Below, piece by piece: positions 1 to 64,000 of a stretch of DNA of 64,000 bases. How positions within the stretch are numbered: position 1 is the first letter of the stretch; the number at the start of each line of letters is the position of its first letter. The notes under the pieces were generated by a model. It made no database searches, was not told the DNA's origin, and saw only the letters and a program-made list of their open reading frames with translations. A program made the translations under genes and the position numbers. Origin of the DNA: an uncultured Helicobacteraceae bacterium (GTDB lineage Bacteria; Campylobacterota; Campylobacteria; Campylobacterales; Helicobacteraceae); NCBI GenBank assembly GCA_947588965.1, contig CANQAN010000006.1:1-64000 (forward strand), in the 5' to 3' direction.

Positions 1-77
1 TGGTTTGTTGTGGTTTGTTGTGGTTTGTTGTGGTTTGTTGTGGTTTGTTGTGGTTTGTTGTGGTTTGTTGTGGTTTG
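1..77. repeat. decanucleotide tandem repeat (TGGTTTGTTG)n, at least 7.7 copies
   Basis: Seven perfect copies of TGGTTTGTTG fill 1-70 and a partial copy (TGGTTTG) ends at 77. The array is cut by the window edge, so the true copy number is unknown. All copies are identical, which points to recent expansion or slippage. On the minus strand it starts immediately after an ATG with a good ribosome binding site. Confidence 0.97.
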
Positions 78-80
78 CAT
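1..80 (-). CDS. 5' end of a probable phase-variable gene, runs off left edge
   Basis: Partial. On the minus strand an ATG at 80-78 is preceded by AAGGA (91-87) at 6 nt spacing and by a TATAAT box at 121-116. The reading frame goes at once into tandem copies of CAACAAACCA. Ten bases are not a multiple of three, so three units encode a repeating decapeptide TTTNHNKPQQ after Met-Gln, and gain or loss of one unit shifts the frame. The repeat has no stop in any frame of this strand. Only 26 codons are inside the window, so the product is unknown. Start-proximal coding repeats are typical of phase-variable surface proteins, glycosyltransferases and restriction-modification genes. The start signals are seen; existence of a long gene to the left is inferred. 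Confidence 0.6.
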   Translation of the reverse strand, partial: MQTTTNHNKPQQTTTNHNKPQQTTTN

Positions 81-115
81 ACCGTATCCTTGCTTGATTG
101 TAAAAGTGAATTGGT

Positions 116-121
116 ATTATA
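116..121 (-). promoter_or_regulatory. -10 box for the leftward repeat-bearing gene
   Basis: Minus strand reads TATGCTATAATACC, a perfect TATAAT with an upstream TATGC context. It lies 35 nt before the ATG at 80, with AAGGA in between, giving a short leader. No clear -35, as usual in Campylobacterota. Confidence 0.6.
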
Positions 122-280
122 GCATATGAGATTTGAGAATCCAGCAAGTTATATAAATCTCATTGGGAGTCTTAAATTATTTGTGCGCATAAACGAAATT
201 TTATTCAATCTTAACGGCTATTAATTTTAATTATCATATGTTAAGATATATGGGGGAAAGACCAAAGAGGGAGAAAAATG

Positions 281-307
281 GAATCGCATTTGTGAGATTC
301 GTTTTTT
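281..307 (+). terminator. small hairpin plus T6 in the leader of the MFS gene
   Basis: GAATC (281-285) pairs with GATTC (296-300), with partial pairing inside the loop, followed by T6 (302-307). A mini-ORF ATG GAA TCG CAT TTG TGA (278-295) with a strong GAGGGAG site overlaps the left arm. No plus-strand gene ends upstream, so it may be a leader attenuator or a chance structure. The stem is short. Confidence 0.3.
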
Positions 308-357
308 AAGCTTTTTGCTCTAAAATATCTAGAATGATTCTAATTAAAGGTTAAGCA

Positions 358-1503
358 TTGAAGCACTATGTCCTGTTTGTCGTGATGTTGAGCGCGATTG
401 TAACGATTTCTAGCCTCTATATCACACAGCCCATACAGCCACTTTTTATTGAGGCTTTTGACATTTCTATCGCGCAAGTCACACTCTTTACCTCCGTGCC
501 TCTCTTTGCCTTAGCACTTGCCCCAATATTCTATGGATATTTGCTAGAGAAGTTTGACACGCGCATTATTTTGTGCGCTTCTTTGACTTTGATTGGAATC
601 TTGCAAGGATTGCTTTGCTTCTGTGAGAGTTATGGGATGTTTTTAATCTTGCGTATTTTAGAGGCTCTGGCGATTCCATCGGCTCTGACTGCGACACTCA
701 CAACGCTCATGCGGCTTGATATGCAAAACACGCAGAAGTACATTAGTATCTATGTCGCATCCACCGTCTTTGGTGGTGTCCTTTCGCGCGTTGTGGGGGG
801 GGTTCTTACCTCCATATTTTCGTGGCAGACTACTTTTGCGATTCTAGGGGTCACAACACTCCTTGTGGCCCTTATGTCTTACAGACTTCCGAATCATTCT
901 AACATCACGCATTCTAAAATCACGCCTCTTGTGATTGTAGAATACCTTAAAGATAAGCGTTACGCACTACTCTATGCGGGGGCATTTTTGGTTTTGTTTT
1001 GCTTCCAAGGCACATTAAACTTCATGCCCTTTGAAATGAAAAGTTTAGATCCAGAAATCACACCTGCGCAGATCGGATTCTTGTATCTTGGTTACATCAT
1101 TGGAATCATCGCGGCTCTACTCTCTATGCGCATCGTGAAGTTCGTTGGTGGGCAGATTCGGGCGATCATTTTAGGATTTGTGATTTTTGGGAGTGCGCCC
1201 TTGTTTATGCTGATTCCGAGTTTTTGGGTTTTGTTTGGCGCGGTGTTTATCATATGTATTGGAATGTTTATCGCACATTCTGTTTTATCGGGGCTTACAA
1301 ATTCTATTTCTGCGGAGAAAAAGGGCATTACAAATGGGCTCTATCTTGCCTTTTATTACACCGGCGGGACTTGCGGGACAACCCTGCCGAGCTTCTTGTA
1401 TCATCATTTTGGTTGGACTGCGCTGTGCGTGTTTATAAGCGCGATTTTGTTTGCAAGTGCGGGAGTTTTCTATCTCTTGCGCAGAATCTTTCAAGGAGAA
1501 TGA
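358..1503 (+). CDS. MFS transporter (drug/arabinose-efflux-like)
   Basis: A 381-residue, very hydrophobic inner-membrane protein with about 12 transmembrane segments, typical of the major facilitator superfamily. Between TM2 and TM3 it has the loop YGYLLEKFDTR, resembling motif A. The start is TTG at 358 with AAAGG 7 nt upstream; the only nearby ATG (368) is out of frame. Likely exports a small molecule by proton antiport; the substrate cannot be read from the sequence. A G8 run (795-802) lies in the coding region around residue 147 and could slip, which would truncate the protein. It is followed at once by the dynamin-like pair (stop 1503, next ATG 1504), so it is probably co-transcribed with it. 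Confidence 0.85.
   Translation: MKHYVLFVVMLSAIVTISSLYITQPIQPLFIEAFDISIAQVTLFTSVPLFALALAPIFYGYLLEKFDTRIILCASLTLIGILQGLLCFCESYGMFLILRILEALAIPSALTATLTTLMRLDMQNTQKYISIYVASTVFGGVLSRVVGGVLTSIFSWQTTFAILGVTTLLVALMSYRLPNHSNITHSKITPLVIVEYLKDKRYALLYAGAFLVLFCFQGTLNFMPFEMKSLDPEITPAQIGFLYLGYIIGIIAALLSMRIVKFVGGQIRAIILGFVIFGSAPLFMLIPSFWVLFGAVFIICIGMFIAHSVLSGLTNSISAEKKGITNGLYLAFYYTGGTCGTTLPSFLYHHFGWTALCVFISAILFASAGVFYLLRRIFQGE
795..802 (+). repeat. G8 homopolymer inside the MFS gene
   Basis: Eight consecutive G in the coding sequence of the MFS transporter. The frame is intact at this length. Tracts of 8 or more G are slippage-prone in Helicobacter and Campylobacter, though G8 is at the low end. Confidence 0.8.
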
Positions 1504-3882
1504 ATGGAAACCATCTTTAACCCCATAAAAGAATATTTCAAAGAAGTCGTTCCTCTCGGAAATTTGCACATTTTGGAGTTGAAAGAATCAAGCGAGATTC
1601 TAGCGATATTCTTAAGTCTTGACAGCAAGAATTTCAATGAATTTTGGCAGAGTGAAACCCTGCAAAAACTCTGTGAAAAATACTGCAAAACATTGAGTTT
1701 TAAGGGGATCTTGCAGGTTCAATACACATTGCTTTTAAATATCCAAAAATCTTTCCTAAGTACCCCTAAGGAGATGCAAAATCTCCTAGAAAAAACACTA
1801 GAAAATCTAGAGATTCTTAAGCAAAACAATCTCGCACAAAACACTTCTTTGCCTCTTTTTGAATCCTATTTTCGCAATCTCCTTGCACGAGAGGTTGAAG
1901 AGAATCAACCAGCCACACAGGATTCCACTCCAAAATCAAAGACACAAGAACTCATTCAAGCGCTTCTTAGGGATTTCTTAGGGGAATCTCTCAAGCAGCT
2001 TCACGCGCACAAAGAATCTCTAGCGGGAGTTTTGCAGCATTTTAAGCATTTAGAACCACTCATGTTGCGTCTTGATTCCCTTTTGCAAAAGGCACAGACA
2101 CAGCACTTTTCTATCGGAATTACGGGCGTTTTGAGTTCAGGGAAAAGCACCCTGCTTAACGCTCTGCTTGGAGAGGAGATTCTAGGGAGTTCTAACATAC
2201 CCGAAACAGCGAATTTGACACTTTTAAAATATGCAAAAACTCCGAGTGCGCAAATTTTCTTTTGGAATAAACAAGAATGGGAGGACTTAGCATCCACAAT
2301 GGAGGAATCCACACTCAATGTGCTGTTAAGAAATGAAGAGTTTTGTGCGATCTTGCAAGAAAAGGTGCAGGATTCTACACAAAGCCTAACGATTCGGCTA
2401 GAAGAGCTGCCCAAATACACCTCGGCCAATCACCCAAGTAAGATTTGCAATCTCATTAAAGAGACGATTCTTTTCACCCCCCTAGAATTCCTAGAAAACA
2501 ATGTAGAAATCGTGGATACGCCCGGACTTGATGATCCCGTCATTCAGCGCGAGGAGGTTACAAGGGGCTATCTTGCAAAATGTGATTTGCTCATTCATGC
2601 CATGAATGCCGCACAAAGCGCAACGCAAATTGATATGGAATTCATTTTACAAGCCTTGCAAAATGCCAATTTGTCAAGAATTTTGATTCTGCTAACCCAT
2701 GCCGATCTGCTAGAAGAGAAGGACTTGCAATCCGCTCTTGCCTATGCCAAAGAGAGCATTAAGGCAAACTTCGCAAACCACCTTTCTAGCACGGATGCAA
2801 ACTTGCTCTTTAGACGTTTAGACTTCATTCCCATTGCCAGCTATCCCGCACTTTTATGCAAGACTAATCCGACAAAGGCCAAGGAGCTAGGATACAGCCT
2901 AGAGGATTCCAACTTTGATGCGCTCATTGCGTATCTGCAAAGGACACTCTTAGGCAGCAACAGCACAAAGGCAAAGGATCTCATTTATCTCTGTGCGCAA
3001 GGATTCAGACGCGTGTTTGAGGAGATTCAATCTGCTATCGCATTAGAGAAAAGTCTCTTATTCGCACAAGAAGAGGAGATCTTGCAACACATTCAGAGGG
3101 CTAAGGAAGAAAGCCTACAGAGCCGACAGAAGCTAGAAAGCGCAAAAACTTCTTTGGAATCAACAAAGACACAATTACAAGAATATCTTAACACTCTGCA
3201 AAAGCAAATCCAACACAAACTCCAAGATGCGCAAAATCTCCTCAATGAAAGAATCTTTGAGGACATTATCTATGAATATGAGCACAATAAGATTCCCACA
3301 CAAGAACGTCTAGAATATCTTTTGGATTTGAGCCTTAAGGATATTTTGAGCGATATTTTGCGCTTTTGTGCGCAAAGCTTGAGTAAGAAAATCGCGCAAC
3401 TGCAAGAGCAATTTACAGAGCATTTGCATGAACTCAAAGAGGGGGTCGCACTGCAGGGATTCAATCTCTACTTCAATCCCACACTTTTACAAAAGACAAA
3501 GTTAAAGATTCTGCACAAAATTGTAAAATCTGCACAAAGTTTCAACAAAAATCACACGCATGAGTTAAAGAATGCACTAGAGTTAGATTTCAAGGAGAGT
3601 TTATCGGAGTTTGTCGCGATGCTCTTGCAGGAGAGTCATAACCTAGAATCTAAGCTCATTTTGAACTTTCAGGACATTTTGGATTCCATTCAAACGCAAC
3701 TGCAAGATCATTTGCGTTCAAAAGAACAATCCCTACAAAATGCTCTAGAGAGCCTCTCTATCAGCACAGAGGAAAAGAGAGAGAGGGAAAAGGTCTTTTT
3801 AGAATGCGAGAGAATTTTAGGATTAGGACTAGAATCCTTCAAACAATTGCAACACCAAGCAACAGGAGGGCAAGATGCTTAA
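1504..3882 (+). CDS. bacterial dynamin-like GTPase, first of a pair
   Basis: A 792-residue protein with a dynamin-type GTPase domain in its middle. Visible motifs are the P-loop GVLSSGKST (about residue 208), G3 VDTPGLDD (about 336) and G4 THAD (about 398). An N-terminal helical region of about 180 residues precedes it, and a long Gln/Glu/Leu-rich helical stalk follows from about 510 to the end. Such proteins bind and remodel membranes on GTP hydrolysis. The gene overlaps the second dynamin gene by 8 nt, as in the tandem Campylobacter jejuni pair Cj0411/Cj0412, whose products form a hetero-oligomer. Pairing with the next gene product is inferred from that. ATG directly follows the MFS stop codon, with AAGGAG just upstream. 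Confidence 0.9.
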   Translation: METIFNPIKEYFKEVVPLGNLHILELKESSEILAIFLSLDSKNFNEFWQSETLQKLCEKYCKTLSFKGILQVQYTLLLNIQKSFLSTPKEMQNLLEKTLENLEILKQNNLAQNTSLPLFESYFRNLLAREVEENQPATQDSTPKSKTQELIQALLRDFLGESLKQLHAHKESLAGVLQHFKHLEPLMLRLDSLLQKAQTQHFSIGITGVLSSGKSTLLNALLGEEILGSSNIPETANLTLLKYAKTPSAQIFFWNKQEWEDLASTMEESTLNVLLRNEEFCAILQEKVQDSTQSLTIRLEELPKYTSANHPSKICNLIKETILFTPLEFLENNVEIVDTPGLDDPVIQREEVTRGYLAKCDLLIHAMNAAQSATQIDMEFILQALQNANLSRILILLTHADLLEEKDLQSALAYAKESIKANFANHLSSTDANLLFRRLDFIPIASYPALLCKTNPTKAKELGYSLEDSNFDALIAYLQRTLLGSNSTKAKDLIYLCAQGFRRVFEEIQSAIALEKSLLFAQEEEILQHIQRAKEESLQSRQKLESAKTSLESTKTQLQEYLNTLQKQIQHKLQDAQNLLNERIFEDIIYEYEHNKIPTQERLEYLLDLSLKDILSDILRFCAQSLSKKIAQLQEQFTEHLHELKEGVALQGFNLYFNPTLLQKTKLKILHKIVKSAQSFNKNHTHELKNALELDFKESLSEFVAMLLQESHNLESKLILNFQDILDSIQTQLQDHLRSKEQSLQNALESLSISTEEKREREKVFLECERILGLGLESFKQLQHQATGGQDA

Positions 3883-5908
3883 GAGTTACATTCAAGAATG
3901 TCGCGCACTGCAAGAGCAACTCGCGCACAAAACGCCCACGCAAAAACTCATTTTGCAATGTCAAAACGCGCTCAATCCAAATGACTATCAGCTCTCCTTT
4001 TTTGAATCCCTGCAACACAAGAGCGCAGAACCCATGCAAATTGCAATCATTGGGCAGTTTTCAAGCGGAAAAAGCACCTTTTTAAACGCACTTTTAGGAC
4101 AAGATATTTTGCCTACAGGAATCACGCCCATCACTTCAAAGGTCTGTAAAATCTGCTATGGTGAGGATTATATTCTAGAGATTCTCTACAAAGATGGCAA
4201 TAAAGTCCTGCAAAATGTGGATTTTCTGCACAAACTCACAAGGGAAAACTCTAAAAACATCGATCATTTCTGTCTGTATGCTCCGCTTTTGCTCTTAAGA
4301 GAGATTAACTTCCTAGACACTCCGGGATTCAACTCTCAAAACGCAGAGGATACGCACACAACGCTCAAAATTTTAGAAAATGTTGATGGAATCATCTGGC
4401 TCACACTCATTGATAATGCAGGAAAAAATAGCGAAAAAATGCTCTTAAAGGAGTTTAGCGCACATTTTGCCCAAAAGAGCTTGTGTGTCCTCAATCAAAA
4501 AGATCGTCTGAAAAACGAAGAGGAGATTCAAAGGAGTGTCAATTACGCACAAAGCGCATTTGATGGGATTTTTTCTGCTGTGATTCCGATTTCTGCGAGG
4601 ACCGCACTTAAAGCGCGTTTGAGTACCTCTGAAAAATTGCTTGAAACCTCGCTCTTAGAGTTGGCGCACGGCATTCAAGCCCTCGCACTCAAGCGCACAG
4701 ATTCTCACCTAAACACACAAGAATCCCTCGCACAGCTCAACACACTTCACAGCACAACACAAGCAAAGATTCAAGCCGCACTGCAGTCTCTTAATATTAA
4801 GAGCGCGGAATCTCTCATGCAAGATTCCAATATGCCCTTAATCTTTGACTTTCTCAACCAAACCATCAAGCCCAAAGCCCATTATGCTAAATCCCATCGC
4901 GCCCTCAAAAAGCTCAAAGAAATGCATGTTTTATTGCATTTGCAATATCATAAAATCAATCAAAACTACAGCAAAATGCGCAAAATTTTGCAGGCAAATT
5001 TTGAATTTCTCACGCAAACTTGCGCAATCTCTAAGCAAAATGAACAAAAGATATTCAATAGCTTGTATTTGAATCTTGACTTGCTCCTTGATGTCCTCGC
5101 ACAAAGAATCTTTAACGCACTAGAGAAAACGTCAATGACCTTTCATAGCACTCAAAAAACATTTTTTGGAAACAAGAGTGTTGAGAGTACAAAAGAGGTC
5201 GTGATATTGCCCATTGAAAATATCCGCATAGAACTGCAGAATCAAGATCTGCAAATCGTCAAAGATTACAAATCCATCAGCGTGAAGATTAAGAATTTCT
5301 TGGATTTGTTTGTAGAATCAGCCCAGAAACACGCAAATTTCTTGCGCTCACAGGTGAGACAATGGCAAGATGAGGCACTCAAGTCAATTGAACTCTATCT
5401 TGTTGCCCCACAGAGCGAATCCTTGCGCGATTTACAGACTTTTACACAGCACTGCTATGAAAACATTCTCATTGATTTCAATCAAAATGTTTTGCTGGCA
5501 ACATCTTTTTTGCGCAGTGAATTGAATGTGTTGAGCAATTTTCTTGCTCTAAGCTATAATAATGCCATAGATTTAACGCTCACGCGCCTTGATTTGAAAA
5601 TCCAAAATGCCATCCAAAAGCACAGCATCAATCAAGAAGAATTCGCCCTATTCACACCGACTTTAGAAAATGTCCGTGAGGCTCTTAATGAATCTTTTTG
5701 CTTTGAGCAATTTCAAGCAAGGCTTTTTGGTCCCATGAATTCTCTCAATAAAGCCTATGCGCAATTTTTGAATCAAAGTGAGCAAACCACTCAAGAAAAA
5801 ATTGCATTTCTTTTAGAAATTTCCCGCGAACTTAAGCAAGAAATGGATAAAATTACGCGGAATCTTCAAGCGATTAGAAAGCACCAGAGGAGCGCATTTA
5901 AGGATTAA
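3875..5908 (+). CDS. bacterial dynamin-like GTPase, second of a pair
   Basis: A 677-residue dynamin-family GTPase with the GTPase domain near the N-terminus: P-loop IGQFSSGKST (about residue 58), a switch segment with TPITS, G3 LDTPGFNS (about 146) and G4 NQKD (about 206). The rest is mainly helical stalk with many Gln, Leu and Glu residues. It starts inside the end of the preceding dynamin gene (8-nt overlap, AGGAGGG upstream of ATG), which indicates translational coupling and equal production. Two adjacent, non-identical dynamins argue for a heteromeric membrane-remodelling or tethering complex. No clear transmembrane segment is seen. Confidence 0.9.
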   Translation: MLKSYIQECRALQEQLAHKTPTQKLILQCQNALNPNDYQLSFFESLQHKSAEPMQIAIIGQFSSGKSTFLNALLGQDILPTGITPITSKVCKICYGEDYILEILYKDGNKVLQNVDFLHKLTRENSKNIDHFCLYAPLLLLREINFLDTPGFNSQNAEDTHTTLKILENVDGIIWLTLIDNAGKNSEKMLLKEFSAHFAQKSLCVLNQKDRLKNEEEIQRSVNYAQSAFDGIFSAVIPISARTALKARLSTSEKLLETSLLELAHGIQALALKRTDSHLNTQESLAQLNTLHSTTQAKIQAALQSLNIKSAESLMQDSNMPLIFDFLNQTIKPKAHYAKSHRALKKLKEMHVLLHLQYHKINQNYSKMRKILQANFEFLTQTCAISKQNEQKIFNSLYLNLDLLLDVLAQRIFNALEKTSMTFHSTQKTFFGNKSVESTKEVVILPIENIRIELQNQDLQIVKDYKSISVKIKNFLDLFVESAQKHANFLRSQVRQWQDEALKSIELYLVAPQSESLRDLQTFTQHCYENILIDFNQNVLLATSFLRSELNVLSNFLALSYNNAIDLTLTRLDLKIQNAIQKHSINQEEFALFTPTLENVREALNESFCFEQFQARLFGPMNSLNKAYAQFLNQSEQTTQEKIAFLLEISRELKQEMDKITRNLQAIRKHQRSAFKD

Positions 5909-6014
5909 ACACAAAAGTGGAATCAAATTTGCTTCAAGAGCTTAAAATGAATGATTCAAGGTCAAGGAAAAGTAGAAATAAGTCCCAAAAGAGACCAAAC
6001 AAGGAAGGCAATCA

Positions 6015-6824
6015 ATGAAAGTAGAGCTCCTAGAGCCATACATTCAAATCAGCATTGAAAAAGAATCGCAATTCTTACAACGTGCCATTAATTTTGCATA
6101 CAAGCATTTTTCAAAGGCCTATCGCCTCTCAAGCTCTGTCTTGATTTTAGACGATGGTGAACGTTATAAGAAAGATTATTTTCTTAATTGGGCTTATCAT
6201 GTCGCAATGCAAGATGAAGAAAAGGGAAATAACCCAGAATTTCAAGAAATCATAAGCAAGAGTTATCTTCCGATTCGGATTAAGACACTAGAAAAACGTG
6301 CGATTTTAGAGCATATTATCGTTTCTTTGCAAATCATTCAAAGCTCCTATGGAAACTCTCAAGTTTGCTTGAGATTGAGCCGTCCAAGTCGCCTTGCAAG
6401 ACGTTATTTGAGTTCCCTTTTTAGAGACTTTTTGCTAAGCTACACGCAACAAGAGATTTTTTTAGATTCTAGCAGTTCGGACTTTTGGGAAAAGCTCGTG
6501 GGAATGCTATCACAAAAGGTCATCCACAATATCGTGCTTGACTTTGACTATGCGACATTCAAGGCGCACAATACCTTTGAGTGCTTTGAAGAATATCTCA
6601 CAAAAGAAGAAAAAATCCTCAAAAAAAGCTACAAGATTCTTGGTTGTGGCTATAATGATGATTTTGAATGCGTGAAAAACCGCTACATTGAGCTTGCTAA
6701 AATCTATCATCCCGATAATGTTTATGGGCAAGATAAGCGCATTATTGAGGGCTACACGGAGAAATTCCGCCTTATCAATGAAGCCTATGAAAACATAAAA
6801 TCTAATTTTAAGCGCGTTGCGTGA
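6015..6824 (+). CDS. J-domain (DnaJ-like) protein
   Basis: 269 residues. The C-terminal 65 residues form a J domain: YKILGCGYNDDFECVKNRY, then HPD at about residue 231 in KIYHPDN, then a helix ending in LINEAYENIK. HPD is the Hsp70-stimulating tripeptide, so the protein should recruit DnaK to a client. The N-terminal 200 residues are not recognised and carry no transmembrane segment; they probably define the client. It has a good AAGGAAGG site before the ATG. The 106-nt gap from the dynamin gene may hold its own promoter, but no convincing box is seen. Similar J-domain proteins of unknown role occur across Campylobacterota. Confidence 0.85.
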   Translation: MKVELLEPYIQISIEKESQFLQRAINFAYKHFSKAYRLSSSVLILDDGERYKKDYFLNWAYHVAMQDEEKGNNPEFQEIISKSYLPIRIKTLEKRAILEHIIVSLQIIQSSYGNSQVCLRLSRPSRLARRYLSSLFRDFLLSYTQQEIFLDSSSSDFWEKLVGMLSQKVIHNIVLDFDYATFKAHNTFECFEEYLTKEEKILKKSYKILGCGYNDDFECVKNRYIELAKIYHPDNVYGQDKRIIEGYTEKFRLINEAYENIKSNFKRVA

Positions 6825-6834
6825 AGGAGAAGAG

Positions 6835-7590
6835 ATGGCTAGAAACACCAACACAGAGTTAAGAGATTCCGAAGAATTAGAAAATAGAAGTGGCTTTTTG
6901 CCTCTTTTGGTGCTTTTGCTTGTTTTGATTGCATTGATTTTGGGAGGGGGCTATTATTTTTTACAACAACCAAGCGGAAAGGCTCTGCTCTCTAAGATAC
7001 AGACGACATTAGGAATGCAAGAGGATTCAAATATGACTCTGCAGGATTTAGGGGAGGCATTGCCAAGCTCAAAGGAACTCTCAAAAGACGAGGAGATTCA
7101 ATATTTGCAGGGCATGTTGCAGCAAAAAGAACGTGAGCTAAGGAATCTGGCACAATCCGTTGATGGCTTGAATCTCTCTTTGCGAGAACTTCAAGATGCG
7201 AAGAAAAACACACAGCAGATTCAAAATACAATCACAAAATTGCGCTACAGCATCAAGCCTAAGCAAAAAATCATCGCCGAGTGCTTTTCTATGGAAATCG
7301 GGCGATGGGAGATTCCACAGAGTTGCATCCTCTCTCTTGTTACAAAGGTGGGCAAGGAATTGCAAGAAGACAAGCGTGTTGTGGCGTTTGAAGTGCAGGG
7401 AATCGTGGATACAAACCCCTATCGTGGGCTGTCTGCAGAGCTTAAGCAAGAGGGTTTAGCGAGTTTTCGCGCGTGGAGAGCGATTCGCTCTATCAATGCA
7501 AAAATCCCTAACGCGACTATCTTTGAGGGTCCGAGTTTGCAATTAGCCAATAAAAGAGGTTATAGCATTAAAGCTTATTTTGTTGAATGA
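6835..7590 (+). CDS. single-pass membrane protein with coiled coil, unknown function
   Basis: Start chosen at ATG 6835 with AAGGAG 5 nt upstream; an in-frame TTG at 6817 has no such site. 251 residues: a short charged N-terminus, one transmembrane segment (about 22-44, Leu/Ile/Val-rich, ending GGGYYFL), then a Gln/Glu/Leu-rich coiled-coil stretch (about 80-130), then a compact C-terminal domain of about 115 residues that would lie in the periplasm. The C-terminal pattern, with VVAFEVQGIVDTNPY and a terminal SIKAYFVE strand, faintly recalls OmpA-like folds, but the peptidoglycan-binding residues are not evident. Sits just upstream of nadK-recN. Confidence 0.7.
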   Translation: MARNTNTELRDSEELENRSGFLPLLVLLLVLIALILGGGYYFLQQPSGKALLSKIQTTLGMQEDSNMTLQDLGEALPSSKELSKDEEIQYLQGMLQQKERELRNLAQSVDGLNLSLRELQDAKKNTQQIQNTITKLRYSIKPKQKIIAECFSMEIGRWEIPQSCILSLVTKVGKELQEDKRVVAFEVQGIVDTNPYRGLSAELKQEGLASFRAWRAIRSINAKIPNATIFEGPSLQLANKRGYSIKAYFVE

Positions 7591-7591
7591 T

Positions 7592-8446
7592 ATGGAAAAG
7601 CGTGAGATTCAGACATTAGGCGTTTTTTTGCGCCCATCCACACCAGAGCTTAAAGATTATTTTCTAGAATTTCAATCTCTCGCGCAAAAATTGGGTTTGC
7701 GTGTCATTTTAGATTCTATCAGTGCGGGCATGATTGGGATGCGGGGATTGAATTTTGAGGAATTGTGCGAAGAATCCGATATTCTCGTCTCTATCGGTGG
7801 TGATGGGACGTTGATCTCTACAGCGCGACGATCAATGCGCTTCCAAAAGCCAATTCTTGGAATCAATATGGGCAATCTAGGTTTTTTGACAGATTTGCAG
7901 AGCGAAGAGGTCGCATCCTTTTTGCCTCATTTGAAAGAGGGGTGCTACAATATCGCTCATCATACGATGTTAGAGGGGAAAATCAGCGATTCTGTGAGTT
8001 TTGTCGCGCTCAATGACATTGTATTGACGCGACTCAATGATTCTTCTATGATTTATCTGAAAGCCTCTATTGATGGGGAGTTTTTCAACACCTATTATGG
8101 CGATGGCTTGATTGTAGCAACTCCAACAGGATCTACAGCCTACAATATCAGCGCAGGTGGGGCTGTCGTGTATCCCTTCTCACAAAACATTCTTTTAACG
8201 CCAATTTGTGCGCATTCTTTGACACAAAGACCCTTGATTCTACCTCATTCTTTCACTATAGAAGTGGAGCTTGGTGAGCCCGGGGTTTGCAATATTGTCA
8301 TTGATGGGCAAGAAAACAAGCCCTTGAAATTTGGTGAAAAAATCACAATTTGTGCTAAAGATGACGGTGTCAAACTCATTCACAGCGCAGATTGGAATTA
8401 TTTTAAGATTCTTAAAGAAAAGTTCCATTGGGGGGGCTTTGATTGA
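7592..8446 (+). CDS. nadK: NAD kinase
   Basis: Phosphorylates NAD to NADP in the cytosol. 284 residues with the family hallmarks: VSIGGDGTLIS (GGDGT about residue 69), GINMGNLGFL (about 90), a conserved NDIVL and the substrate loop TPTGSTAYNISAGG (about 180). ATG 7592 lies 1 nt after the upstream stop; a TTG at 7580 is possible but would overlap and has no better ribosome site. The C-terminus contains G7 (8430-8436) four codons before the stop, so slippage there would alter only the tail and the coupling with recN. The stop overlaps the recN ATG (TGATG). The order nadK-recN-NFACT gene is as I recall it in H. pylori. Confidence 0.95.
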   Translation: MEKREIQTLGVFLRPSTPELKDYFLEFQSLAQKLGLRVILDSISAGMIGMRGLNFEELCEESDILVSIGGDGTLISTARRSMRFQKPILGINMGNLGFLTDLQSEEVASFLPHLKEGCYNIAHHTMLEGKISDSVSFVALNDIVLTRLNDSSMIYLKASIDGEFFNTYYGDGLIVATPTGSTAYNISAGGAVVYPFSQNILLTPICAHSLTQRPLILPHSFTIEVELGEPGVCNIVIDGQENKPLKFGEKITICAKDDGVKLIHSADWNYFKILKEKFHWGGFD

Positions 8447-10005
8447 TGCAAAAAATCCTCATAAAACAAATCACAATCAAAGAATCTCCGCTTTTTAAGG
8501 ACGAAACTTTCTATCCTAGTGAGCATTTTAATGTCTTTAGCGGGGCGAGTGGCGCGGGAAAGTCTGTATTGATGGAGGCGATTTTAGCACTTTTTGGTTT
8601 GCGTGAGAGCCATGCGCAAACAATAGAGGCTATTTTGGAAGTCAGAGGCATTGCAGAAGAATTTCAAGGATTCATAGAAGAAGGAGAGATCACTCTCACA
8701 GTAAGCAGAAGGGACAAAGTCCGCTATTTTTTAAATGCGCAAAACATACCCAAAAAGAGAGTTCAAGACTTTTTTGCGCCCTTTTTGAAGCATTTAGGTG
8801 TGAAATCCCACGAATCCCTTAGCACAAAGAATCTGTTTTTGGCACTTGATGGCTTTGTGAGCGCACAAGAAAAAGAATATGCTGTGATTTTGGAGGATTA
8901 TTGCAAGTCTTTTGCGCATTATCAAAATACAAAAAATGCTCTCAATAAACTCAAAGAAGAGGCGTTAAAAATCACAGAATTGAGAGAATTTGTGAGTTTT
9001 GAGATTCAAAAGCTAGAATCCCTCCAGCCCAAAAAGGGAGAGTATGAAGAGCTCTTGTTGCTCAAAAAAGAAATTTCAAAAAAAGAAAAAATCAGCGCAA
9101 GTTTGCAAGAGGTGCAGAATTTCCTCAATCAAGCCCCTCAAGTTTTGAATTTCTTAAACCTCATAGAAAAGGAAAAAGAAAGGGATTCCATTCTTAGCGC
9201 ACTCAACGAACTAGAAAGCCTCTGTGATCAGCAAAATGAACTTTTAGAATCCCTCCAAGCCATCGATCCTGAAAGCATTTTGAATCGCATTGAGGAATTA
9301 AGCGCACTCAATAAACGTTATGGTGGGATCGACGCTGCACTTGAGTTTTTGGAATCCAAAAAGCAAGAATTGCAAAAATACGAAAACTTTGAAGAGAGCC
9401 TTAAAGATGCCGAAAAACAAGCGTCCAAAGCACAAGAAAATCTCAAACAAACGGCTCAAAGATTGGGGGAGATGCGCTTTAAATATTTAGAATCCTTTAA
9501 GAAGTCCTTGAATCAAGCATTGCAGTCTTTAAAAATGCCTCAAGCAAAGATTTCTCTCACTTCTTTAGAGGATGTGGAATCTTACACACCACAGGGTGCG
9601 CAAACATTAGAAATCACACTCAATACAACGCTCAAAAACCTAAGTTCTGGCGAGTTTAATCGCTTCATTCTTGCATTGCTCCTCACACAAAGTACGCAAA
9701 TCAAACATCAAGCCATTATTATTTTAGATGAAGTTGATGCCAATCTAAGCGGAGAGGAATCGCAAGGTGTCGCACTTGCGCTCAAACAGCTCTCAACCCA
9801 CTATCAAGTCTGTGCCATCTCACACCAACCTCATATGCCAGCACTTGCCGATGCGCATTTTTTGATTCAAAAGGGAGCGCAAGGCTCAAAAATCATTCCC
9901 CTAGACAAAGAGGGCAGAATCCAAGAAATCGCACGCACCATTAGTGGTGAAGTCATTACAAAAGAAGCCATAGAGTTTGCCACAAAGCAATTAGAAAATC
10001 TTTGA
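8446..10005 (+). CDS. recN: DNA repair protein RecN
   Basis: SMC-like ATPase that acts at double-strand breaks during recombinational repair. 519 residues, slightly shorter than the roughly 550 typical of other bacteria. Walker A is FSGASGAGKSVLME (about residue 28-41); two long coiled-coil arms rich in Glu, Lys and Gln fill about 140-370; the ABC signature region has LSSGEFNRF (about 402) and Walker B is IIILDEVDANLSGEE (about 424). A C-terminal ISHQPHMPALAD switch is present. The ATG overlaps the nadK stop; a TTG one codon upstream was not chosen. Confidence 0.93.
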   Translation: MQKILIKQITIKESPLFKDETFYPSEHFNVFSGASGAGKSVLMEAILALFGLRESHAQTIEAILEVRGIAEEFQGFIEEGEITLTVSRRDKVRYFLNAQNIPKKRVQDFFAPFLKHLGVKSHESLSTKNLFLALDGFVSAQEKEYAVILEDYCKSFAHYQNTKNALNKLKEEALKITELREFVSFEIQKLESLQPKKGEYEELLLLKKEISKKEKISASLQEVQNFLNQAPQVLNFLNLIEKEKERDSILSALNELESLCDQQNELLESLQAIDPESILNRIEELSALNKRYGGIDAALEFLESKKQELQKYENFEESLKDAEKQASKAQENLKQTAQRLGEMRFKYLESFKKSLNQALQSLKMPQAKISLTSLEDVESYTPQGAQTLEITLNTTLKNLSSGEFNRFILALLLTQSTQIKHQAIIILDEVDANLSGEESQGVALALKQLSTHYQVCAISHQPHMPALADAHFLIQKGAQGSKIIPLDKEGRIQEIARTISGEVITKEAIEFATKQLENL

Positions 10006-10013
10006 GAGACTCA

Positions 10014-11363
10014 ATGAATCTAGATGTACTGAAAGAATTTGCGCACTTTTTGCGCCAATCGCCCCCCTTGAAACTTAGAAGAATCCAAAGAATCGGGGAC
10101 AATTTGTTTAAAATGGAAGTGAATGAAAATGTGTTTTATATTGATTTAAGTCGCGCAAAATCTACGATTTTCACCACTAGCGATATTTTAGTCGCTACAA
10201 GGTTGTATCAAGCCCCCTTTGATAAGAGTTTGCAAAAATACTGCAACAACACAATCCTCACAAATGCACAAGTTGATGGCGATAATAGAATCTTGCGGCT
10301 CTTTTTGCAGGCACAAAACCACTACAAAACATCTGAAACGATTCTGCAAATGGAATTCACGGGACGCAACACGAATCTCATCCTCCTTGATTCCCGCTCT
10401 GTCGTTTTGGATGCCTTGCATCATATCACAAAGGAGCAGTCCTTTCGCGAGGTGAGAATCTCAAAACCCCTCATTGCCCTTCCACAACCCCAAAAGATTC
10501 CAGCCCAACAAGACAAAAAAATAGAACTCTTTAGAGTGTTTCAAGAAAACTATAAAGAACTCAATGCCAAGACACTCCAAAGCAAAATTCACAAATCTCA
10601 AACCCTCATCACGCAAAAAATCAAGCGCCTCAATCAAATTCTGCACAGCCTAGAAAACAAAGAAAACCTAGAATCCCAATCCAAACAAGAATCCTCCTTA
10701 GGACAGCTTATCGTGCGGAATCTCTATTTACATCCTCATTTCAAGGGAACGCATTTAGAGCTTGAGGGTATAAATGTCTCTTTGCCCAAAAAAGCGCAGA
10801 ATCTAAGCGCAGCTGCACAAATATTCTTTGAAAATGCAAAAAAGCTCAACAAAAGAGCGCAAAACATTCATTTGCAAGAACAAAATTTGAGCGAAAAGAT
10901 TGCTTTCTATGAAAATCTCTTAAAAATGATTCAAAATGTAACAAATTTGAGCGATTTGGAGATTCTAAACTCCAATCTCCACAGCGACAGATTGCAAAAT
11001 TCCAAAAAATCCTCCAAGCAAAAACAAGAAGTCAAGCCCTATGAGAGTTTTTTTGTTGAGGGATTCAAGGTTTCTTTTGGAAAAAACGAGAGTGAAAACC
11101 TCGCCCTCCTTAAAGATGCCAAGTCCGATGATGTTTGGTTGCATATCCGCGATGTTCCAAGCTCACACTGCATTATCCATTGCGGAAAAGCAAAAATTTC
11201 CGATATAATCTTATATAAGGTTGCAGAGATTCTTGTCGGATTGAGACAAGATTCTTATGCGCATTACACCATAGACTACACGAGGCGCAAATTTGTCAAG
11301 CTCATACAGGGCGCAAATGTGATTTATGGCAAGGAACAAACACTAGAGCTTAAAAAGGACTAA
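10014..11363 (+). CDS. RqcH/NFACT family protein (Rqc2 homologue, FbpA-like)
   Basis: 449 residues. N-terminal NFACT-N type domain (LREFTGRNTNLILLD-like: here MEFTGRNTNLILLDSRS near residue 110), a central Gln/Lys coiled coil, and a C-terminal NFACT-R domain with DAKSDDVWLHIRDVPSSHCII (about 370-390). Family members bind stalled 50S ribosomal subunits and add alanine tails to trapped nascent chains; older annotation calls them fibronectin-binding proteins. ATG 10014 was chosen over TTG 10002; GAGAG precedes it. It overlaps or abuts recN and belongs to the same operon. Confidence 0.85.
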   Translation: MNLDVLKEFAHFLRQSPPLKLRRIQRIGDNLFKMEVNENVFYIDLSRAKSTIFTTSDILVATRLYQAPFDKSLQKYCNNTILTNAQVDGDNRILRLFLQAQNHYKTSETILQMEFTGRNTNLILLDSRSVVLDALHHITKEQSFREVRISKPLIALPQPQKIPAQQDKKIELFRVFQENYKELNAKTLQSKIHKSQTLITQKIKRLNQILHSLENKENLESQSKQESSLGQLIVRNLYLHPHFKGTHLELEGINVSLPKKAQNLSAAAQIFFENAKKLNKRAQNIHLQEQNLSEKIAFYENLLKMIQNVTNLSDLEILNSNLHSDRLQNSKKSSKQKQEVKPYESFFVEGFKVSFGKNESENLALLKDAKSDDVWLHIRDVPSSHCIIHCGKAKISDIILYKVAEILVGLRQDSYAHYTIDYTRRKFVKLIQGANVIYGKEQTLELKKD

Positions 11364-11364
11364 T

Positions 11365-11697
11365 ATGGCAGTTAATCCGGTTGGAAATATGACTTTTATC
11401 AATCAAAACGCGCAAGTTGGTTCAGTTCAACAGGCAAATACGCAAGTTAAACTTGATTTTCAAGCGATGGTGAATCTCCAAAACTTACAAGAAAAAGAGG
11501 ATCAGATCCAAGAAGTGCGCCCCACAGAGGAAACATTAGAGGTTAAAAATGAGCGCGAGGGAAATGGCAAGGAAGAAAAGGGCGAAGAGGAAGAATCAAA
11601 AGAGTCCAAAGGTTCCGAAGAAAGCCTAGAAGCCTCACAAGATTCTATTACAACAGACAATAATGGCACAATCACACATCTCAATATTTCTGTATAA
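11365..11697 (+). CDS. small acidic protein of unknown function
   Basis: 110 residues, starting 1 nt after the upstream TAA, with AAGGAC before the ATG. The N-terminal third is Asn/Gln-rich (INQNAQVGSVQQANTQ). Residues about 45-90 are strongly acidic (Glu/Ser/Lys) and look disordered. The last residues (NNGTITHLNISV) look like a short ordered tail. No signal peptide, membrane segment or recognised domain. The operon position after the NFACT gene is the only clue. Confidence 0.65.
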   Translation: MAVNPVGNMTFINQNAQVGSVQQANTQVKLDFQAMVNLQNLQEKEDQIQEVRPTEETLEVKNEREGNGKEEKGEEEESKESKGSEESLEASQDSITTDNNGTITHLNISV

Positions 11698-11841
11698 GGA
11701 ATCCCTATTCTTCGCGCTCCCAAAACTAAATTGCAACAAATTGCAGCAACACAGGAAAAATCCATGCGCTCCTCTTACATCTGTGCTGTGCATAAAGTCA
11801 GAATCTGCACATTTGCATTTTGCAAGTTTTGCACACAATGC

Positions 11842-12309
11842 TTATTGTAGGGATTTTAAGACAGCCTTAATGTCTTCAACATGCCCTTTGACCTTGACAT
11901 TCCTCCAAATGTGTGCAATCTCTCCGCTGGGATTAATGAGAAATGTCGCGCGCAAAACCCCCTCATACTCCTTGCCATAGAGCTTTTTGACCCCCCAAGC
12001 ACCATATTGTCTTAAAACCTTTTTGCTAGAATCGCTAAGGAGCGTGAAATTGAGCGATTCTTTTGCAATAAAGCTTTGGTGTGATTTGACACTATCGGGA
12101 CTAACACCTAAGACAACGGCTTTCATTGCGCTTAAGGATTCTAGATTATCGCGAAAATCACAAGCTTCCATTGTGCATCCGGGTGTCTTGTCCTTTGGAT
12201 AAAAATATAAGACAACCCAACTTCCGCGAAAATCGCGCAGAGAAACTTCTATATCGTCTTGATTAGGCAGTGTGAATGAGGGGGATTCTGTGCCAACATT
12301 TATTTCCAT
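11842..12309 (-). CDS. bcp: thioredoxin-dependent peroxiredoxin (Bcp)
   Basis: Reduces hydrogen peroxide and organic hydroperoxides with electrons from thioredoxin. 155 residues with the AhpC/TSA fold; the peroxidatic cysteine lies in TPGCTMEACDFRD (about residue 46) and a second cysteine five residues on is the likely resolving residue of an atypical 2-Cys enzyme. Upstream YFYPKDKT and a later conserved Arg (LRATFLI) also fit. The ATG (12309) lies inside the end of folB (10-nt overlap), so the two are coupled. Confidence 0.93.
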   Translation of the reverse strand: MEINVGTESPSFTLPNQDDIEVSLRDFRGSWVVLYFYPKDKTPGCTMEACDFRDNLESLSAMKAVVLGVSPDSVKSHQSFIAKESLNFTLLSDSSKKVLRQYGAWGVKKLYGKEYEGVLRATFLINPSGEIAHIWRNVKVKGHVEDIKAVLKSLQ

Positions 12310-12635
12310 TTGTTTTTCCTTTTGCGGTGGATTTCAACAGAAACTTTGCAATCCTCAAAGATCTCAAGTTTCGTGATTTTAATCCAAAATTCCTTGATTT
12401 GTGGAAAATGCTTTGGAATCCTTTTTGAAAAATATTTTTGCGCATCCTCTAAGAGTTTAAATTCTTGCTTGAAAGATTCTTGTATGAAAGTTCTTAAAAG
12501 CCGATAATCCAGAATCTTGTCTTTTATGACAAATCTTGCAGAGACGCAAATTTTTTGTGTCTCTTGGCGCTCAAAAGGCAGGATTCCAATGATGGCATCA
12601 AGCTGCATTTCTTCTAAGGTTATGACAAACTTCAA
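12300..12635 (-). CDS. folB: dihydroneopterin aldolase (FolB-like)
   Basis: 111 residues. The opening ITLEEMQLDAIIGILPFERQETQ matches the FolB pattern (I-x-L-x-x-L-x-x-x-x-x-I-G-I-x-x-x-E-R), and the end SVEIHRKR matches its last strand. The enzyme acts in folate synthesis, making 6-hydroxymethyl-dihydropterin. The start is TTG (12635), overlapping the stop of the upstream lipoprotein gene. The usual mid-domain catalytic tyrosine and lysine are hard to place by eye, so the activity is likely rather than certain. Confidence 0.8.
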   Translation of the reverse strand: MKFVITLEEMQLDAIIGILPFERQETQKICVSARFVIKDKILDYRLLRTFIQESFKQEFKLLEDAQKYFSKRIPKHFPQIKEFWIKITKLEIFEDCKVSVEIHRKRKNKWK

Positions 12636-13165
12636 GCTTGCTCCAATGTTTGAAATATCTTAATAAAGACGTGATTGATAGCTCTCTCAAAGGCTTGAAT
12701 GATTTGGAGAAAATCACCCTTTGCCACTTCTTCTTCTTGTTTGAGTATGAAGTGAGAATCCTCGATCTTTACGAATAGATTGAATACCACCTTTTCTGTT
12801 TTTGCATCAAAATAGCAGTCCAAAACATTGAGTGTGATGACTTTCCCTCCCTCATCTTGCGTGAATCCTGCATACAAAATTGCCCTTTGTGCGAATGTTT
12901 TTAATAAATCAGAAAAAGGCTCAATCCATACATTTTTAGCAAAATAGGCGATTTGATTTTCATTGTTCTTGTATGCGATTTTATAGTGTGCAATTTTTGG
13001 GCTGACATTGAGTTCCAATTTGACTGTTTGAGGATTTTTTGCGTGATAATCTTCCCAAAGGGCTTGATTGAATGTAATTTCATAGGATTGCGCTATGGGG
13101 GACTTAATCGCGCAACCACTCAATATAAAGAACAAGCATAAAAGTGCGATTCTAAGCATTTTCAC
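12632..13165 (-). CDS. ABC-transporter auxiliary lipoprotein of the Mla/MCE operon
   Basis: 177 residues with a lipoprotein signal peptide: a hydrophobic stretch ending in LSGCA, so Cys18 would be lipidated. The mature part fits the ABC-type transport auxiliary lipoprotein family (PqiC/LptE-like), with alternating strands and a final helix. It is the last of four genes encoding permease, ATPase, MCE protein and lipoprotein, the arrangement of C. jejuni Cj1646-Cj1649 and H. pylori HP1466-HP1463. Probably tethers the MCE channel to the outer membrane for phospholipid transport. Confidence 0.8.
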   Translation of the reverse strand: MKMLRIALLCLFFILSGCAIKSPIAQSYEITFNQALWEDYHAKNPQTVKLELNVSPKIAHYKIAYKNNENQIAYFAKNVWIEPFSDLLKTFAQRAILYAGFTQDEGGKVITLNVLDCYFDAKTEKVVFNLFVKIEDSHFILKQEEEVAKGDFLQIIQAFERAINHVFIKIFQTLEQA

Positions 13166-13175
13166 TCCTTTTTAT

Positions 13176-14003
13176 TTATTTCTCTCGGGGTCCAAGCGGA
13201 GGATTCTCTGTGCCAAACAAGAATCCACTCGGAGATTGTGAAAAATTTTCAATGACATTTTCTGTGTTGAGCAATACGCGCTCTAAGACTTTTGAATTTT
13301 GTTCAAGATCATAGACAAGTGGTGTAAATATCGCGCGTAAATTATAATCACCGCGTGAAAATGTGTCATGAATTAATGCGCGACTTTTTTGAAGCCCAAG
13401 AATCCCATCATGCATATCAATGAGGGCTTGATCGAGATTTCCTAAGACACTATCAAACCTACTAGAAGCTGTTTGAATGTTAGCAAGAATGGATTCAATA
13501 TTTTTGAGATTTTCATCGCTTAAGAGTTGATTGAAGCGACCCATGCTGACTTCAAGTCGATCAAAAACTGCCTCCGTTTTGTCTCCCACTTTTTCGATCC
13601 AATTCTTTTTAAACTCCAAAACAAGCTTTTCTGTCGTGTCAAGTGGCATTCCATCACCTTGAATGATGGCGATATAATTACCCCCCGTTAAGCCTTGTGA
13701 TTCTATCATGGCTTGTGTGCCTTGCTTTAGGACAATGTCCTTTTTAATCCAAAGAATGATTTCCACTTGATTTTGCTCTGAATCCAATGCATAGCTCTCG
13801 ACAAACCCAACAGGAAGTCCAAGATAGCGCACGGGTGTCTCTATGCGAATCCCCTTTGGTAACTCCTTATTGTAGAGATAGTATTGATTGTAGGCGTTGA
13901 GATTCCTATTGTATTTCCCCGCCCAAAATATAAATCCCGAGAGCGCGATGAGCGTTACAACAAAAAATATTCCCAACAAAGCATAATTAAGTCGTGTTTC
14001 CAT
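13176..14003 (-). CDS. mlaD: MCE/MlaD family lipid-transport protein
   Basis: 275 residues. One N-terminal transmembrane segment (about 8-28) anchors it in the inner membrane. The MCE domain follows: GIRIETPVRYLGLPVGFVES, a strand with VEIILWIKKDI, and the characteristic ESQGLTGGNYIAI. The C-terminal helical part is Asn/Leu-rich and should form the hydrophobic tunnel seen in MCE hexamers. Known members carry phospholipids between inner and outer membrane. Co-directional with mlaE and mlaF, with 8 nt to the latter. Confidence 0.9.
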   Translation of the reverse strand: METRLNYALLGIFFVVTLIALSGFIFWAGKYNRNLNAYNQYYLYNKELPKGIRIETPVRYLGLPVGFVESYALDSEQNQVEIILWIKKDIVLKQGTQAMIESQGLTGGNYIAIIQGDGMPLDTTEKLVLEFKKNWIEKVGDKTEAVFDRLEVSMGRFNQLLSDENLKNIESILANIQTASSRFDSVLGNLDQALIDMHDGILGLQKSRALIHDTFSRGDYNLRAIFTPLVYDLEQNSKVLERVLLNTENVIENFSQSPSGFLFGTENPPLGPREK

Positions 14004-14011
14004 ATTTTTCC

Positions 14012-14743
14012 TTATAAATTTTCCAAAAAAGAGTCAATTGATTGCACTTGTCCCTTTAAGTCTTTTAAACTTCCCTCAAAAAAGATTTTTTTGTCTTTGA
14101 GAAAGATCATTCTATCCACCACACCTTTGACAGATTCCATATCATGCGTGACCATAACCACGCTAATTTCTAGCAAATCGCGCATTTCAGCAATCAAGGC
14201 ATCAAAATGTCGTGCGCTCTTAGGATCCAAGCCACTTGTCGGCTCATCTAAGAATAGTATTTTTGGATTGAGCGCGAGCGCTCGTGCTAGTCCCACGCGC
14301 TTCACCATTCCCCCACTTAATTCATCGGGATAGAGATGAGCGCTCTCTTCCTTAAGCCCCACGCGCACAAGCCACATTAACGCTAACTCCCTAATGTCAC
14401 TTTGATGAAAATCTGTGTATTCTTGCAGGGGCAACATGATGTTTTCTAACACGCTCAAAGAGCTAAAGAGCGCACCAAATTGAAACAAAACACCCAGATT
14501 AAGCTTCATTTCCAAAGTCTGTTGTGCGCTTAACTTCCAAATATTGCGACCGAGAATCTTAACGCACCCACTCGTTGGCTCTTTGAGAAAAATCATGGTG
14601 TTAAGGAGCGTACTCTTCCCGCTTCCACTTCCACCAAGCAGAGCAAAAATCTCCTTTTTGAAAATCTGAAAAGAGATATTTTCTTGGATCGTGCGCTCAC
14701 CATAGCTTGTCGTTAAATCTTGAATCTCTACGATACTTTCCAC
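14012..14743 (-). CDS. mlaF: ABC transporter ATP-binding protein (MlaF/IamA)
   Basis: ATPase of the MCE lipid transporter. 243 residues if translation begins at GTG 14743, which overlaps the permease stop (TAGTG) and has AGG nearby; an upstream GTG (14776) would overlap mlaE by 34 nt and is less likely. Walker A GGSGSGKST, Q-loop LFQFGALFSSLSV, signature LSGGMVKRVGLARAL and Walker B ILFLDEPTSGLDP are all intact, as is the H-loop VTHD. Known in Campylobacter as iamA, named for invasion-associated mutants. Confidence 0.9.
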   Translation of the reverse strand: MESIVEIQDLTTSYGERTIQENISFQIFKKEIFALLGGSGSGKSTLLNTMIFLKEPTSGCVKILGRNIWKLSAQQTLEMKLNLGVLFQFGALFSSLSVLENIMLPLQEYTDFHQSDIRELALMWLVRVGLKEESAHLYPDELSGGMVKRVGLARALALNPKILFLDEPTSGLDPKSARHFDALIAEMRDLLEISVVMVTHDMESVKGVVDRMIFLKDKKIFFEGSLKDLKGQVQSIDSFLENL

Positions 14744-15870
14744 TACCAACCTATCTGTGTGAATAAAACTGAACACAATGCATCAAAGGCAATCACGCAA
14801 AATATGGATTCCACAACACTTTTTGTGGTGTGTACGCCAATACTACGTGTGTCCTTTTCTGTGATGAATCCATGATAGCAACCAATGAGGCTGATAATGA
14901 GTCCAAAAAAAGGAGCTTTAAGGATTCCAATCCAAAAGTGATGGATATCCACCATTTCTGCAAACCTTTCCAAAAACTGCTCACTACTGATTCCTAATTG
15001 CACTTGAGAGATAAACATTCCGCCACTAAGCCCAAAAATGTCTGCAACAAAAACAACAAGAGGCAGCGCAAAAACCAGCGCAAAAATGCGCGGAAGCACG
15101 AGAAAAGTGAAAGGATTAAAGCCCATCACGCGCATGGCATCGATCTCTTGTGTTGCGCGCATCATACCAATCTCTGCGCTAAAGGACGAGGCACTGCGCC
15201 CCGCAATAATGATGGCCACAATGATGGGTGCCATTTCGCGCAAAGTCAGCATAGAACTCATTTCAACAATGAGAATGCTTGCGCCAAATTGCACAAGCTG
15301 CAAACTCCCTTGATAAGCCACAACGATTCCAATGAGAAAACATGCTAAAGACACGATAGGGACAGCCTTAATCGCAGCCTCTTGTATGTGAAAAAACAGT
15401 GCCCTTAACCGAAAATTCACAGGGCTTAAAATCCCAAGCCACAATGTGTAGAGAATCTCGCCGATAAAATTCAGTCCCACTGCGACTTGATAGCACCATT
15501 TTTTCAAAATCACAAAGGTGTCTTTGTGTGCTTTAATGGTCATTGTTGTGAAGTTTAGTTCATTAATAGTTGTTTTATTTTGTAGGATTGTAAAGATTCT
15601 TGTTGCCTTTTGGTGTTCTGCAAAGGCATTAAAAAAGTACGATTGTGCGGACTTTTTAAGATGATTTGACCAATTGAGCAAAATCGCCCCCCCGCAAAAA
15701 TCCAAATCAAAGCTAGAATCCAAGATAATGCGCAAACTATCGTCATAGCCATATGAAGAGGCTTTATTGAGAGCTTTTAGTGTGGTTTTTGGAATGCTTC
15801 TATCCCAAACTCCGCGCAAAATCAGGATGATTCCTTGTGCGTGGCTTTGAATCTCAAGACTTGCTAACAT
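14743..15870 (-). CDS. mlaE: MlaE/IamB permease with N-terminal STAS domain
   Basis: 375 residues. The first 110 or so form a STAS-like domain (LRIILDSSFDLDFCGGAILLNW) that corresponds to a fused MlaB. The rest is the MlaE permease with several transmembrane helices and the conserved stretch LTLREMAPIIVAIIIAGRSASSFSAEIG...QEIDAMRVMG. It should form the inner-membrane channel with MlaF. It is the first gene of the minus-strand Mla operon. A C7 run (plus strand 15687-15693) lies in the STAS part and is probably too short to be hypermutable. Confidence 0.92.
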   Translation of the reverse strand: MLASLEIQSHAQGIILILRGVWDRSIPKTTLKALNKASSYGYDDSLRIILDSSFDLDFCGGAILLNWSNHLKKSAQSYFFNAFAEHQKATRIFTILQNKTTINELNFTTMTIKAHKDTFVILKKWCYQVAVGLNFIGEILYTLWLGILSPVNFRLRALFFHIQEAAIKAVPIVSLACFLIGIVVAYQGSLQLVQFGASILIVEMSSMLTLREMAPIIVAIIIAGRSASSFSAEIGMMRATQEIDAMRVMGFNPFTFLVLPRIFALVFALPLVVFVADIFGLSGGMFISQVQLGISSEQFLERFAEMVDIHHFWIGILKAPFFGLIISLIGCYHGFITEKDTRSIGVHTTKSVVESIFCVIAFDALCSVLFTQIGW

Positions 15871-15882
15871 AGGGCAGGTGGC

Positions 15883-16632
15883 TTACTCTTTGGTTTCAGA
15901 AAGATTAAAAATAAAGGGAACACCCTCAACAAGCCCACTATTGAGGATTCTCTCTGTAGTGTATTGCACTTGTTTGATGTCTGTGTTCTGCTCTGTTTTG
16001 CTTAATTTAATGTCTTTATAATACTTGCGCAAAAGAGCGATTTTTTCTTTGGTGGTTTTTGCCTTTGTTTGTGCGTTGAGAATCAATTGAGCCTTAATGA
16101 AAGCTTCCTTTTCATGAACAGGGGCAAAGATAAGCTTAAGATGTGCGCTTTCAAGCTCTTTTTCAATCTCTTCTAAGTGTTTGCGACAATATGGGCAATC
16201 GGGATCTGTAACGACAATTTTTGTAGGGAGATTCTTTGTTTTGCCCTCTAGTGCGATAAAGTCATAGTCTTTAAACTCCGCAAACAGCTTAAGCAAAGCC
16301 TCTCTGTCGGATTTCATTTTTTCTTCCCCAGCCTTATTGATTTCATCCATAATCATTTTGGAATCTTCTTTGCTGAAGTTCATAACACTGCTTAGTCCAA
16401 CGAAATGCTTCCCATCTGTACTGACAATCACGGGGAAAATATTTCCGTTTGCTGTGCGCCCAATCACAAAATACTGCCCATCAAAGCTTCTAAGAGGTTT
16501 TTTGAGTTGAATCTCCACATCAATATCAACCTTTTCTTTAATGCTTTTTTTGAAATTTTTTTCAAAATTTGCAAACGCAAGACTAGAATAACCGATAATA
16601 ACCGCCATGATCAAAATTAACTTATGCTTCAT
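15883..16632 (-). CDS. periplasmic thiol:disulfide isomerase/reductase, DsbC/DsbG-like
   Basis: 249 residues with a Sec signal peptide (hydrophobic segment ending SLAFA). An N-terminal dimerisation-type domain is followed by a thioredoxin fold with the active site DPDCPYCRKH (about residue 125-134) and a cis-proline loop GVPFI near the C-terminus. A CPYC pair suits an isomerase or reductase of wrongly formed disulfides. It lies 12 nt upstream of the Mla permease gene and is divergent from icd, so it may lead that operon. Confidence 0.85.
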   Translation of the reverse strand: MKHKLILIMAVIIGYSSLAFANFEKNFKKSIKEKVDIDVEIQLKKPLRSFDGQYFVIGRTANGNIFPVIVSTDGKHFVGLSSVMNFSKEDSKMIMDEINKAGEEKMKSDREALLKLFAEFKDYDFIALEGKTKNLPTKIVVTDPDCPYCRKHLEEIEKELESAHLKLIFAPVHEKEAFIKAQLILNAQTKAKTTKEKIALLRKYYKDIKLSKTEQNTDIKQVQYTTERILNSGLVEGVPFIFNLSETKE

Positions 16633-16794
16633 TGCCCACCTTTAGAGTTCAAACAAATAAAATAAAAGCGCATTATAGCATAATCAAAAAGTTCTTTGCC
16701 TCTATCAAAGAACAGCTAAAACTCAACAAACATTCACGCATTCTTAAAGAAAGTCAATAAACTTGACAAAATTATTTTATTTTACTTGATTATT

Positions 16795-16803
16795 TGCTAT
16801 ACT
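16795..16803 (+). promoter_or_regulatory. extended -10 promoter of icd
   Basis: TGCTATACT, an extended -10 element, lies 32 nt before the icd ATG, with AAGGA in the leader. The nearby TTGACA (16763-16768) is 29 nt away and too far to be its -35. Confidence 0.65.
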
Positions 16804-16834
16804 CATTAGGAAATATGTTTTTTAAGGATGCACG

Positions 16835-19039
16835 ATGAAAATCACTTACACGCTCACAGATGAATCTCCCGCGCTTGCAACTTACTCTTTTTTGCCGATT
16901 GCTAAGGCGTTTGCAAAACACGCACAAATTGAAATTGAGACTTCAGACATTTCGCTTTCAGCAAGGATTCTAGCGCAATTCCCAGAATCTCTTAAACCCG
17001 AGCAACGCGTAGAAGATTCTCTCGCTTTTTTAGGAGAGCTTGTTAAAAAACCAGAGGCGAATCTGATTAAGACCCCCAACATTTCCGCTTCTATTCCGCA
17101 GCTTAAAAACGCCATTAAAGAATTGCAAGATAAGGGCTATAATGTCCCACCTTTCCCCGATGATCCACAAAATGAAGCCCAAAAGGCGATTAAAGAAAAG
17201 TATCAAAAAGTCTTAGGCTCCGCAGTCAATCCCGTTTTGCGTCAAGGGAATTCCGACAGACGCAGTACAAAGGCGGTTAAATCCTATGCGCAAAAGAACC
17301 CCTATCGTGTCGTGCCTTTTGCAAAAGACTGCAAGAGTTGCGTGAGTTATATGAAAGAGGGCGATTTTTTTGACAATGAAAAGGCAGTTTTGATTGAATC
17401 TCCAACGACAGCGAAGATTGTCTTTAAGGATTCTAGCGGACAAAAAGTTCTCAAAGAGGGATTGAAACTAGAAAAAAATGAGATTTTGGATGCGACTTTT
17501 ATGGATAGCGCAAAATTGAGCCAATTTTATAGTGAGCAAATTGAATTTTGCAAAAAGGCCGGAATTCTGTTTTCTTTGCACTTAAAGGCGACAATGATGA
17601 AAGTGAGCGATCCGATTTTGTTTGGTTATGCGGTGAAGGCTTATTTCAAAGAGATTTTTACAGAATTTAAAGATGAACTGGAATCACTCGGCGTGAATGC
17701 GAATAATGGTGTCAGTGAGTTGTTAGCCAAGATAGAATCAAGTCCGAAAAAGGCGCAGATTCTTGCAAAATACAATGAGATTCTCAATAAAAGCGCGAGA
17801 ATTTCAATGGTCAATTCAGAAAAGGGAATCACAAACCTACATGTCCCAAGCGATGTGATTGTTGATGCCTCCATGCCTGCTATGCTTAAAAATGGTGCAA
17901 GACTTTGGGATAAGGATGGTCATGAATGCGATGCAAACGCCGTGATACCCGATAAAACCTATGCGACCATTTATGAGGCTGTCATAGAAGATCTGCGCAA
18001 GAATGGCACACTTGATCCGACGCAACTCGGAAGCGTCAGCAATGTTGGATTAATGGCGCGAAAGGCGCAAGAATACGGCTCACATGACAAAACCTTCGTC
18101 GCTCCAAATGATGGAGAATTCCAAATCCTTGATGAAAACAATCATGTCTTACTCTCTCATAAGGTCCATAAAGGCGACATTTATCGTGCCAATCAAGCAA
18201 AATTTGATGCTGTGCAAAATTGGATAGACTTAGGTATTGAGCGCATGGACATCACAGGAGATAAGGCGATTTTTTGGCTGGATTCTAAACGCGCAAGCAA
18301 TAAGATTATGATTGATCTTGTGAAAGCTCGTTTAAAAGAAAAGGGCAAAGACATTGAGATACTAGCCCCAAAAGAAGCATGTTTGGAATCTTTGCGTTTG
18401 ATACGCGCGGGGAAAAATGCGATTTCTATCACAGGAAATGTCTTGCGCGATTATTTGACCGACTTATTTCCGATTTTAGAACTTGGCACAAGTGCGAAAA
18501 TGCTCTCTGTCGTACCTATGCTTAATGGTGGAGCGATGTTTGAAACAGGGGCGGGAGGAAGTGCGCCTAAGCAAGTTGAACAGCTCGTAGAGGAAAATCA
18601 CTTGCGCTGGGACAGTTTAGGCGAATTTTTAGCTTTTCAAGCAAGTCTAGAATTCTATGCCCTAAAATGCAAAAATTCTAAGGCAAAGGTACTTGCAGAC
18701 GCGCTAGATTCTGCAACTTCAAAGTGGTTGGATAACAACAAATCCCCCTCACGCAAAGTTGGCGAAGATGACAATCGCACGAGCCATTTTTACCTCGCTC
18801 TTTATTTCGCAAGAGCCTTAGCAGACCAAAGCACAGATTCCGAAATGGCGGGATTTTTTAAGCCCATTGCGACAGAATTAGAAAAGAATCAAGATTCCAT
18901 TCGCGCGGAATTTAATGGTGCACAGGGCAAGGCTGTTGATTTAGGCGGGTATTATAAGCTTGATGATGCTAAAGCGCAATCCATTATGCGCCCTAGCAAG
19001 AGCTTTAATGCCATCATAGAAAAAATCGCAAAACATTAA
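16835..19039 (+). CDS. icd: NADP-dependent isocitrate dehydrogenase, monomeric type
   Basis: Converts isocitrate to 2-oxoglutarate and CO2 with NADP, in the citric acid cycle. 734 residues, the size of the monomeric family (IDH-II), not the roughly 415-residue dimeric enzyme found in H. pylori. The opening [40 protein letters not shown], and the late [11 protein letters not shown] and [12 protein letters not shown] segments are diagnostic. ATG with AAGGA 7 nt upstream. A stand-alone gene: own promoter upstream and a hairpin terminator just after. Confidence 0.96.
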
Positions 19040-19047
19040 AATCAAGC

Positions 19048-19072
19048 AAGAATCGCAACTAGCGATTCTTTT
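19048..19072 (+). terminator. intrinsic terminator after icd
   Basis: AAGAATCGC (19048-19056) and GCGATTCTT (19062-19070) form a perfect 9-bp stem with a 5-nt loop, followed by T residues. It sits between convergent icd and livF. Confidence 0.85.
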
Positions 19073-19079
19073 GTGAGTA

Positions 19080-19775
19080 TTAGCCACCTAAGTAACGTCT
19101 TTTGACTTCTGTATTGTTGAGGAGATTTTGCGCTGTATCTTGCATAACGATTTTTCCATTTTCAAGCACGTAGGCTCTGTTTGCGATTTTAAGGGCTGCA
19201 AAGGCATTTTGTTCAACCAAAAGAATGGTGATTCCGTTTTGGTGCAAATTTAAAATGATTTCAAAAAGCTCTCCCACAATCTTTGGTGCAAGTCCTAAGC
19301 TTGGTTCATCTAACATAAGCAATTTTGGCTCTCCCATTAAAGCCCTTGCAATGGCTAACATCTGCTGTTCTCCCCCACTCATTGTTCCGGCCATTTGCTT
19401 TTGTCGCTCCTTTAGTCTTGGGAACAATTGATACATTTTCTCGCGCATAACTTGGAAGTTTTTATCATTGCAATACGCACCCATGCGCAAATTTTCATCC
19501 ACACTAAGATTTGTAAAAATACGTCTGCCCTCTGGGACAAGCGCGATTCCGCGTCGAATAATTTTGTGTGTTGTGAGTTTTGAAATGTCCGCATCCAAAA
19601 ACCTAATCTTTCCCCTTGATTTGACGCTATTTATGATTCCATTGAGTGCAGAGGTTTTTCCTGCGCCATTGCTCCCGATGAGTGTGATAATCTCATGTTC
19701 TTTGACACAAAAACTGACGCCCTTGAGTCCGGAGATTAAGCCATAAGAGACCTCTAAATTTTCAACTTGTAGCAT
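19080..19775 (-). CDS. livF: branched-chain amino acid ABC transporter ATPase LivF
   Basis: One of two ATPases of the high-affinity Leu/Ile/Val importer. 231 residues from ATG 19775, which has GGGAG 6 nt upstream; the open frame extends 35 codons further but into livG without a start signal. Walker A GSNGAGKTS, signature MSGGEQQMLAIARAL, Walker B LLMLDEPSLGLAP and the LivF-type EQNAFAALKIANRAYVLENG are present. Overlaps the end of livG by 14 nt. Confidence 0.95.
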   Translation of the reverse strand: MLQVENLEVSYGLISGLKGVSFCVKEHEIITLIGSNGAGKTSALNGIINSVKSRGKIRFLDADISKLTTHKIIRRGIALVPEGRRIFTNLSVDENLRMGAYCNDKNFQVMREKMYQLFPRLKERQKQMAGTMSGGEQQMLAIARALMGEPKLLMLDEPSLGLAPKIVGELFEIILNLHQNGITILLVEQNAFAALKIANRAYVLENGKIVMQDTAQNLLNNTEVKRRYLGG

Positions 19776-20535
19776 TGAAATCTCCCAAATATGCGGCAAT
19801 GACATCTTTGTTACAGATTGCTTCTTGTGGTGTGCCACAAAAGAGTTCTTTCCCATAATCAAGCACCAAAACTTTCTCACAGAGTTGATTCACAAAGGGC
19901 ATATCATGCTCAATGAGAAGGATGCTTAGATTGAAGTCTTTTTGAATTTTTGAAAGCAGTGTGCAGAGTTCTTGCGTTTCTTTTGGATTCATTCCTGCTG
20001 CGGGTTCATCAAGCAAGAGTAATTTAGGTTGCGTGGCTAATGCCCTTGCAATCTCAACTTTGCGTGCATCTCCATAGCTTAGCGCATTGGACTTCAAGTG
20101 CATCTTATCGCTTAATCCCATGTAGGCTAAAAGTTCCACTGCTATCTTGCCAATGCGCTCTTCTTCTTTGAAATATCTGCCTATGCGCAATGCCGCTTCA
20201 AAAAAGCTGTATTTTGCGACATTGTGCAATCCAATTAAAACATTATCCAATACACTCATAGAGTGAAACAAGCGGATATTTTGGAATGTTCTAGCGATTC
20301 CTAATCTCACAATCGCATCGGGGCGCCTTTTAGAAATATCTTTGGAGAGAAATTTGACCTTTCCGCTGTTTGGTTTATAATTTGCTGTAATGATGTTAAA
20401 AAGCGTGGTTTTTCCCGCACCATTTGGACCAATAAGCCCAAAGATTTGATTTTGTTGAATCGCAAAACTCACATTATCAATTGCCCTCAATCCTCCAAAG
20501 GCAATGCTGATGTTTTCTAGCTCTAAGATGGGCAT
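19762..20535 (-). CDS. livG: branched-chain amino acid ABC transporter ATPase LivG
   Basis: Second ATPase of the importer. 257 residues from ATG 20535, which overlaps the livM stop (TAATG) and has AAGGAAA upstream. Walker A GPNGAGKTTLFN, the LivG hallmark LGIARTFQNIRLFHSMSV, signature LSYGDARKVEIARALA, Walker B LLLLDEPAAGMNP and H-loop LIEHDM are intact. Confidence 0.95.
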   Translation of the reverse strand: MPILELENISIAFGGLRAIDNVSFAIQQNQIFGLIGPNGAGKTTLFNIITANYKPNSGKVKFLSKDISKRRPDAIVRLGIARTFQNIRLFHSMSVLDNVLIGLHNVAKYSFFEAALRIGRYFKEEERIGKIAVELLAYMGLSDKMHLKSNALSYGDARKVEIARALATQPKLLLLDEPAAGMNPKETQELCTLLSKIQKDFNLSILLIEHDMPFVNQLCEKVLVLDYGKELFCGTPQEAICNKDVIAAYLGDFNATS

Positions 20536-21680
20536 TAGCGTTTCCTTTCCCAAATCTCATTTTTCCCCATAATGCCCTCTCGAGCAAAGAGCATAATGAG
20601 AAGTAAAATGAGCGCAAAGAACACCATGCGCAATCCGGGATAAGAGCCAAAATCGTTTCCAAAAAACACTAAGGGTTGATCAAGGAATCTCAATCCCTCT
20701 CCACCCCCGATGACAAGTATCGCTCCAAGTATCGCTCCTGTAGTGCTTCCTAAGCCTCCGAGAACGATGATAATGAGAAGCAAAAAGGTCAATTCAAAGC
20801 CAAAGATTCTTGGATCAATGGTTGTGAGCCAAACAGCCATAAGCCCACCGCCAATACCCTCCAAAAACGCGCTTGTAGTAAAGGCGCAAGTCTTAATCTT
20901 AAACGTATTAATTCCCATAGCAATGGCCGCATCTTCATCATCACGTACAGCTTTCATCGCGCGACCATATTTAGAATAGACAATCTGTAAAATCAAAATC
21001 ACAGAAGCTGTGGCAAAGATTCCACTCCAAAGAAGCACGGTGAAGTTTGAAGTATTACCAAAAAAGTGTGTGTGAAGTGTGTAAAAGAAGTGATTGAGCG
21101 CCAAATCCCCATCGCTTAAACGCAAAAAAAGTTGTTCTATAAAGGCAGTGATAGAATCGCGATTGTTTGGAATCTCATTAAGCCCGATGGCTCCGTTTGT
21201 CCATTGGGGATTATTGATAGCAAGAATCTTAATGATAAAGCCAAATCCAAGCGTAACGATGGCGAGATAATCTCCGCGCACACGAAACACGGGGAAAGCA
21301 AGAATCACAGCTAAAATTGCCGCTACGATTCCACTGCAAAAGAGCGCAGGGAGCAACTCGCTATAGAGGCTTAAAACAAAGGGATGCGGATCGGCAAGTT
21401 GAAACATATTGATTTTTAAATCCTCATCAAGCAGCATAAGGGCGGTGATATAAGCACCAATGGCGACAAATCCATTAGGCTCTAGCGAGAGCTGCCCCGT
21501 TATGCCATTTATGAGATTGTAACTCACGGCCAAAATCACAAAAATTAAAATGTTATTGAGGATGCGCAACACATAATCGCCCAGCAAAATTTGCGCAGTG
21601 CAGAGCAAACACAGAATGCAAAAATACAGGCTCAAGTGAAGCCCTAATGTCATCATAGAGGATTTTGCATAAAATTTCAA
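20535..21680 (-). CDS. livM: branched-chain amino acid ABC permease LivM
   Basis: Inner-membrane permease of the importer, about ten hydrophobic segments. Roughly 381 residues from a TTG at 21680 that has AGGAG 6 nt upstream (the AGGAG overlaps the livH stop); another TTG at 21686 and two ATGs near 21656 are alternatives. The region AVRDDEDAAIAMGINTFKIKTCAFTTSAFLEGIGG is the conserved ATPase-contact loop, and NGITGQLSLEPNGFVAIGAY is the typical LivM N-terminal motif. Confidence 0.92.
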   Translation of the reverse strand: MKFYAKSSMMTLGLHLSLYFCILCLLCTAQILLGDYVLRILNNILIFVILAVSYNLINGITGQLSLEPNGFVAIGAYITALMLLDEDLKINMFQLADPHPFVLSLYSELLPALFCSGIVAAILAVILAFPVFRVRGDYLAIVTLGFGFIIKILAINNPQWTNGAIGLNEIPNNRDSITAFIEQLFLRLSDGDLALNHFFYTLHTHFFGNTSNFTVLLWSGIFATASVILILQIVYSKYGRAMKAVRDDEDAAIAMGINTFKIKTCAFTTSAFLEGIGGGLMAVWLTTIDPRIFGFELTFLLLIIIVLGGLGSTTGAILGAILVIGGGEGLRFLDQPLVFFGNDFGSYPGLRMVFFALILLLIMLFAREGIMGKNEIWERKR

Positions 21681-21689
21681 TACCAACTC

Positions 21690-22589
21690 CTAGAAGCGAC
21701 TTCTCTCTAAGCGCCAATCGCCCATGATTCCAATAGGTCTAAAGAGCAAGACGCCAATCAAAAACAAAAACGCAAAGGCATCTTTGTAGCCTCCAAGATC
21801 GGGGAAAAAAGCAATAGCCATAACCTCTGTAAAACCTAAAATGAATCCGCCAAGAACAGCCCCTCCCACACTTCCGATTCCACCAAGAACCGCAGCGGCA
21901 AAGGCCTTAAGTCCGATTAAAACACCCATTAATGGCTCAATCGTCGGGTAAGAAATCGCATAAAAGATTCCGCCAATCCCCGCAAGAATGCTTCCAATGA
22001 TAAAGACAAGCGTGATGATGTGATTGACATTGATTCCCATTAATCGTATCGCCCCAATGTCAAATGCGCTTGCACGAATCGCCATTCCCTGCTTTGTGCG
22101 ATGCAAGAAGCGCAACAATAAAACCAAGAGAATCAATGTAACAAGCGGAATGATCAGTGTAATAAGAGTGAGATTCACACCTAAGACATTAAGGGTTTGC
22201 GTGAAAAAATCGGGAGCATTAAAGAATCGTGGTGTTGAGCCAAACAAAACGTTGAAAAGATTTTCTAGAAAAAAGCTCACACCAATGGCAGTTATGAGCA
22301 TAGAGATTCTTGGTGCATCGCGCAAAGGTGTGTAGGCGACTTTGTCAATCAATACACCCAGAGCAGCACAGAGCAAAACAGACAGAATCACAGAAGCATA
22401 AAAGGGCAAAGTGCAGTTATTAAGCGCAAAAAATGTCAAAAACGCTCCCACCATCATAATGTCAGCATGGGCAAAATTAATCAAGCGCAGACAGCCATAG
22501 ACCATTGTATAGCCAATGGCAATGAGTGCATACATGCTTCCTAAGCTCAAACCATTAATGCATTGTTGAATAAAGGTTAAAAAATCCAA
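21690..22589 (-). CDS. livH: branched-chain amino acid ABC permease LivH
   Basis: Second permease of the importer. 299 residues with about eight transmembrane segments and the LivH signature NGLSLGSMYALIAIGYTMVYG at the N-terminus, plus ASAFDIGAIRLMGINVNHII in the cytoplasmic loop. It appears to start with TTG at 22589; only a weak AAGAG precedes it. It lies 18 nt after livJ and 10 nt before livM. Confidence 0.93.
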   Translation of the reverse strand: MDFLTFIQQCINGLSLGSMYALIAIGYTMVYGCLRLINFAHADIMMVGAFLTFFALNNCTLPFYASVILSVLLCAALGVLIDKVAYTPLRDAPRISMLITAIGVSFFLENLFNVLFGSTPRFFNAPDFFTQTLNVLGVNLTLITLIIPLVTLILLVLLLRFLHRTKQGMAIRASAFDIGAIRLMGINVNHIITLVFIIGSILAGIGGIFYAISYPTIEPLMGVLIGLKAFAAAVLGGIGSVGGAVLGGFILGFTEVMAIAFFPDLGGYKDAFAFLFLIGVLLFRPIGIMGDWRLERSRF

Positions 22590-22607
22590 AGGATAAGTCT
22601 CTTGTGA

Positions 22608-23720
22608 TTAGGGGTTGATGGTTGTCTTATAGATCATTTTGCCATCTTGAACTTCATTAATTACTGCGCTACGAATCGCTTCACCTTCAATGAGAGAGAC
22701 TTTTCCGCCAATACCCTCATAATCCTTGACATTGCGGATTTTATCATTGATACAAATGCGATCTTGCGCCCCGCATTCTTCAATGGCTTGGAGTGCGATT
22801 CCATATGCATCGGCTAACATAACACTAAATGCGCTCACAGGCTCATTGTATGTGGCTTCATATTCCTTGATAAACTTCTCTCCCTTTGGCGTTTGCTTAG
22901 AGCTTGTGGAATAATAATCTGTGACCATATAGCCATTTCCAGCTTCTTTTGCAACATCAAAAAATATCTTATTAGAAGTCAATCCATCTCCACCAATGGT
23001 CGGGATGTTAAATCCTAATTGCTTAGCTTGCACGGCGATGAGAGCACCTTCATTGTAGTAAATAGGGAGATACAAAACATCGGGATTTTTTGCCTTAATG
23101 CTAGAAATTTGTGCTTTGAAGTCTTTTGTCCCTGCTTGTGCGTTAGCTTCAATGACGATCTCTCCGCCGAGCTTTGTGAATTGATTCCTAAAGGACTTCG
23201 CAAGTCCGATAGAATAATCACTGCTATTATCAAAAAGAATCGCAGCTCTCTTAAGTCCTAAGTCTTGAAAGGCTAAATTTGCCGCAATCAACCCTTGAAA
23301 GCTGTCTGCAAAACTCACTCGTGAAACAAATTTCTTCCCCTTTGTCACTCTATCGTTTGTCGCAACGGGCGCGATGAGTGGTGTTTTGTTATCTTCTGCA
23401 ATTTTCGTCATAGCAAGCGCATTTGTGGAGATCATAGGACCAATGACAACACTCACTTTATCGCTTGAAACAAGCTTTTGCATGGCATTTGCAGATTCTA
23501 TCTTATCGCTTTTGTTATCCATAAAAACAATCTCAACAGGATCGCCCTTTTTTGTCTTATTCTGTGCTTTATAGGCAAGATCGATTCCACGTTTGCCCAA
23601 ATCACCAAATCCGCCCACAGCACCGCTCACAGGCAGTACAACACCAATTTTAACTGTTTCTGCAGACAGAAAACTTGCTAACATTCCACTCAAGCACACA
23701 GCAAGAAATATCTTTTTCAT
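22608..23720 (-). CDS. livJ: branched-chain amino acid periplasmic binding protein
   Basis: Captures the amino acid in the periplasm and hands it to LivHM. 370 residues from ATG 23720 (GGAG 6 nt upstream); an in-frame ATG four codons earlier lacks a better site. Signal peptide MKKIFLAVCLSGMLASFLSA, then type-I periplasmic binding fold: VKIGVVLPVSGAVGGFGD, then PLIAPVATNDRVT and the late PVSAFSVMLADAYG. First gene of the liv operon, as expected for the most abundant product. The name livK would be equally apt. Confidence 0.92.
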   Translation of the reverse strand: MKKIFLAVCLSGMLASFLSAETVKIGVVLPVSGAVGGFGDLGKRGIDLAYKAQNKTKKGDPVEIVFMDNKSDKIESANAMQKLVSSDKVSVVIGPMISTNALAMTKIAEDNKTPLIAPVATNDRVTKGKKFVSRVSFADSFQGLIAANLAFQDLGLKRAAILFDNSSDYSIGLAKSFRNQFTKLGGEIVIEANAQAGTKDFKAQISSIKAKNPDVLYLPIYYNEGALIAVQAKQLGFNIPTIGGDGLTSNKIFFDVAKEAGNGYMVTDYYSTSSKQTPKGEKFIKEYEATYNEPVSAFSVMLADAYGIALQAIEECGAQDRICINDKIRNVKDYEGIGGKVSLIEGEAIRSAVINEVQDGKMIYKTTINP

Positions 23721-23892
23721 GCTCAACTCCATTCAATGCAAAGATTATGAGGAAATATAACCTAAAACAACCGGCTATGAGCTTAAAAAGAATCAAAATA
23801 AAGAATAAAAATGAAAGGAAAATCAAATCTCAAAGCGCACTTCCTAAAAAGAAGCGCACTGATTTAAGAAGAAATAACACAGAATAGAGGGG

Positions 23893-24429
23893 CTATTTGG
23901 CGTTTGCTTTAAGATTTAGGAGAATCTCCACTTCATCGCCAACTAAGCTGTCTTTGAGGCTTGATTCCCATACAACACCAAAGTCAGAGCGTTTGATTGT
24001 CGCTTTTGCGTTGATTTCAAGTGTATTTCCGTTTAATGTTTCTTTGCTTTCAAAGACAACAGGCTTTGTGATGCCCTTGATTGTCAAATTACCATGAATT
24101 TTGCCCACTTCATATTGTGTCATTGCAAAAGTCATTTGTGGATATTTTTTGACATCAAAAATATCTTCAGCCCTCAAGTGGTCGTCTCTTTTTTGGTTTT
24201 GTGTATCTACAGAAGCCACATTGACACTCCCACTCAAAGCCTTCAAAGCTCCGTTTTCATAATCAATGTCACCCCCAAATTCCTTGAAAGCACCATCGAC
24301 TTTTGTAAGCTTTAAATGCTTGATACTAAAATCAACCTTTGAGTTTGCAGCATCAAGCGCATAAGGCGTAGCAAATGCAGGAAAACTCAAGGCTGCAACT
24401 AAAAGAGAAACAGAGAAAAACTTCTTCAT
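23893..24429 (-). CDS. YceI family periplasmic lipid-binding protein
   Basis: 178 residues from ATG 24429 (AAGGA 8 nt upstream) with a signal peptide ending SFPAFA. The mature sequence fits the YceI lipocalin-like barrel: YALDAANSKVDFSIKHL, then VASVDTQNQKRDDHLRAEDIFDVKKYP, and GNLTIKGITKPVVF. Family members bind polyisoprenoid chains; the H. pylori member HP1286 binds amides or fatty acids. Divergent from the DsbA-like gene. Confidence 0.92.
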   Translation of the reverse strand: MKKFFSVSLLVAALSFPAFATPYALDAANSKVDFSIKHLKLTKVDGAFKEFGGDIDYENGALKALSGSVNVASVDTQNQKRDDHLRAEDIFDVKKYPQMTFAMTQYEVGKIHGNLTIKGITKPVVFESKETLNGNTLEINAKATIKRSDFGVVWESSLKDSLVGDEVEILLNLKANAK

Positions 24430-24512
24430 TCCAAATCCTTTTTGATAAAATAACGGTAGAATTCTAGCCAAAAAAATAATAACAAATGGTAAATCAATAC
24501 AATTTTGGAATC

Positions 24513-24521
24513 TGTTATAAT
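24513..24521 (+). promoter_or_regulatory. extended -10 promoter of the DsbA-like gene
   Basis: TGTTATAAT (TGnTATAAT type) lies 27 nt before the ATG at 24549, followed by AAAGGA. Confidence 0.7.
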
Positions 24522-24548
24522 ATGCAAATTTTTCAAAAGGACTTTGAG

Positions 24549-25214
24549 ATGCGAGAAGTTTCTGTTTTTGTGAGATTTTTAAAAATTCTTTTTATAGGAT
24601 TTGTTGGGAGTTTGTTTTTTGTGCAACTTCATGCAGAATCTCTTAAAGAGGGAGAGGATTATGTGCTTTTGCAAAAACCCCTTGATGTACCCAATCGATC
24701 CGTTGTGGAGCTCTTTAGCGTAGGTTGTATGCATTGTGCTAACATGAATAAAATCCTGCCTAAATTGTTTGCGATTCTACCAGAAGATGCGGTGTTTTTG
24801 CCCTATCATCTGCCCACTGTGACTTATGGAGAACAGGCTTCAGAAGTCTTGGCTGTAGCCTTGATTCTTGATGAAGAGAAGCAAATTTCCCCTAAGGATT
24901 CCCAATCACACTTCTATCGCGCTGTGAATGCATTTTTTGATGCAAATTTTAAAGATCGTAAGGTCTTCACTGATAAGGATTCCTATATCGCTTATGGTTT
25001 GGAGGCAATGGGATGCAGTAGAGATGATTTTATGCAGACCTTAAAGAATCCGAAGACTAAAGAGCTCCTCAAGCAATGGCAAGAATGCTCTAAATTAGAG
25101 CAGATTCGTGGAGTGCCGAGCTTTATTATCAATGGCAAATATTTGATTTTGACACAAAATGTGAAAAATGAAGAGGACTTTTTCTATAAAATCAATTATC
25201 TCTTAGAGCTTTGA
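24549..25214 (+). CDS. DsbA-like periplasmic thiol oxidase
   Basis: 221 residues from ATG 24549 (AAGGA 7 nt upstream). N-terminal signal/anchor segment (FLKILFIGFVGSLFFVQLHA). Thioredoxin/DsbA fold: active site SVGCMHCANM with a CMHC pair, helical insertion, a second cysteine pair (GCSRDD and WQECS), and the cis-proline loop GVPSFIINGKY. CxHC is the oxidising DsbA type, so it should introduce disulfides into exported proteins. The next gene encodes a small secreted protein with two cysteines, a possible client. Confidence 0.9.
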   Translation: MREVSVFVRFLKILFIGFVGSLFFVQLHAESLKEGEDYVLLQKPLDVPNRSVVELFSVGCMHCANMNKILPKLFAILPEDAVFLPYHLPTVTYGEQASEVLAVALILDEEKQISPKDSQSHFYRAVNAFFDANFKDRKVFTDKDSYIAYGLEAMGCSRDDFMQTLKNPKTKELLKQWQECSKLEQIRGVPSFIINGKYLILTQNVKNEEDFFYKINYLLEL

Positions 25215-25264
25215 TATTCATAAAAACTTGAGTGTATCTTCATAATTACTTAACAAAGAGACTT

Positions 25265-25270
25265 TATAAT
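25265..25270 (+). promoter_or_regulatory. -10 box for the small secreted protein gene
   Basis: TATAAT at 25265-25270. It would give a transcript start near 25277, a few bases before the hairpin at 25282. Confidence 0.6.
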
Positions 25271-25281
25271 TCCAAAACAAG

Positions 25282-25302
25282 AAGCCTAGAGGGCTTTTTA
25301 TT
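25282..25302 (+). terminator. leader hairpin with T-tract
   Basis: AAGCC (25282-25286) pairs with GGCTT (25292-25296), 5-nt loop, then TTTATT. It could terminate the DsbA-like transcript, but it also lies directly downstream of the TATAAT at 25265 and so would be the 5' end of the next mRNA. Confidence 0.5.
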
Positions 25303-25324
25303 AAAACAACAACAAGGAGATAGA

Positions 25325-25726
25325 ATGAAAACTCTCAAATTATTTGGCATCTTAGCAATGTCTTTAGCGTTTGCAACTTCTGCGATGGCAGATTGGGACT
25401 TTGATGTGAGCGGACAAATTTCAGCAGTCGATCCGGCTAAGAAAACCATCACCATTTCAGGTCCGGGCGGACAGCTCACAGTGACAGTTCTTCCTTATAC
25501 AGAGATAAAGGGCGATGATTGCGGGCCTTTTGGGCAAGACATCTATGGCACTTTTCGCGATTTAACCGTTGGGAAATTTGTCCAAATTGAAGCCATTCCC
25601 TATGGAGGTTATAATGCGTTTAATAACAGCAATGCAAATGCGATTAATCCACAAACAGGACTTCCTCAAAACATGCAACTCACTGCAAAAGAAATTGAAT
25701 GGAAATGCTATCCTAGAGCCTATTAA
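25325..25726 (+). CDS. small secreted protein, DUF5666-like
   Basis: 133 residues from ATG 25325 with AAGGAG upstream. Signal peptide MKTLKLFGILAMSLAFATSAMA, then a beta-rich domain: FDVSGQISAVDPAKKTITI, a TEIKGDDCG turn, and LTVGKFVQIEAIPYGG. The pattern resembles the OB-like DUF5666 domain. Two cysteines (GDDCG and WKCYP) could form a disulfide, fitting the neighbouring DsbA-like enzyme. Then an Asn-rich loop (NNSNANAINPQTG). The role is unknown. Confidence 0.75.
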   Translation: MKTLKLFGILAMSLAFATSAMADWDFDVSGQISAVDPAKKTITISGPGGQLTVTVLPYTEIKGDDCGPFGQDIYGTFRDLTVGKFVQIEAIPYGGYNAFNNSNANAINPQTGLPQNMQLTAKEIEWKCYPRAY

Positions 25727-25727
25727 T

Positions 25728-25752
25728 TTTAGAATCCCTTAGGGATTCTAAA
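25728..25752. terminator. perfect inverted repeat after the secreted-protein gene
   Basis: TTTAGAATCCC (25728-25738) and GGGATTCTAAA (25742-25752), 11-bp stem with a 3-nt loop. There is no clear T-tract beyond the stem, but its AT-rich base and its place just after a stop codon suggest a terminator. Confidence 0.55.
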
Positions 25753-25816
25753 GGCATAAACCCACACCACACTTTAAGATTCCAAACACACAAAACAAAT
25801 TGCTAAAAAGACTGCA

Positions 25817-27310
25817 TTACAGGAATTTTTTTAATGCTAAAATCAGGTCTTGTAATTTATGAGGATCTTTTTTGCCTACATCCGCCTCAATGCTAGAGTT
25901 AATGTCAAGCATTTTTGCGCCGCTATTCTTTAGGGATTCTGCATTGTTTAATCCAACTCCTCCAGCCACACACAAATAATCTAAATTCAAATCTTTCAAG
26001 GTCTCTAAAGGAATTGCACATCCGCTTCCGCCTCCAAGCGTACTTTTAGAATCTAAAAGCACAAAAGGACTCACAAACAACCCTAAATCCTCACTTTTTT
26101 CAACATTCCACACTTCATAAAAGGCAAAATCCGCATCCCTTAGCTGCACTCCTGCAAACTCTCCCTCTCTTTGAATCCCGTGCAATTGTAAGGCATCTAC
26201 AACTCCATCTCTAAAGAGTGTCAGCGCATTTTGTAATTGCTCTTCGCTCTCTTTTATCACGGCAATTTTGAGGATGTTTGGATACTGCTCTAGGGACTTT
26301 GCCATCTCCCTTAGGGATTCTAAACTCACATAACGCGCCGATTTGGGCTCTAGTATGAATCCGAGCCCCGCGATTTTTTCAAGCCCTTGATCGAGTTCTT
26401 GCAGGGATTTTGCACACATTAGAGCGTCTTCTGTATTTGTGATTCCACAAATCTTAATGAATCCAAGCTTAGAGTCCAAGAGCCTAAAGACATTGCGATA
26501 AAAGGAATGAGGGGCTTCTTGTCCAACTTTGAGCGCATTTTTTAAACCTTGCAGAGCTTGTTTGGGATTTGGTGTGCGCACAAGATAGCTTCCGCACAAG
26601 ATTCCATCAAAGCCTAAATTTCCGACAACAAAGCCATCAAAACTGCAATGCAAAGAGGATTCAAAAATCACACGCGCTTGAGGATTCTGTGCGCGTATCT
26701 TTGGTAAGAGATTGTAAGCAAGGATTTTGTCAATCTTAAAGGTGCGGAGATTCCGCGCATTGATTCCAATAAGACGCGCATTTAAGGGGGCGATAAAGTC
26801 GGCTTCACAGGCATTATGCACTTCAACCAAAGGTGTGATTCCAAGCCTTAAGCATTCCTCATACAAGGATTTAAGCTGCGCAAAACCACCGTTTTCCTCT
26901 CCCATAAAACAAGCCGCAATCAGCAACACCATGTCCGCGCCAAAGTCGTATGATTCTTTGATTTGTGCTATTTCTGTGATGAAATCTTTGCGCAAGAGAC
27001 ATGCGTGGGGATGCGCATGTTTTACATTTTGTAAATCCTCCAAACTGCCCTTGAAATAGGATTCTTCGCACAGCACAGAAATGGCGCTTGCTCCACCTTG
27101 CAAATAGGATTCCGCTAGAGCGCTTGGATTGTTGATTGTAGAAATTTGTCCAGCACTCGGACTTGCGCGTTTAATTTCGGCAATGATAAGCTTGTCGTTT
27201 AGATTTGGTGGATTCAGTGGAGTGGTACGTGTTGCGTGGCGCAGGGGTATTTGCTTTTTTTGGCGTACAATTTCTTGTAAGATTGCGGAATTTCCTTGAG
27301 TTTTTTGCAT
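25817..27310 (-). CDS. trpCF: bifunctional indole-3-glycerol-phosphate synthase / phosphoribosylanthranilate isomerase
   Basis: Two consecutive steps of tryptophan synthesis in one 497-residue chain. The TrpC half (about 1-255) shows IAEIKRASPSAGQIS, LLRKDFI, VEVHN, GINARNL and a final FDGILCGSYLVR. The TrpF half (about 280-497) shows KICGITNTEDAL, LQLHG, VLLDSKSTLGGGSG and CVAGGVGLNN. The ATG overlaps the trpGD stop by one base (TAATG), so translation is coupled. Last gene of the minus-strand trp operon. Confidence 0.95.
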   Translation of the reverse strand: MQKTQGNSAILQEIVRQKKQIPLRHATRTTPLNPPNLNDKLIIAEIKRASPSAGQISTINNPSALAESYLQGGASAISVLCEESYFKGSLEDLQNVKHAHPHACLLRKDFITEIAQIKESYDFGADMVLLIAACFMGEENGGFAQLKSLYEECLRLGITPLVEVHNACEADFIAPLNARLIGINARNLRTFKIDKILAYNLLPKIRAQNPQARVIFESSLHCSFDGFVVGNLGFDGILCGSYLVRTPNPKQALQGLKNALKVGQEAPHSFYRNVFRLLDSKLGFIKICGITNTEDALMCAKSLQELDQGLEKIAGLGFILEPKSARYVSLESLREMAKSLEQYPNILKIAVIKESEEQLQNALTLFRDGVVDALQLHGIQREGEFAGVQLRDADFAFYEVWNVEKSEDLGLFVSPFVLLDSKSTLGGGSGCAIPLETLKDLNLDYLCVAGGVGLNNAESLKNSGAKMLDINSSIEADVGKKDPHKLQDLILALKKFL

Positions 27311-28929
27311 TAAAAAGACTCCAAATTTTCAGAGCTTATCTCTTTGAAGCGCTCAAGGACTTCAAAGACCTCTTTTTTTGCAATGATTTCTTTGGACTTG
27401 TAGAATCCCTCTTTAATGGATTCTACTTGTTCGCAGACATAGAGCGCAACCCCCATATTGAGAGCGACCAAATTGAGTTTTGGAGATTCCTTTGCGTTGA
27501 AAATGTCTAGGGTGATTTGCAGATTTTCTTGCGCATCCCCGCCACGTAGGAGTGAATAATCCACAAAATCAAGTCCCACTTCAATAGGATTAAAAATGTA
27601 AGTTTTAATGCTACCGTCCTTTAACTCTGTGATTTGTGTCGGTGCGCAAAGTGAGATTTCATCATAGCCATCAAGTCCGCTCACAACCATTGCGTGTTTG
27701 ATTCCTAGAATCTCTAGAGCCCTTGCCATAATCTCTGTGTAATCCTTGTCAAACACGCCGATAAGCTGATGTGTGATGGGTGCGGGATTGCTAAGGGGAC
27801 CTAAGAGATTAAAGGCAGTTTTGAATCCTAAACTGCTACGCGCAGGAGCGGCATAGCGCATAGCAGCGTGGAATCTTTGGGCAAAGAGAAAGGTGAGATT
27901 CAGCTCTTCAAAGGCTTTTATGGAGTTTTGCAATTCCATATTTGCATTCACGCCAAGAGCATTAAGCAAGTCCGCAGAGCCACTTTTGGAGGTGATGGCG
28001 CGATTGCCATGCTTAATGATTCCAAAATTTCCTTTTTTTGTAAGTGTTGCCAGAAGAAGCGCACAAGTCGTTGAGACATTAAAAGTCTTAACGCTGCTTC
28101 CCCCTGTGCCAACCATATCAAAGAGAATCTCTTTTGAAGTCTTACAAGGAAAGCGCACGGCTTTTTTCCTCAAAACAGTCGCAAATCCCGCGAGTTCATA
28201 CGCGCTAACACCCTTAATCTCGAGACTTGTTAAGAGACTGCCAATTTGGGCATCACTCAAATTTCCCTCTGTGAGTTCATCCATTAACAGATAGCTCTCT
28301 TTGAAATCAAGCGAACCTTGCTTTAAGACCTTTTTGAGATAGTCTTTAACGGGAATCTCTTCGCGCGTATAGTGCAAGAAGTTGCGCAACATCTTCAAGC
28401 CCTCTGTCGTGCCGATAGATTCGGGGTGAAACTGCAGTCCGATGAGATGATATTGCTTGTGTTCTATCGCCATAACCTCGCCATCGGTGCTCATCCCGCT
28501 TATGAGAAAGCATTCGGGAATCTCCTCTTTCTTCCCTGCTAGAGAGTGATAGCGCACAATGGGTGTGTTGGGACTAATGTGTCGGAATATCCCCTTTTGA
28601 TTGTGCAAGAGGGGTTCAACTTTGCCATGGATTATGTTTTTAGCATTTTTGATCTCCACACCAAATGCGCTTAAAATCGCTTGATGTCCAAGGCAGATTC
28701 CTAAAATCGGATAGACCCCCTTAAATGTCTGCACGATTTCAATATTGAGTGCGGAATCTTTGGGGTGCTTTGGACCTGGACCTAAGATAATGGCACTTGG
28801 ATTGAGCTGTTTGATTTCTGCAAGAGTGATTTTATCATAGCGCACAACTTTTACGGGGTAGCCAAGAGAGCTGAAGGCTTGATAAATGTTGTATGTGAAA
28901 GAATCGTAATTATCAATGAGTAGTATCAT
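27310..28929 (-). CDS. trpGD: fused anthranilate synthase glutaminase / anthranilate phosphoribosyltransferase
   Basis: 539 residues from ATG 28929 (GGAGAGG just upstream; overlaps trpE by 17 nt). The N-terminal GATase (about 1-190) has LIDNYDSFTYN, the nucleophile loop GICLGHQ and QFHPESIGTTEG, and supplies ammonia to TrpE. The C-terminal TrpD part (about 200-539) has DMVGTGGSSVKTFNVST, KHGNRAITSKSGSADLL and the late ALNMGVALYV. Such GD fusions are known from Enterobacteriaceae and several Campylobacterota. Confidence 0.95.
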   Translation of the reverse strand: MILLIDNYDSFTYNIYQAFSSLGYPVKVVRYDKITLAEIKQLNPSAIILGPGPKHPKDSALNIEIVQTFKGVYPILGICLGHQAILSAFGVEIKNAKNIIHGKVEPLLHNQKGIFRHISPNTPIVRYHSLAGKKEEIPECFLISGMSTDGEVMAIEHKQYHLIGLQFHPESIGTTEGLKMLRNFLHYTREEIPVKDYLKKVLKQGSLDFKESYLLMDELTEGNLSDAQIGSLLTSLEIKGVSAYELAGFATVLRKKAVRFPCKTSKEILFDMVGTGGSSVKTFNVSTTCALLLATLTKKGNFGIIKHGNRAITSKSGSADLLNALGVNANMELQNSIKAFEELNLTFLFAQRFHAAMRYAAPARSSLGFKTAFNLLGPLSNPAPITHQLIGVFDKDYTEIMARALEILGIKHAMVVSGLDGYDEISLCAPTQITELKDGSIKTYIFNPIEVGLDFVDYSLLRGGDAQENLQITLDIFNAKESPKLNLVALNMGVALYVCEQVESIKEGFYKSKEIIAKKEVFEVLERFKEISSENLESF

Positions 28930-30415
28930 TTTCCTCTCCAATAATGGCTTGGATTAAAGAGCGCATTTTGTTTTTTGTCTCAATGAATTCTGCTTTTTCA
29001 TCGGAATCATGAACGATTCCGCCTCCTGCTTGGAGATAGTAGATTCCATTTTGATAGACCGCTGTGCGGATTGCTATGGCAAAGTCCATATCACCATTTT
29101 TAGAAAAATACCCAATCGCGCCTGCATAGATATTGCGCCTGTGCTTTTCTAGGGATTCTATAGTTTTAATAGCTTGAATCTTAGGCGCACCGCTCACAGT
29201 CCCTGCGGGGAATGCCGCATAGAGCGCGTCGATCTTTTTGTGCTTTCTAAGATCCATTTCTCCTTGAATCTCTGAAACAATATGCATAACATGCGCGTAT
29301 TTTTCTATGACTTTTTCTTGTGTTATGCGCACCGTGTTTGGAATCGCAACCTTTCCAACATCATTGCGACCTAAGTCTAGGAGCATTAAGTGCTCGGCAT
29401 TTTCTTTGACATTGCTTTTTAATTCCTCTTCTAGTTTCGTGTCTTCAAGGGCATTTTTCCCGCGCGGTCTTGTTCCTGCTATGGGGCGCACGGTGAGCGT
29501 TGCTTGATGGGGTTTAGTTGTTTGGAGTTTCAATAAAACTTCCGGCGAACTCCCGATGATTTGGTAGTTTCCGAAGTTGAGGTAGTACATATAGGGACTT
29601 GGATTGTAGGAGCGCAAATTTGCATAAGCCACAAGCGGAGGTAATGCGGTAGAGATTTCAAGGCTTTGACTTGGTACGCATTGCAGTAAATTTCCCTTAT
29701 AAATCTCTTGTTTGAGGGTTTTGACGATATCTGTGTAATAGGATTCTTTATCTTCAGAGACAATCTTAGCAGGATAGAGATTTTCTTGCTTCTCTTTAAG
29801 TTTGAGATGTTTGAGTTTCTCAACTAAAGCTTGATTTTCCCTCTCCACATCATAGCTTTGAACTTCTCCTTGATAAGAGATATTGAGGACATAGAGTGTC
29901 TCATAAAAATGATCAAAGACGACCAATTCACGTCCGAAAATAAAGGCATTGTCGCTCACTTCATAAAGTGATGGATTCTTAAAGTCAATCTCTTCAATCT
30001 CTCCAAAAAACTCATAACCCAAATACCCAACGCCACCAAGCGGTAGGGGCAGAGATTCTAACGTCTCACAATCAACACTGGGCGCAAGTGTATTGAACGC
30101 GCTTAGAAAATCAAGAAACTTAGAATCCTTGGATAATTTGGAATTCCCGATTCTTTCAAATGTCTTTAATACGTGTTTTTTAGAATTTTCACACAAATAA
30201 TAGTCATCTTTTTCTTTGATAACACGGAAAGCTTCTTTTGTAATGAGGATAGAAAAGCGCCCTTTGCCCGTTTTTAAAAACGCAGATTCTAATAACACAG
30301 GAGCCTTCAAGGCTTCACAAACCATAAGCGGAGTGAGCTTAGAGGCTGGAATCTTTTGGAAATAAATTTGCGCTTCTGCGCCATTTTTGTTAGAATGATT
30401 TAAAAATTCAAACAT
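28913..30415 (-). CDS. trpE: anthranilate synthase component I
   Basis: Makes anthranilate from chorismate with ammonia from TrpG; the committed step to tryptophan. 500 residues. The regulatory motif LLES (PVLLESA, about residue 40), needed for feedback inhibition by tryptophan, is kept. The chorismate-binding core shows IIGSSPEVLL, RPIAGTRPRG, DLGRNDVGKVA, FPAGTVSGAPK and the end GGGIVHDSDEKAEF. ATG 30415, with a GTG just before. First gene of the leftward trp operon, divergent from trpB across a 103-nt spacer. Confidence 0.96.
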   Translation of the reverse strand: MFEFLNHSNKNGAEAQIYFQKIPASKLTPLMVCEALKAPVLLESAFLKTGKGRFSILITKEAFRVIKEKDDYYLCENSKKHVLKTFERIGNSKLSKDSKFLDFLSAFNTLAPSVDCETLESLPLPLGGVGYLGYEFFGEIEEIDFKNPSLYEVSDNAFIFGRELVVFDHFYETLYVLNISYQGEVQSYDVERENQALVEKLKHLKLKEKQENLYPAKIVSEDKESYYTDIVKTLKQEIYKGNLLQCVPSQSLEISTALPPLVAYANLRSYNPSPYMYYLNFGNYQIIGSSPEVLLKLQTTKPHQATLTVRPIAGTRPRGKNALEDTKLEEELKSNVKENAEHLMLLDLGRNDVGKVAIPNTVRITQEKVIEKYAHVMHIVSEIQGEMDLRKHKKIDALYAAFPAGTVSGAPKIQAIKTIESLEKHRRNIYAGAIGYFSKNGDMDFAIAIRTAVYQNGIYYLQAGGGIVHDSDEKAEFIETKNKMRSLIQAIIGEENDTTH

Positions 30416-30518
30416 CACACTTTCTTTAAGAATAATTTCGTCAAATTATACATTCTTTACATTAAAAATTTGCTACAATACAACGAAGTAACTCACATTA
30501 ATTTTTAAAGAATCGCTC

Positions 30519-31775
30519 ATGCAAAAAATATTTTTAAAGTCCAAAAAGGGCTTTTTTGGTGTTAATAAGGGCAGGACACACGCATTTGGTGGGCAATATG
30601 TCCCCGAGATTCTCTATCCTGCGCTTAAGGAATTAGAATCCGCTTACAAGCACATTCTGCCTTCCAAAGCATTCCAAAAGGAATTGTTGCATTTGTATCA
30701 CACATTTATCGGGCGCCCCACACCTTTAATCTACGCAAAAAACGCAAGTGCGCTTTTAAATAATGAGATTTATTTGAAGTTTGAGGGGCTTGCAAATACA
30801 GGTGCGCATAAGATTAACAATGCTATTGGACAAGTTTTGCTCGCAAAAAAAATGGGTAAAAAGCGCGTCATTGCAGAGACAGGTGCAGGACAGCACGGAC
30901 TTGCGACGAGTGCAGCTTGTGCGAAGCTAGGGATAGAATGCGTTGTGTTTATGGGTGCGCGAGACATTAAGAGGCAATTCCCAAATGTCTTTAACATGCG
31001 CTTACTTGGTGCGCAAGTTGTGAGTGTTGAGAGTGGCTCACAAACACTAAAAGATGCTGTGAATGAGGCGCTGCGGGAGTGGAGTAGGGATTGTAAAGAC
31101 ACTTTTTATGTTTTAGGCAGCGCACTTGGACCCTATCCCTATCCCGATATTGTGCGGGAATTTCAAAGCATTATCAGTTTTGAGTTAAAGAAACAAACGC
31201 GCACATTTTTCAAAGGCAATCCCGATATAATGGTGGCTTGTGTCGGTGGTGGAAGCAATGCTATGGGATTTTTCAGTCATTATATTCAGAGTAAGGTCAG
31301 GCTCGTTGGCATAGAAGCGGGAGGATTGGATAGCAAACATAATGCCGTAAGAATCAACAGCAAAAATGCAAACATCGGAATCGCACAAGGGTATAAGAGC
31401 TATTTTTTGAGTGATGAATATGGAAATCTCTTAGAGACTTATTCTATTTCTGCAGGGCTTGATTATGCGGGGATTGGACCGCAATTATCACATTTAAAAG
31501 AAATGGGTCGCGTGGAATTTATGAGTGCGACAGACGCAGAAGCATTAGAGGCTTTGCAGTTTTTTGCAAAACACGAGGGAATCATTGCTGCATTAGAATC
31601 TAGCCATGCTTTGAGCGGAGTGCTAAAGATTGCAAAGACAACACGGGATAAGAGAATTGTTGTCAATGTCTCTGGGAGAGGGGATAAAGACATTTTTATC
31701 ACCGCAAAGGCTCTACAAAAGGATGCTTGGTGCGCGTTTTTAGAAAATGAGATCGCAGAAATGAAGGGAAAATGA
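30519..31775 (+). CDS. trpB: tryptophan synthase beta chain
   Basis: Joins indole with serine, PLP-dependent. 418 residues. The PLP lysine lies in NTGAHKINNAIGQ (about residue 100), the catalytic glutamate in AETGAGQHG and the phosphate loop in GGGSNAMGFF. The N-terminus GRTHAFGGQYVPE is typical of the TrpB1 class, which works with TrpA. It overlaps trpA (ATGA). Unlike the H. pylori order I recall (trp genes all in one direction), trpBA is here divergent from trpE-GD-CF. Confidence 0.95.
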   Translation: MQKIFLKSKKGFFGVNKGRTHAFGGQYVPEILYPALKELESAYKHILPSKAFQKELLHLYHTFIGRPTPLIYAKNASALLNNEIYLKFEGLANTGAHKINNAIGQVLLAKKMGKKRVIAETGAGQHGLATSAACAKLGIECVVFMGARDIKRQFPNVFNMRLLGAQVVSVESGSQTLKDAVNEALREWSRDCKDTFYVLGSALGPYPYPDIVREFQSIISFELKKQTRTFFKGNPDIMVACVGGGSNAMGFFSHYIQSKVRLVGIEAGGLDSKHNAVRINSKNANIGIAQGYKSYFLSDEYGNLLETYSISAGLDYAGIGPQLSHLKEMGRVEFMSATDAEALEALQFFAKHEGIIAALESSHALSGVLKIAKTTRDKRIVVNVSGRGDKDIFITAKALQKDAWCAFLENEIAEMKGK

Positions 31776-32749
31776 TGGAGAGGTCTGAATCTACTTTAGA
31801 GCTAATGGGACACATTGTTGCGGGCTTTCCAAGTTTCCAGCAGAGCTTGGATGCAGCAGTGGGAATCTGCTTAGGCGGTGCGCGTTATTTGGAGATACAA
31901 TTTCCCTTTTCTGACCCTAATGCCGATGGAATCGCAATTGCTAATGCATGTGAAGTGTCTTTGAAAAATGGCTTCAATACGGACTTAGGATTTGAGTTTA
32001 TTGCCAAACTGCAGCAAAGACTCAAAGAAAGGGCTTGTAAGACGCAGTTGCTCATCATGACTTATGGGAATATTTTGTTCTCTTATGGCGTGGAGAGATT
32101 CTTGCAAAAAGCCAAAGAAAACGCTGTTTATGGATTGATTGTCCCTGATTTGTCCCTGCAAAATGATGAAAAACTTTTCAAAAAGAGCAAGAAAATAGGA
32201 TTGGAAAACATCGCTCTCATAGCCCCTCTCACCTCACCAAAGCGCATAGGACAACTCACCAAAAAAAGCGGAAAGTTCGTGTATGTCGTCGCGCGTAATG
32301 GAATCACGGGAGATACCACAGAAGTCAATCAAGCCCTGCAAGATTACATTCGTCGCGTTCAGAAATTTTGCAAAAAGCCCATTGCGCTTGGCTTTGGGAT
32401 TCAAAGCAGAGAGCAGATTGAGACTTTGGGCAAGATTGTGCCAATTGTCGTCGTTGGAAGTGCTTTTGTCAGAGAGATTGACGCGCTTTGTCAAAAGAGC
32501 TCAAAGCCCTCTTTAGAGCAGAAACTCTGTGATTTTACGCAAAAATTACTCGGCATAAGCACCCCCAAACAAGAATCCAAAAGCACAAATAAGCGCACAT
32601 CACAAAAAACAACACAAAAACGCACCACAAAGAGCCAAACAGCAAAAAATGAAGCACAAACAGGGCAGACAAAAAAAGTTGCAAATACGACAAAAAGCAC
32701 AACAACAAGAAAAAGCACGGGGACAAGAAAAAGGCAGAATCCCGCTTAG
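31772..32749 (+). CDS. trpA: tryptophan synthase alpha chain with basic C-terminal tail
   Basis: Cleaves indole-3-glycerol phosphate to indole for TrpB. Residues 1 to about 262 are the TIM barrel, with the catalytic glutamate and aspartate in EIQFPFSDPNADG and the phosphate-binding part ALGFGIQSREQI. From about residue 264 a Lys/Thr/Ser/Gln/Arg-rich tail of about 60 residues follows (TNKRTSQKTTQKRTTKSQ and so on), with few hydrophobic residues. TrpA is normally about 260-270 residues, so this is an extra, probably disordered and strongly basic extension. AAGGG precedes the ATG. Confidence 0.93.
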   Translation: MMERSESTLELMGHIVAGFPSFQQSLDAAVGICLGGARYLEIQFPFSDPNADGIAIANACEVSLKNGFNTDLGFEFIAKLQQRLKERACKTQLLIMTYGNILFSYGVERFLQKAKENAVYGLIVPDLSLQNDEKLFKKSKKIGLENIALIAPLTSPKRIGQLTKKSGKFVYVVARNGITGDTTEVNQALQDYIRRVQKFCKKPIALGFGIQSREQIETLGKIVPIVVVGSAFVREIDALCQKSSKPSLEQKLCDFTQKLLGISTPKQESKSTNKRTSQKTTQKRTTKSQTAKNEAQTGQTKKVANTTKSTTTRKSTGTRKRQNPA

Positions 32750-32759
32750 AGCGGATTTG

Positions 32760-32781
32760 CCTTGCATTGCTAAGGTTTTTT
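32760..32781 (+). terminator. weak terminator after trpA
   Basis: CCTT (32760-32763) and AAGG (32772-32775) with an 8-nt loop, followed by T6. It overlaps the 3' end of the convergent fdhU gene. Short stem, so moderate support. Confidence 0.4.
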
Positions 32782-33006
32782 AATCAAATAGCGAATCGTA
32801 GGTCCTAATTGCTCCACTTTCAACATCTCATAGCCGTGATTTTTCGCATCAACGGGAATGTTATTGATACTCTGTGGGCAATCGCTCAAAACCTCCAAGA
32901 TTTCACCACGTTTTAACTCTGGTAAAACCTCCAATGTCCGAATAGCAGGGTAAGGACAAGGCTCACCCTGCAAATCCAATCTGTAATTTGGAATGATTGT
33001 TTCCAT
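32770..33006 (-). CDS. fdhU: TusA/YedF-family sulfur carrier (FdhU-like)
   Basis: 78 residues, a complete TusA-like domain: DLQGEPCPYPAIRT with the CPxP active-site cysteine (about residue 17), then GEILEVLSDCPQSINNIP and the end PTIRYLIKKP. It moves persulfide sulfur or serves selenium/molybdenum-cofactor enzymes. In C. jejuni the adjacent pair Cj1500 (FdhT, YedE-like) and Cj1501 (FdhU, TusA-like) is required for formate dehydrogenase activity; the same pair is seen here, 19 nt apart. Confidence 0.82.
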   Translation of the reverse strand: METIIPNYRLDLQGEPCPYPAIRTLEVLPELKRGEILEVLSDCPQSINNIPVDAKNHGYEMLKVEQLGPTIRYLIKKP

Positions 33007-33025
33007 AGTTTTTCCTTTACTTTAT

Positions 33026-34243
33026 TTATGCGCGTTCAAAGCCCTTGTTTTTGCTAAAATAGCTTTTTTCAACCCAAAGCACGAATCCTAAAAACAGCAA
33101 AAGAAGCACGTAATTGACAAGCAATCCCCCATAATTTCCAAAGGATTCTAAGAGATTGATACGCGGGAAGCTTGTCGCAAGAGGCACAGAGTAATAATCC
33201 CAAGTCGCCGCTAAGAGCGTTGAGCCAATGACATTTCCGATTCCGACAATCCAATAATGCACCTGTCCCTCCACAGCGCGATACATCCAACCACACTCGC
33301 AACCCCCAGCAATGACGATTCCAAAGCCAAAGAGGAATCCGCCAATAATCGCATTAGGCGCAGCCCACATAATCTTTGGGGGCATTCCTAAGCAAATATA
33401 ACTGAAGACTCCGATTGTGGAAACCATCATGCCTATAATGACCGCTCTTGCCATAACTCCGCGCCCTGTGATGAACAAATCCCTAAAGGCAGAGGTGAAG
33501 CAGATTTGCGCTCGAGAAATCACATAACCAAATCCCACTCCAAAGAGCATAGCAATCCCTAAAATCGGAATCTTTTTCCCCTCTGGAATCGCTCCAAACA
33601 TCATTAAATAGGCAATCCAAATCCCAATTCCCACAAAAACAAGAATCCCTAAGAAAAAGAGCGTTTTTTCGCGATCTTTTGGATTTTCAATTTCTTTTTG
33701 TGCGCTGACTTTTTGTAATTTCGTGTGAGAGCGCAAAAAGGGCAAAAAGACGACTTTTGCACCAAGCCAAACGCCAACGAGTGTCATAAGAGTGAAAAAC
33801 CAAGCATGGAGGCTGAATTGCGGAATCCCTGTGAAGAAACTTGCGAGATTGCAACCCATTCCAATCCTTGCGCCAAATCCCGCGATGATTCCACCAATGA
33901 GGGCTTGTGCGATTCTGATATTGCTTTGTGGCAGACGTAATTTGACATTGTTTGCCATAAGTGCCGAGCCTAGAGCCCCTGCAAACATTCCAATAATCAT
34001 CACGCCATCAACCCTATCAAGGGGCGTTCCCTGCAGTCCAATGATCTTAAAATACCCCCAAGAGCTTGTATCCACGCCTAAGAGATTCATAATGTGTCCG
34101 CCCCAACGCGTGAATTCACCTGTAACAGCCCAATAAGTCCCCGTGAGTCCGAAATAATACGCCGCCATAACGCCAAGCGCGATAATAGCAGGCATGGGCG
34201 ACCAAAATTTCACAAGACAATTTTGCTTGAAACTTGCAAACAT
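33026..34243 (-). CDS. fdhT: YeeE/YedE-family membrane transporter (FdhT-like)
   Basis: 405 residues with about ten transmembrane segments. Two repeated halves have the YeeE/YedE pattern: RIGMGCNLASFFTGIPQFSLHAW in the first and FGFGIVIAGGCECGWMYRAVEGQ in the second; the conserved cysteines in GMGCN, AQICF and GGCECG are those expected for sulfur or selenium compound transport. Pairs with the TusA-like gene downstream. AAGGAG 7-8 nt before the ATG. Divergent from the DUF485-actP operon over 328 nt. Confidence 0.87.
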   Translation of the reverse strand: MFASFKQNCLVKFWSPMPAIIALGVMAAYYFGLTGTYWAVTGEFTRWGGHIMNLLGVDTSSWGYFKIIGLQGTPLDRVDGVMIIGMFAGALGSALMANNVKLRLPQSNIRIAQALIGGIIAGFGARIGMGCNLASFFTGIPQFSLHAWFFTLMTLVGVWLGAKVVFLPFLRSHTKLQKVSAQKEIENPKDREKTLFFLGILVFVGIGIWIAYLMMFGAIPEGKKIPILGIAMLFGVGFGYVISRAQICFTSAFRDLFITGRGVMARAVIIGMMVSTIGVFSYICLGMPPKIMWAAPNAIIGGFLFGFGIVIAGGCECGWMYRAVEGQVHYWIVGIGNVIGSTLLAATWDYYSVPLATSFPRINLLESFGNYGGLLVNYVLLLLFLGFVLWVEKSYFSKNKGFERA

Positions 34244-34426
34244 CGCAACTCCTTAAAAGAAAGATTCAAAGAAAAATTCAGAAAACAGATAAAGAGAGTG
34301 GTGTAAAGAAGCTCTAAAATCTGTGTGCTTTACCCGAAAGCCTCAAAGTGCGACATCATAGCAAGAAGTGCTTAAAAAAGAAATAAAAAGAGGCGCAGAA
34401 AAAATGCAAAACTTCAGGGTTTTTTG

Positions 34427-34539
34427 TGTTACTAAAATATACATATAGGGGGACTAATGTTACTAAAATATACAATATTTGATTTATTTTGATGTTTTGT
34501 GAGGAATTGATTGTTAATTTTTATAGAATTTTTGTAACA
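34427..34539. promoter_or_regulatory. repeated putative operators upstream of DUF485-actP
   Basis: The 328-nt spacer 34244-34571 between fdhT and the acetate symporter operon has no gene. It contains a perfect 17-nt direct repeat, TGTTACTAAAATATACA, at 34427-34443 and 34458-34474, 31 nt apart start to start (about three helical turns). A related inverted half-site (plus strand TTTGTAACA) is at 34531-34539. A -10-like TATAGAAT is at 34522-34529. These look like binding sites for a regulator of the acetate genes, and perhaps of fdhT. Confidence 0.5.
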
Positions 34540-34571
34540 TAGCCTTAAATCTTAGTCATTAAAGGAGATTT

Positions 34572-34919
34572 ATGATGAAAGAAAGTTTGGAATATAAAAA
34601 ATCCATTCGGGAATTTAGAGGCTTTGTTTCTTTGAGAAATAAAGTAACATTATGGTTGTCCGTTGTCGTCCTTATTGGATATTATAGTTTTGTGTTAAGC
34701 ATTGGTTTATTCCCCGATATTTTGGGCTATCGTTTGGGTCCTAGTTCCATTACGCTTGGAATCATTGTTGGGGTTTCTTTGATTGCTTTGTGTATTATTG
34801 TAACGGGACTTTACACATTCTTCGCGAATCAATACTTTGACAGGAGACAGGGTGAGATTCTACGAGAATTAGAAAAAAGCGGTGCATTGGAGGATTTGAA
34901 AAATGGTCAAGGTTATTAG
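34572..34919 (+). CDS. DUF485 membrane protein (YjcH-like)
   Basis: 115 residues with two transmembrane segments (about 29-50 and 62-85), a charged N-terminus ([12 protein letters not shown]) and a [12 protein letters not shown] tail. This is the DUF485 family partner encoded just before ActP in many bacteria; its exact role in acetate uptake is not settled. AAGGAG 7 nt before the ATG. Overlaps actP by 17 nt. Confidence 0.88.
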
Positions 34920-36564
34920 GAGATTTTTTATAAGTGCATTATGTGGAGCAAATACCGCATTTGCAGCGGGATTTGATGTTGGAAATGTCGTAAAGACAGA
35001 GTTTAATGCCATTGGCGTTACGATGTTTGTCCTATTTGTCTGCGCGACATTGCTCATTACTGTTTATTCTAACAAAAAGAGTCAAAGCGCGAGTGGATTC
35101 TACACGGCAGGTGGCAATATCACAGGGATGCAGAATGGAACGGCTATCGCGGGAGATTTTATGAGTGCGGCGAGTTTCTTAGGAATCACCGCGCTTGTTT
35201 TTACAAATGGATTTGATGGACTCATTTATTCTATCGGATTCTTGGCGGGTTGGCCGATTATTCTGCTCTTAATTGCGGAGAAATTCAGAAATTTGGGTAA
35301 ATTCACCTTTGCAGACATCACCGCCTATCGTCTCAATGCGAAGCCGATTCGGATTCTTTCAGCCGTTTCGGCTTTGAGCGTGATTGTGTTTTATTTGATT
35401 GCACAAATGGTTGGGGCTGGACAGTTGATTCAGCTTTTGTTTGGATTGCCCTACACTGTGGCTGTTGTGCTTGTTGGAATCCTTATGATTTGCTATGTAA
35501 CCTTTGGTGGAATGCACGCAACAACTTGGGTGCAAATCATTAAGGCGATTTTGTTGCTTGGCGGGGCGACTTTTATGGCGGTTATGATTTTGTATTTAAC
35601 GAAATTTGATTTGAGCTATTATTTTGGCAAGGCGATAGAAAATCACCCTAACGGAGCGGCCATTATGTTGCCCGGAGGATTCTTAAAAGACACGGTTTCT
35701 GCGCTCTCACTTGGAATGGCTCTTATGTTTGGGACAGCGGGATTGCCACACATTCTTATGCGTTTCTTCACGGTCAAAGACGCAAAAGAGGCTAGAAAAT
35801 CCGTGTTTTATGCAACGGGACTTATGGGGTATTTTTATATCCTCACCTTTGTTATCGGTTTTGGTGCGATTGCTCTTTTACTTGGTAATCCTGAATTTAC
35901 AAATGCTGATGGCAGTTTCAATGGAATCGCTAACATGGTTGCCATCACTCTTGCAAAAGTCATTGGGGGGGATTATTTCTTAGGATTCATCTCTGCTGTT
36001 GCGTTTGCAACGATTCTTGCTGTTGTGGCGGGACTTGCGATTTCTGGTGCGGGGGCGATTAGCCACGATTTGTTTGTCAATGTTTGTAAAAATGGTGTTT
36101 GTGATGCAAAATTAGAAATGAAAGTCACAAAAATCGCGACCGTTGGAATCGGGCTTTTTGCGATTCTTTTAGGAATCGTCTTTGAAAAGCAAAATGTTGC
36201 TTTCACTGTGGGACTTGCCTTTGCTATTGCTGCAAGTGTGAATTTTCCGATTCTGCTTTTAAGCATTTATTGGAAGGGCTTGACAACAAAAGGAGCGTTT
36301 TTTGGCGGTTTGATTGGATTGGTTACGGTGGTTACACTGGTGCTTTTAAGCCCGAGCATTTGGGTGAAGAGCTTGGGGTTTGAAGCAGCGATTTTCCCTT
36401 ATGATCATCCTGCATTATTTTCTATGCCCCTTACTTTTGTGTTGATATTTATCATCTCTAAGTTGGATAATAGCGCAAGAGCGCAGATTGACAAGGCAGG
36501 ATTCAATGCTCAAGACTTCCGCGCTCAAAGTGGCGTTGGGATTAGTGAGGCTGTCGCACATTAA
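34903..36564 (+). CDS. actP: cation/acetate symporter ActP
   Basis: Sodium:solute symporter family permease for acetate and other short monocarboxylates. 553 residues with about 13 transmembrane segments. SSS-family segments seen: [20 protein letters not shown] near the start, [18 protein letters not shown], and [24 protein letters not shown]. The N-terminus has a signal-like segment, as in other ActP. A G7 run (35965-35971) lies in the coding region and is intact. GGAGG precedes the ATG, within the DUF485 gene. Confidence 0.93.
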
Positions 36565-36642
36565 GCAACCTTTGCGTTGCTTGGCGCAAATTTAAAGATG
36601 GTTTTGCTACAATGCAGAGAGAACACGACTTAAGGATTTGGA

Positions 36643-37737
36643 GTGAAAACCTTTCTTGTCTGCGCCCTAGAGCCTTCGGCAAACTTGCATTTAAGAGAAG
36701 TTTTGAGAGTCTATCGGCAAAAGTATGGGGAGTTTGAGCTTTGTGGAATCTTTGATGAGGCTTTGTGCGAGGAATTTGCGCTAAAAAACAAGCCCCTCTA
36801 CAGCTCACATGAATTTTCTGCTATGGGATTTGTAGAGATTATCCCCCTCATTTTGAAAGCAAAGAGAGCTATTAGAGAGCTTGTTGAGTTAGCACAAACC
36901 CCTATAAATGCTGTGCTTTGCATTGATTCTCCTGCTTTTAATATCCCTTTGGCAAAGGCTTTGAAAAAAGCGGGTTCAAAGGTAACAAGGATTTATTATA
37001 TCTTACCTCAAGTTTGGGCGTGGAAAAAGGGACGCATACCGATAATTGAGAGTCATTTTGACATTCTTGCTTCTATTTTACCCTTTGATGAAAAATTTTT
37101 CACAAAAAGCGTTTATGTGGGACATCCGCTTTTAGACGAGATTAAAGAATTTAAAGATAAAAACACTCAAAATGCAATCCTTGCAAAAAAAGAAGAGCAA
37201 AAAACCATCGCCTTTTTGCCCGGCTCCAGAAAGAGTGAAATTACGCGTTTAATGCCGGTTTTTAGGGAATTAAGTCAAAATTTCAAGGGACAAAAGATTC
37301 TTTGTGTGCCTCCTTTTAATCTTAAAAAACTTGAAATTTATGGAGAACTTGAGGGCTTTGTGATTCAAAGTGATACGCCTAAAGTGCTTAAAAACGCGGA
37401 TTTTGCTTTCATTTGTAGTGGCACGGCGACTTTGGAAGCAGCTCTTATTGGCACTCCTTTTATCCTTGCTTATAAGGCAAAAAAAATTGATATTTTCATC
37501 GCAAAATTCTTTGTCAAACTCAAACACATAGGCTTAGCAAATATTTTTTGTGATTTTGCAGACAAAGAGGCACTTAATCCTGAATTTTTACAAGAAGAAG
37601 TGAATGCAAAAAATCTGTTTAGAGCCTATTTAAACTACGATTATAAGGGCTTTTTTACAAAACTTGATTTTTTAAAAGAGTATTTGAAGTTTGGAAGCGC
37701 AGAGAATTTAGCGCAAATTTTACATCACGGAATCTAA
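36643..37737 (+). CDS. lpxB: lipid-A-disaccharide synthase
   Basis: Condenses UDP-diacylglucosamine with lipid X to form the lipid A disaccharide at the inner membrane. 364 residues, GTG start at 36643 with AAGGATTTGGAG upstream. Family marks: EPSANLHL at the N-terminus (usually GExSGD), [55 protein letters not shown] and [21 protein letters not shown]. The change of the opening GExSGD to LEPSAN is also what I would expect in Helicobacter. Stands alone between actP and the chemoreceptor. Confidence 0.93.
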
Positions 37738-37805
37738 GCTCTACATCTGTGTTGCTTTATTTTAGGACTTTCTAGTAATTTAATGCCACATTTTTATCAA
37801 AAATC

Positions 37806-37820
37806 AAAAAAAAAAAAAAA
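37806..37820. repeat. A15 homopolymer upstream of the chemoreceptor gene
   Basis: Fifteen consecutive A, 33 nt upstream of a TACAAT box. It lies about 45-60 nt before the expected transcription start, where tract length could alter promoter strength. Confidence 0.85.
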
Positions 37821-37849
37821 CAAAATAAAGTCATTTTTAGATTTATTTT

Positions 37850-37858
37850 TGCTACAAT
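37850..37858 (+). promoter_or_regulatory. extended -10 promoter of the chemoreceptor gene
   Basis: TGCTACAAT, an extended -10, with transcription start expected near 37865 and a leader of about 67 nt to the ATG at 37932. No sigma-28 flagellar promoter is seen. Confidence 0.55.
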
Positions 37859-37931
37859 TGCGCGTTTTATTTTGGTTGTTTAATCAAATATCCTAAAATA
37901 TTCTTAATGAATCTTATTTCTGGGGGAATCA

Positions 37932-40010
37932 ATGCTTAAGAATTTGAAATTAGGCGTGAGAGTTTCACTACTACTTACGTTGATTATCGTTGTTTGTATG
38001 GGGATTATGACTTTCTTTGTCATAAGGACAAGTGCCAATATCCAAGAGGTTGAAGCATCTAAATTGCTGCAAAATGTCTCATTGCGCATGAGTAACCTCG
38101 TGCAAGGGCGCTTCAATCAGTCCTTTGCCTTTTTAAATGGTGAAGAAAGTGGAATCCAAGTGATTTTAAAGGGCAGTCCAAATCCACAACGTGAATTAGA
38201 GGAGTTGCTAGAAGAAGCTCTTGATAACGATATGGTTGCGAATTTCTCCTATCTCTATCTCAAAAATCTCACACCAAACAATCCACAGCATCGCCTCCCT
38301 AATGGTGAGCTTATGATTGTCAAGGGTGATAGCGATGTGACAAAGGCAGGGGGAATCTATACGATTCCAGCCACGGAGAAGATTCTTGCCTTTGGAAGTG
38401 TGAAAAAGGCCCTAAGCACTGGGAAGCCAAGCATTGGCGACCCCACTTATCAGAATGTTGATGGCAAGGGGGATAAATTCATAACAGGACTCAATATCCC
38501 AATCAAAGGTGCGAACAACGAAGTCATCGGTGTCGTTGGTCTCACGGTCGATATGGAAACGGTGGGGGCATGGATGGAGGATAAAACCTTGAGTGTGTTT
38601 GATGCAGATTATCGCTTCATCATGACAGAAAATGGTGTCATCGGTGTGCATCCCAATCACAGTCTGCTTGGCAAACAGATGCTTGATGTGAATAAAGATC
38701 CCACTGCAAAGACTATCGTAGAAGCTTCTAAGAATCGCAAAAGAGGCATTTATGACTACAAAACAACGGATGGCAGGGGAGCCACTGTGGGAATGTCAAG
38801 CTTCAAAGTCTATGAGACAGGACAGGCATGGACTGTCTTGCTTGTCGCCCCCACATCATCAATTATGAAACCCGTTTATTCTCTAAGGAATATTCTGCTC
38901 CTCTCTATTGTCATTTCAATTATAATCACTGTCTGTGGTGTCGCATTCTATGTTCAAAGCGCAGTGATTAAGAGACTTAATATCGTCTCTGCACTCCTCA
39001 AAAACTTTTTTAGATACCTCAATCACGAACAAGCCACTCCTCCGGCCCTAGTTAATCCAAAGGCAGTGGATGAAATCGGCGTTATGACTGCGGCAATTAA
39101 CCAAAATATCAAAAAGATCCAGCAGGGCTTAGAGCAGGATGCACAAGCCATCGCACAATCTGCACAGGTTGCCCAAAGTGTAGAGGATGGAAGCTTGGCA
39201 GGAAGAATCACAGAAACGCCGAGCAATCCACAGCTTGTAGAGCTTAGAGATGTGCTAAACAAAATGCTTGAATCGCTAGAGAGAAAGATTGGAAAAGACA
39301 TGAATGAGATTCGCAGGGTCTTTGACAGCTATGTGAAGCTTGACTTCACGACAGAAGTTAAAGACGCAGTGGGTAGAGTGGAATCTGTCATCAATCTGCT
39401 GGGCGAAGAGATTCGCAAGATGCTCAACTCTTCTTCGGGATTTGCGCATTCATTGAATGAGGAGTCCGAACTCTTAAGGGAATCTATGAATACTCTCACA
39501 CAGAGCGCACAGACTCAAGCGGCTTCTTTGCAGGAATCTGCTGCAGCTATTGAGGAGATTAGCTCTTCTATGCAAAATGTGAGTGATAAAACCACAGAAG
39601 CCACAAGACAGGCTGAAGACATTAAAAACATTGTCGGTGTGATTAAAGACATTGCCGATCAAACTAATCTCCTTGCGCTCAATGCCGCCATTGAAGCCGC
39701 ACGTGCAGGAGAGCATGGAAGGGGCTTTGCTGTTGTTGCCGATGAGGTGAGGAAGCTTGCCGAGAGAACAGGAAAATCACTCAATGAGATTGAAGCTAAT
39801 GTTAATGTCCTCGTGCAAGGAGTGAGTGATATGAGTGAATCCATAAAAGAGCAAACTCAAGGCATTTCACAGATTAATGATGCTATAGCGCAACTAGAAT
39901 CCATGACACAAGAGAATGTCGGTGTCGCAAATAGTGCCAATGGCGTTACAGAGAGAGTGACACAAATCGCACATAATATTCTTGAAGATGTGAATAAGAA
40001 AAAATTCTAA
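37932..40010 (+). CDS. methyl-accepting chemotaxis protein with dCache sensor
   Basis: 692-residue transmembrane chemoreceptor. TM1 lies at about 10-32 and TM2 at about 320-342. Between them is a periplasmic double-Cache type sensor ([28 protein letters not shown], then a membrane-distal repeat ending [12 protein letters not shown]). A HAMP-like linker follows, then the signalling hairpin, whose tip is [40 protein letters not shown] (about 575). Many Ser/Ala/Gln helical heptads flank it. The ligand is not predictable, but dCache domains often bind amino acids or organic acids. GGGGG before the ATG serves as ribosome site. Followed by a strong hairpin. Confidence 0.93.
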
Positions 40011-40014
40011 ACTA

Positions 40015-40044
40015 AAATCCCCAAATCTCTTTAAGCGGGGATTT
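40015..40044 (+). terminator. hairpin after the chemoreceptor gene
   Basis: AAATCCCC (40015-40022) and GGGGATTT (40037-40044) form an 8-bp stem with a 14-nt loop, 4 nt after the stop codon. Little T-tract follows. Confidence 0.6.
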
Positions 40045-40115
40045 GCGCAGGGATTTGAGTCAAGCAAGGATTGCGACAACCAAATCAGAAAGAATTAAAA
40101 ATCTCAAACGTATGC

Positions 40116-42119
40116 TTAAAGCAGTTTTTGTAATTCCTCTTCGGAGAGAATAGTGATTCCTAGCTCCCTAGCTCTATTGAGCTTTGAGCCCGCATCTGCA
40201 CCGCAGAGCAGAAAGTCTGTATTCTTAGAAACACTGCCGCTGACTTTTGCACCAAGGGATTCTAAGAGCTCTTGATATTCCTCGCGCTTTTTTGAGAGCG
40301 TACCTGTGATGACAAAGGTCTTGCCAGAGACTTTGGAATCTGTTTTATCGCTCTCTTGCGCTGTGCATGTGGGCTGAATGTATTCTAAAAGGTGCAAGAG
40401 GCGATCGCGATTGACAGAGCAGAATTCCACAACAGAAGCGGCCATTTCTGTGCCAAATCCATCTAAAGCGATAAAATCCTCATAAGTTTTTGTGTAAAAT
40501 TCCAATCCATAGCTGTTTGCAAGCTTCTTACTCGCCCACTCGCCAATGTGTTCAATTCCAAGCGCATTGATAAAGTGCCACAATTCCACACCCTTAGTGT
40601 TTGTAATGGCTTGAATGAGACGTTGAATCTTTTTGTCTTTAAAGCCCTCTAAACCCTCTAAATTTTGTGGTTTTAATTGGAATAAATCCTCTAGCGTCCG
40701 AATCTTGCCCTCTTTAAAAAGAAGTTCTACGATTTTCTCACCAAGCCCATCGATGTTGAGAGCCTTTTTGCTCGCAAAATGCGTGATAGAGTTAATCACA
40801 CGCGCGGTGCAATTGAGATTCTGGCATTTAATGAGTTTTTCTTCAATGAGTAATGCGCTGTTGCAAATTGGGCAATGTGTCGGAATCGCGCGAGGGTATT
40901 GTGTGCCATCGCGAAGCGCGGGGAGGGATTTTATGATTTTTGGAATCACATCGCCGCTGCGAATCAAAATGACATAATCATTGATTTGTATGTCTTTTTT
41001 GCGCATTTCATCAAAGTTATGCAAAGTGGCGCGCGCGATTCTTGCCCCCTCAATCAACACAGGCTCAAGCTCTGCTACAGGCGTAATGACGCCCGTTCTG
41101 CCCACTTGAAGTGTGATGTCTAGAATCTTAGCGCGTTTTTCAATGGCTGGAAATTTGTAGGCACAGGCAAAGCGCGGGGATTTGATTGTGTAGCCTAATC
41201 TCTCTTGCAGGGCAAAAGAATCAATGCTAATCACCATTCCATCAAGCATAATCGGGTAGGAATCGCGCATTTCAATCAAGCGATCATGGGCACAATTAAC
41301 CTCTTCTATATCTTTGCAAAGCTCTAAAAAGGGCGGTTTTTGAAATCCAAGCGCATAGACAGATTCCATGAGGGCATAGAAGCTATCGGCATTGCTTACA
41401 TTTTGCGGAAAAGCTTCGTGTGCAAACTCCATAAAATCACGCACTTCACAGGATCCAATGCCCCAAGGAATGAATTGCAATTTTCTCTCTGCGGTGATTT
41501 TAGAATCCAATTGCCTCAAACTCCCTGCAGCGCAATTGCGCGGATTTGCAAAGAGGGATTCATGGTTTTTAAGTCGCGCTTGATTGAGGGATTCAAAGTC
41601 GTCCTTTGCAATCACGCATTCTCCGCGAATCTCGATGGGCTTAAGGTAGGGAATGCTAAGGGGAATGCTCGGAATCGTACGCACATTTTGCGTGACATCC
41701 TCTCCCACGAAGGCATCACCACGTGTGGCGGCACTCTTTAGGATTCCGTTTTGATAGAGCAGATTGAGACTTGCGCCATCAAACTTTGGCGAAAGGAAAA
41801 AGCTAAAGTCATCATTTCCTAAAATACGAGAGGCTCGTGCCACCCATTCTTGCAATTCCTCTGCATTAAACACATCATCGAGACTCCACATTCTCTTGAT
41901 GTGCGCGATTTTAACAAAAGATTCCAAGACCTTATCTCCGACACGTTGTGTGGGAGAGTCCTCTGCGATTTCACTTCTGTGCTGTTCTTCATAGGCGACA
42001 ACCTCATAATAGAGCCTGTCATACTCCTCATCGCTTACAAGGGGATCATCTAAGACATAATAATGCTTTGCCCAAAGATTTAAAAGCCTAATGGCTTCTA
42101 AATAGGAATCTTGCGTCAT
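40116..42119 (-). CDS. ligA: NAD-dependent DNA ligase LigA
   Basis: Seals nicks in replication and repair. 667 residues. The adenylation lysine lies in [14 protein letters not shown] (usually KxDG, about residue 113); [18 protein letters not shown] and DGMVI complete the nucleotidyltransferase. Then the OB fold ([16 protein letters not shown]), a four-cysteine zinc finger (CPICNSALL...CQNLNC), HhH repeats and a C-terminal BRCT domain ([42 protein letters not shown]). Overlaps luxS by 4 nt (ATGA). Confidence 0.97.
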
Positions 42120-42613
42120 TTTATGTCAAGTTTTAAGAGTTGATTATCCATAATCCCGATGCCCTTTTTGAGCGTGTTTTGTGCGATCTCTTGTGCTTCT
42201 TGCAGGGAGTGCATTTTGTAAGTCCCGCATTGCAAGGGATTTGCTTCGGGGATTTCACTTGTTTTTAGAATGTCTTGCATACTATTCTCCCATGCCTTTT
42301 TCACGGATTCCTCACTAGGGGAGCCAATCACGCTCATGTAGAATCCCGTGCGACAACCCATAGGAGAGATGTCTATAATCTCTACAGCATTTTCATTATT
42401 ACTGTCATTGAGATGATCGCGCATAAATCCTGCGAAGAGATGTTCAAGCGTGTGGATTCCTTTCTCGCTTAGAATCTCAACATTAGGCTTACAAAAGCGC
42501 AAATCAAAAACGCTAATCACATCGCCCTTTGGTGTGTGCATAGTCTTGGCAAGGCGTACCGCAGGGGCTGGCATGAGTTTGTGATCGACCTTAAAACTAT
42601 CAAGCAATGGCAT
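42116..42613 (-). CDS. luxS: S-ribosylhomocysteine lyase
   Basis: Splits S-ribosylhomocysteine to homocysteine and DPD, the precursor of autoinducer 2, in the activated methyl cycle. 165 residues. The metal-binding HxxEH is in [15 protein letters not shown] (about residue 56), the second metal ligand is in [11 protein letters not shown], and [12 protein letters not shown] holds the catalytic cysteine. AAGGAAGGA precedes the ATG. First of the two-gene luxS-ligA unit. Confidence 0.97.
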
Positions 42614-42725
42614 AAGAATCCTTCCTTTTGTTAAAATAATTGCAATCTTAGCACATTAAAGCTAAACATTTATTTTAAAATTTGGTGGGTAAAATTTATG
42701 GATTGCACTCAATGAGCTGTGCGTT

Positions 42726-43481
42726 TTAATGTGCAGTAAATCCTCCATCAACACAAATAGCCGCCCCCTCAACAAAGCTCGCATAGGGTGAGCATAACCA
42801 CATCACCGCATCGGCAATCTCCTTTGGTTCGCCCAATCTCCCCTTAGGAATATCTCTTAAGAGTTCCTTTTCAATCTCGGGATTTCTTTTGATTAAATCT
42901 TTTGCCATAGGCGTTAAAATGGCACCGGGCAAAACAGCATTAATGCGAATGTTTTTTGCTGCATAATCAAGTGCGGCAGTCCTTGTAAGCCCAATCACTG
43001 CGTGTTTGCAAGCGATATAAGCGGCTTGTCCGACAAAGCCTGTGATTCCTCCTTGTGAAGAGGTATTGACAATACAGCCTCCACCTTGTGTGAGCATCTG
43101 CTCAATCTCATATTGCATACAATTCCAAACGCCTTTTAAATCCACAGCAATAGTCTTATCAAACTCCGCTTGAGTGATTTGTGCCATCGGTTTTTGTGGT
43201 GTTTGAATCCCTGCATTATTGAATCCACAATCCAATCTCTTATGCACAGAGACAATCTCTGCAATCATCTTTGCCACCTGCTTTTCATCACTCACATCAC
43301 AAAGAATTTGCATAGCCTGATAATGCTTGTCATTAAGCTCTTTAACTTCCTCACTCATATCCACAATATCACAAAGAACGACTTTCGCACCAACTTTTGC
43401 AAATTCTTGTGCAGTGGCTAAGCCGATTCCTTGCTTCGCACCTGTGATAAGCACGACTTTGTCTTTAAAGCATTCTTTCAT
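42726..43481 (-). CDS. short-chain dehydrogenase/reductase (SDR)
   Basis: 251 residues from ATG 43481, which has AAAGG 6 nt upstream. Classical SDR: cofactor loop TGAKQGIGLA (TGxxxGIG), acidic CDIVD at the end of strand 2 (NAD preference likely), NNAGIQ, catalytic Ser in NTSSQGG and the YxxxK pair in YIACK. The C-terminal PKGRLGEPKEIADAVMWLCSPYASFVEGAAICVDGG is typical of the glucose-1-dehydrogenase-like and FabG-like subgroup. The substrate is unknown. It stands alone upstream of the two tRNA genes. Confidence 0.88.
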   Translation of the reverse strand: MKECFKDKVVLITGAKQGIGLATAQEFAKVGAKVVLCDIVDMSEEVKELNDKHYQAMQILCDVSDEKQVAKMIAEIVSVHKRLDCGFNNAGIQTPQKPMAQITQAEFDKTIAVDLKGVWNCMQYEIEQMLTQGGGCIVNTSSQGGITGFVGQAAYIACKHAVIGLTRTAALDYAAKNIRINAVLPGAILTPMAKDLIKRNPEIEKELLRDIPKGRLGEPKEIADAVMWLCSPYASFVEGAAICVDGGFTAH

Positions 43482-43623
43482 GAAAAACCTTTGTGGTAAA
43501 ATCAAATTTGCGATTGTAAAAAGGGAATCATAAAAAGTCAAGAAATCTAAAGAGTACGCAAGGCTGAAGAAAAGCAGGGATTTATAGGGAATACAAAAAT
43601 AACAAAGAAGCAGAAATAAAAGG

Positions 43624-43700
43624 TGGTACGCCCAAGAGGATTCGAACCTCTGACCTACGGCTTAGAAGGCCGTTGCTCTATCCAGCTGAGCTATGAGCGC
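43624..43700 (-). tRNA. tRNA-Arg (anticodon TCT)
   Basis: Full cloverleaf on the minus strand with encoded CCA (43626-43624). Acceptor GCGCTCA pairs with TGGGCGT, T-loop GTTCGAATC, D-arm AGCTCAGCTGG, anticodon loop CTTCTAA with TCT at 43666-43664. Confidence 0.95.
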
Positions 43701-43701
43701 A

Positions 43702-43779
43702 TGGTACCAAAGGGGGGACTCGAACCCCCGACCTCCGGCTTATGAGACCAGCGCTCTAAACCAGCTGAGCTACCTTGGC
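43702..43779 (-). tRNA. tRNA-Met (anticodon CAT)
   Basis: Full cloverleaf with encoded CCA at 43704-43702. Acceptor GCCAAGG pairs with CTTTGGT; T-arm GGGGGTTCGAGTCCCCC; anticodon loop with CAT at 43744-43742. The anticodon stem lacks the three G-C pairs of an initiator, so it is an elongator tRNA-Met or the Ile2 tRNA, which is lysidine-modified from CAT. One base separates it from tRNA-Arg. Confidence 0.9.
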
Positions 43780-43837
43780 ATAAATAAAATAAAAGGAATG
43801 TCTATTTTAAGATTCTTTTCTTTAAAAAAGCATAAAA

Positions 43838-44443
43838 TCAGCCCATCATGTCAATTTGGACATTGCCACTATGGACTGCATTGCTAAATTCACGTAAAAT
43901 GCGCTGTGTCTTTGCCTCTGTGTTTTTACGTAAGATGTCATTGTAGTTGCTTGTGAGGCTTCCGTTGTAGTTTTTTGTATAGATTCCTTTAAGATTGTTG
44001 AGATTGTCTTGAAATTCTTGAGCGATTTCGCGCCAACCCTCTTGTGTAACACCCAAAAAACTCGTTGCACTTTTGAGATTCTGATCTGCAATGGCTTGAG
44101 TTTGCTCCTCTCTCTCTTTGACACGTTCCACACTTGCGCTAAGATTCCCCGCCCTTGTGAGAATCTGTGCCACAGCGATTTTTTCATTAGGAGACATTCC
44201 TGCTGTAACGCGCTCAAAGGATTTGTATTGCTCATCGCTCATAATCTCTAAACTCACCAATCCATAGGTGATGCGCTCTTTTATGGTGGGGTTTTCAGAT
44301 TCCTCATTTTCTGCTTGAGATTCCACAGGCTTAGTTTTGTTTGCTTTGTTTATGGATTGTGTTTTATCCAATGTCCTTTCGGACTCATTGAATATTCCAT
44401 TGAGATAGTTGAGATTTGTTGCATTGCTCTGATTGATTTGCAT
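43838..44443 (-). CDS. sigma-54 controlled protein, probably flagellum-linked, function unknown
   Basis: 201 residues, no signal peptide or membrane segment. The N-terminus is Asn/Gln/Ser-rich (MQINQSNATNLNYLNGIFNES), as in secreted flagellar axial or regulatory proteins. The central part is helical (VTAGMSPNEKIAVAQILTRAG) and the end is QIDMMG. AAGGA precedes the ATG. A near-perfect sigma-54 promoter lies just upstream. In Helicobacter and Campylobacter sigma-54 drives the middle flagellar genes, so a role in hook, rod or filament assembly is inferred. No domain is recognised. Confidence 0.75.
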   Translation of the reverse strand: MQINQSNATNLNYLNGIFNESERTLDKTQSINKANKTKPVESQAENEESENPTIKERITYGLVSLEIMSDEQYKSFERVTAGMSPNEKIAVAQILTRAGNLSASVERVKEREEQTQAIADQNLKSATSFLGVTQEGWREIAQEFQDNLNNLKGIYTKNYNGSLTSNYNDILRKNTEAKTQRILREFSNAVHSGNVQIDMMG

Positions 44444-44479
44444 ACTTTAAAATCCTTCTTGAAAATCTATGTTTGAGTC

Positions 44480-44496
44480 AAGCAAAAATGATTCCA
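44480..44496 (-). promoter_or_regulatory. sigma-54 (RpoN) promoter
   Basis: Minus strand TGGAATCATTTTTGCTT: GG and GC are exactly 10 nt apart, and the flanks match the consensus TGGAA-N-TTGCTT. It lies 37 nt upstream of the ATG at 44443, leaving room for a start near 44470. Confidence 0.75.
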
Positions 44497-44671
44497 TCTT
44501 TTTTAAGCAATCTCATTGAGGCTTGTTGGATTGATGTTTGCAGGGATTTTTTGTATTTTTGCGTGTAAAGTTAGAATCTTGTAATGCTTTTTAAGCAAAA
44601 TTAACATACAATTTCACGCACATTTCAATAATTGATATGAGTTTTGCAATTTAGTTTTAAGGATTTATGTA

Positions 44672-45538
44672 ATGAAACATTTAGTCTCCATAGTCTCCGC
44701 ATTTTTCGCGCATTTTTCGCGCATTTTATTTGTGATTCCACTCTTGTTGTTATTTGTCCTCAATGCGCAACTCTTTGCCTCTCCCTTTGGGAATAAACTC
44801 ATTGTCTCTATCGTGCAACTAGATGAGGATTCTGAGCATTATGCGTATGTCCCTGCATTTGATTTAAAAGTGGGCGAGAGTGGAGAGATTCTACGTTGGT
44901 TTACTAAAGAGAATTCCGCCATTGTCGCAAGAGCGGCGGTAATTTCTGTAGAGAATAATCTTGCAAAAATCGCCTTTGAGCCTTTTGTGGGGCTTGAGCA
45001 AAAGGCTTTTCCCGTGCCGACATTATATCCACAAAAGGGCGATGAGGTGATTTTCCGCTCCTTTAATGATCGCGCCTTTTTGATTGCTCCGACACAAGAC
45101 ATTTATGAGAAGATTAAAGATGCCTATCCCGATGTGACTTGGTTGCATCCTGATTTGCTCGCAGCTTATCTTATGGATGTCGGACATAATTCACCTGTGA
45201 GGGGTGATTTTCGCAAAGTCTGCACACAATATGCGGCGGGAATTGTCTATGTGGTCAATCTTAACGAAGGACAAGCTCTCGATTGTCAGACATTCAGTTT
45301 GATAAAAAAGGACTATATCACGGGCAGGGCCCCGATAGAGGAGAGGATGCTGCCCTTTTTCTCGCGCATTGGAAGCAATAATCAAGAGTGGTTTTCTTAT
45401 ATCATTAATGACGTGACAACAAGGGATTATTATCTCTACTTTGATGCCCTTTTAAAGGGAGAAATCACCGATGAAGATGCGACATTCTTTGGTCGCATTA
45501 CAAAATATTTTACAAAACAGATTCGCGATATTTTTTAG
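44672..45538 (+). CDS. PgbA/PgbB-like (plasminogen-binding protein N-terminal domain)
   Basis: 288 residues with a signal peptide (hydrophobic run LFVIPLLLLFVLNAQLFA). The mature part resembles the N-terminal domain of H. pylori PgbA (HP0508): VSIVQLDEDSEHYAYVPAFDLKVGESGEI, ENNLAKIAFEPF and the late ITGRAPIEERMLPFFSRIG. The Lys-rich C-terminal half that gives plasminogen binding in PgbA is missing, so plasminogen binding should not be assumed. The next gene is GlcD-like, as after HP0508, which supports the homology. The first codons contain an 11-bp repeat. Confidence 0.75.
   Translation: MKHLVSIVSAFFAHFSRILFVIPLLLLFVLNAQLFASPFGNKLIVSIVQLDEDSEHYAYVPAFDLKVGESGEILRWFTKENSAIVARAAVISVENNLAKIAFEPFVGLEQKAFPVPTLYPQKGDEVIFRSFNDRAFLIAPTQDIYEKIKDAYPDVTWLHPDLLAAYLMDVGHNSPVRGDFRKVCTQYAAGIVYVVNLNEGQALDCQTFSLIKKDYITGRAPIEERMLPFFSRIGSNNQEWFSYIINDVTTRDYYLYFDALLKGEITDEDATFFGRITKYFTKQIRDIF
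44698..44727 (+). repeat. 11-bp tandem repeat in the signal-peptide coding region
   Basis: CGCATTTTTCG at 44698-44708 and 44709-44719, plus CGCATTTT at 44720-44727 (2.7 copies). It is within the first 19 codons of the PgbA-like gene. Eleven is not a multiple of three. Confidence 0.8.
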
Positions 45539-45547
45539 GATTATAAG

Positions 45548-46942
45548 ATGAAAGCACAAGATTTTAAAGAATTAGAAGCGATCGTAGGAGGCGCAGATTG
45601 CTTCAATGATAAGGCGCATTTGAGTGCGTACTGCTATGATGCGACAAGAGAGCGCAGATATCCAGAATGTGTGGTGTTTCCACATAATGAAGAAGAAATA
45701 AGTCGGATTCTCAAGTATTGTAATACTCATTTGATTCCCGTGATTCCACGCGGTGCGGGAAGTGGATTTACAGGTGGCTCTCTTGCTGTCAATGGGGGCG
45801 TGATATTGGCTTTAGAAAAGCACATGAATCAGATTTTAGAGATTGATATGGAAAATATGGTGGCACGTGTGCAACCCGGTGTTGTGAATATGCAACTCCA
45901 AAAGGCTGCCGAAGAAGTCGGATTATTCTATCCTCCCGATCCTGCTAGTGAGCATTACTCCACACTTGGAGGCAATGTGAGCGAAAATGCGGGAGGAATG
46001 CGCGCAGCAAAATATGGAATCACAAAGGACTTCGTGATGGCTCTGCGCGCGGTGTTGCCTAATGGAGACATTATACGCGCGGGTAAAAAAACGATTAAGG
46101 ATGTGGCAGGTTATAATATTGCAGGGATTTTGATTGCAAGTGAGGGGACATTGGCTGTTATTACAGAAATCACACTCAAGTTGTTGAGTAAGCCAAAGTT
46201 AAAGCAAAGCGCGATGGGTGTTTTCCCGAGCATTCAAGCCGCAATGAATGCGGTATATAAAACAATGTCCAGTGGAATCACGCCTGTGGCAATGGAGTTT
46301 TTGGACAATCTTAGCATTCGTGCTGTGGAGGAAAAGTTTCACAAAGGATTGCCAAAAGACGCGGGAGCGATTTTAATTACCGAAGTTGATGGAAATTTGC
46401 CCGAAGAGATTGTCTATCAAATTAACAAGGTTGAAGAGAAATTTTATGAAAATGGTGCGACAGATTTTATCAAAGCAAACAACGATCAAGAAGCGGCGGA
46501 TCTGTGGTTTGCACGTAAAAATGCGAGTCCAAGTATCACGATTTATGGGAGCAAAAAACTTAACGAAGACATCACTGTTCCACGATCCAAACTTCCTGAA
46601 TTATTAGAAAAAATCGCGGAAGTTTCACAGAAGTATAATGTTGCGATTCCTTGCTTTGGGCATACAGGCGATGGAAATGTGCATACAAATGTGATGGTTG
46701 ATGGCAGTAATGATGAGGAGCTCAAAAAGGGTTATCAAGCCATTGAGGAGATTTTCAAAATCACCGTTGAGCTTGGTGGAACGCTAAGTGGTGAGCATGG
46801 TATCGGGCTGTCTAAGGCGCCTTTTATGCATCTTGCGTTTAATGAAGAAGAAATGCAATTATTCCGCGCCATTAAGAAAGCCTTTGATCCTAATAATATT
46901 TTGAATCCGGGTAAAATGGCGTTGGATGGGAGTGGTCAATAA
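45548..46942 (+). CDS. glcD: FAD-linked 2-hydroxyacid oxidase (GlcD-like glycolate/D-lactate dehydrogenase)
   Basis: 464 residues of the FAD-binding type 4 (VAO/PCMH) family: PRGAGSGFTGGSLAVNGG (FAD diphosphate loop, about 72-89), FYPPDPASEHYSTLGGNVSENAGGMRAAKYG, then the C-terminal CFGHTGDGNVHTNVM and SGEHGIGLSKAPFM. These are typical of GlcD/D-lactate dehydrogenase, which feed electrons to quinone. Starts 9 nt after the PgbA-like gene with AGGA upstream. Without GlcE/GlcF nearby, the exact substrate stays open. Confidence 0.88.
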   Translation: MKAQDFKELEAIVGGADCFNDKAHLSAYCYDATRERRYPECVVFPHNEEEISRILKYCNTHLIPVIPRGAGSGFTGGSLAVNGGVILALEKHMNQILEIDMENMVARVQPGVVNMQLQKAAEEVGLFYPPDPASEHYSTLGGNVSENAGGMRAAKYGITKDFVMALRAVLPNGDIIRAGKKTIKDVAGYNIAGILIASEGTLAVITEITLKLLSKPKLKQSAMGVFPSIQAAMNAVYKTMSSGITPVAMEFLDNLSIRAVEEKFHKGLPKDAGAILITEVDGNLPEEIVYQINKVEEKFYENGATDFIKANNDQEAADLWFARKNASPSITIYGSKKLNEDITVPRSKLPELLEKIAEVSQKYNVAIPCFGHTGDGNVHTNVMVDGSNDEELKKGYQAIEEIFKITVELGGTLSGEHGIGLSKAPFMHLAFNEEEMQLFRAIKKAFDPNNILNPGKMALDGSGQ

Positions 46943-47011
46943 ATGCAAAAAAATTGCAAAATTAAAGCGTTTTTATGTTAAAATTAAAACTTCAGTTATT
47001 AAGGAATATAA

Positions 47012-47476
47012 ATGCTATTTGATGTGCAGAAGATTCGCGAGATTTTACCGCATCGCTATCCTTTGTTGTTGGTTGATAGAATCATCGCGATGAGTCCTAA
47101 TGAGAGCATTGAGGGCTATAAAAATATCACAATCAATGAAGAAATTTTCAATGGACACTTTCCCACACAGCCGATTTATCCGGGCGTGTACATTATAGAG
47201 GGCATGGCACAAACGGGGGGAGTTTTGGCATTTGTGAGTATGTTTGGAGAAGACACACAAAATAGTGGCGATAAAATCGTTTATTTTATGAGCATTGATA
47301 GAGCGAAGTTTCGGAATCCCGTTGCGCCCGGAGATAAGCTTGTGTATAAACTAGAAGTTTTAAAGCAAAAAGGTGGAATCTGGGTCTTGCAAGGCTATGC
47401 ATATGTGGATGAAAAATTAGTCGCAGAAGCCGAGCTTAAAGCGATGGTTGTAGATAGCGCAAGGACACAGAAGTGA
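47012..47476 (+). CDS. fabZ: 3-hydroxyacyl-ACP dehydratase FabZ
   Basis: Dehydration step of fatty acid elongation. 154 residues: [14 protein letters not shown] at the start, the catalytic histidine in [13 protein letters not shown] (about residue 50) and the catalytic glutamate in EGMAQTGG (about 64), then the final [16 protein letters not shown] upstream of the ATG. Overlaps lpxA by 4 nt; the fabZ-lpxA link matches the shared hydroxyacyl-ACP pool of fatty acid and lipid A synthesis. Confidence 0.96.
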
Positions 47477-48276
47477 TAGCAAAATCCGCGCAAATTGCCC
47501 AAACGGCCATCATTGAAGAGGGGGCTACGATTGGCGAAAGGGTAGAGATAGGGCATTATTGCGTGATTGGTAAGGAAGTGAAAATCGGCAATGACTGCAA
47601 ACTTTACAATAATGTAACGATTCTTGGTAACACGACTTTAGGCGTGGGCAACGAGATTTTTCCTAATGCGACATTAGGGACGCAGCCACAGGATTTGAAA
47701 TATCACGGTGAGCCTAATGAGTTGATTTTTGGGGATTACAATAAAATACGAGAATTTACGATGATAAATCCCGGCACAGAGGGAGGTGGAAGCAAAACGG
47801 TGATTGGAAATAATAATCTCCTTATGGCCTATGTGCATGTCGCGCATGATTGTATTATCGGGGATTCTTGCATTTTGGCAAATGGCGTAACGCTTGGCGG
47901 ACACATTGTTATGGGAAATTATATCAATATTGGAGGTTTGACACCAATTCATCAATTTGTTAAAATCGGTGATTATGCGATGATTGCGGGAGCAAGTGCG
48001 CTTTCACAAGACATTCCGCCCTTTTGCATGGCAGAGGGGAATCGCGCAGTGGTACGTGGTCTGAATCTCCACAGATTGCGCAAGAATTTTGAACATCATC
48101 AGGTTGATAAAATTCATAGTGCATACAAACGACTCTTTCTCGGAAATGCGCCAATCAAGGAAATTGCTCAAGAGATTCTGCAAGAAAGTCCCCAAGATGC
48201 TAATGTCGCAAAAATGTGCGAGTTTATCATTCAATCAACGCGCGGAATCCCTTTTGTAAGGAAAAATCATGAGTGA
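47473..48276 (+). CDS. lpxA: UDP-N-acetylglucosamine O-acyltransferase LpxA
   Basis: First step of lipid A synthesis. 267 residues with a left-handed beta-helix of hexapeptide repeats ([26 protein letters not shown] and so on), the catalytic histidine region [14 protein letters not shown] and the [17 protein letters not shown] helix. GTG start overlapping the fabZ stop (GTGATAGC); no better ATG is near. Overlaps clpX by 8 nt. Confidence 0.95.
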
Positions 48277-49537
48277 AGTGATTTGCAGTTTTTGCCATGA
48301 AAGAGAAACGAGCAAGAACCCATGTCTTGAGAGTCAAAAGATATTCGGCGGACATAAGGCTTATATTTGCAAAAATTGCGTACTTGGTTCGTATGAGTTG
48401 CTTGTTGGGCATATTCCCTACGATCAAGATGAGCAAACAGAATCTCTAGAAAATGAGGATTTGACAATCTTTCCTCCAAAGGAGCTTAAGTCTGTTTTAG
48501 ACAAATATGTCATCGGGCAAGAAAAGGCTAAAAAGGTCTTTAGTGTCGCAGTCTATAATCACTACAAGCGCATTTTACAGGGAGATTTGAAGGATACAGA
48601 AGATACGGAAATCGCAAAATCTAATATTCTATTAATAGGTCCAACAGGAAGTGGAAAAACTCTTATGGCGCAGACTTTGGCGCGTTTTTTAAACATACCC
48701 ATTGCGATTTGCGATGCGACAAGCCTCACAGAAGCGGGTTATGTCGGTGAAGATGTGGAAAATATCCTCACAAGACTTTTGCAAGAGGCTGATGGAGACG
48801 TGTTTAAGGCGCAAAGAGGAATCGTATTTATTGACGAGATCGATAAAATTTCGCGATTATCGGAGAATCGCTCTATCACGCGTGATGTTTCGGGTGAGGG
48901 TGTTCAGCAGGCTCTGTTAAAGATCATTGAAGGAAGTGTTGTGAATGTCCCTCCAAAGGGTGGCAGGAAACATCCCAATCAAGAATTCGTGCAGATTGAC
49001 ACAAAGGACATTCTTTTTATTTGTGGAGGCGCCTTTGATGGATTAGCCGATATTATTGAGCGTAGAATCGGTGGTAATGCGCTTGGATTCCATCATATAA
49101 AGGGCAAAAAGGTGGAGAAAACAAATATTTTAAATCAAGTTGAGCCTGATGATTTGGTGAGTTATGGCTTGATTCCAGAGTTAATTGGACGTCTGCATAT
49201 GTTTGCAACACTCAATGAAATCACAAAGGAAGCCATGATAGACATTCTTAAAAAGCCTAAAAATGCGCTTACAAAGCAGTATCAAAAACTTTTCGCACTT
49301 GATGGTGCGCAGTTAATTTTCAAAGAGGAGGCTTTAGAGGAAATTGCAAATTTGGCAATCTCTCGCAAGACGGGAGCTCGGGGATTGCGCTCCATTATGG
49401 AGGACATTATGTTAGATGTCATGTATGATTTGCCTGAACTTAAGGGTTATGAGGTTGTTATCACAAAAGATGCGGTTTTGAAAGAGACAAAGCCCATGTT
49501 GGTTAAACAAAAAAAGCCAAGCAGAAAGAATGCTTAA
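48269..49537 (+). CDS. clpX: ClpX, ATP-dependent unfoldase
   Basis: Unfolds substrates for the ClpP protease. 422 residues. Zinc finger with C-x2-C pairs (CSFCHERE and CKNCV), AAA+ domain with Walker A GPTGSGKT (about 128), [13 protein letters not shown] pore region, Walker [12 protein letters not shown] (about 187), sensor and arginine finger [25 protein letters not shown] and the IGF-type loop (here LGFHH). AAGGA before the ATG. Confidence 0.97.
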
Positions 49538-49557
49538 TTTGGTAAAAAGAGGGAGCT

Positions 49558-50592
49558 ATGTTAGTAGATAAGATTATTGGTTTGTTTTCACATGATATTG
49601 CGATCGATCTTGGAACGGCAAATACAATTGTATCGGTAAAGGGGCAAGGAATCATTATTAATGAGCCTTCTGTTGTCGCTGTGCAAAATGATCGCTTTGG
49701 CAAAAATAAAATTCTTGCCGTTGGGCATGAGGCAAAGGAAATGGTAGGGAAAACGCCCGGAAGCATTATTGCTGTGCGACCAATGAAAGATGGAGTGATT
49801 GCGGATTTTGATATGACAGAAAAAATGATTCGTCATTTCATTGAAAAGGCACACAGAAGACGAGCTTTGATGCGTCCTAGAATCATTGTTTGTGTGCCTT
49901 ATGGACTGACAGGGGTTGAACGTAAGGCTGTGCGAGAATCCGCGATGAGTGCGGGAGCTAGAGAGGTGTTTTTGATTGAAGAGCCTATGGCTGCTGCAAT
50001 TGGTGCGGGATTGCCCGTGAAAGAACCTAAGGGAAGCTTGGTTGTTGATATTGGTGGTGGGACAACGGAGATTGGTGTGATTTCACTTGGGGGGCTTGTG
50101 ATTTCTAAGTCTTTGCGCACGGCGGGAGATAAGCTTGATTTGGCTGTTGTGGATTATGTGCGCAGAAAATACAGCCTCTTAATTGGTGAGCGCACAGGAG
50201 AGGAGATAAAGATTCAAATTGGTTCTGCAATAAGTCTTGATGAGCCACTTTCAATGCAAGTTAAGGGTCGCGATCAGGTGAGTGGATTGCTTAATTCCAT
50301 TGAGCTAACAAGCGAAGATGTACGTGAGGCTATGAAAGAGACGCTCAAAGAGATTTCAAACGCCCTCAAAGACGTCTTAGAGCAGATGCCTCCAGACCTA
50401 GCGGGGGATATTGTAGAAAATGGAATCGCGCTCACAGGTGGTGGTGCGCTCATACGTGGCTTAGATAAATATTTATCAGACATCGTGAAGCTTCCCGTGT
50501 ATGTGGGAGATGAACCCTTACTTTGTGTCGCAAAGGGGACAGGACAAGCCTTAGAGGAAATTAGTGTGTTGCAGCAGCTGACATATGAGTAA
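49558..50592 (+). CDS. mreB: rod-shape protein MreB
   Basis: Bacterial actin that guides side-wall peptidoglycan synthesis under the membrane. 344 residues with actin motifs: IDLGTANTIV (phosphate 1), MKDGVIADFDMTEKMI, VPYGLTGVERKA, VVDIGGGTTEIGVIS (phosphate 2) and GIALTGGGALIRGL (adenosine). Intact and of usual length. GGAG before the ATG. Operon with mreC. Confidence 0.97.
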   Translation: MLVDKIIGLFSHDIAIDLGTANTIVSVKGQGIIINEPSVVAVQNDRFGKNKILAVGHEAKEMVGKTPGSIIAVRPMKDGVIADFDMTEKMIRHFIEKAHRRRALMRPRIIVCVPYGLTGVERKAVRESAMSAGAREVFLIEEPMAAAIGAGLPVKEPKGSLVVDIGGGTTEIGVISLGGLVISKSLRTAGDKLDLAVVDYVRRKYSLLIGERTGEEIKIQIGSAISLDEPLSMQVKGRDQVSGLLNSIELTSEDVREAMKETLKEISNALKDVLEQMPPDLAGDIVENGIALTGGGALIRGLDKYLSDIVKLPVYVGDEPLLCVAKGTGQALEEISVLQQLTYE

Positions 50593-50611
50593 GGTGGTGT
50601 GAAGACTTAAA

Positions 50612-51520
50612 ATGAGAAAGCTGTTTTTGTGGGTCATTTTTTTGTCCATTGCATTTTTTCTCTCTATGCAAATTTCAAAAGAATTTCAAGCGAAAGTTTT
50701 GTATTTTGGCGATGTCATAAAGATAGGAATCCTCAATTTTAATGCAAACATTATCAATACCATCACGCGCCATTTTAACCAAGCGCAACACATTAAAGAG
50801 CTCACAATCGCACTTAAAGATAAAGAAAAATTGCAGTACTCCTATGATGCCTTGCATAATGAATATAATGAGCTTTTGAGAATCTTAGAAACAGACATTA
50901 AGCCTATTTCTGAGCATTTTGAGCTCTCGCGCGTCATTTCTTTTGTTGAAATCAATAAATATACAAGGGTGTGGCTTGAGCAAAAGGATTTTCAGCCTAC
51001 AAAAGAGGGATCCATCTATGGACTCATTAGCGATAATAAAGTTGCGGGAATCGCGCTTTTTCAAAATCGACGTTTATTGGGACTCCTCAATGGCGATGAG
51101 AAGTGCAGTTATAGTGTCGCAATTGGCGCAGAAAGAGTGCCCGGAATCATTAAATATGACATTAATAAGGAAGTTGTGGCGGATTATATTCCGCTCTATG
51201 CGAAGATAGAAGTTGGGGATATGGTCTATACAAGTGGATTTGATGGGATTTTTTACCCCGGAATTTTAGTTGGAGAGATAGAATCCCTAGAAGAGAGACA
51301 GGGCTATCAAGTCGCCGTCATTAAGCCTGCCTTAGAGAAAGTTGCGCATTTTTATTGGGTGATAGATTCAAAAACTTCAGAGATTCCGCTAGAGAATAAA
51401 ACACAAGAAGAGATAGAGTCGCTCGTAGAATCGCAAGAGTCCCAAGCGCAACCACAATCCACACAGACACAATCAGCGCAGATGTCAGAAATGCAGACAG
51501 AAAGAATCCAGCTAGAATAA
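50612..51520 (+). CDS. mreC: rod-shape protein MreC
   Basis: Periplasmic partner of the elongasome. 302 residues: one N-terminal transmembrane segment (about 3-21), a coiled coil (about 60-95) and the two-barrel MreC core with YSVAIGAERVPGIIKY, VADYIPLYAKIEVGDMVYTSGFDGIFYPGILVGEI. A C-terminal tail of about 45 residues rich in Gln/Ser/Thr/Glu follows and looks disordered. Starts 19 nt after mreB; the ribosome site is weak. Confidence 0.93.
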   Translation: MRKLFLWVIFLSIAFFLSMQISKEFQAKVLYFGDVIKIGILNFNANIINTITRHFNQAQHIKELTIALKDKEKLQYSYDALHNEYNELLRILETDIKPISEHFELSRVISFVEINKYTRVWLEQKDFQPTKEGSIYGLISDNKVAGIALFQNRRLLGLLNGDEKCSYSVAIGAERVPGIIKYDINKEVVADYIPLYAKIEVGDMVYTSGFDGIFYPGILVGEIESLEERQGYQVAVIKPALEKVAHFYWVIDSKTSEIPLENKTQEEIESLVESQESQAQPQSTQTQSAQMSEMQTERIQLE

Positions 51521-51619
51521 TTTAAGAAGCGCGTGTGCATTTTGAGGGCAGAAGTTTCAGGAAGTTTGCGCTAGAATCCTAGAATCATTTTTTGATTATC
51601 TTTTCGTGTAAAAGCCCCC

Positions 51620-51638
51620 TAGCAGATTCTGCTACAAT
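51620..51638 (+). promoter_or_regulatory. palindromic operator overlapping a -10 box
   Basis: TAGCAG (51620-51625), a 3-nt spacer and CTGCTA (51629-51634) form a perfect palindrome. Its right arm overlaps TACAAT (51633-51638), part of an extended -10 (TGCTACAAT). The ATG of the ferritin-like gene is 19 nt further on. A repressor bound here would block the promoter. Confidence 0.55.
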
Positions 51639-51656
51639 TTGCCACAGAGTTAAAAT

Positions 51657-52829
51657 ATGTCAAACACTCTTTTTATGGGAGACATTCCCTTAGGGAAGTT
51701 GTTCTTTTTGCGTCTTGAAAATGCATTTTTGCTTGCACAATGTGAAGAAGTGATTGAGATTGTCAGTGATTATGAATATTTGGAAAAAGATCTCATCTCT
51801 TGGTGTGCATATAGGGGCGAGAGGTTTTTACAAAAGCTGCCACTCAAGCATTGTTATAGTTACACCCTTAAAAAGCAATCACACAATCGCTTTGATAGAT
51901 TGCAACAAAATGAGATTCTGCCCATAGCACCGGAGATTATGGGGCTGTCTGCAGGAGGGTCTGTGGGAGAATCCGCAAGTCCGCAGTATCATTTCGCGCT
52001 CAATCACAAAGATGAAATTTGGAGCGAAAACATTCAAAAACTCTATGAGGATTCTAAAAATGCGCAATGGAACGCGTCTGTAGAGATTGATTGGAATGCG
52101 ATTCCACAATACAATCCGCATTTAGAGTTTGCGCTCGCACAGATTATGACCTATTTGGTTGAAAATGAATTTTCTGCCCTCTATATCCCTGCGCAATTCA
52201 TTCCGCAAATTGCGCCCTATTATACAGAAGTTCCCTTATTACTCTCTAGCATTATAGGCGATGAAGCGCGACATATTGAGGTGTTTATCAAACGCGCAAA
52301 AGCCACGGGGCTTGGATTGCAATACTCCACACGTACGACACAGCAGAGCCTTTGGACACTCTTTAGAGAGCAGAATTATTTTGTCTCAAGCTTTCTTTTG
52401 CATGTCATGGGAGAGGGGACTTTCGTGGATTTATTGCATTTTTTAGAGGACTTTATTATGGATGCGCCGACAAAAAAACTCTTATCCCTTGCAAGAAAAG
52501 ATGAAATGCGACATGTGTCCTATGGAATGCAACATATAAAACAAGGAATCTCTCTGCATCCACAAAAGATTCAAGTCCTAAAAGAAGCTGTTTTGAAACG
52601 CAAGAATTATTTAGATGAATTAAGCGGGGAATCCACTCTGCTCCTAGAATCCTTAGCCGTTGTCGCGGGGGGAGGAGGTGAGCCTTATGAGATCAAAAGA
52701 GGATTTGAGGCTTTGGAACAATTGAAAATCAAAATGGAAAAAAACCGCACAAAAAGACTTGTAGAATGCGGGATTGACGAGGAATTAGCAAGAGATTTAA
52801 GCAAGGCACACACGCCAAATTTTATGTAG
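51657..52829 (+). CDS. TusA-like / ferritin-like diiron fusion protein
   Basis: 390 residues, cytosolic. Residues about 1-60 look like a TusA-type domain that has lost the CPxP cysteine (MGDIPLGKLFFLRL in its place) but keeps the second half (VIEIVSDYEYLEKDLISWCAYRGERFL). From about 150 a four-helix ferritin-like region follows, with carboxylate/His motifs EFALAQIMTYLVENE, IIGDEARHIEVF (about 203) and ARKDEMRHVSYG (about 281). ExxH twice plus helix glutamates is the diiron pattern. It leads a three-gene cluster with a flavoprotein and a binding-protein fold. Function unknown; an oxidase or oxygenase is plausible. Confidence 0.75.
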   Translation: MSNTLFMGDIPLGKLFFLRLENAFLLAQCEEVIEIVSDYEYLEKDLISWCAYRGERFLQKLPLKHCYSYTLKKQSHNRFDRLQQNEILPIAPEIMGLSAGGSVGESASPQYHFALNHKDEIWSENIQKLYEDSKNAQWNASVEIDWNAIPQYNPHLEFALAQIMTYLVENEFSALYIPAQFIPQIAPYYTEVPLLLSSIIGDEARHIEVFIKRAKATGLGLQYSTRTTQQSLWTLFREQNYFVSSFLLHVMGEGTFVDLLHFLEDFIMDAPTKKLLSLARKDEMRHVSYGMQHIKQGISLHPQKIQVLKEAVLKRKNYLDELSGESTLLLESLAVVAGGGGEPYEIKRGFEALEQLKIKMEKNRTKRLVECGIDEELARDLSKAHTPNFM

Positions 52830-52862
52830 CATAAGAAATTTTTGGAGTGATTTGTATCAGTC

Positions 52863-52882
52863 CAAAGGTTTTTGAACCTTTG
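52863..52882 (+). terminator. hairpin between the diiron gene and the flavoprotein gene
   Basis: CAAAGGTT (52863-52870) and AACCTTTG (52875-52882) form a perfect 8-bp stem with a TTTG loop. No T-tract follows. It may reduce read-through or mark RNA processing inside the cluster (92-nt gap). Confidence 0.45.
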
Positions 52883-52921
52883 CAATCCGTGCGATTGACA
52901 GACATTTTTAAAGGAGCTTAA

Positions 52922-54046
52922 ATGCTAGCAAAAGATAATGTTTTATCATACACAAAAGATTTTGGAGAGAGAAATGTGCGCCCTCACACAAAGCGCATAG
53001 ATGCAGAGGGCATATTCCCTAAAGAAGCCTATAATGCCTTGCGCAAAGAGGGTTATATGGGACTTCTGATTCCGAAAGAATATGGGGGCTTAGGTGGCGG
53101 AAATTTGGAGCATACACAAGCTTGTGCTACGCTTGGAGAGTTTTGTGCGACAACGGCGCTGTGTTATATGATGCACAATACTTCGGCTGTTTGTATCAGT
53201 GCATTTGGTAGTGAAGCCTTGAAAAAAGAATTTTTGCCCAAAATCGCAAAAGGTGAAATCGCCCTTGCCTTAGCCTTTAGTGAAAGTGGATCGGGGACGC
53301 ATTTCAATGCGCCCGATATTTATGAGAGAGAAGAGGGGGGATTGAGAATCCTAAAGGGTAGAAAGAGCTTCGTCACCTCTGCGCAAAATGCGGATTATTA
53401 TCTCACCTATACGAATTCTTGTAATAAAGAGGGGGCAAAAAATATTTGGCTTGTACATAGGGACTCTAAGAATCTTGTCCATGAGGAAAATGTGTGGAAT
53501 GGTCTTGGAATGCGTGGAAATGCTTCAAAGCCTGTGCAATATAACGATGTGTCCTTAGAGGAAAAATACAGAATCGGAAATGAGGGGGACGGAGAGGCGG
53601 CTGCGGGAGTTGTTCTTATGTATTTTGTGGTGGGGCTTGCAGCGGTGTATAGCGGACTTGGAAAAGCAGCCTATGACTGCGCTCTCTCGCACACAAAGTC
53701 ACGTCAATACACAGATGGCAAGAGTTTGAGTGATATAGAGTTGGTCAAAATTCATCTTGCAGAACTCTATGCGAAAGTACAAAGCTCTATTGCGCTCACT
53801 TATGATGCTGCAAGGAGTTTTGATACGCAAGAAAAAGACAATGCCACGAAGATTTTTGCCTCACGTATTAATGCGACACACAATGTCATGGAGATTTGCT
53901 CACTTGCTATGCGTCTTGGTGGGGGTAAGGCTTACAGCAAACTCTTGCCATTAGAGCGTTATTTGCGCGATGCATTTGCTTCGCAAGTGATGGCGCCAAG
54001 CCTTGATGTGCTTAAGGTATGGCTTGGTGATGCGATTGTTCAATGA
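52922..54046 (+). CDS. acyl-CoA-dehydrogenase-fold flavoprotein, atypical
   Basis: 374 residues of the acyl-CoA dehydrogenase family: GLLIPKEYGGLGGGNLEHTQ, LALAFSESGSGTHFN (FAD contact), RKSFVTSAQNADYYLTY, GLGMRGNASKPVQY and a C-terminal AMRLGGGKAYSKLLPLERYLRDAFASQV. After the RDA segment, where classical enzymes have IYEGT with the catalytic glutamate, this protein has VMAPSLDVLKVWLG. It thus resembles flavin monooxygenase or other non-dehydrogenase members (inference). AAGGAG before the ATG. The next gene starts 11 nt after it. Confidence 0.85.
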   Translation: MLAKDNVLSYTKDFGERNVRPHTKRIDAEGIFPKEAYNALRKEGYMGLLIPKEYGGLGGGNLEHTQACATLGEFCATTALCYMMHNTSAVCISAFGSEALKKEFLPKIAKGEIALALAFSESGSGTHFNAPDIYEREEGGLRILKGRKSFVTSAQNADYYLTYTNSCNKEGAKNIWLVHRDSKNLVHEENVWNGLGMRGNASKPVQYNDVSLEEKYRIGNEGDGEAAAGVVLMYFVVGLAAVYSGLGKAAYDCALSHTKSRQYTDGKSLSDIELVKIHLAELYAKVQSSIALTYDAARSFDTQEKDNATKIFASRINATHNVMEICSLAMRLGGGKAYSKLLPLERYLRDAFASQVMAPSLDVLKVWLGDAIVQ

Positions 54047-54056
54047 GGGAAAAACT

Positions 54057-54941
54057 ATGAAAACGATACTTTTAGGTGCTGTGGCTTATGATGCGAAAGT
54101 CGTTCCGATTTGGGATATTATACGCGATTATTCTAATGCTAAGGGATGCAAGCTTGATTATGTACTTTTTAGCAATTATGAAAGGCAAGTGGATGCTTTG
54201 CTAAAAGGGCATATTGACATTGCTTGGAATACAAATGTTGCGTGGATTAGGACACTCTATGCGACAAACAATCAAGCAAAAGCCCTTGTCATGCGCGATA
54301 CAGACATAGATTTCACCACGAAATTTGTCACGAAAAAGGGCAGTGGAATCAAAACATTGTCCGATTTACGTGCAAAAAGATTCGGACTTGGCAGTATGGA
54401 TTCTGCACAAGCTGCGATTATGGGGCTGTATTATTTACAGCATGAATCTTTAGATGTGCAATTGCAAGAGTTTAATTCTCCCGATGAATGTGGTCGTGGC
54501 AGAAGTGATGAGAATCGCACGAATCTTGCCCTCATACGTCACAATAGTGATGTAGGGAAGCATGGAGACACAGGCAGGAGTGAATTTGATATTTTGGATT
54601 CTATCAAAAGAGGAGTGCTTGATGCGGGAAGTATCGGCTCAAGCACGTGGATAAGAATCTTGCAAGAGGGCAGTTATCCCGATATTGAGAGCTTTTGGAC
54701 AAGTCCGGGCTATTGTCATTGTAATTTTTCTGTGATGCCAGATTTTGACACAAAACTTGCAGAATCTTTCACGCAAATGTTGCTCAGCCAAAACACACAA
54801 AAAGACAATCCTATCATTGCAAAAATGATGCAAATGGAGGGACTCAATCAATGGGTCGTCGTTGGCGAAAAAGAGCTTAGAGGCTATGATGTGCTTTATC
54901 AAGCCATGCGTGAGCAAAATCTCCTAGACAACACACTTTAA
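54057..54941 (+). CDS. PhnD-like binding-protein fold, no signal peptide
   Basis: 294 residues from ATG 54057, with GAGGG 7 nt upstream; earlier in-frame ATGs lie inside the preceding gene. It resembles the PhnD/transferrin-fold (type 2 periplasmic binding) family: VDALLKGHIDIAWNTNVAW, IKTLSDLRAKRFGLGSMDSAQAAIMG and AGSIGSSTWIRIL. But it starts MKTILLGAVAYDAKVV, has no signal peptide or lipobox, and no permease or ATPase gene is near. An Arg/Asp-rich insert (CGRGRSDENRTN) and a CHC motif (GYCHCNF, about residue 219) are unusual. It may be an enzyme or sensor, not a transporter subunit. Confidence 0.78.
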   Translation: MKTILLGAVAYDAKVVPIWDIIRDYSNAKGCKLDYVLFSNYERQVDALLKGHIDIAWNTNVAWIRTLYATNNQAKALVMRDTDIDFTTKFVTKKGSGIKTLSDLRAKRFGLGSMDSAQAAIMGLYYLQHESLDVQLQEFNSPDECGRGRSDENRTNLALIRHNSDVGKHGDTGRSEFDILDSIKRGVLDAGSIGSSTWIRILQEGSYPDIESFWTSPGYCHCNFSVMPDFDTKLAESFTQMLLSQNTQKDNPIIAKMMQMEGLNQWVVVGEKELRGYDVLYQAMREQNLLDNTL

Positions 54942-54949
54942 AACCCGCA

Positions 54950-54984
54950 AGATTCCGTGCGATTGCAAAATTTGCGCGGAATCT
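54950..54984 (+). terminator. hairpin after the PhnD-like gene
   Basis: AGATTCCG (54950-54957) and CGGAATCT (54977-54984), 8-bp stem, starting 9 nt after the stop codon. Inner bases can pair further. No clear T-tract. Confidence 0.5.
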
Positions 54985-55010
54985 CTGGACTCAAATCTAC
55001 AGTAAATCTT

Positions 55011-55019
55011 TGGTATAAT
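55011..55019 (+). promoter_or_regulatory. extended -10 promoter of the restriction-modification gene
   Basis: TGGTATAAT (TGnTATAAT) ends 43 nt before the chosen ATG at 55063. Confidence 0.7.
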
Positions 55020-55062
55020 TGCAATTTATTTTCTATTTTATTTTCTTGCAATGAGGTCATTT

Positions 55063-58000
55063 ATGAGTGAAAGTATCGATGAAAAAATACGCAATATCTT
55101 TAAAGAGGCAAGCAACAACAGAGAAAAAGGGACGCTATTTGAAAAACTCTCAAAACATCTCTTAAAAAAATGGGACACAGCAGGCAACTACAAGGAGATT
55201 TTTCTTTGGAATAAATGGGATAAGAGAGACGGAGCGGATCGCGGGATAGATCTCGTCATAGAGACAAGAGAGGGCAAATATATCGCTGTCCAATGCAAAG
55301 CCTATGGGGACTCAAAAGTGAGCCACAAGGATTTGTCTCCTTATTTTACTCAACTTCAAAGTGGCGTTGGAGATATTGAGTTTAGCGAGGGAATCATCAT
55401 AACAACAAGCGATTTCACAGACAATGCAGAGAAAGATATAGAGCAAATCTCAAAGAAGATTCCCATCTCAAAAATCACGCAAGAAGAGTTTAGAAATTCG
55501 GACATTGATTGGGAGGAATTAGAAAAAATCAAATTTCAAAAGTCCCTAGAATTGCCCATTAAGGATAAGAAAAGACTAAGAGAGCACCAAGAAAAAGCCT
55601 TAAAAGAAACAGAAGACTATTTTAGAGATTCCAACAATACAAGGGGCAAACTCATAATGGCTTGTGGGACGGGCAAGACTTTCACTTCTTTGAGGATTTT
55701 AGAGCGTATCACAGAGCAAAATTCCATTGTTTTGTTTCTGGCTCCAAGCATTGCTTTGGTCGCGCAGACCTTTAGAGAGTATTACAGAGAGAGGAATGAT
55801 GATTTCTATGCTTGTATCGTCTGCTCTGATAATCAAGCGGGAAATTTAAAAGCGGGAAATTTAGAAGATGACATAAAGATCGCAGAATTGCCAAAAACTC
55901 CATCAACAAAGATTGAAGACATTGGAGCCGTCTATAAACAAGCGCAAAATGCCCACAAGCGACTGATTATATTTTCTACTTATCAGAGTGCAAGGAGGAT
56001 CAAAGAGGCTCAAGAAGCGCATTATTTAGGTACGATTGATTTGATGATCTGTGATGAAGCGCACAGAACTGTGGGGATCTCAGAAAAAGATAAGGACAAG
56101 GAATTCACACTCTGCCATAGTGATACAAATATAAGAGCTAATAAAAGAATCTATATGAGCGCGACACCCCTAATCTTCAATGATAGGACAAAAAACAGGG
56201 CTTCAGAAAATGAATGCGCGGTCTTTTCTATGGATGATCCCGAGATTTTTGGGAAGGAAATTTATAAACTAAGCTTTAGTGAAGCCATAGAAAAGAAGTT
56301 GCTGACAGATTATAAAGTCATCATTCTTGCAATCAAGCAAGAAGCCTTTGTAAGTATCACCAATAAGGTCATCGTTAAATTAAAAACAGAGGAAAATTGC
56401 AAGGATGACGAAAAGGAAAAGCTTTTCGATCTTAATTTCGTGTGTAAAATCATAGGAATGCATAAGGGCTTAGCAAGAAAGGATCTTATGGCACTGAATG
56501 AACAAGGACTGCCCGATAATGACTTCCTCAATGAACTTGATAAGAATCAATCCAAAAGAGTGATTAATTTCTGCAGAAGCATAAAGGCGAGTAAGCATAT
56601 TATTAAGTCTTTTAAAACCATTATGGAATGCTATGATGAGGAATTAAAACAAAATTCCTTTGCTGATCTTAAGATCGAGTCTGACCATGTAGATGGCGCA
56701 ATGGATTCGGGGGAGAGATTAAAGCGCATTAGCAAACTTGAAGCGCCAGAGAAAGATCATGTTTGCAGACTCCTAAGCAATGCACGTTGCCTCAATGAGG
56801 GCGTGGATATTCCTGCTTTGGATACGGTGGTGTTTTTTGATGCGAAGCAGTCCATGATAGATATTGTCCAATCTGTAGGCAGGGTCATGAGGAGGGCAGA
56901 GGGCAAAAAGATAGGTTATATCATACTTCCTCTAGCCTTGAGTGAAAGTGAGCTGCGCGACGTCAATGAAGCATTAAAAAATACGAATTTCAACAACACT
57001 TGGAGGGTGTTGCAAGCCCTAAGGAGTCATGATGACAGATTGCTTGATGAGAGATGCTTAAGGGACAATATCAAAATATGTGCAGTGGGAGATAATAAAA
57101 AAGAAAAGCTAAACCCAAAAGACGATAAACAAGAACAAAATAAACCCCGCCAAGAGACGATGGATTTCCCCACTGTCGCCTTAAAAGAACTTGCCGATGC
57201 GATGTATAATGTCATGCCCACAAAGCTAGGCGATAAGGGATATTGGCAGAATTTCACCGCAAAAACGGCCAAAATTGTAGAGAGGCTCAATGCGCGACTT
57301 GACGCGATTTTCAGAGAACATCCCGAAATTTTAAAGGAATTCCACAATGCATTAAAAGAAAATATTCACCCCTATGTCAGAGAGGATGAGGCTGTGGATA
57401 TGATATGCTCTCACATCATCACCAAGCCCATTTTTGATGTCTTGTTTGATAAAGAAATGGACAACAATCCCATAAGTAAGGCTCTCAATGAAGTGAGTAC
57501 GAGGCTCAATACATTCGGATTGGATAACGAAGAGACCAAATCTCTAAGCGCCCTCTACTCAAGCGTAGAGGAAAATGCCAAAAAGGCAAGGAGTGAAAAG
57601 AATAAGCAAGAGCTCATTAAGAATCTCTATGACACCTTCTTCAGAGCTGCCTTTAAAAAACAGGCTCAAAGGCTGGGCATCGTCTATACGCCCATAGAAG
57701 TGGTGGATTTCATACTCCATTCTATCAATGAACTTCTAAAAAAACATTTCAATACAGATTTTAATGACAAAGAGGTGAAAATTTTTGATCCTTTTATGGG
57801 GACGGGGAGCTTTATCACAAGGCTCTTAAGCAAAGAAAATAATCTCATAAGACTTGAATGTCTCAAAGACAAAATAGAGCACGGAATCTTCGCTCAAGAC
57901 ATCATCCTCCTTGCCTATTATATCGCTCTTATTAATATTACTCAAACAGCTCAAACAAGGCTTGGAGAATCCGTGCAGTTTAAAAAGATTGCATTGGGCG

Positions 58001-58344
58001 ATAGTTTGGATTATAAAGATAAAAATAAAGATAAACCAATGCAACCTGCATTTTCACAGCTATCCTATTTAAGCTTAAAAGAAAACAAAGACATTCAAGA
58101 TCTCATAGGGCATGAGAAGATCAAAGTCATCTTAGGCAATCCCCCCTATTCAGCTGGATCAAAAAGTGAAAATGACAATAATGCCAACCTCTCCCATCCT
58201 TTTGTGGAGGAGCGTGTTAAAGAAACCTATCCCACCACAGCGCAAAGCGCCAAAAACACTCGTGACACCTTGATACAATCCATACGTATGGCAAGTGACA
58301 GATTGATTGGCGGGGGGGGGGGGCATTATAGGCTTTGTAGCTAA
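55063..58344 (+). CDS. single-chain restriction-modification enzyme (type ISP-like), 5' part, frameshifted at G12
   Basis: 1093 residues from ATG 55063 (GAGG 7 nt upstream; an ATG 4 codons earlier is possible). Order of domains: a PD-(D/E)xK nuclease of Mrr type (GIDLVIETREGKYIAVQCKAY, about 62-82); superfamily 2 helicase with Walker A MACGTGKT (about 200), DEAH (about 329), SATP (about 365) and QSVGRVMRR (about 602); N6-adenine methyltransferase with DPFMGTGSF (about 908) and NPPYSAG (about 1025). The frame then enters G12 (58312-58323) and stops seven codons later. The target recognition part continues in another frame from 58325. At G11 the whole gene would encode about 1614 residues. In this sequence it is OFF or truncated. 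Confidence 0.93.
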   Translation: MSESIDEKIRNIFKEASNNREKGTLFEKLSKHLLKKWDTAGNYKEIFLWNKWDKRDGADRGIDLVIETREGKYIAVQCKAYGDSKVSHKDLSPYFTQLQSGVGDIEFSEGIIITTSDFTDNAEKDIEQISKKIPISKITQEEFRNSDIDWEELEKIKFQKSLELPIKDKKRLREHQEKALKETEDYFRDSNNTRGKLIMACGTGKTFTSLRILERITEQNSIVLFLAPSIALVAQTFREYYRERNDDFYACIVCSDNQAGNLKAGNLEDDIKIAELPKTPSTKIEDIGAVYKQAQNAHKRLIIFSTYQSARRIKEAQEAHYLGTIDLMICDEAHRTVGISEKDKDKEFTLCHSDTNIRANKRIYMSATPLIFNDRTKNRASENECAVFSMDDPEIFGKEIYKLSFSEAIEKKLLTDYKVIILAIKQEAFVSITNKVIVKLKTEENCKDDEKEKLFDLNFVCKIIGMHKGLARKDLMALNEQGLPDNDFLNELDKNQSKRVINFCRSIKASKHIIKSFKTIMECYDEELKQNSFADLKIESDHVDGAMDSGERLKRISKLEAPEKDHVCRLLSNARCLNEGVDIPALDTVVFFDAKQSMIDIVQSVGRVMRRAEGKKIGYIILPLALSESELRDVNEALKNTNFNNTWRVLQALRSHDDRLLDERCLRDNIKICAVGDNKKEKLNPKDDKQEQNKPRQETMDFPTVALKELADAMYNVMPTKLGDKGYWQNFTAKTAKIVERLNARLDAIFREHPEILKEFHNALKENIHPYVREDEAVDMICSHIITKPIFDVLFDKEMDNNPISKALNEVSTRLNTFGLDNEETKSLSALYSSVEENAKKARSEKNKQELIKNLYDTFFRAAFKKQAQRLGIVYTPIEVVDFILHSINELLKKHFNTDFNDKEVKIFDPFMGTGSFITRLLSKENNLIRLECLKDKIEHGIFAQDIILLAYYIALINITQTAQTRLGESVQFKKIALGDSLDYKDKNKDKPMQPAFSQLSYLSLKENKDIQDLIGHEKIKVILGNPPYSAGSKSENDNNANLSHPFVEERVKETYPTTAQSAKNTRDTLIQSIRMASDRLIGGGGGHYRLCS

Positions 58345-59908
58345 TGGCAACTTCATTGATGCAGTCTCCGCAGATGGCTTTAGAAAATGTGTCGCACAAG
58401 AGTTTGATCACATTTACATCCTCAATCTTAGGGGTGATATAAGATCCCAAATGCAGAAAACAAAAGAGGGTGAGGGTGAAAATATCTTTAATGCAATGAT
58501 CGGGATTGCTGTTGTGTTTTTTGTCATGTGTGAATCGCACAGCAATGATACTCAACAAAAAGCTCAAATCCACTATTATGACATTGGTGATTATCTGGAT
58601 AGAGAGACAAAGCTCCAAAGACTCATAGATTTTAAACATGTACTCAGACTCCCACTCCTGCCCATAGTGCCTAATCAAAAGGGAGATTGGATTAACCAAA
58701 GAGGAGAGGACTTTGACAAGCTCCTCCCGCTTAAAGCAGACAAAGGCAATAAGCGCCAAGAAAGCATTTTTATTATAAATTCTTGCGGAGTAGCGACAAA
58801 TCGCGATGCTTGGGTCTATAACTTTTCCAAAGAAAATCTAAAAGCATCCATGCAAACTTGCATCCGCACCTATAATGAAAACTTAGCAAACTTCAATGTC
58901 AGAGCCTTCAGAGAAAGGCACAGCGGAGTCAAAAAGGATCTCTACAAACAACTAGATGATAGGGATATTACTATTGATGAGAGCAAGATTGCATGGAGCA
59001 GAGCCTTAAAAAATAAATTCATAAAAAGTGAAAAATGCACGGACTTGAATGAAAACAACATAAGAATCTGCGCCTACCGCCCTTTCACAAAGGAATATTT
59101 ATATTGGGATAAGACTTGGAATGAAATGCAATATCAAATGCCAAGATTATTTCCTAAGGATTCTTGTGAGAATATACTCCTTAATACAACTTCAAAAAAT
59201 CTTGGTTTTTCTGCCCTCATGTCCAAAGAACTATCCGATCTCCATCTTATGAGCGGCGCAACCCAAGCCTTCCCTCTCTACTATTATGAAAATGGTTGTA
59301 AAGAATGTGCAATCAGCAATTCTGCGCTAGAAACATTTAGAGTAGAACTCAAAGATAAAAGCCTAAGCAAAGAGGATATTTTCTATTATATCTATGCGAT
59401 ATTTCATCATAAAATGTATTTGGCTAAATACAAATTTGAACTCTCAAAGGAATCCCCAAGAGTTGCCATAAGTGCAGACTTTAGAGCATTGAGTACTTTA
59501 GGGCTTGAGCTTGCAAGATTGCATTTAGATTATGAATCTGTTGAGATGTTTGATACCGTTGAATACGAAAGTCTGTTTGCAGAGAAAGAGAATGATGAAT
59601 TCTATCGTGTGGTCAAAATGAAAAAGGGCAAGACGGAAAAAGGGGATAATATTATCATTTATAATCCAAACATTACAATCAAAAATATCCCCGAGAAAGC
59701 CTATGAGTATAAAATCAATGGCAAGAGCGCGATTGATTGGGTGATTGAACGTTATCAAGTCAGTATTGATAAAAAGAGCCTCATTAAAAATGATCCCAAT
59801 GACTTTAGAGGATGCCGCTATGTTTTTGAGCTTCTTTTGCGCATTATTAATCTGTCGCTTAAAAGCGTGGATTTGATTGAAGAGATTAGCAAATTGAAAT
59901 TTGAGTGA
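58307..59908 (+). CDS. 3' part of the phase-variable restriction-modification enzyme (methyltransferase end and target recognition domain)
   Basis: Open frame that continues the split enzyme. The TTG at 58307 is only the formal start of the frame. Just after the G tract it reads IIGFVANGNFIDAVSADGFRKC, which in this family directly follows the NPPY part of the methyltransferase. Then ICAYRPFTKEYLYWDKTWNEMQYQMP, a conserved target-recognition segment of type ISP enzymes, and SAIDWVIERYQVSIDKKS near the end. Removing one G (or adding two) joins it in frame with the 5' part. It has no ribosome site or promoter of its own, so it is not an independent gene. Confidence 0.9.
   Translation: MAGGGGIIGFVANGNFIDAVSADGFRKCVAQEFDHIYILNLRGDIRSQMQKTKEGEGENIFNAMIGIAVVFFVMCESHSNDTQQKAQIHYYDIGDYLDRETKLQRLIDFKHVLRLPLLPIVPNQKGDWINQRGEDFDKLLPLKADKGNKRQESIFIINSCGVATNRDAWVYNFSKENLKASMQTCIRTYNENLANFNVRAFRERHSGVKKDLYKQLDDRDITIDESKIAWSRALKNKFIKSEKCTDLNENNIRICAYRPFTKEYLYWDKTWNEMQYQMPRLFPKDSCENILLNTTSKNLGFSALMSKELSDLHLMSGATQAFPLYYYENGCKECAISNSALETFRVELKDKSLSKEDIFYYIYAIFHHKMYLAKYKFELSKESPRVAISADFRALSTLGLELARLHLDYESVEMFDTVEYESLFAEKENDEFYRVVKMKKGKTEKGDNIIIYNPNITIKNIPEKAYEYKINGKSAIDWVIERYQVSIDKKSLIKNDPNDFRGCRYVFELLLRIINLSLKSVDLIEEISKLKFE
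58312..58323 (+). repeat. G12 phase-variation tract in the restriction-modification gene
   Basis: Twelve consecutive G at codon about 1084 of the joined gene, exactly where the two open frames meet. The joined length (59908-55063+1, minus one base) is divisible by three, so G11 gives a complete protein. Confidence 0.95.
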
Positions 59909-59965
59909 GGGGGATAAATGCGCAAAAACACGCAAGATTATTATGTAAAATAGAGTGCATAAAGC

Positions 59966-61303
59966 CTAATCCTCTGCGCAAATCCTCTCAAACTCTTTAT
60001 AATATTTCCAAGATTCCACGATGTCAGGACGTGTTTGTTTGATGTGAATGAGTTCTTTATCAAGCATTTTTTTAAATTTCACTCTTAATGCTTTATTTTC
60101 TTTAAAATATGCTAAGACTTGCTCCTCTGTGATTTGATTTTGCTCTTTAAAATCAACCCAATATTTAAGGGCTTGAGTGAATTCTGCAAAATATTCTTTC
60201 AATCTTTTTATTATATTTTGCGATTCTTTAATGAGCTTTACATCTGTGTCTTTAACCATAAGGGATATATCCGCATAGAGCGGCGCTGTGCGCTCTAAAA
60301 GAGAATCTTTTATGTCAATGCGATTTTGTTCCCTCTCATAATCTTGTGTGTAATGACTCTCAATGATTGTGATTTTTATATTTTCTTTGAGTTCTGCAAA
60401 ATCCTTTGGTGTGATGATGAGTTCAAAGGGCAAGTGTCCCTTAATCTTATTCCAAATCACTTGCTCAAACTTATCCCTATCCTCCTCTTTTGGCGGAGTG
60501 AAATTGAATTGCTCGGATAAGTTTTGCATGGTTTTAAAGGCGACTTTTGGCATTAATTCCTTAATGTCAAGATAGTGAATGTTTATATGATATTGCGGGT
60601 TTAAAAAAGATAAAATGCTAGAATAATAAGTGAAATTAAGCTCACGTCTTAAAACATAGCTTAATCCCTCTACGCTTGGGGCTATAGCCTTGCTAGAATA
60701 TCCTCTTTTGTGTTTATAACGTTTTCTGTCTAGAGCGATTTTTGGCGGAATATCAAGATGTTGAGGTGGAAAATAAGAGCCACGAATGAGCTTGGAGCGA
60801 TTTGGTGTGCCGTGATTGAGCATTCCTTTGCACCGCGAAATAGGATCTCGAAGCAGTATGAGTATATCGGCATTGCGAATGATCCTCCCAAAATCCCCCT
60901 TAATGCTTCTATAAGAGCGATGAATAACAAGGGTTAAGAAATAATTTTCTTGTGTCTTTGGGGATTCTTTTAGAGTCTTTTTAACTTCATTAAAAAAGCA
61001 AATGTCATCATTATAGAGTGCAAGTTGCTTCAATCCGCATAAAGACAAGAATCTAAAAAGAGCGTGTTTTCCACTCACTGCTCTCCCAAATACGATAAAT
61101 TTATAATGATGAGGGAGGCTTTCATTAAAATAGCTTGAGGGGAAAAGTTTAAAATGCCACTTGCGTAACGTTTCTTTTGTTTTTTTGATTTGAAATTTCA
61201 GATACAGCAAGGCATTTTTTGGGGAGCCTTTGGGTATTCTGCCCCCCTCCCCCCATTTTTTGATTATAATGATATTATTTGTCATTTGCTCTGCTTTTTT
61301 CAT
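59966..61303 (-). CDS. DUF2972-like protein (sulfotransferase-like fold)
   Basis: 445 residues from ATG 61303 (AGAGGG just upstream); the frame is open 9 codons further, and ATG 61285 is another candidate. It overlaps the MATE gene by 29 nt. Central part: FIVFGRAVSGKHALFRFLSLCG, a P-loop-like segment as in sulfotransferases, and ADILILLRDPISRCKGMLNHG, similar to their 3'-phosphate-binding segment. Closely like the DUF2972 family, numerous in Campylobacter and enterohepatic Helicobacter, often phase variable and near surface glycan genes. The C-terminus is helical and charged. Near the N-terminus the codons for GEGG form G6AG6. Substrate unknown. Confidence 0.7.
   Translation of the reverse strand: MKKAEQMTNNIIIIKKWGEGGRIPKGSPKNALLYLKFQIKKTKETLRKWHFKLFPSSYFNESLPHHYKFIVFGRAVSGKHALFRFLSLCGLKQLALYNDDICFFNEVKKTLKESPKTQENYFLTLVIHRSYRSIKGDFGRIIRNADILILLRDPISRCKGMLNHGTPNRSKLIRGSYFPPQHLDIPPKIALDRKRYKHKRGYSSKAIAPSVEGLSYVLRRELNFTYYSSILSFLNPQYHINIHYLDIKELMPKVAFKTMQNLSEQFNFTPPKEEDRDKFEQVIWNKIKGHLPFELIITPKDFAELKENIKITIIESHYTQDYEREQNRIDIKDSLLERTAPLYADISLMVKDTDVKLIKESQNIIKRLKEYFAEFTQALKYWVDFKEQNQITEEQVLAYFKENKALRVKFKKMLDKELIHIKQTRPDIVESWKYYKEFERICAED
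61242..61254 (-). repeat. interrupted G6-A-G6 tract near the start of the DUF2972-like gene
   Basis: Plus strand C6 T C6. On the coding strand it spells TGG GGG GAG GGG GGC, about 17 codons after the start at 61303. The single A suggests a longer G tract stabilised by substitution. Confidence 0.85.
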
Positions 61304-62648
61304 GTTCCCTCTCATAGAAAATAATGCCAATTGTCACAATCCCTGCGCTCAAAATTCCTAAGGGATAAGACATGATTACCCCCTCAAATCCGTAAAAACG
61401 TGGCAGGATTAGAACAAAACAAAGGGGAAATATGAGTGTGTAAGAAAGTGTGATGACAAAAGAGCTTAGGGTTCTTTGAATGGATTGAAAAAAGATTGCA
61501 CACACGATATTAATCCCCAGCAAAATATAGCCCAAAAAGTAGATTTTAATCGCATTTTGTGTGTCTGCAATCAAAGCTTCATCGCGAAAGACGATATCAT
61601 CGGGCAGAAACCAACTCACAAGATAATGTGAAAAGGCAAAAAATACAATATAAAGCAGGATCCCGCCAATGAAACTGACAACAATTCCGAATCTGAAAAT
61701 CCTCCTCACACGATCAAAGAGTCGCGCCCCGAAATTAAAGCTTGTCAAGGGCTGTACGCCTTGCGACATGGACAGCAAAATCGTAAAGGGAATGATTCCA
61801 AGATACATTAAAACACTATAGATAGCCAATCCCCTATCACCCGCAATTTCTGCAATGGTATGATTGAAAATGAGCATCATTAGGCTCACGCTAATCTCCG
61901 AGCTGCTCTGTGGGATTCCGTTTTTTGTCGCGTTGAGGAGTGCAGAGAAATGGAATGTTTTCACAAGATACAAATCTCCCTTTTTGCGCAAGAAATGTTG
62001 CAAGAGGATGCACATTCCAATGCCATGTCCAAGCAATGTCGCGAGTGCGCTACTTGCGATTCCAAGCTCAAAGATGAATAAAAAAACATAGTTTAAAACA
62101 ATATTTGCCGCCGAGCCTACAACCATTGCCACCATTGCCAAAACGGGCTGTTTATCGTTAATCGCAAAAATATCAAGCGTGGGATGCAAGACGATAATAA
62201 AAGCCCCCAGATAGATGATTTCTGTGTAGTCTCTGACAAGCGGCAGGAGTTGCTCACTGCTTCCAAGCAAAAGCGCAATAGAATCGCTCAAACAATAGAG
62301 TAAGATTCCTCCTACAACGCTTGTAATGAGGGCGAAATAAAACACAGTGCTAAAGATTGATCGCGCATGGAGGGATTTATTCTTTCCTAGAAAATAAGAG
62401 GACATTGTCGCCCCGCCTATGCTAAAGAGCAGTTCAAAGGCAATGAGTACGGGGAAAATCGGCCATGCGATTCCGATGGCCGCAAGGGCATTTTCTCCTA
62501 ATTTCTTGCCAACAAAGATTCCATCAATCGTGGAGTAGCTAGAGAGGGCTAACATCGCAACAAGGGAGGGCAAAAAATACGCAAAAAACAACTTTGGAAT
62601 CGCAACGGTGCGCAAAGCTTCTTTTGAGATCTTTGTTTCTAAGAGCAT
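61275..62648 (-). CDS. MATE family efflux transporter
   Basis: 457 residues from ATG 62648, with AAGGA 6 nt upstream; the frame is open 7 codons further but lacks a site. Twelve hydrophobic segments in two halves, with the MATE start FFAYFLPSLVAMLALSSYSTIDGIFVGKKLGENALAAIGIAWP and, in the second half, MSQGVQPLTSFNFGARLFDRVRRIFRFG. Family members export drugs or metabolites with Na+ or H+. The two genes of this minus-strand unit overlap, so the DUF2972-like gene is probably coupled to it. Confidence 0.92.
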   Translation of the reverse strand: MLLETKISKEALRTVAIPKLFFAYFLPSLVAMLALSSYSTIDGIFVGKKLGENALAAIGIAWPIFPVLIAFELLFSIGGATMSSYFLGKNKSLHARSIFSTVFYFALITSVVGGILLYCLSDSIALLLGSSEQLLPLVRDYTEIIYLGAFIIVLHPTLDIFAINDKQPVLAMVAMVVGSAANIVLNYVFLFIFELGIASSALATLLGHGIGMCILLQHFLRKKGDLYLVKTFHFSALLNATKNGIPQSSSEISVSLMMLIFNHTIAEIAGDRGLAIYSVLMYLGIIPFTILLSMSQGVQPLTSFNFGARLFDRVRRIFRFGIVVSFIGGILLYIVFFAFSHYLVSWFLPDDIVFRDEALIADTQNAIKIYFLGYILLGINIVCAIFFQSIQRTLSSFVITLSYTLIFPLCFVLILPRFYGFEGVIMSYPLGILSAGIVTIGIIFYEREHEKSRANDK

Positions 62649-62847
62649 AACAATCCTTGATGTTTGCAATGTTTGGATTCTGAAATTATAGCGCAGAGTG
62701 GGCTTAAAACAGCCAAAACGATTTGCAATTTTGAAACATAGGCATTATTTTTTCTAAAAATTCATAAAGTGATTTAAAAATAAAGTTTTATTTTGTTAAA
62801 ATCAAGAGTTATTTTACATTAAATTTTCAGAGTTTAGGAGGAAGCAA

Positions 62848-63351
62848 ATGGCAGAAAATGTCAAGCGTAGAGATTTCCTTGGTATGACTCTTGGAGGCGT
62901 TGCGGCTATCGGTGTGGGTGCATCATTAGTGGCAATGAAATCCTCTTGGGATCCGCTACCGAGTGTCGTTTCAGCTGGTTTTACAACCGTCGATTTAAGC
63001 AGTATGCAAGATGGAGAATATCGGCAGGTGGAATACAGAGGAACTCCTGTATATGTGATTAAAAAAACTGCAGCAATGCAGCAGAGTGCAGAGAGAGATG
63101 TGGTTGTTGGAGATTCTAGCTATAGTGTCGGAATCCAAATTTGTACACATTTAGGTTGTATTCCTTCCTATAACTCTGATGTTGCAGAATTCCACTGCGC
63201 GTGTCATGGCGGACGCTTTGATGCCTGTGGGCGCCAGATTTTTGGACCACCACCTGCTCCTATGGCGATTCCACCCTTTAAAATTGATGGGACAAAGTTA
63301 GTCTTAGGCGAAGAGGGTCCCGAGTATTTGAAGCTTGTTGGTAAGGCATAA
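62848..63351 (+). CDS. petA: Rieske iron-sulfur subunit of cytochrome bc1
   Basis: Passes electrons from quinol to cytochrome c1. 167 residues. A twin-arginine-like start (VKRRDFLGMTLGGVAAIGVGASL) doubles as membrane anchor. The 2Fe-2S ligands lie in CTHLGCIPSY (about 102-107) and CACHGGRFDACG (about 120-125). AGGAGG precedes the ATG. First gene of the pet operon; petB begins 10 nt later. Confidence 0.96.
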   Translation: MAENVKRRDFLGMTLGGVAAIGVGASLVAMKSSWDPLPSVVSAGFTTVDLSSMQDGEYRQVEYRGTPVYVIKKTAAMQQSAERDVVVGDSSYSVGIQICTHLGCIPSYNSDVAEFHCACHGGRFDACGRQIFGPPPAPMAIPPFKIDGTKLVLGEEGPEYLKLVGKA

Positions 63352-63361
63352 GGAGTAAGGT

Positions 63362-64000
63362 ATGGCACAGATTCATAAAGCAAATGGTATTGTGGATTGG
63401 CTTGATCAGAGATTGGCCATCAAGCCTCTCATCAAAGTCTTAATGACAGAATATTGGGTTCCAAAAAACATTAGCTTTCTTTGGGCTATGGGTGTTATTT
63501 TGGTTGTCTTATTCACGCTTTTGGTGGTTTCGGGCTTGTTCTTGCTTATGTATTATAAGCCTGACACGAAGCTCGCATTTGATAGTGTGAATTACACGAT
63601 TATGCAAGAGGTTGCATATGGTTGGTTGTGGAGGCATTTGCATGCGGTGAGTGCGTCTGTATGCTTCCTTATCATCTATATCCATATGTTTGTTGCGATC
63701 TATTATGGGTCATACAAGCGCGGTCGCGAGATGATTTGGCTCACGGGAATGATTCTTTTTGGCTTATTTTCTGCAGAGGCATTTAGTGGTTATATGCTTC
63801 CATGGGGACAGATGAGCTATTGGGCAGCGGCAGTTATTACAAATCTCTTTGGCGGAATCCCTGTAATTGGTCCTGATTTGGTCGTTTGGATTCGCGGAAA
63901 CTTCATTGTCGCTGATGCGACACTCACGAGATTCTTTATGCTCCATGTTGTTTTATTGCCCGTTGTGATTATGACTGTGATTGGAGTGCATTTCTATTCT
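63362..64000 (+). CDS. petB: cytochrome b subunit of cytochrome bc1 (partial, runs off right edge)
   Basis: ATG 63362 with AGGAG upstream; 213 codons in the window, no stop. The sequence begins MAQIHKANGIVDWLDQRL. Transmembrane helices carry the heme-binding histidines in WRHLHAVSASVCF and the later FMLHVVLLPVVIM; the Qo-side helix has SGYMLPWGQMSYW. Spans the inner membrane and holds both b hemes. The 3' end, and petC, would lie beyond the window. Confidence 0.95.
   Translation, partial: MAQIHKANGIVDWLDQRLAIKPLIKVLMTEYWVPKNISFLWAMGVILVVLFTLLVVSGLFLLMYYKPDTKLAFDSVNYTIMQEVAYGWLWRHLHAVSASVCFLIIYIHMFVAIYYGSYKRGREMIWLTGMILFGLFSAEAFSGYMLPWGQMSYWAAAVITNLFGGIPVIGPDLVVWIRGNFIVADATLTRFFMLHVVLLPVVIMTVIGVHFYS

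What the first reader, a model, noticed from the sequence alone, without database searches (positions are those of the whole stretch)
58312..58323. Phase-variable single-chain restriction-modification enzyme caught in the OFF frame
A G12 tract splits an approximately 1614-residue nuclease-helicase-methyltransferase into two frames. The halves join perfectly at G11: the first ends at the NPPY region and the second starts with the next conserved methyltransferase segment and carries target recognition. A switch would turn both restriction and methylation on or off together, changing genome-wide methylation (a phasevarion) and phage defence.
Basis: partly seen in the sequence, partly recalled or inferred. 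Interest (0 to 1): 0.8.

Follow-up and report, generated by a model that had tools for sequence, protein, structure and literature searches.

The report
G-tract switch in Type ISP restriction enzyme
A Helicobacter-like bacterium carries a large all-in-one restriction enzyme gene interrupted by a slippery run of 12 G's that should turn it on and off, and related species have put similar slippery runs at different places in the same kind of gene, so this enzyme class appears to have become switchable several times.

Summary
A G12 tract (58312-58323) splits an otherwise intact gene (55063-59908). At G11 it would encode one 1614-residue protein; at G12 it stops after 1093 residues. Both halves align end to end with LlaBIII and LlaGI, the solved Type ISP restriction-modification enzymes. 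All catalytic motifs are present, and the untranslated half shows the same codon-position constraint as the translated half, so this is not a decayed pseudogene.

The nearest homologues (about 62% identical, two other genera) are intact and lack the tract. Other Helicobacteraceae Type ISP genes carry long G or C tracts at different points: a helicase loop (six genes, three poly-G and three poly-C), a neighbouring loop, a linker, the MTase/TRD border, and inside the TRD. Some are in frame and some are out of frame. Across 24 genes, 11 have a tract of at least 9, against 3.7 expected (P about 3e-4, ignoring shared ancestry).

Best reading: a contingency locus that switches restriction and methylation together, recorded OFF if the assembly is right. 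Switching, methylation, phage effects and any phasevarion are inferred. Phase-variable Type I, III and IIG systems are known; I found no paper on repeat-driven switching of a Type ISP enzyme. New variant of a known kind.

The parts
55011..55019 (+). possible extended -10 element (TGGTATAAT) just upstream of the gene
   Evidence: read directly from the sequence; no matching -35, not listed by the promoter scan; unproven
55053..55056 (+). probable ribosome-binding site GAGG before ATG 55063
   Evidence: sequence
55063..58344 (+). upstream frame as recorded: nuclease, helicase, coupler and first part of methyltransferase, 1093 aa, ends 21 bases after the tract
   Evidence: Pfam and LlaBIII match
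55183..55527 (+). Mrr-family nuclease domain (D...QCK motif)
   Evidence: Pfam Mrr_cat_2 1e-23; motif
55570..56895 (+). superfamily 2 helicase-like motor (GTGKT, DEAH, SAT, QxxGRxxR)
   Evidence: Pfam ResIII 2.8e-24, Helicase_C 7e-14; motifs
57241..57600 (+). Type ISP coupler domain
   Evidence: Pfam PF22240 4.8e-27
57607..58185 (+). gamma-type N6-adenine methyltransferase, DPFMGTGSF and NPPY (58138-58149)
   Evidence: Pfam N6_Mtase 1e-9; motifs
58312..58323 (+). G12 homopolymer tract, the proposed switch; codes for a glycine loop between SDRLI and IIGFV
   Evidence: alignment of homologues
58307..59908 (+). downstream frame (533 aa from the nearest upstream start codon, stop included): end of methyltransferase and target-recognition part
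   Evidence: LlaGI 1.2e-99
58766..59809 (+). Type ISP C-terminal specificity (target-recognition) domain
   Evidence: Pfam PF18135 1.1e-92

Best explanation
A complete single-chain Type ISP restriction-modification enzyme whose gene is a contingency locus. Slipped-strand changes in a poly-G tract inside the methyltransferase domain move the gene between a full-length frame (restriction and modification both on) and truncated frames. A truncated protein lacks the target-recognition domain and the end of the methyltransferase, so it can neither find sites, methylate, nor start translocation and cleavage. As recorded (G12) the gene is OFF. Shown: gene anatomy, frame logic, homology over the full length, conservation of both halves, and recurrent tracts in related enzymes. 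Inferred: slippage in the population, loss of both activities when OFF, and the benefit (bet-hedging between phage defence and uptake of DNA, with genome methylation changing alongside).
For: Domain order and full-length match to LlaBIII (4xqk) and LlaGI (5ffj), with the halves meeting at residue 1078/1079; PADLOC profile PDLC03597 matched 4-1089 and 1092-1640. All nuclease, helicase and MTase motifs present. Of tract lengths 10 to 13 only one gives a full frame. Codon-position pattern of window-specific changes is the same in both halves (0.195/0.159/0.380 and 0.225/0.135/0.395 at positions 1/2/3), so the untranslated half is not decaying. Tracts of 9 or more lie in 11 of 24 Type ISP genes examined (3.7 expected, P 3e-4) at six different places in the protein. 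Four genes are in frame at the tract and seven out of frame. The genome is rich in such tracts (69 of 9 or more), as expected of a lineage using poly-G contingency loci.
Against: No reads or second isolate, so no length variation at this tract was seen. Long homopolymers are often miscounted in assemblies. The genus relatives held (18 genomes) have no Type ISP coupler gene, so the locus has no close orthologue with another tract length. H. pylori-group Type ISP genes have frameshifts outside repeats, so plain inactivation also occurs. The tract enrichment ignores shared ancestry of the seven tract-bearing genes of genera g4 and g5.
Confidence: 0.8

Rival explanations
1. Assembly or base-calling error: the true tract is in frame and the enzyme is on in the sequenced strain. 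The locus could still be phase-variable.
For: Draft genome of 21 contigs; long homopolymers are error-prone (general knowledge). Recorded lengths of all 69 tracts peak at 11.
Against: Cannot be tested without reads. It removes only 'caught OFF', not the tract or its place in the gene.
Confidence: 0.25
2. A simple pseudogene: a horizontally acquired enzyme permanently inactivated by a frameshift, with the tract incidental.
For: No other genome of the genus has the gene. The window's branch is long (0.55, against about 0.1 for its two nearest relatives). H. pylori relatives carry non-repeat frameshifts (PMC3936762).
Against: No other stop or frameshift in 4.85 kb; both halves equally constrained; the frame break coincides with the only long G/C tract in 64 kb; tracts recur in related genes.
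Confidence: 0.12
3. Leaky single state: RNA polymerase or ribosome slippage on the G run makes some full-length enzyme at any tract length, so the tract lowers dose rather than switching.
For: Slippage on long homopolymers is a known effect (general knowledge).
Against: Nothing here measures it. A tract that only lowered dose would not need to vary in length; lengths from 10 to 17 in related genes suit a length switch better.
Confidence: 0.08

Closest known systems
Type ISP enzymes LlaBIII and LlaGI (Lactococcus)
   Same: Same domain order (Mrr nuclease, helicase-like motor, coupler, gamma-MTase, TRD) and whole-length similarity (E 1e-161 and 1e-97 for the two halves against LlaBIII).
   Different: Those are single uninterrupted proteins. 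Here a G12 tract splits the MTase.
H. pylori Type ISP HP0667-HP0668-HP0669 (M.HpyAXVIII) and JHP0612-0613
   Same: Same enzyme class in the same family; also frameshifted in the reference strains (PMC3936762).
   Different: The frameshifts of HP0667-0669 are reported as not due to sequence repeats, and that of JHP0612-0613 as an authentic frameshift. Here the break is a long G tract.
Phase-variable Type IIG Cj0031c (C. jejuni) and HP1353-1354/JHP1272 (H. pylori)
   Same: Single-chain restriction plus methylation switched by a homopolymer tract; Cj0031 switching changes methylation, transcripts and phage restriction (PMC4889913; PMC3936762).
   Different: Type IIG enzymes lack the helicase-like motor. 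JHP1272 and HP1353-4 have a second tract that changes specificity.
Type III mod and Type I hsd phasevarions
   Same: Reversible switching of a methyltransferase (PMC13076061).
   Different: Restriction and modification are on separate subunits there; here one tract should switch both in one chain.

Membership tests
Type ISP restriction-modification enzyme | Single chain with Mrr nuclease, helicase-like ATPase, coupler, MTase and C-terminal TRD, in that order | tested here: met
   Pfam hits in order; full-length match to LlaBIII/LlaGI, reading across the tract
Type ISP restriction-modification enzyme | Catalytic motifs intact (D...QxK, Walker A, DEAH, motif VI, MTase I and NPPY) | tested here: met
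Type ISP restriction-modification enzyme | ATP-dependent translocation and cleavage between head-to-head sites; m6A at an asymmetric site | not testable with these tools
   needs biochemistry or a methylome
Simple-sequence-repeat phase-variable gene | Long mononucleotide tract inside the reading frame, one length in three giving a full frame | tested here: met
Simple-sequence-repeat phase-variable gene | Tract length varies between cells or strains of the species | not testable with these tools
   one genome per species held, no reads
Simple-sequence-repeat phase-variable gene | Homologues found in both in-frame and out-of-frame states at a tract | tested here: met
   across species only: in frame in G069, G067, G080, G024; out of frame in G072, G075, G068, G078, G052, G105 and the window
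Phasevarion | Switching of the MTase changes expression of several genes | not testable with these tools
   needs methylome and RNA-seq of the two states

The most novel reading that the evidence does not exclude
Type ISP enzymes of Helicobacteraceae have become phase-variable several times independently, and the position of the tract sets the output. In the helicase loop the motor and nuclease part would be cut from a possibly still expressed methyltransferase (restriction off, methylation perhaps on). In the methyltransferase (this window) everything is off. At the MTase/TRD border or inside the TRD, recognition is lost or altered. One enzyme class would then have evolved different kinds of switch by placing the tract differently.
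Probability: 0.25. Interest if true: 0.65.

Novelty: new variant of a known kind. Interest (0 to 1): 0.5.

Why it matters
Repeat-driven phase variation is documented for Type I, III and IIG restriction-modification systems. A Type ISP enzyme puts nuclease, motor, methyltransferase and recognition in one chain, so a single slippage would switch the whole system. That raises the question of how a cell survives switching ON with an unmethylated chromosome. Tracts at several different sites in related genes suggest repeated selection for switchability and give natural material to test it.

Tried and rejected
Empty site: the left block (51657-54941) and right block (61302 onward) are conserved in genus relatives but at separate places, so the gene sits at a synteny break and no clean empty site could be defined. 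I considered that the tracts elsewhere in the genome with CAT after them are start-codon-adjacent C tracts of genes on the other strand; rejected, as the frames on that strand are short. In my first alignment the window's second half was read in the wrong frame; it was corrected and rerun, and only the rerun is used for window positions downstream of the tract. NCBIfam gave no match over its cut-off. Promoter and terminator scans were at background.

Full report
Observation. The G12 tract is at 58312-58323 exactly as stated. It is the only G or C run of nine or more in the window. The upstream frame (ATG 55063, preceded by GAGG at 55053-55056) ends at 58344 after 1093 codons. The downstream frame is open to 59908. 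Of tract lengths 10 to 13 only 11 gives an uninterrupted frame, of 1614 codons.

Identity. Half 1 carries Mrr_cat_2, ResIII, Helicase_C, ISP_coupler and N6_Mtase. Half 2 carries Type_ISP_C at E 1.1e-92. Against solved structures, half 1 aligns to LlaBIII residues 15-1079 (E 1.5e-161) and half 2 to 1078-1574 (E 2.1e-97); LlaGI gives the same picture. The PADLOC model PDLC03597 is matched at 4-1089 and 1092-1640. The nuclease D...QCK, GTGKT, DEAH, SAT, QxxGRxxR, DPFMGTGSF and NPPY motifs are all present. It is therefore a complete Type ISP enzyme interrupted once. The tract codes for a glycine loop between SDRLI and IIGFV; relatives have one or two glycines there, and H. pylori-group genes have G5 or G6 at the same codons, a plausible seed.

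Not a decayed gene. The nearest homologues, G117 (another genus of the family) and G353 (another family of the order), are about 62% identical, intact and without a tract. Window-specific changes relative to this pair fall mostly at third codon positions, equally in both halves, so the half that is untranslated at G12 has been kept like the other. The gene is otherwise free of stops. Against this, the window's branch is long (0.55), and none of the other 18 genomes of the genus has an ISP coupler gene, so it was probably acquired horizontally; it lies at a synteny break.

Recurrence. I fetched the Type ISP genes found with the coupler model in the family, and most of those in the order, and mapped every tract. 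Tracts of nine or more lie within ten further genes. In window-protein coordinates they are near residue 296, in a variable helicase loop (six genes; G069, G067 and G075 with G; G072, G068 and G078 with C); near 265 (G080); near 966 (second tract of G072); at 1213-1214, the MTase/TRD border (G024, G052); and near 1409, inside the TRD (G105). The window tract is at 1084. A G run cannot become a C run by slippage, so even the helicase loop needs more than one origin. At the tracts, four genes are in frame and seven genes out of frame, counting the window. Using each genome's own density of tracts, 3.7 of 24 genes should have one and 11 do (Poisson-binomial P 3e-4). About eleven more H. pylori-group genes without tracts, left out of that count, would add little to the expectation, because the H. 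pylori-group genomes that were counted have few tracts. Shared ancestry within g4/g5 weakens the figure, so I treat it as supportive rather than decisive.

Mechanism. Shown: anatomy, frame logic, conservation, and recurrence across species. Inferred: slipped-strand mispairing changes the tract length; in-frame cells make the full enzyme, which restricts and methylates; out-of-frame cells make a protein lacking the TRD and the end of the MTase, and do neither. In H. pylori, HP0669, carrying the MTase and specificity parts alone, is an active methyltransferase when overexpressed in E. coli (PMC3936762). A tract upstream of the MTase, as in the helicase-loop genes, might therefore leave methylation on, while the window's tract should not. 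The benefit would be that part of a population resists phage while part stays permissive or differently methylated, as reported for the Type IIG enzyme Cj0031 (PMC4889913). None of this was measured here.

Relation to the literature. Phase variation is described for Type I, III and IIG systems. In Campylobacter, nine phase-variable R-M groups are listed and 'ISP' does not occur in that paper (PMC6321876). In H. pylori the frameshifts of the Type ISP cluster HP0667-0669 are stated not to be due to repeats. Searches pairing 'type ISP' with phase-variation and repeat terms returned no paper that I could identify as describing a tract-switched Type ISP enzyme. I read only some of the papers returned, the library lacks most subscription journals, and REBASE could not be searched, so absence is weak evidence.

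Verdict. Observation confirmed. New variant of a known kind; interest raised by the recurrent tracts.

Noticed in passing
genome G000, 69 G tracts of 9 or more (loci L006, L098-L130; window 58312-58323): 57 of 69 long G tracts are preceded by C and 25 by CTGC (only 4 of 974 short G runs in the window are), often followed by CAT: TTCTGC-Gn-CAT in what appear to be unrelated genes and in all three reading phases. The motif is also common in other genomes of the genus (41 tracts in G007) and absent as its backwards control. Unexplained; the window's own tract is GGC-G12-CAT.
   Followed up: partly
L095 3061-6636 (G000:C11): A Type IIG enzyme gene of the same genome is in pieces: a G7 run at 3547-3553 lies where the N-terminal frame changes, and a second break lies between 6205 and 6280 near the C-terminus.
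   Followed up: partly
L096 3666-6878 (G000:C3): A second Type IIG enzyme gene with a Type_ISP_C domain, intact, one gene away from gyrB, without any tract.
   Followed up: no
L060 3119-3131 and 5241-5253 (sense orientation, genome G072): A Type ISP gene with two C13 tracts, both out of frame: one in the helicase loop, one in a linker before NPPY.
   Followed up: partly
L084 1552-1560 (sense orientation, genome G071): A G9 tract just upstream of an intact Type ISP gene, which might vary its transcription instead of its frame.
   Followed up: no
window 37806-37820: A15 run, the only other homopolymer longer than 8 listed in the window; context not examined.
   Followed up: no
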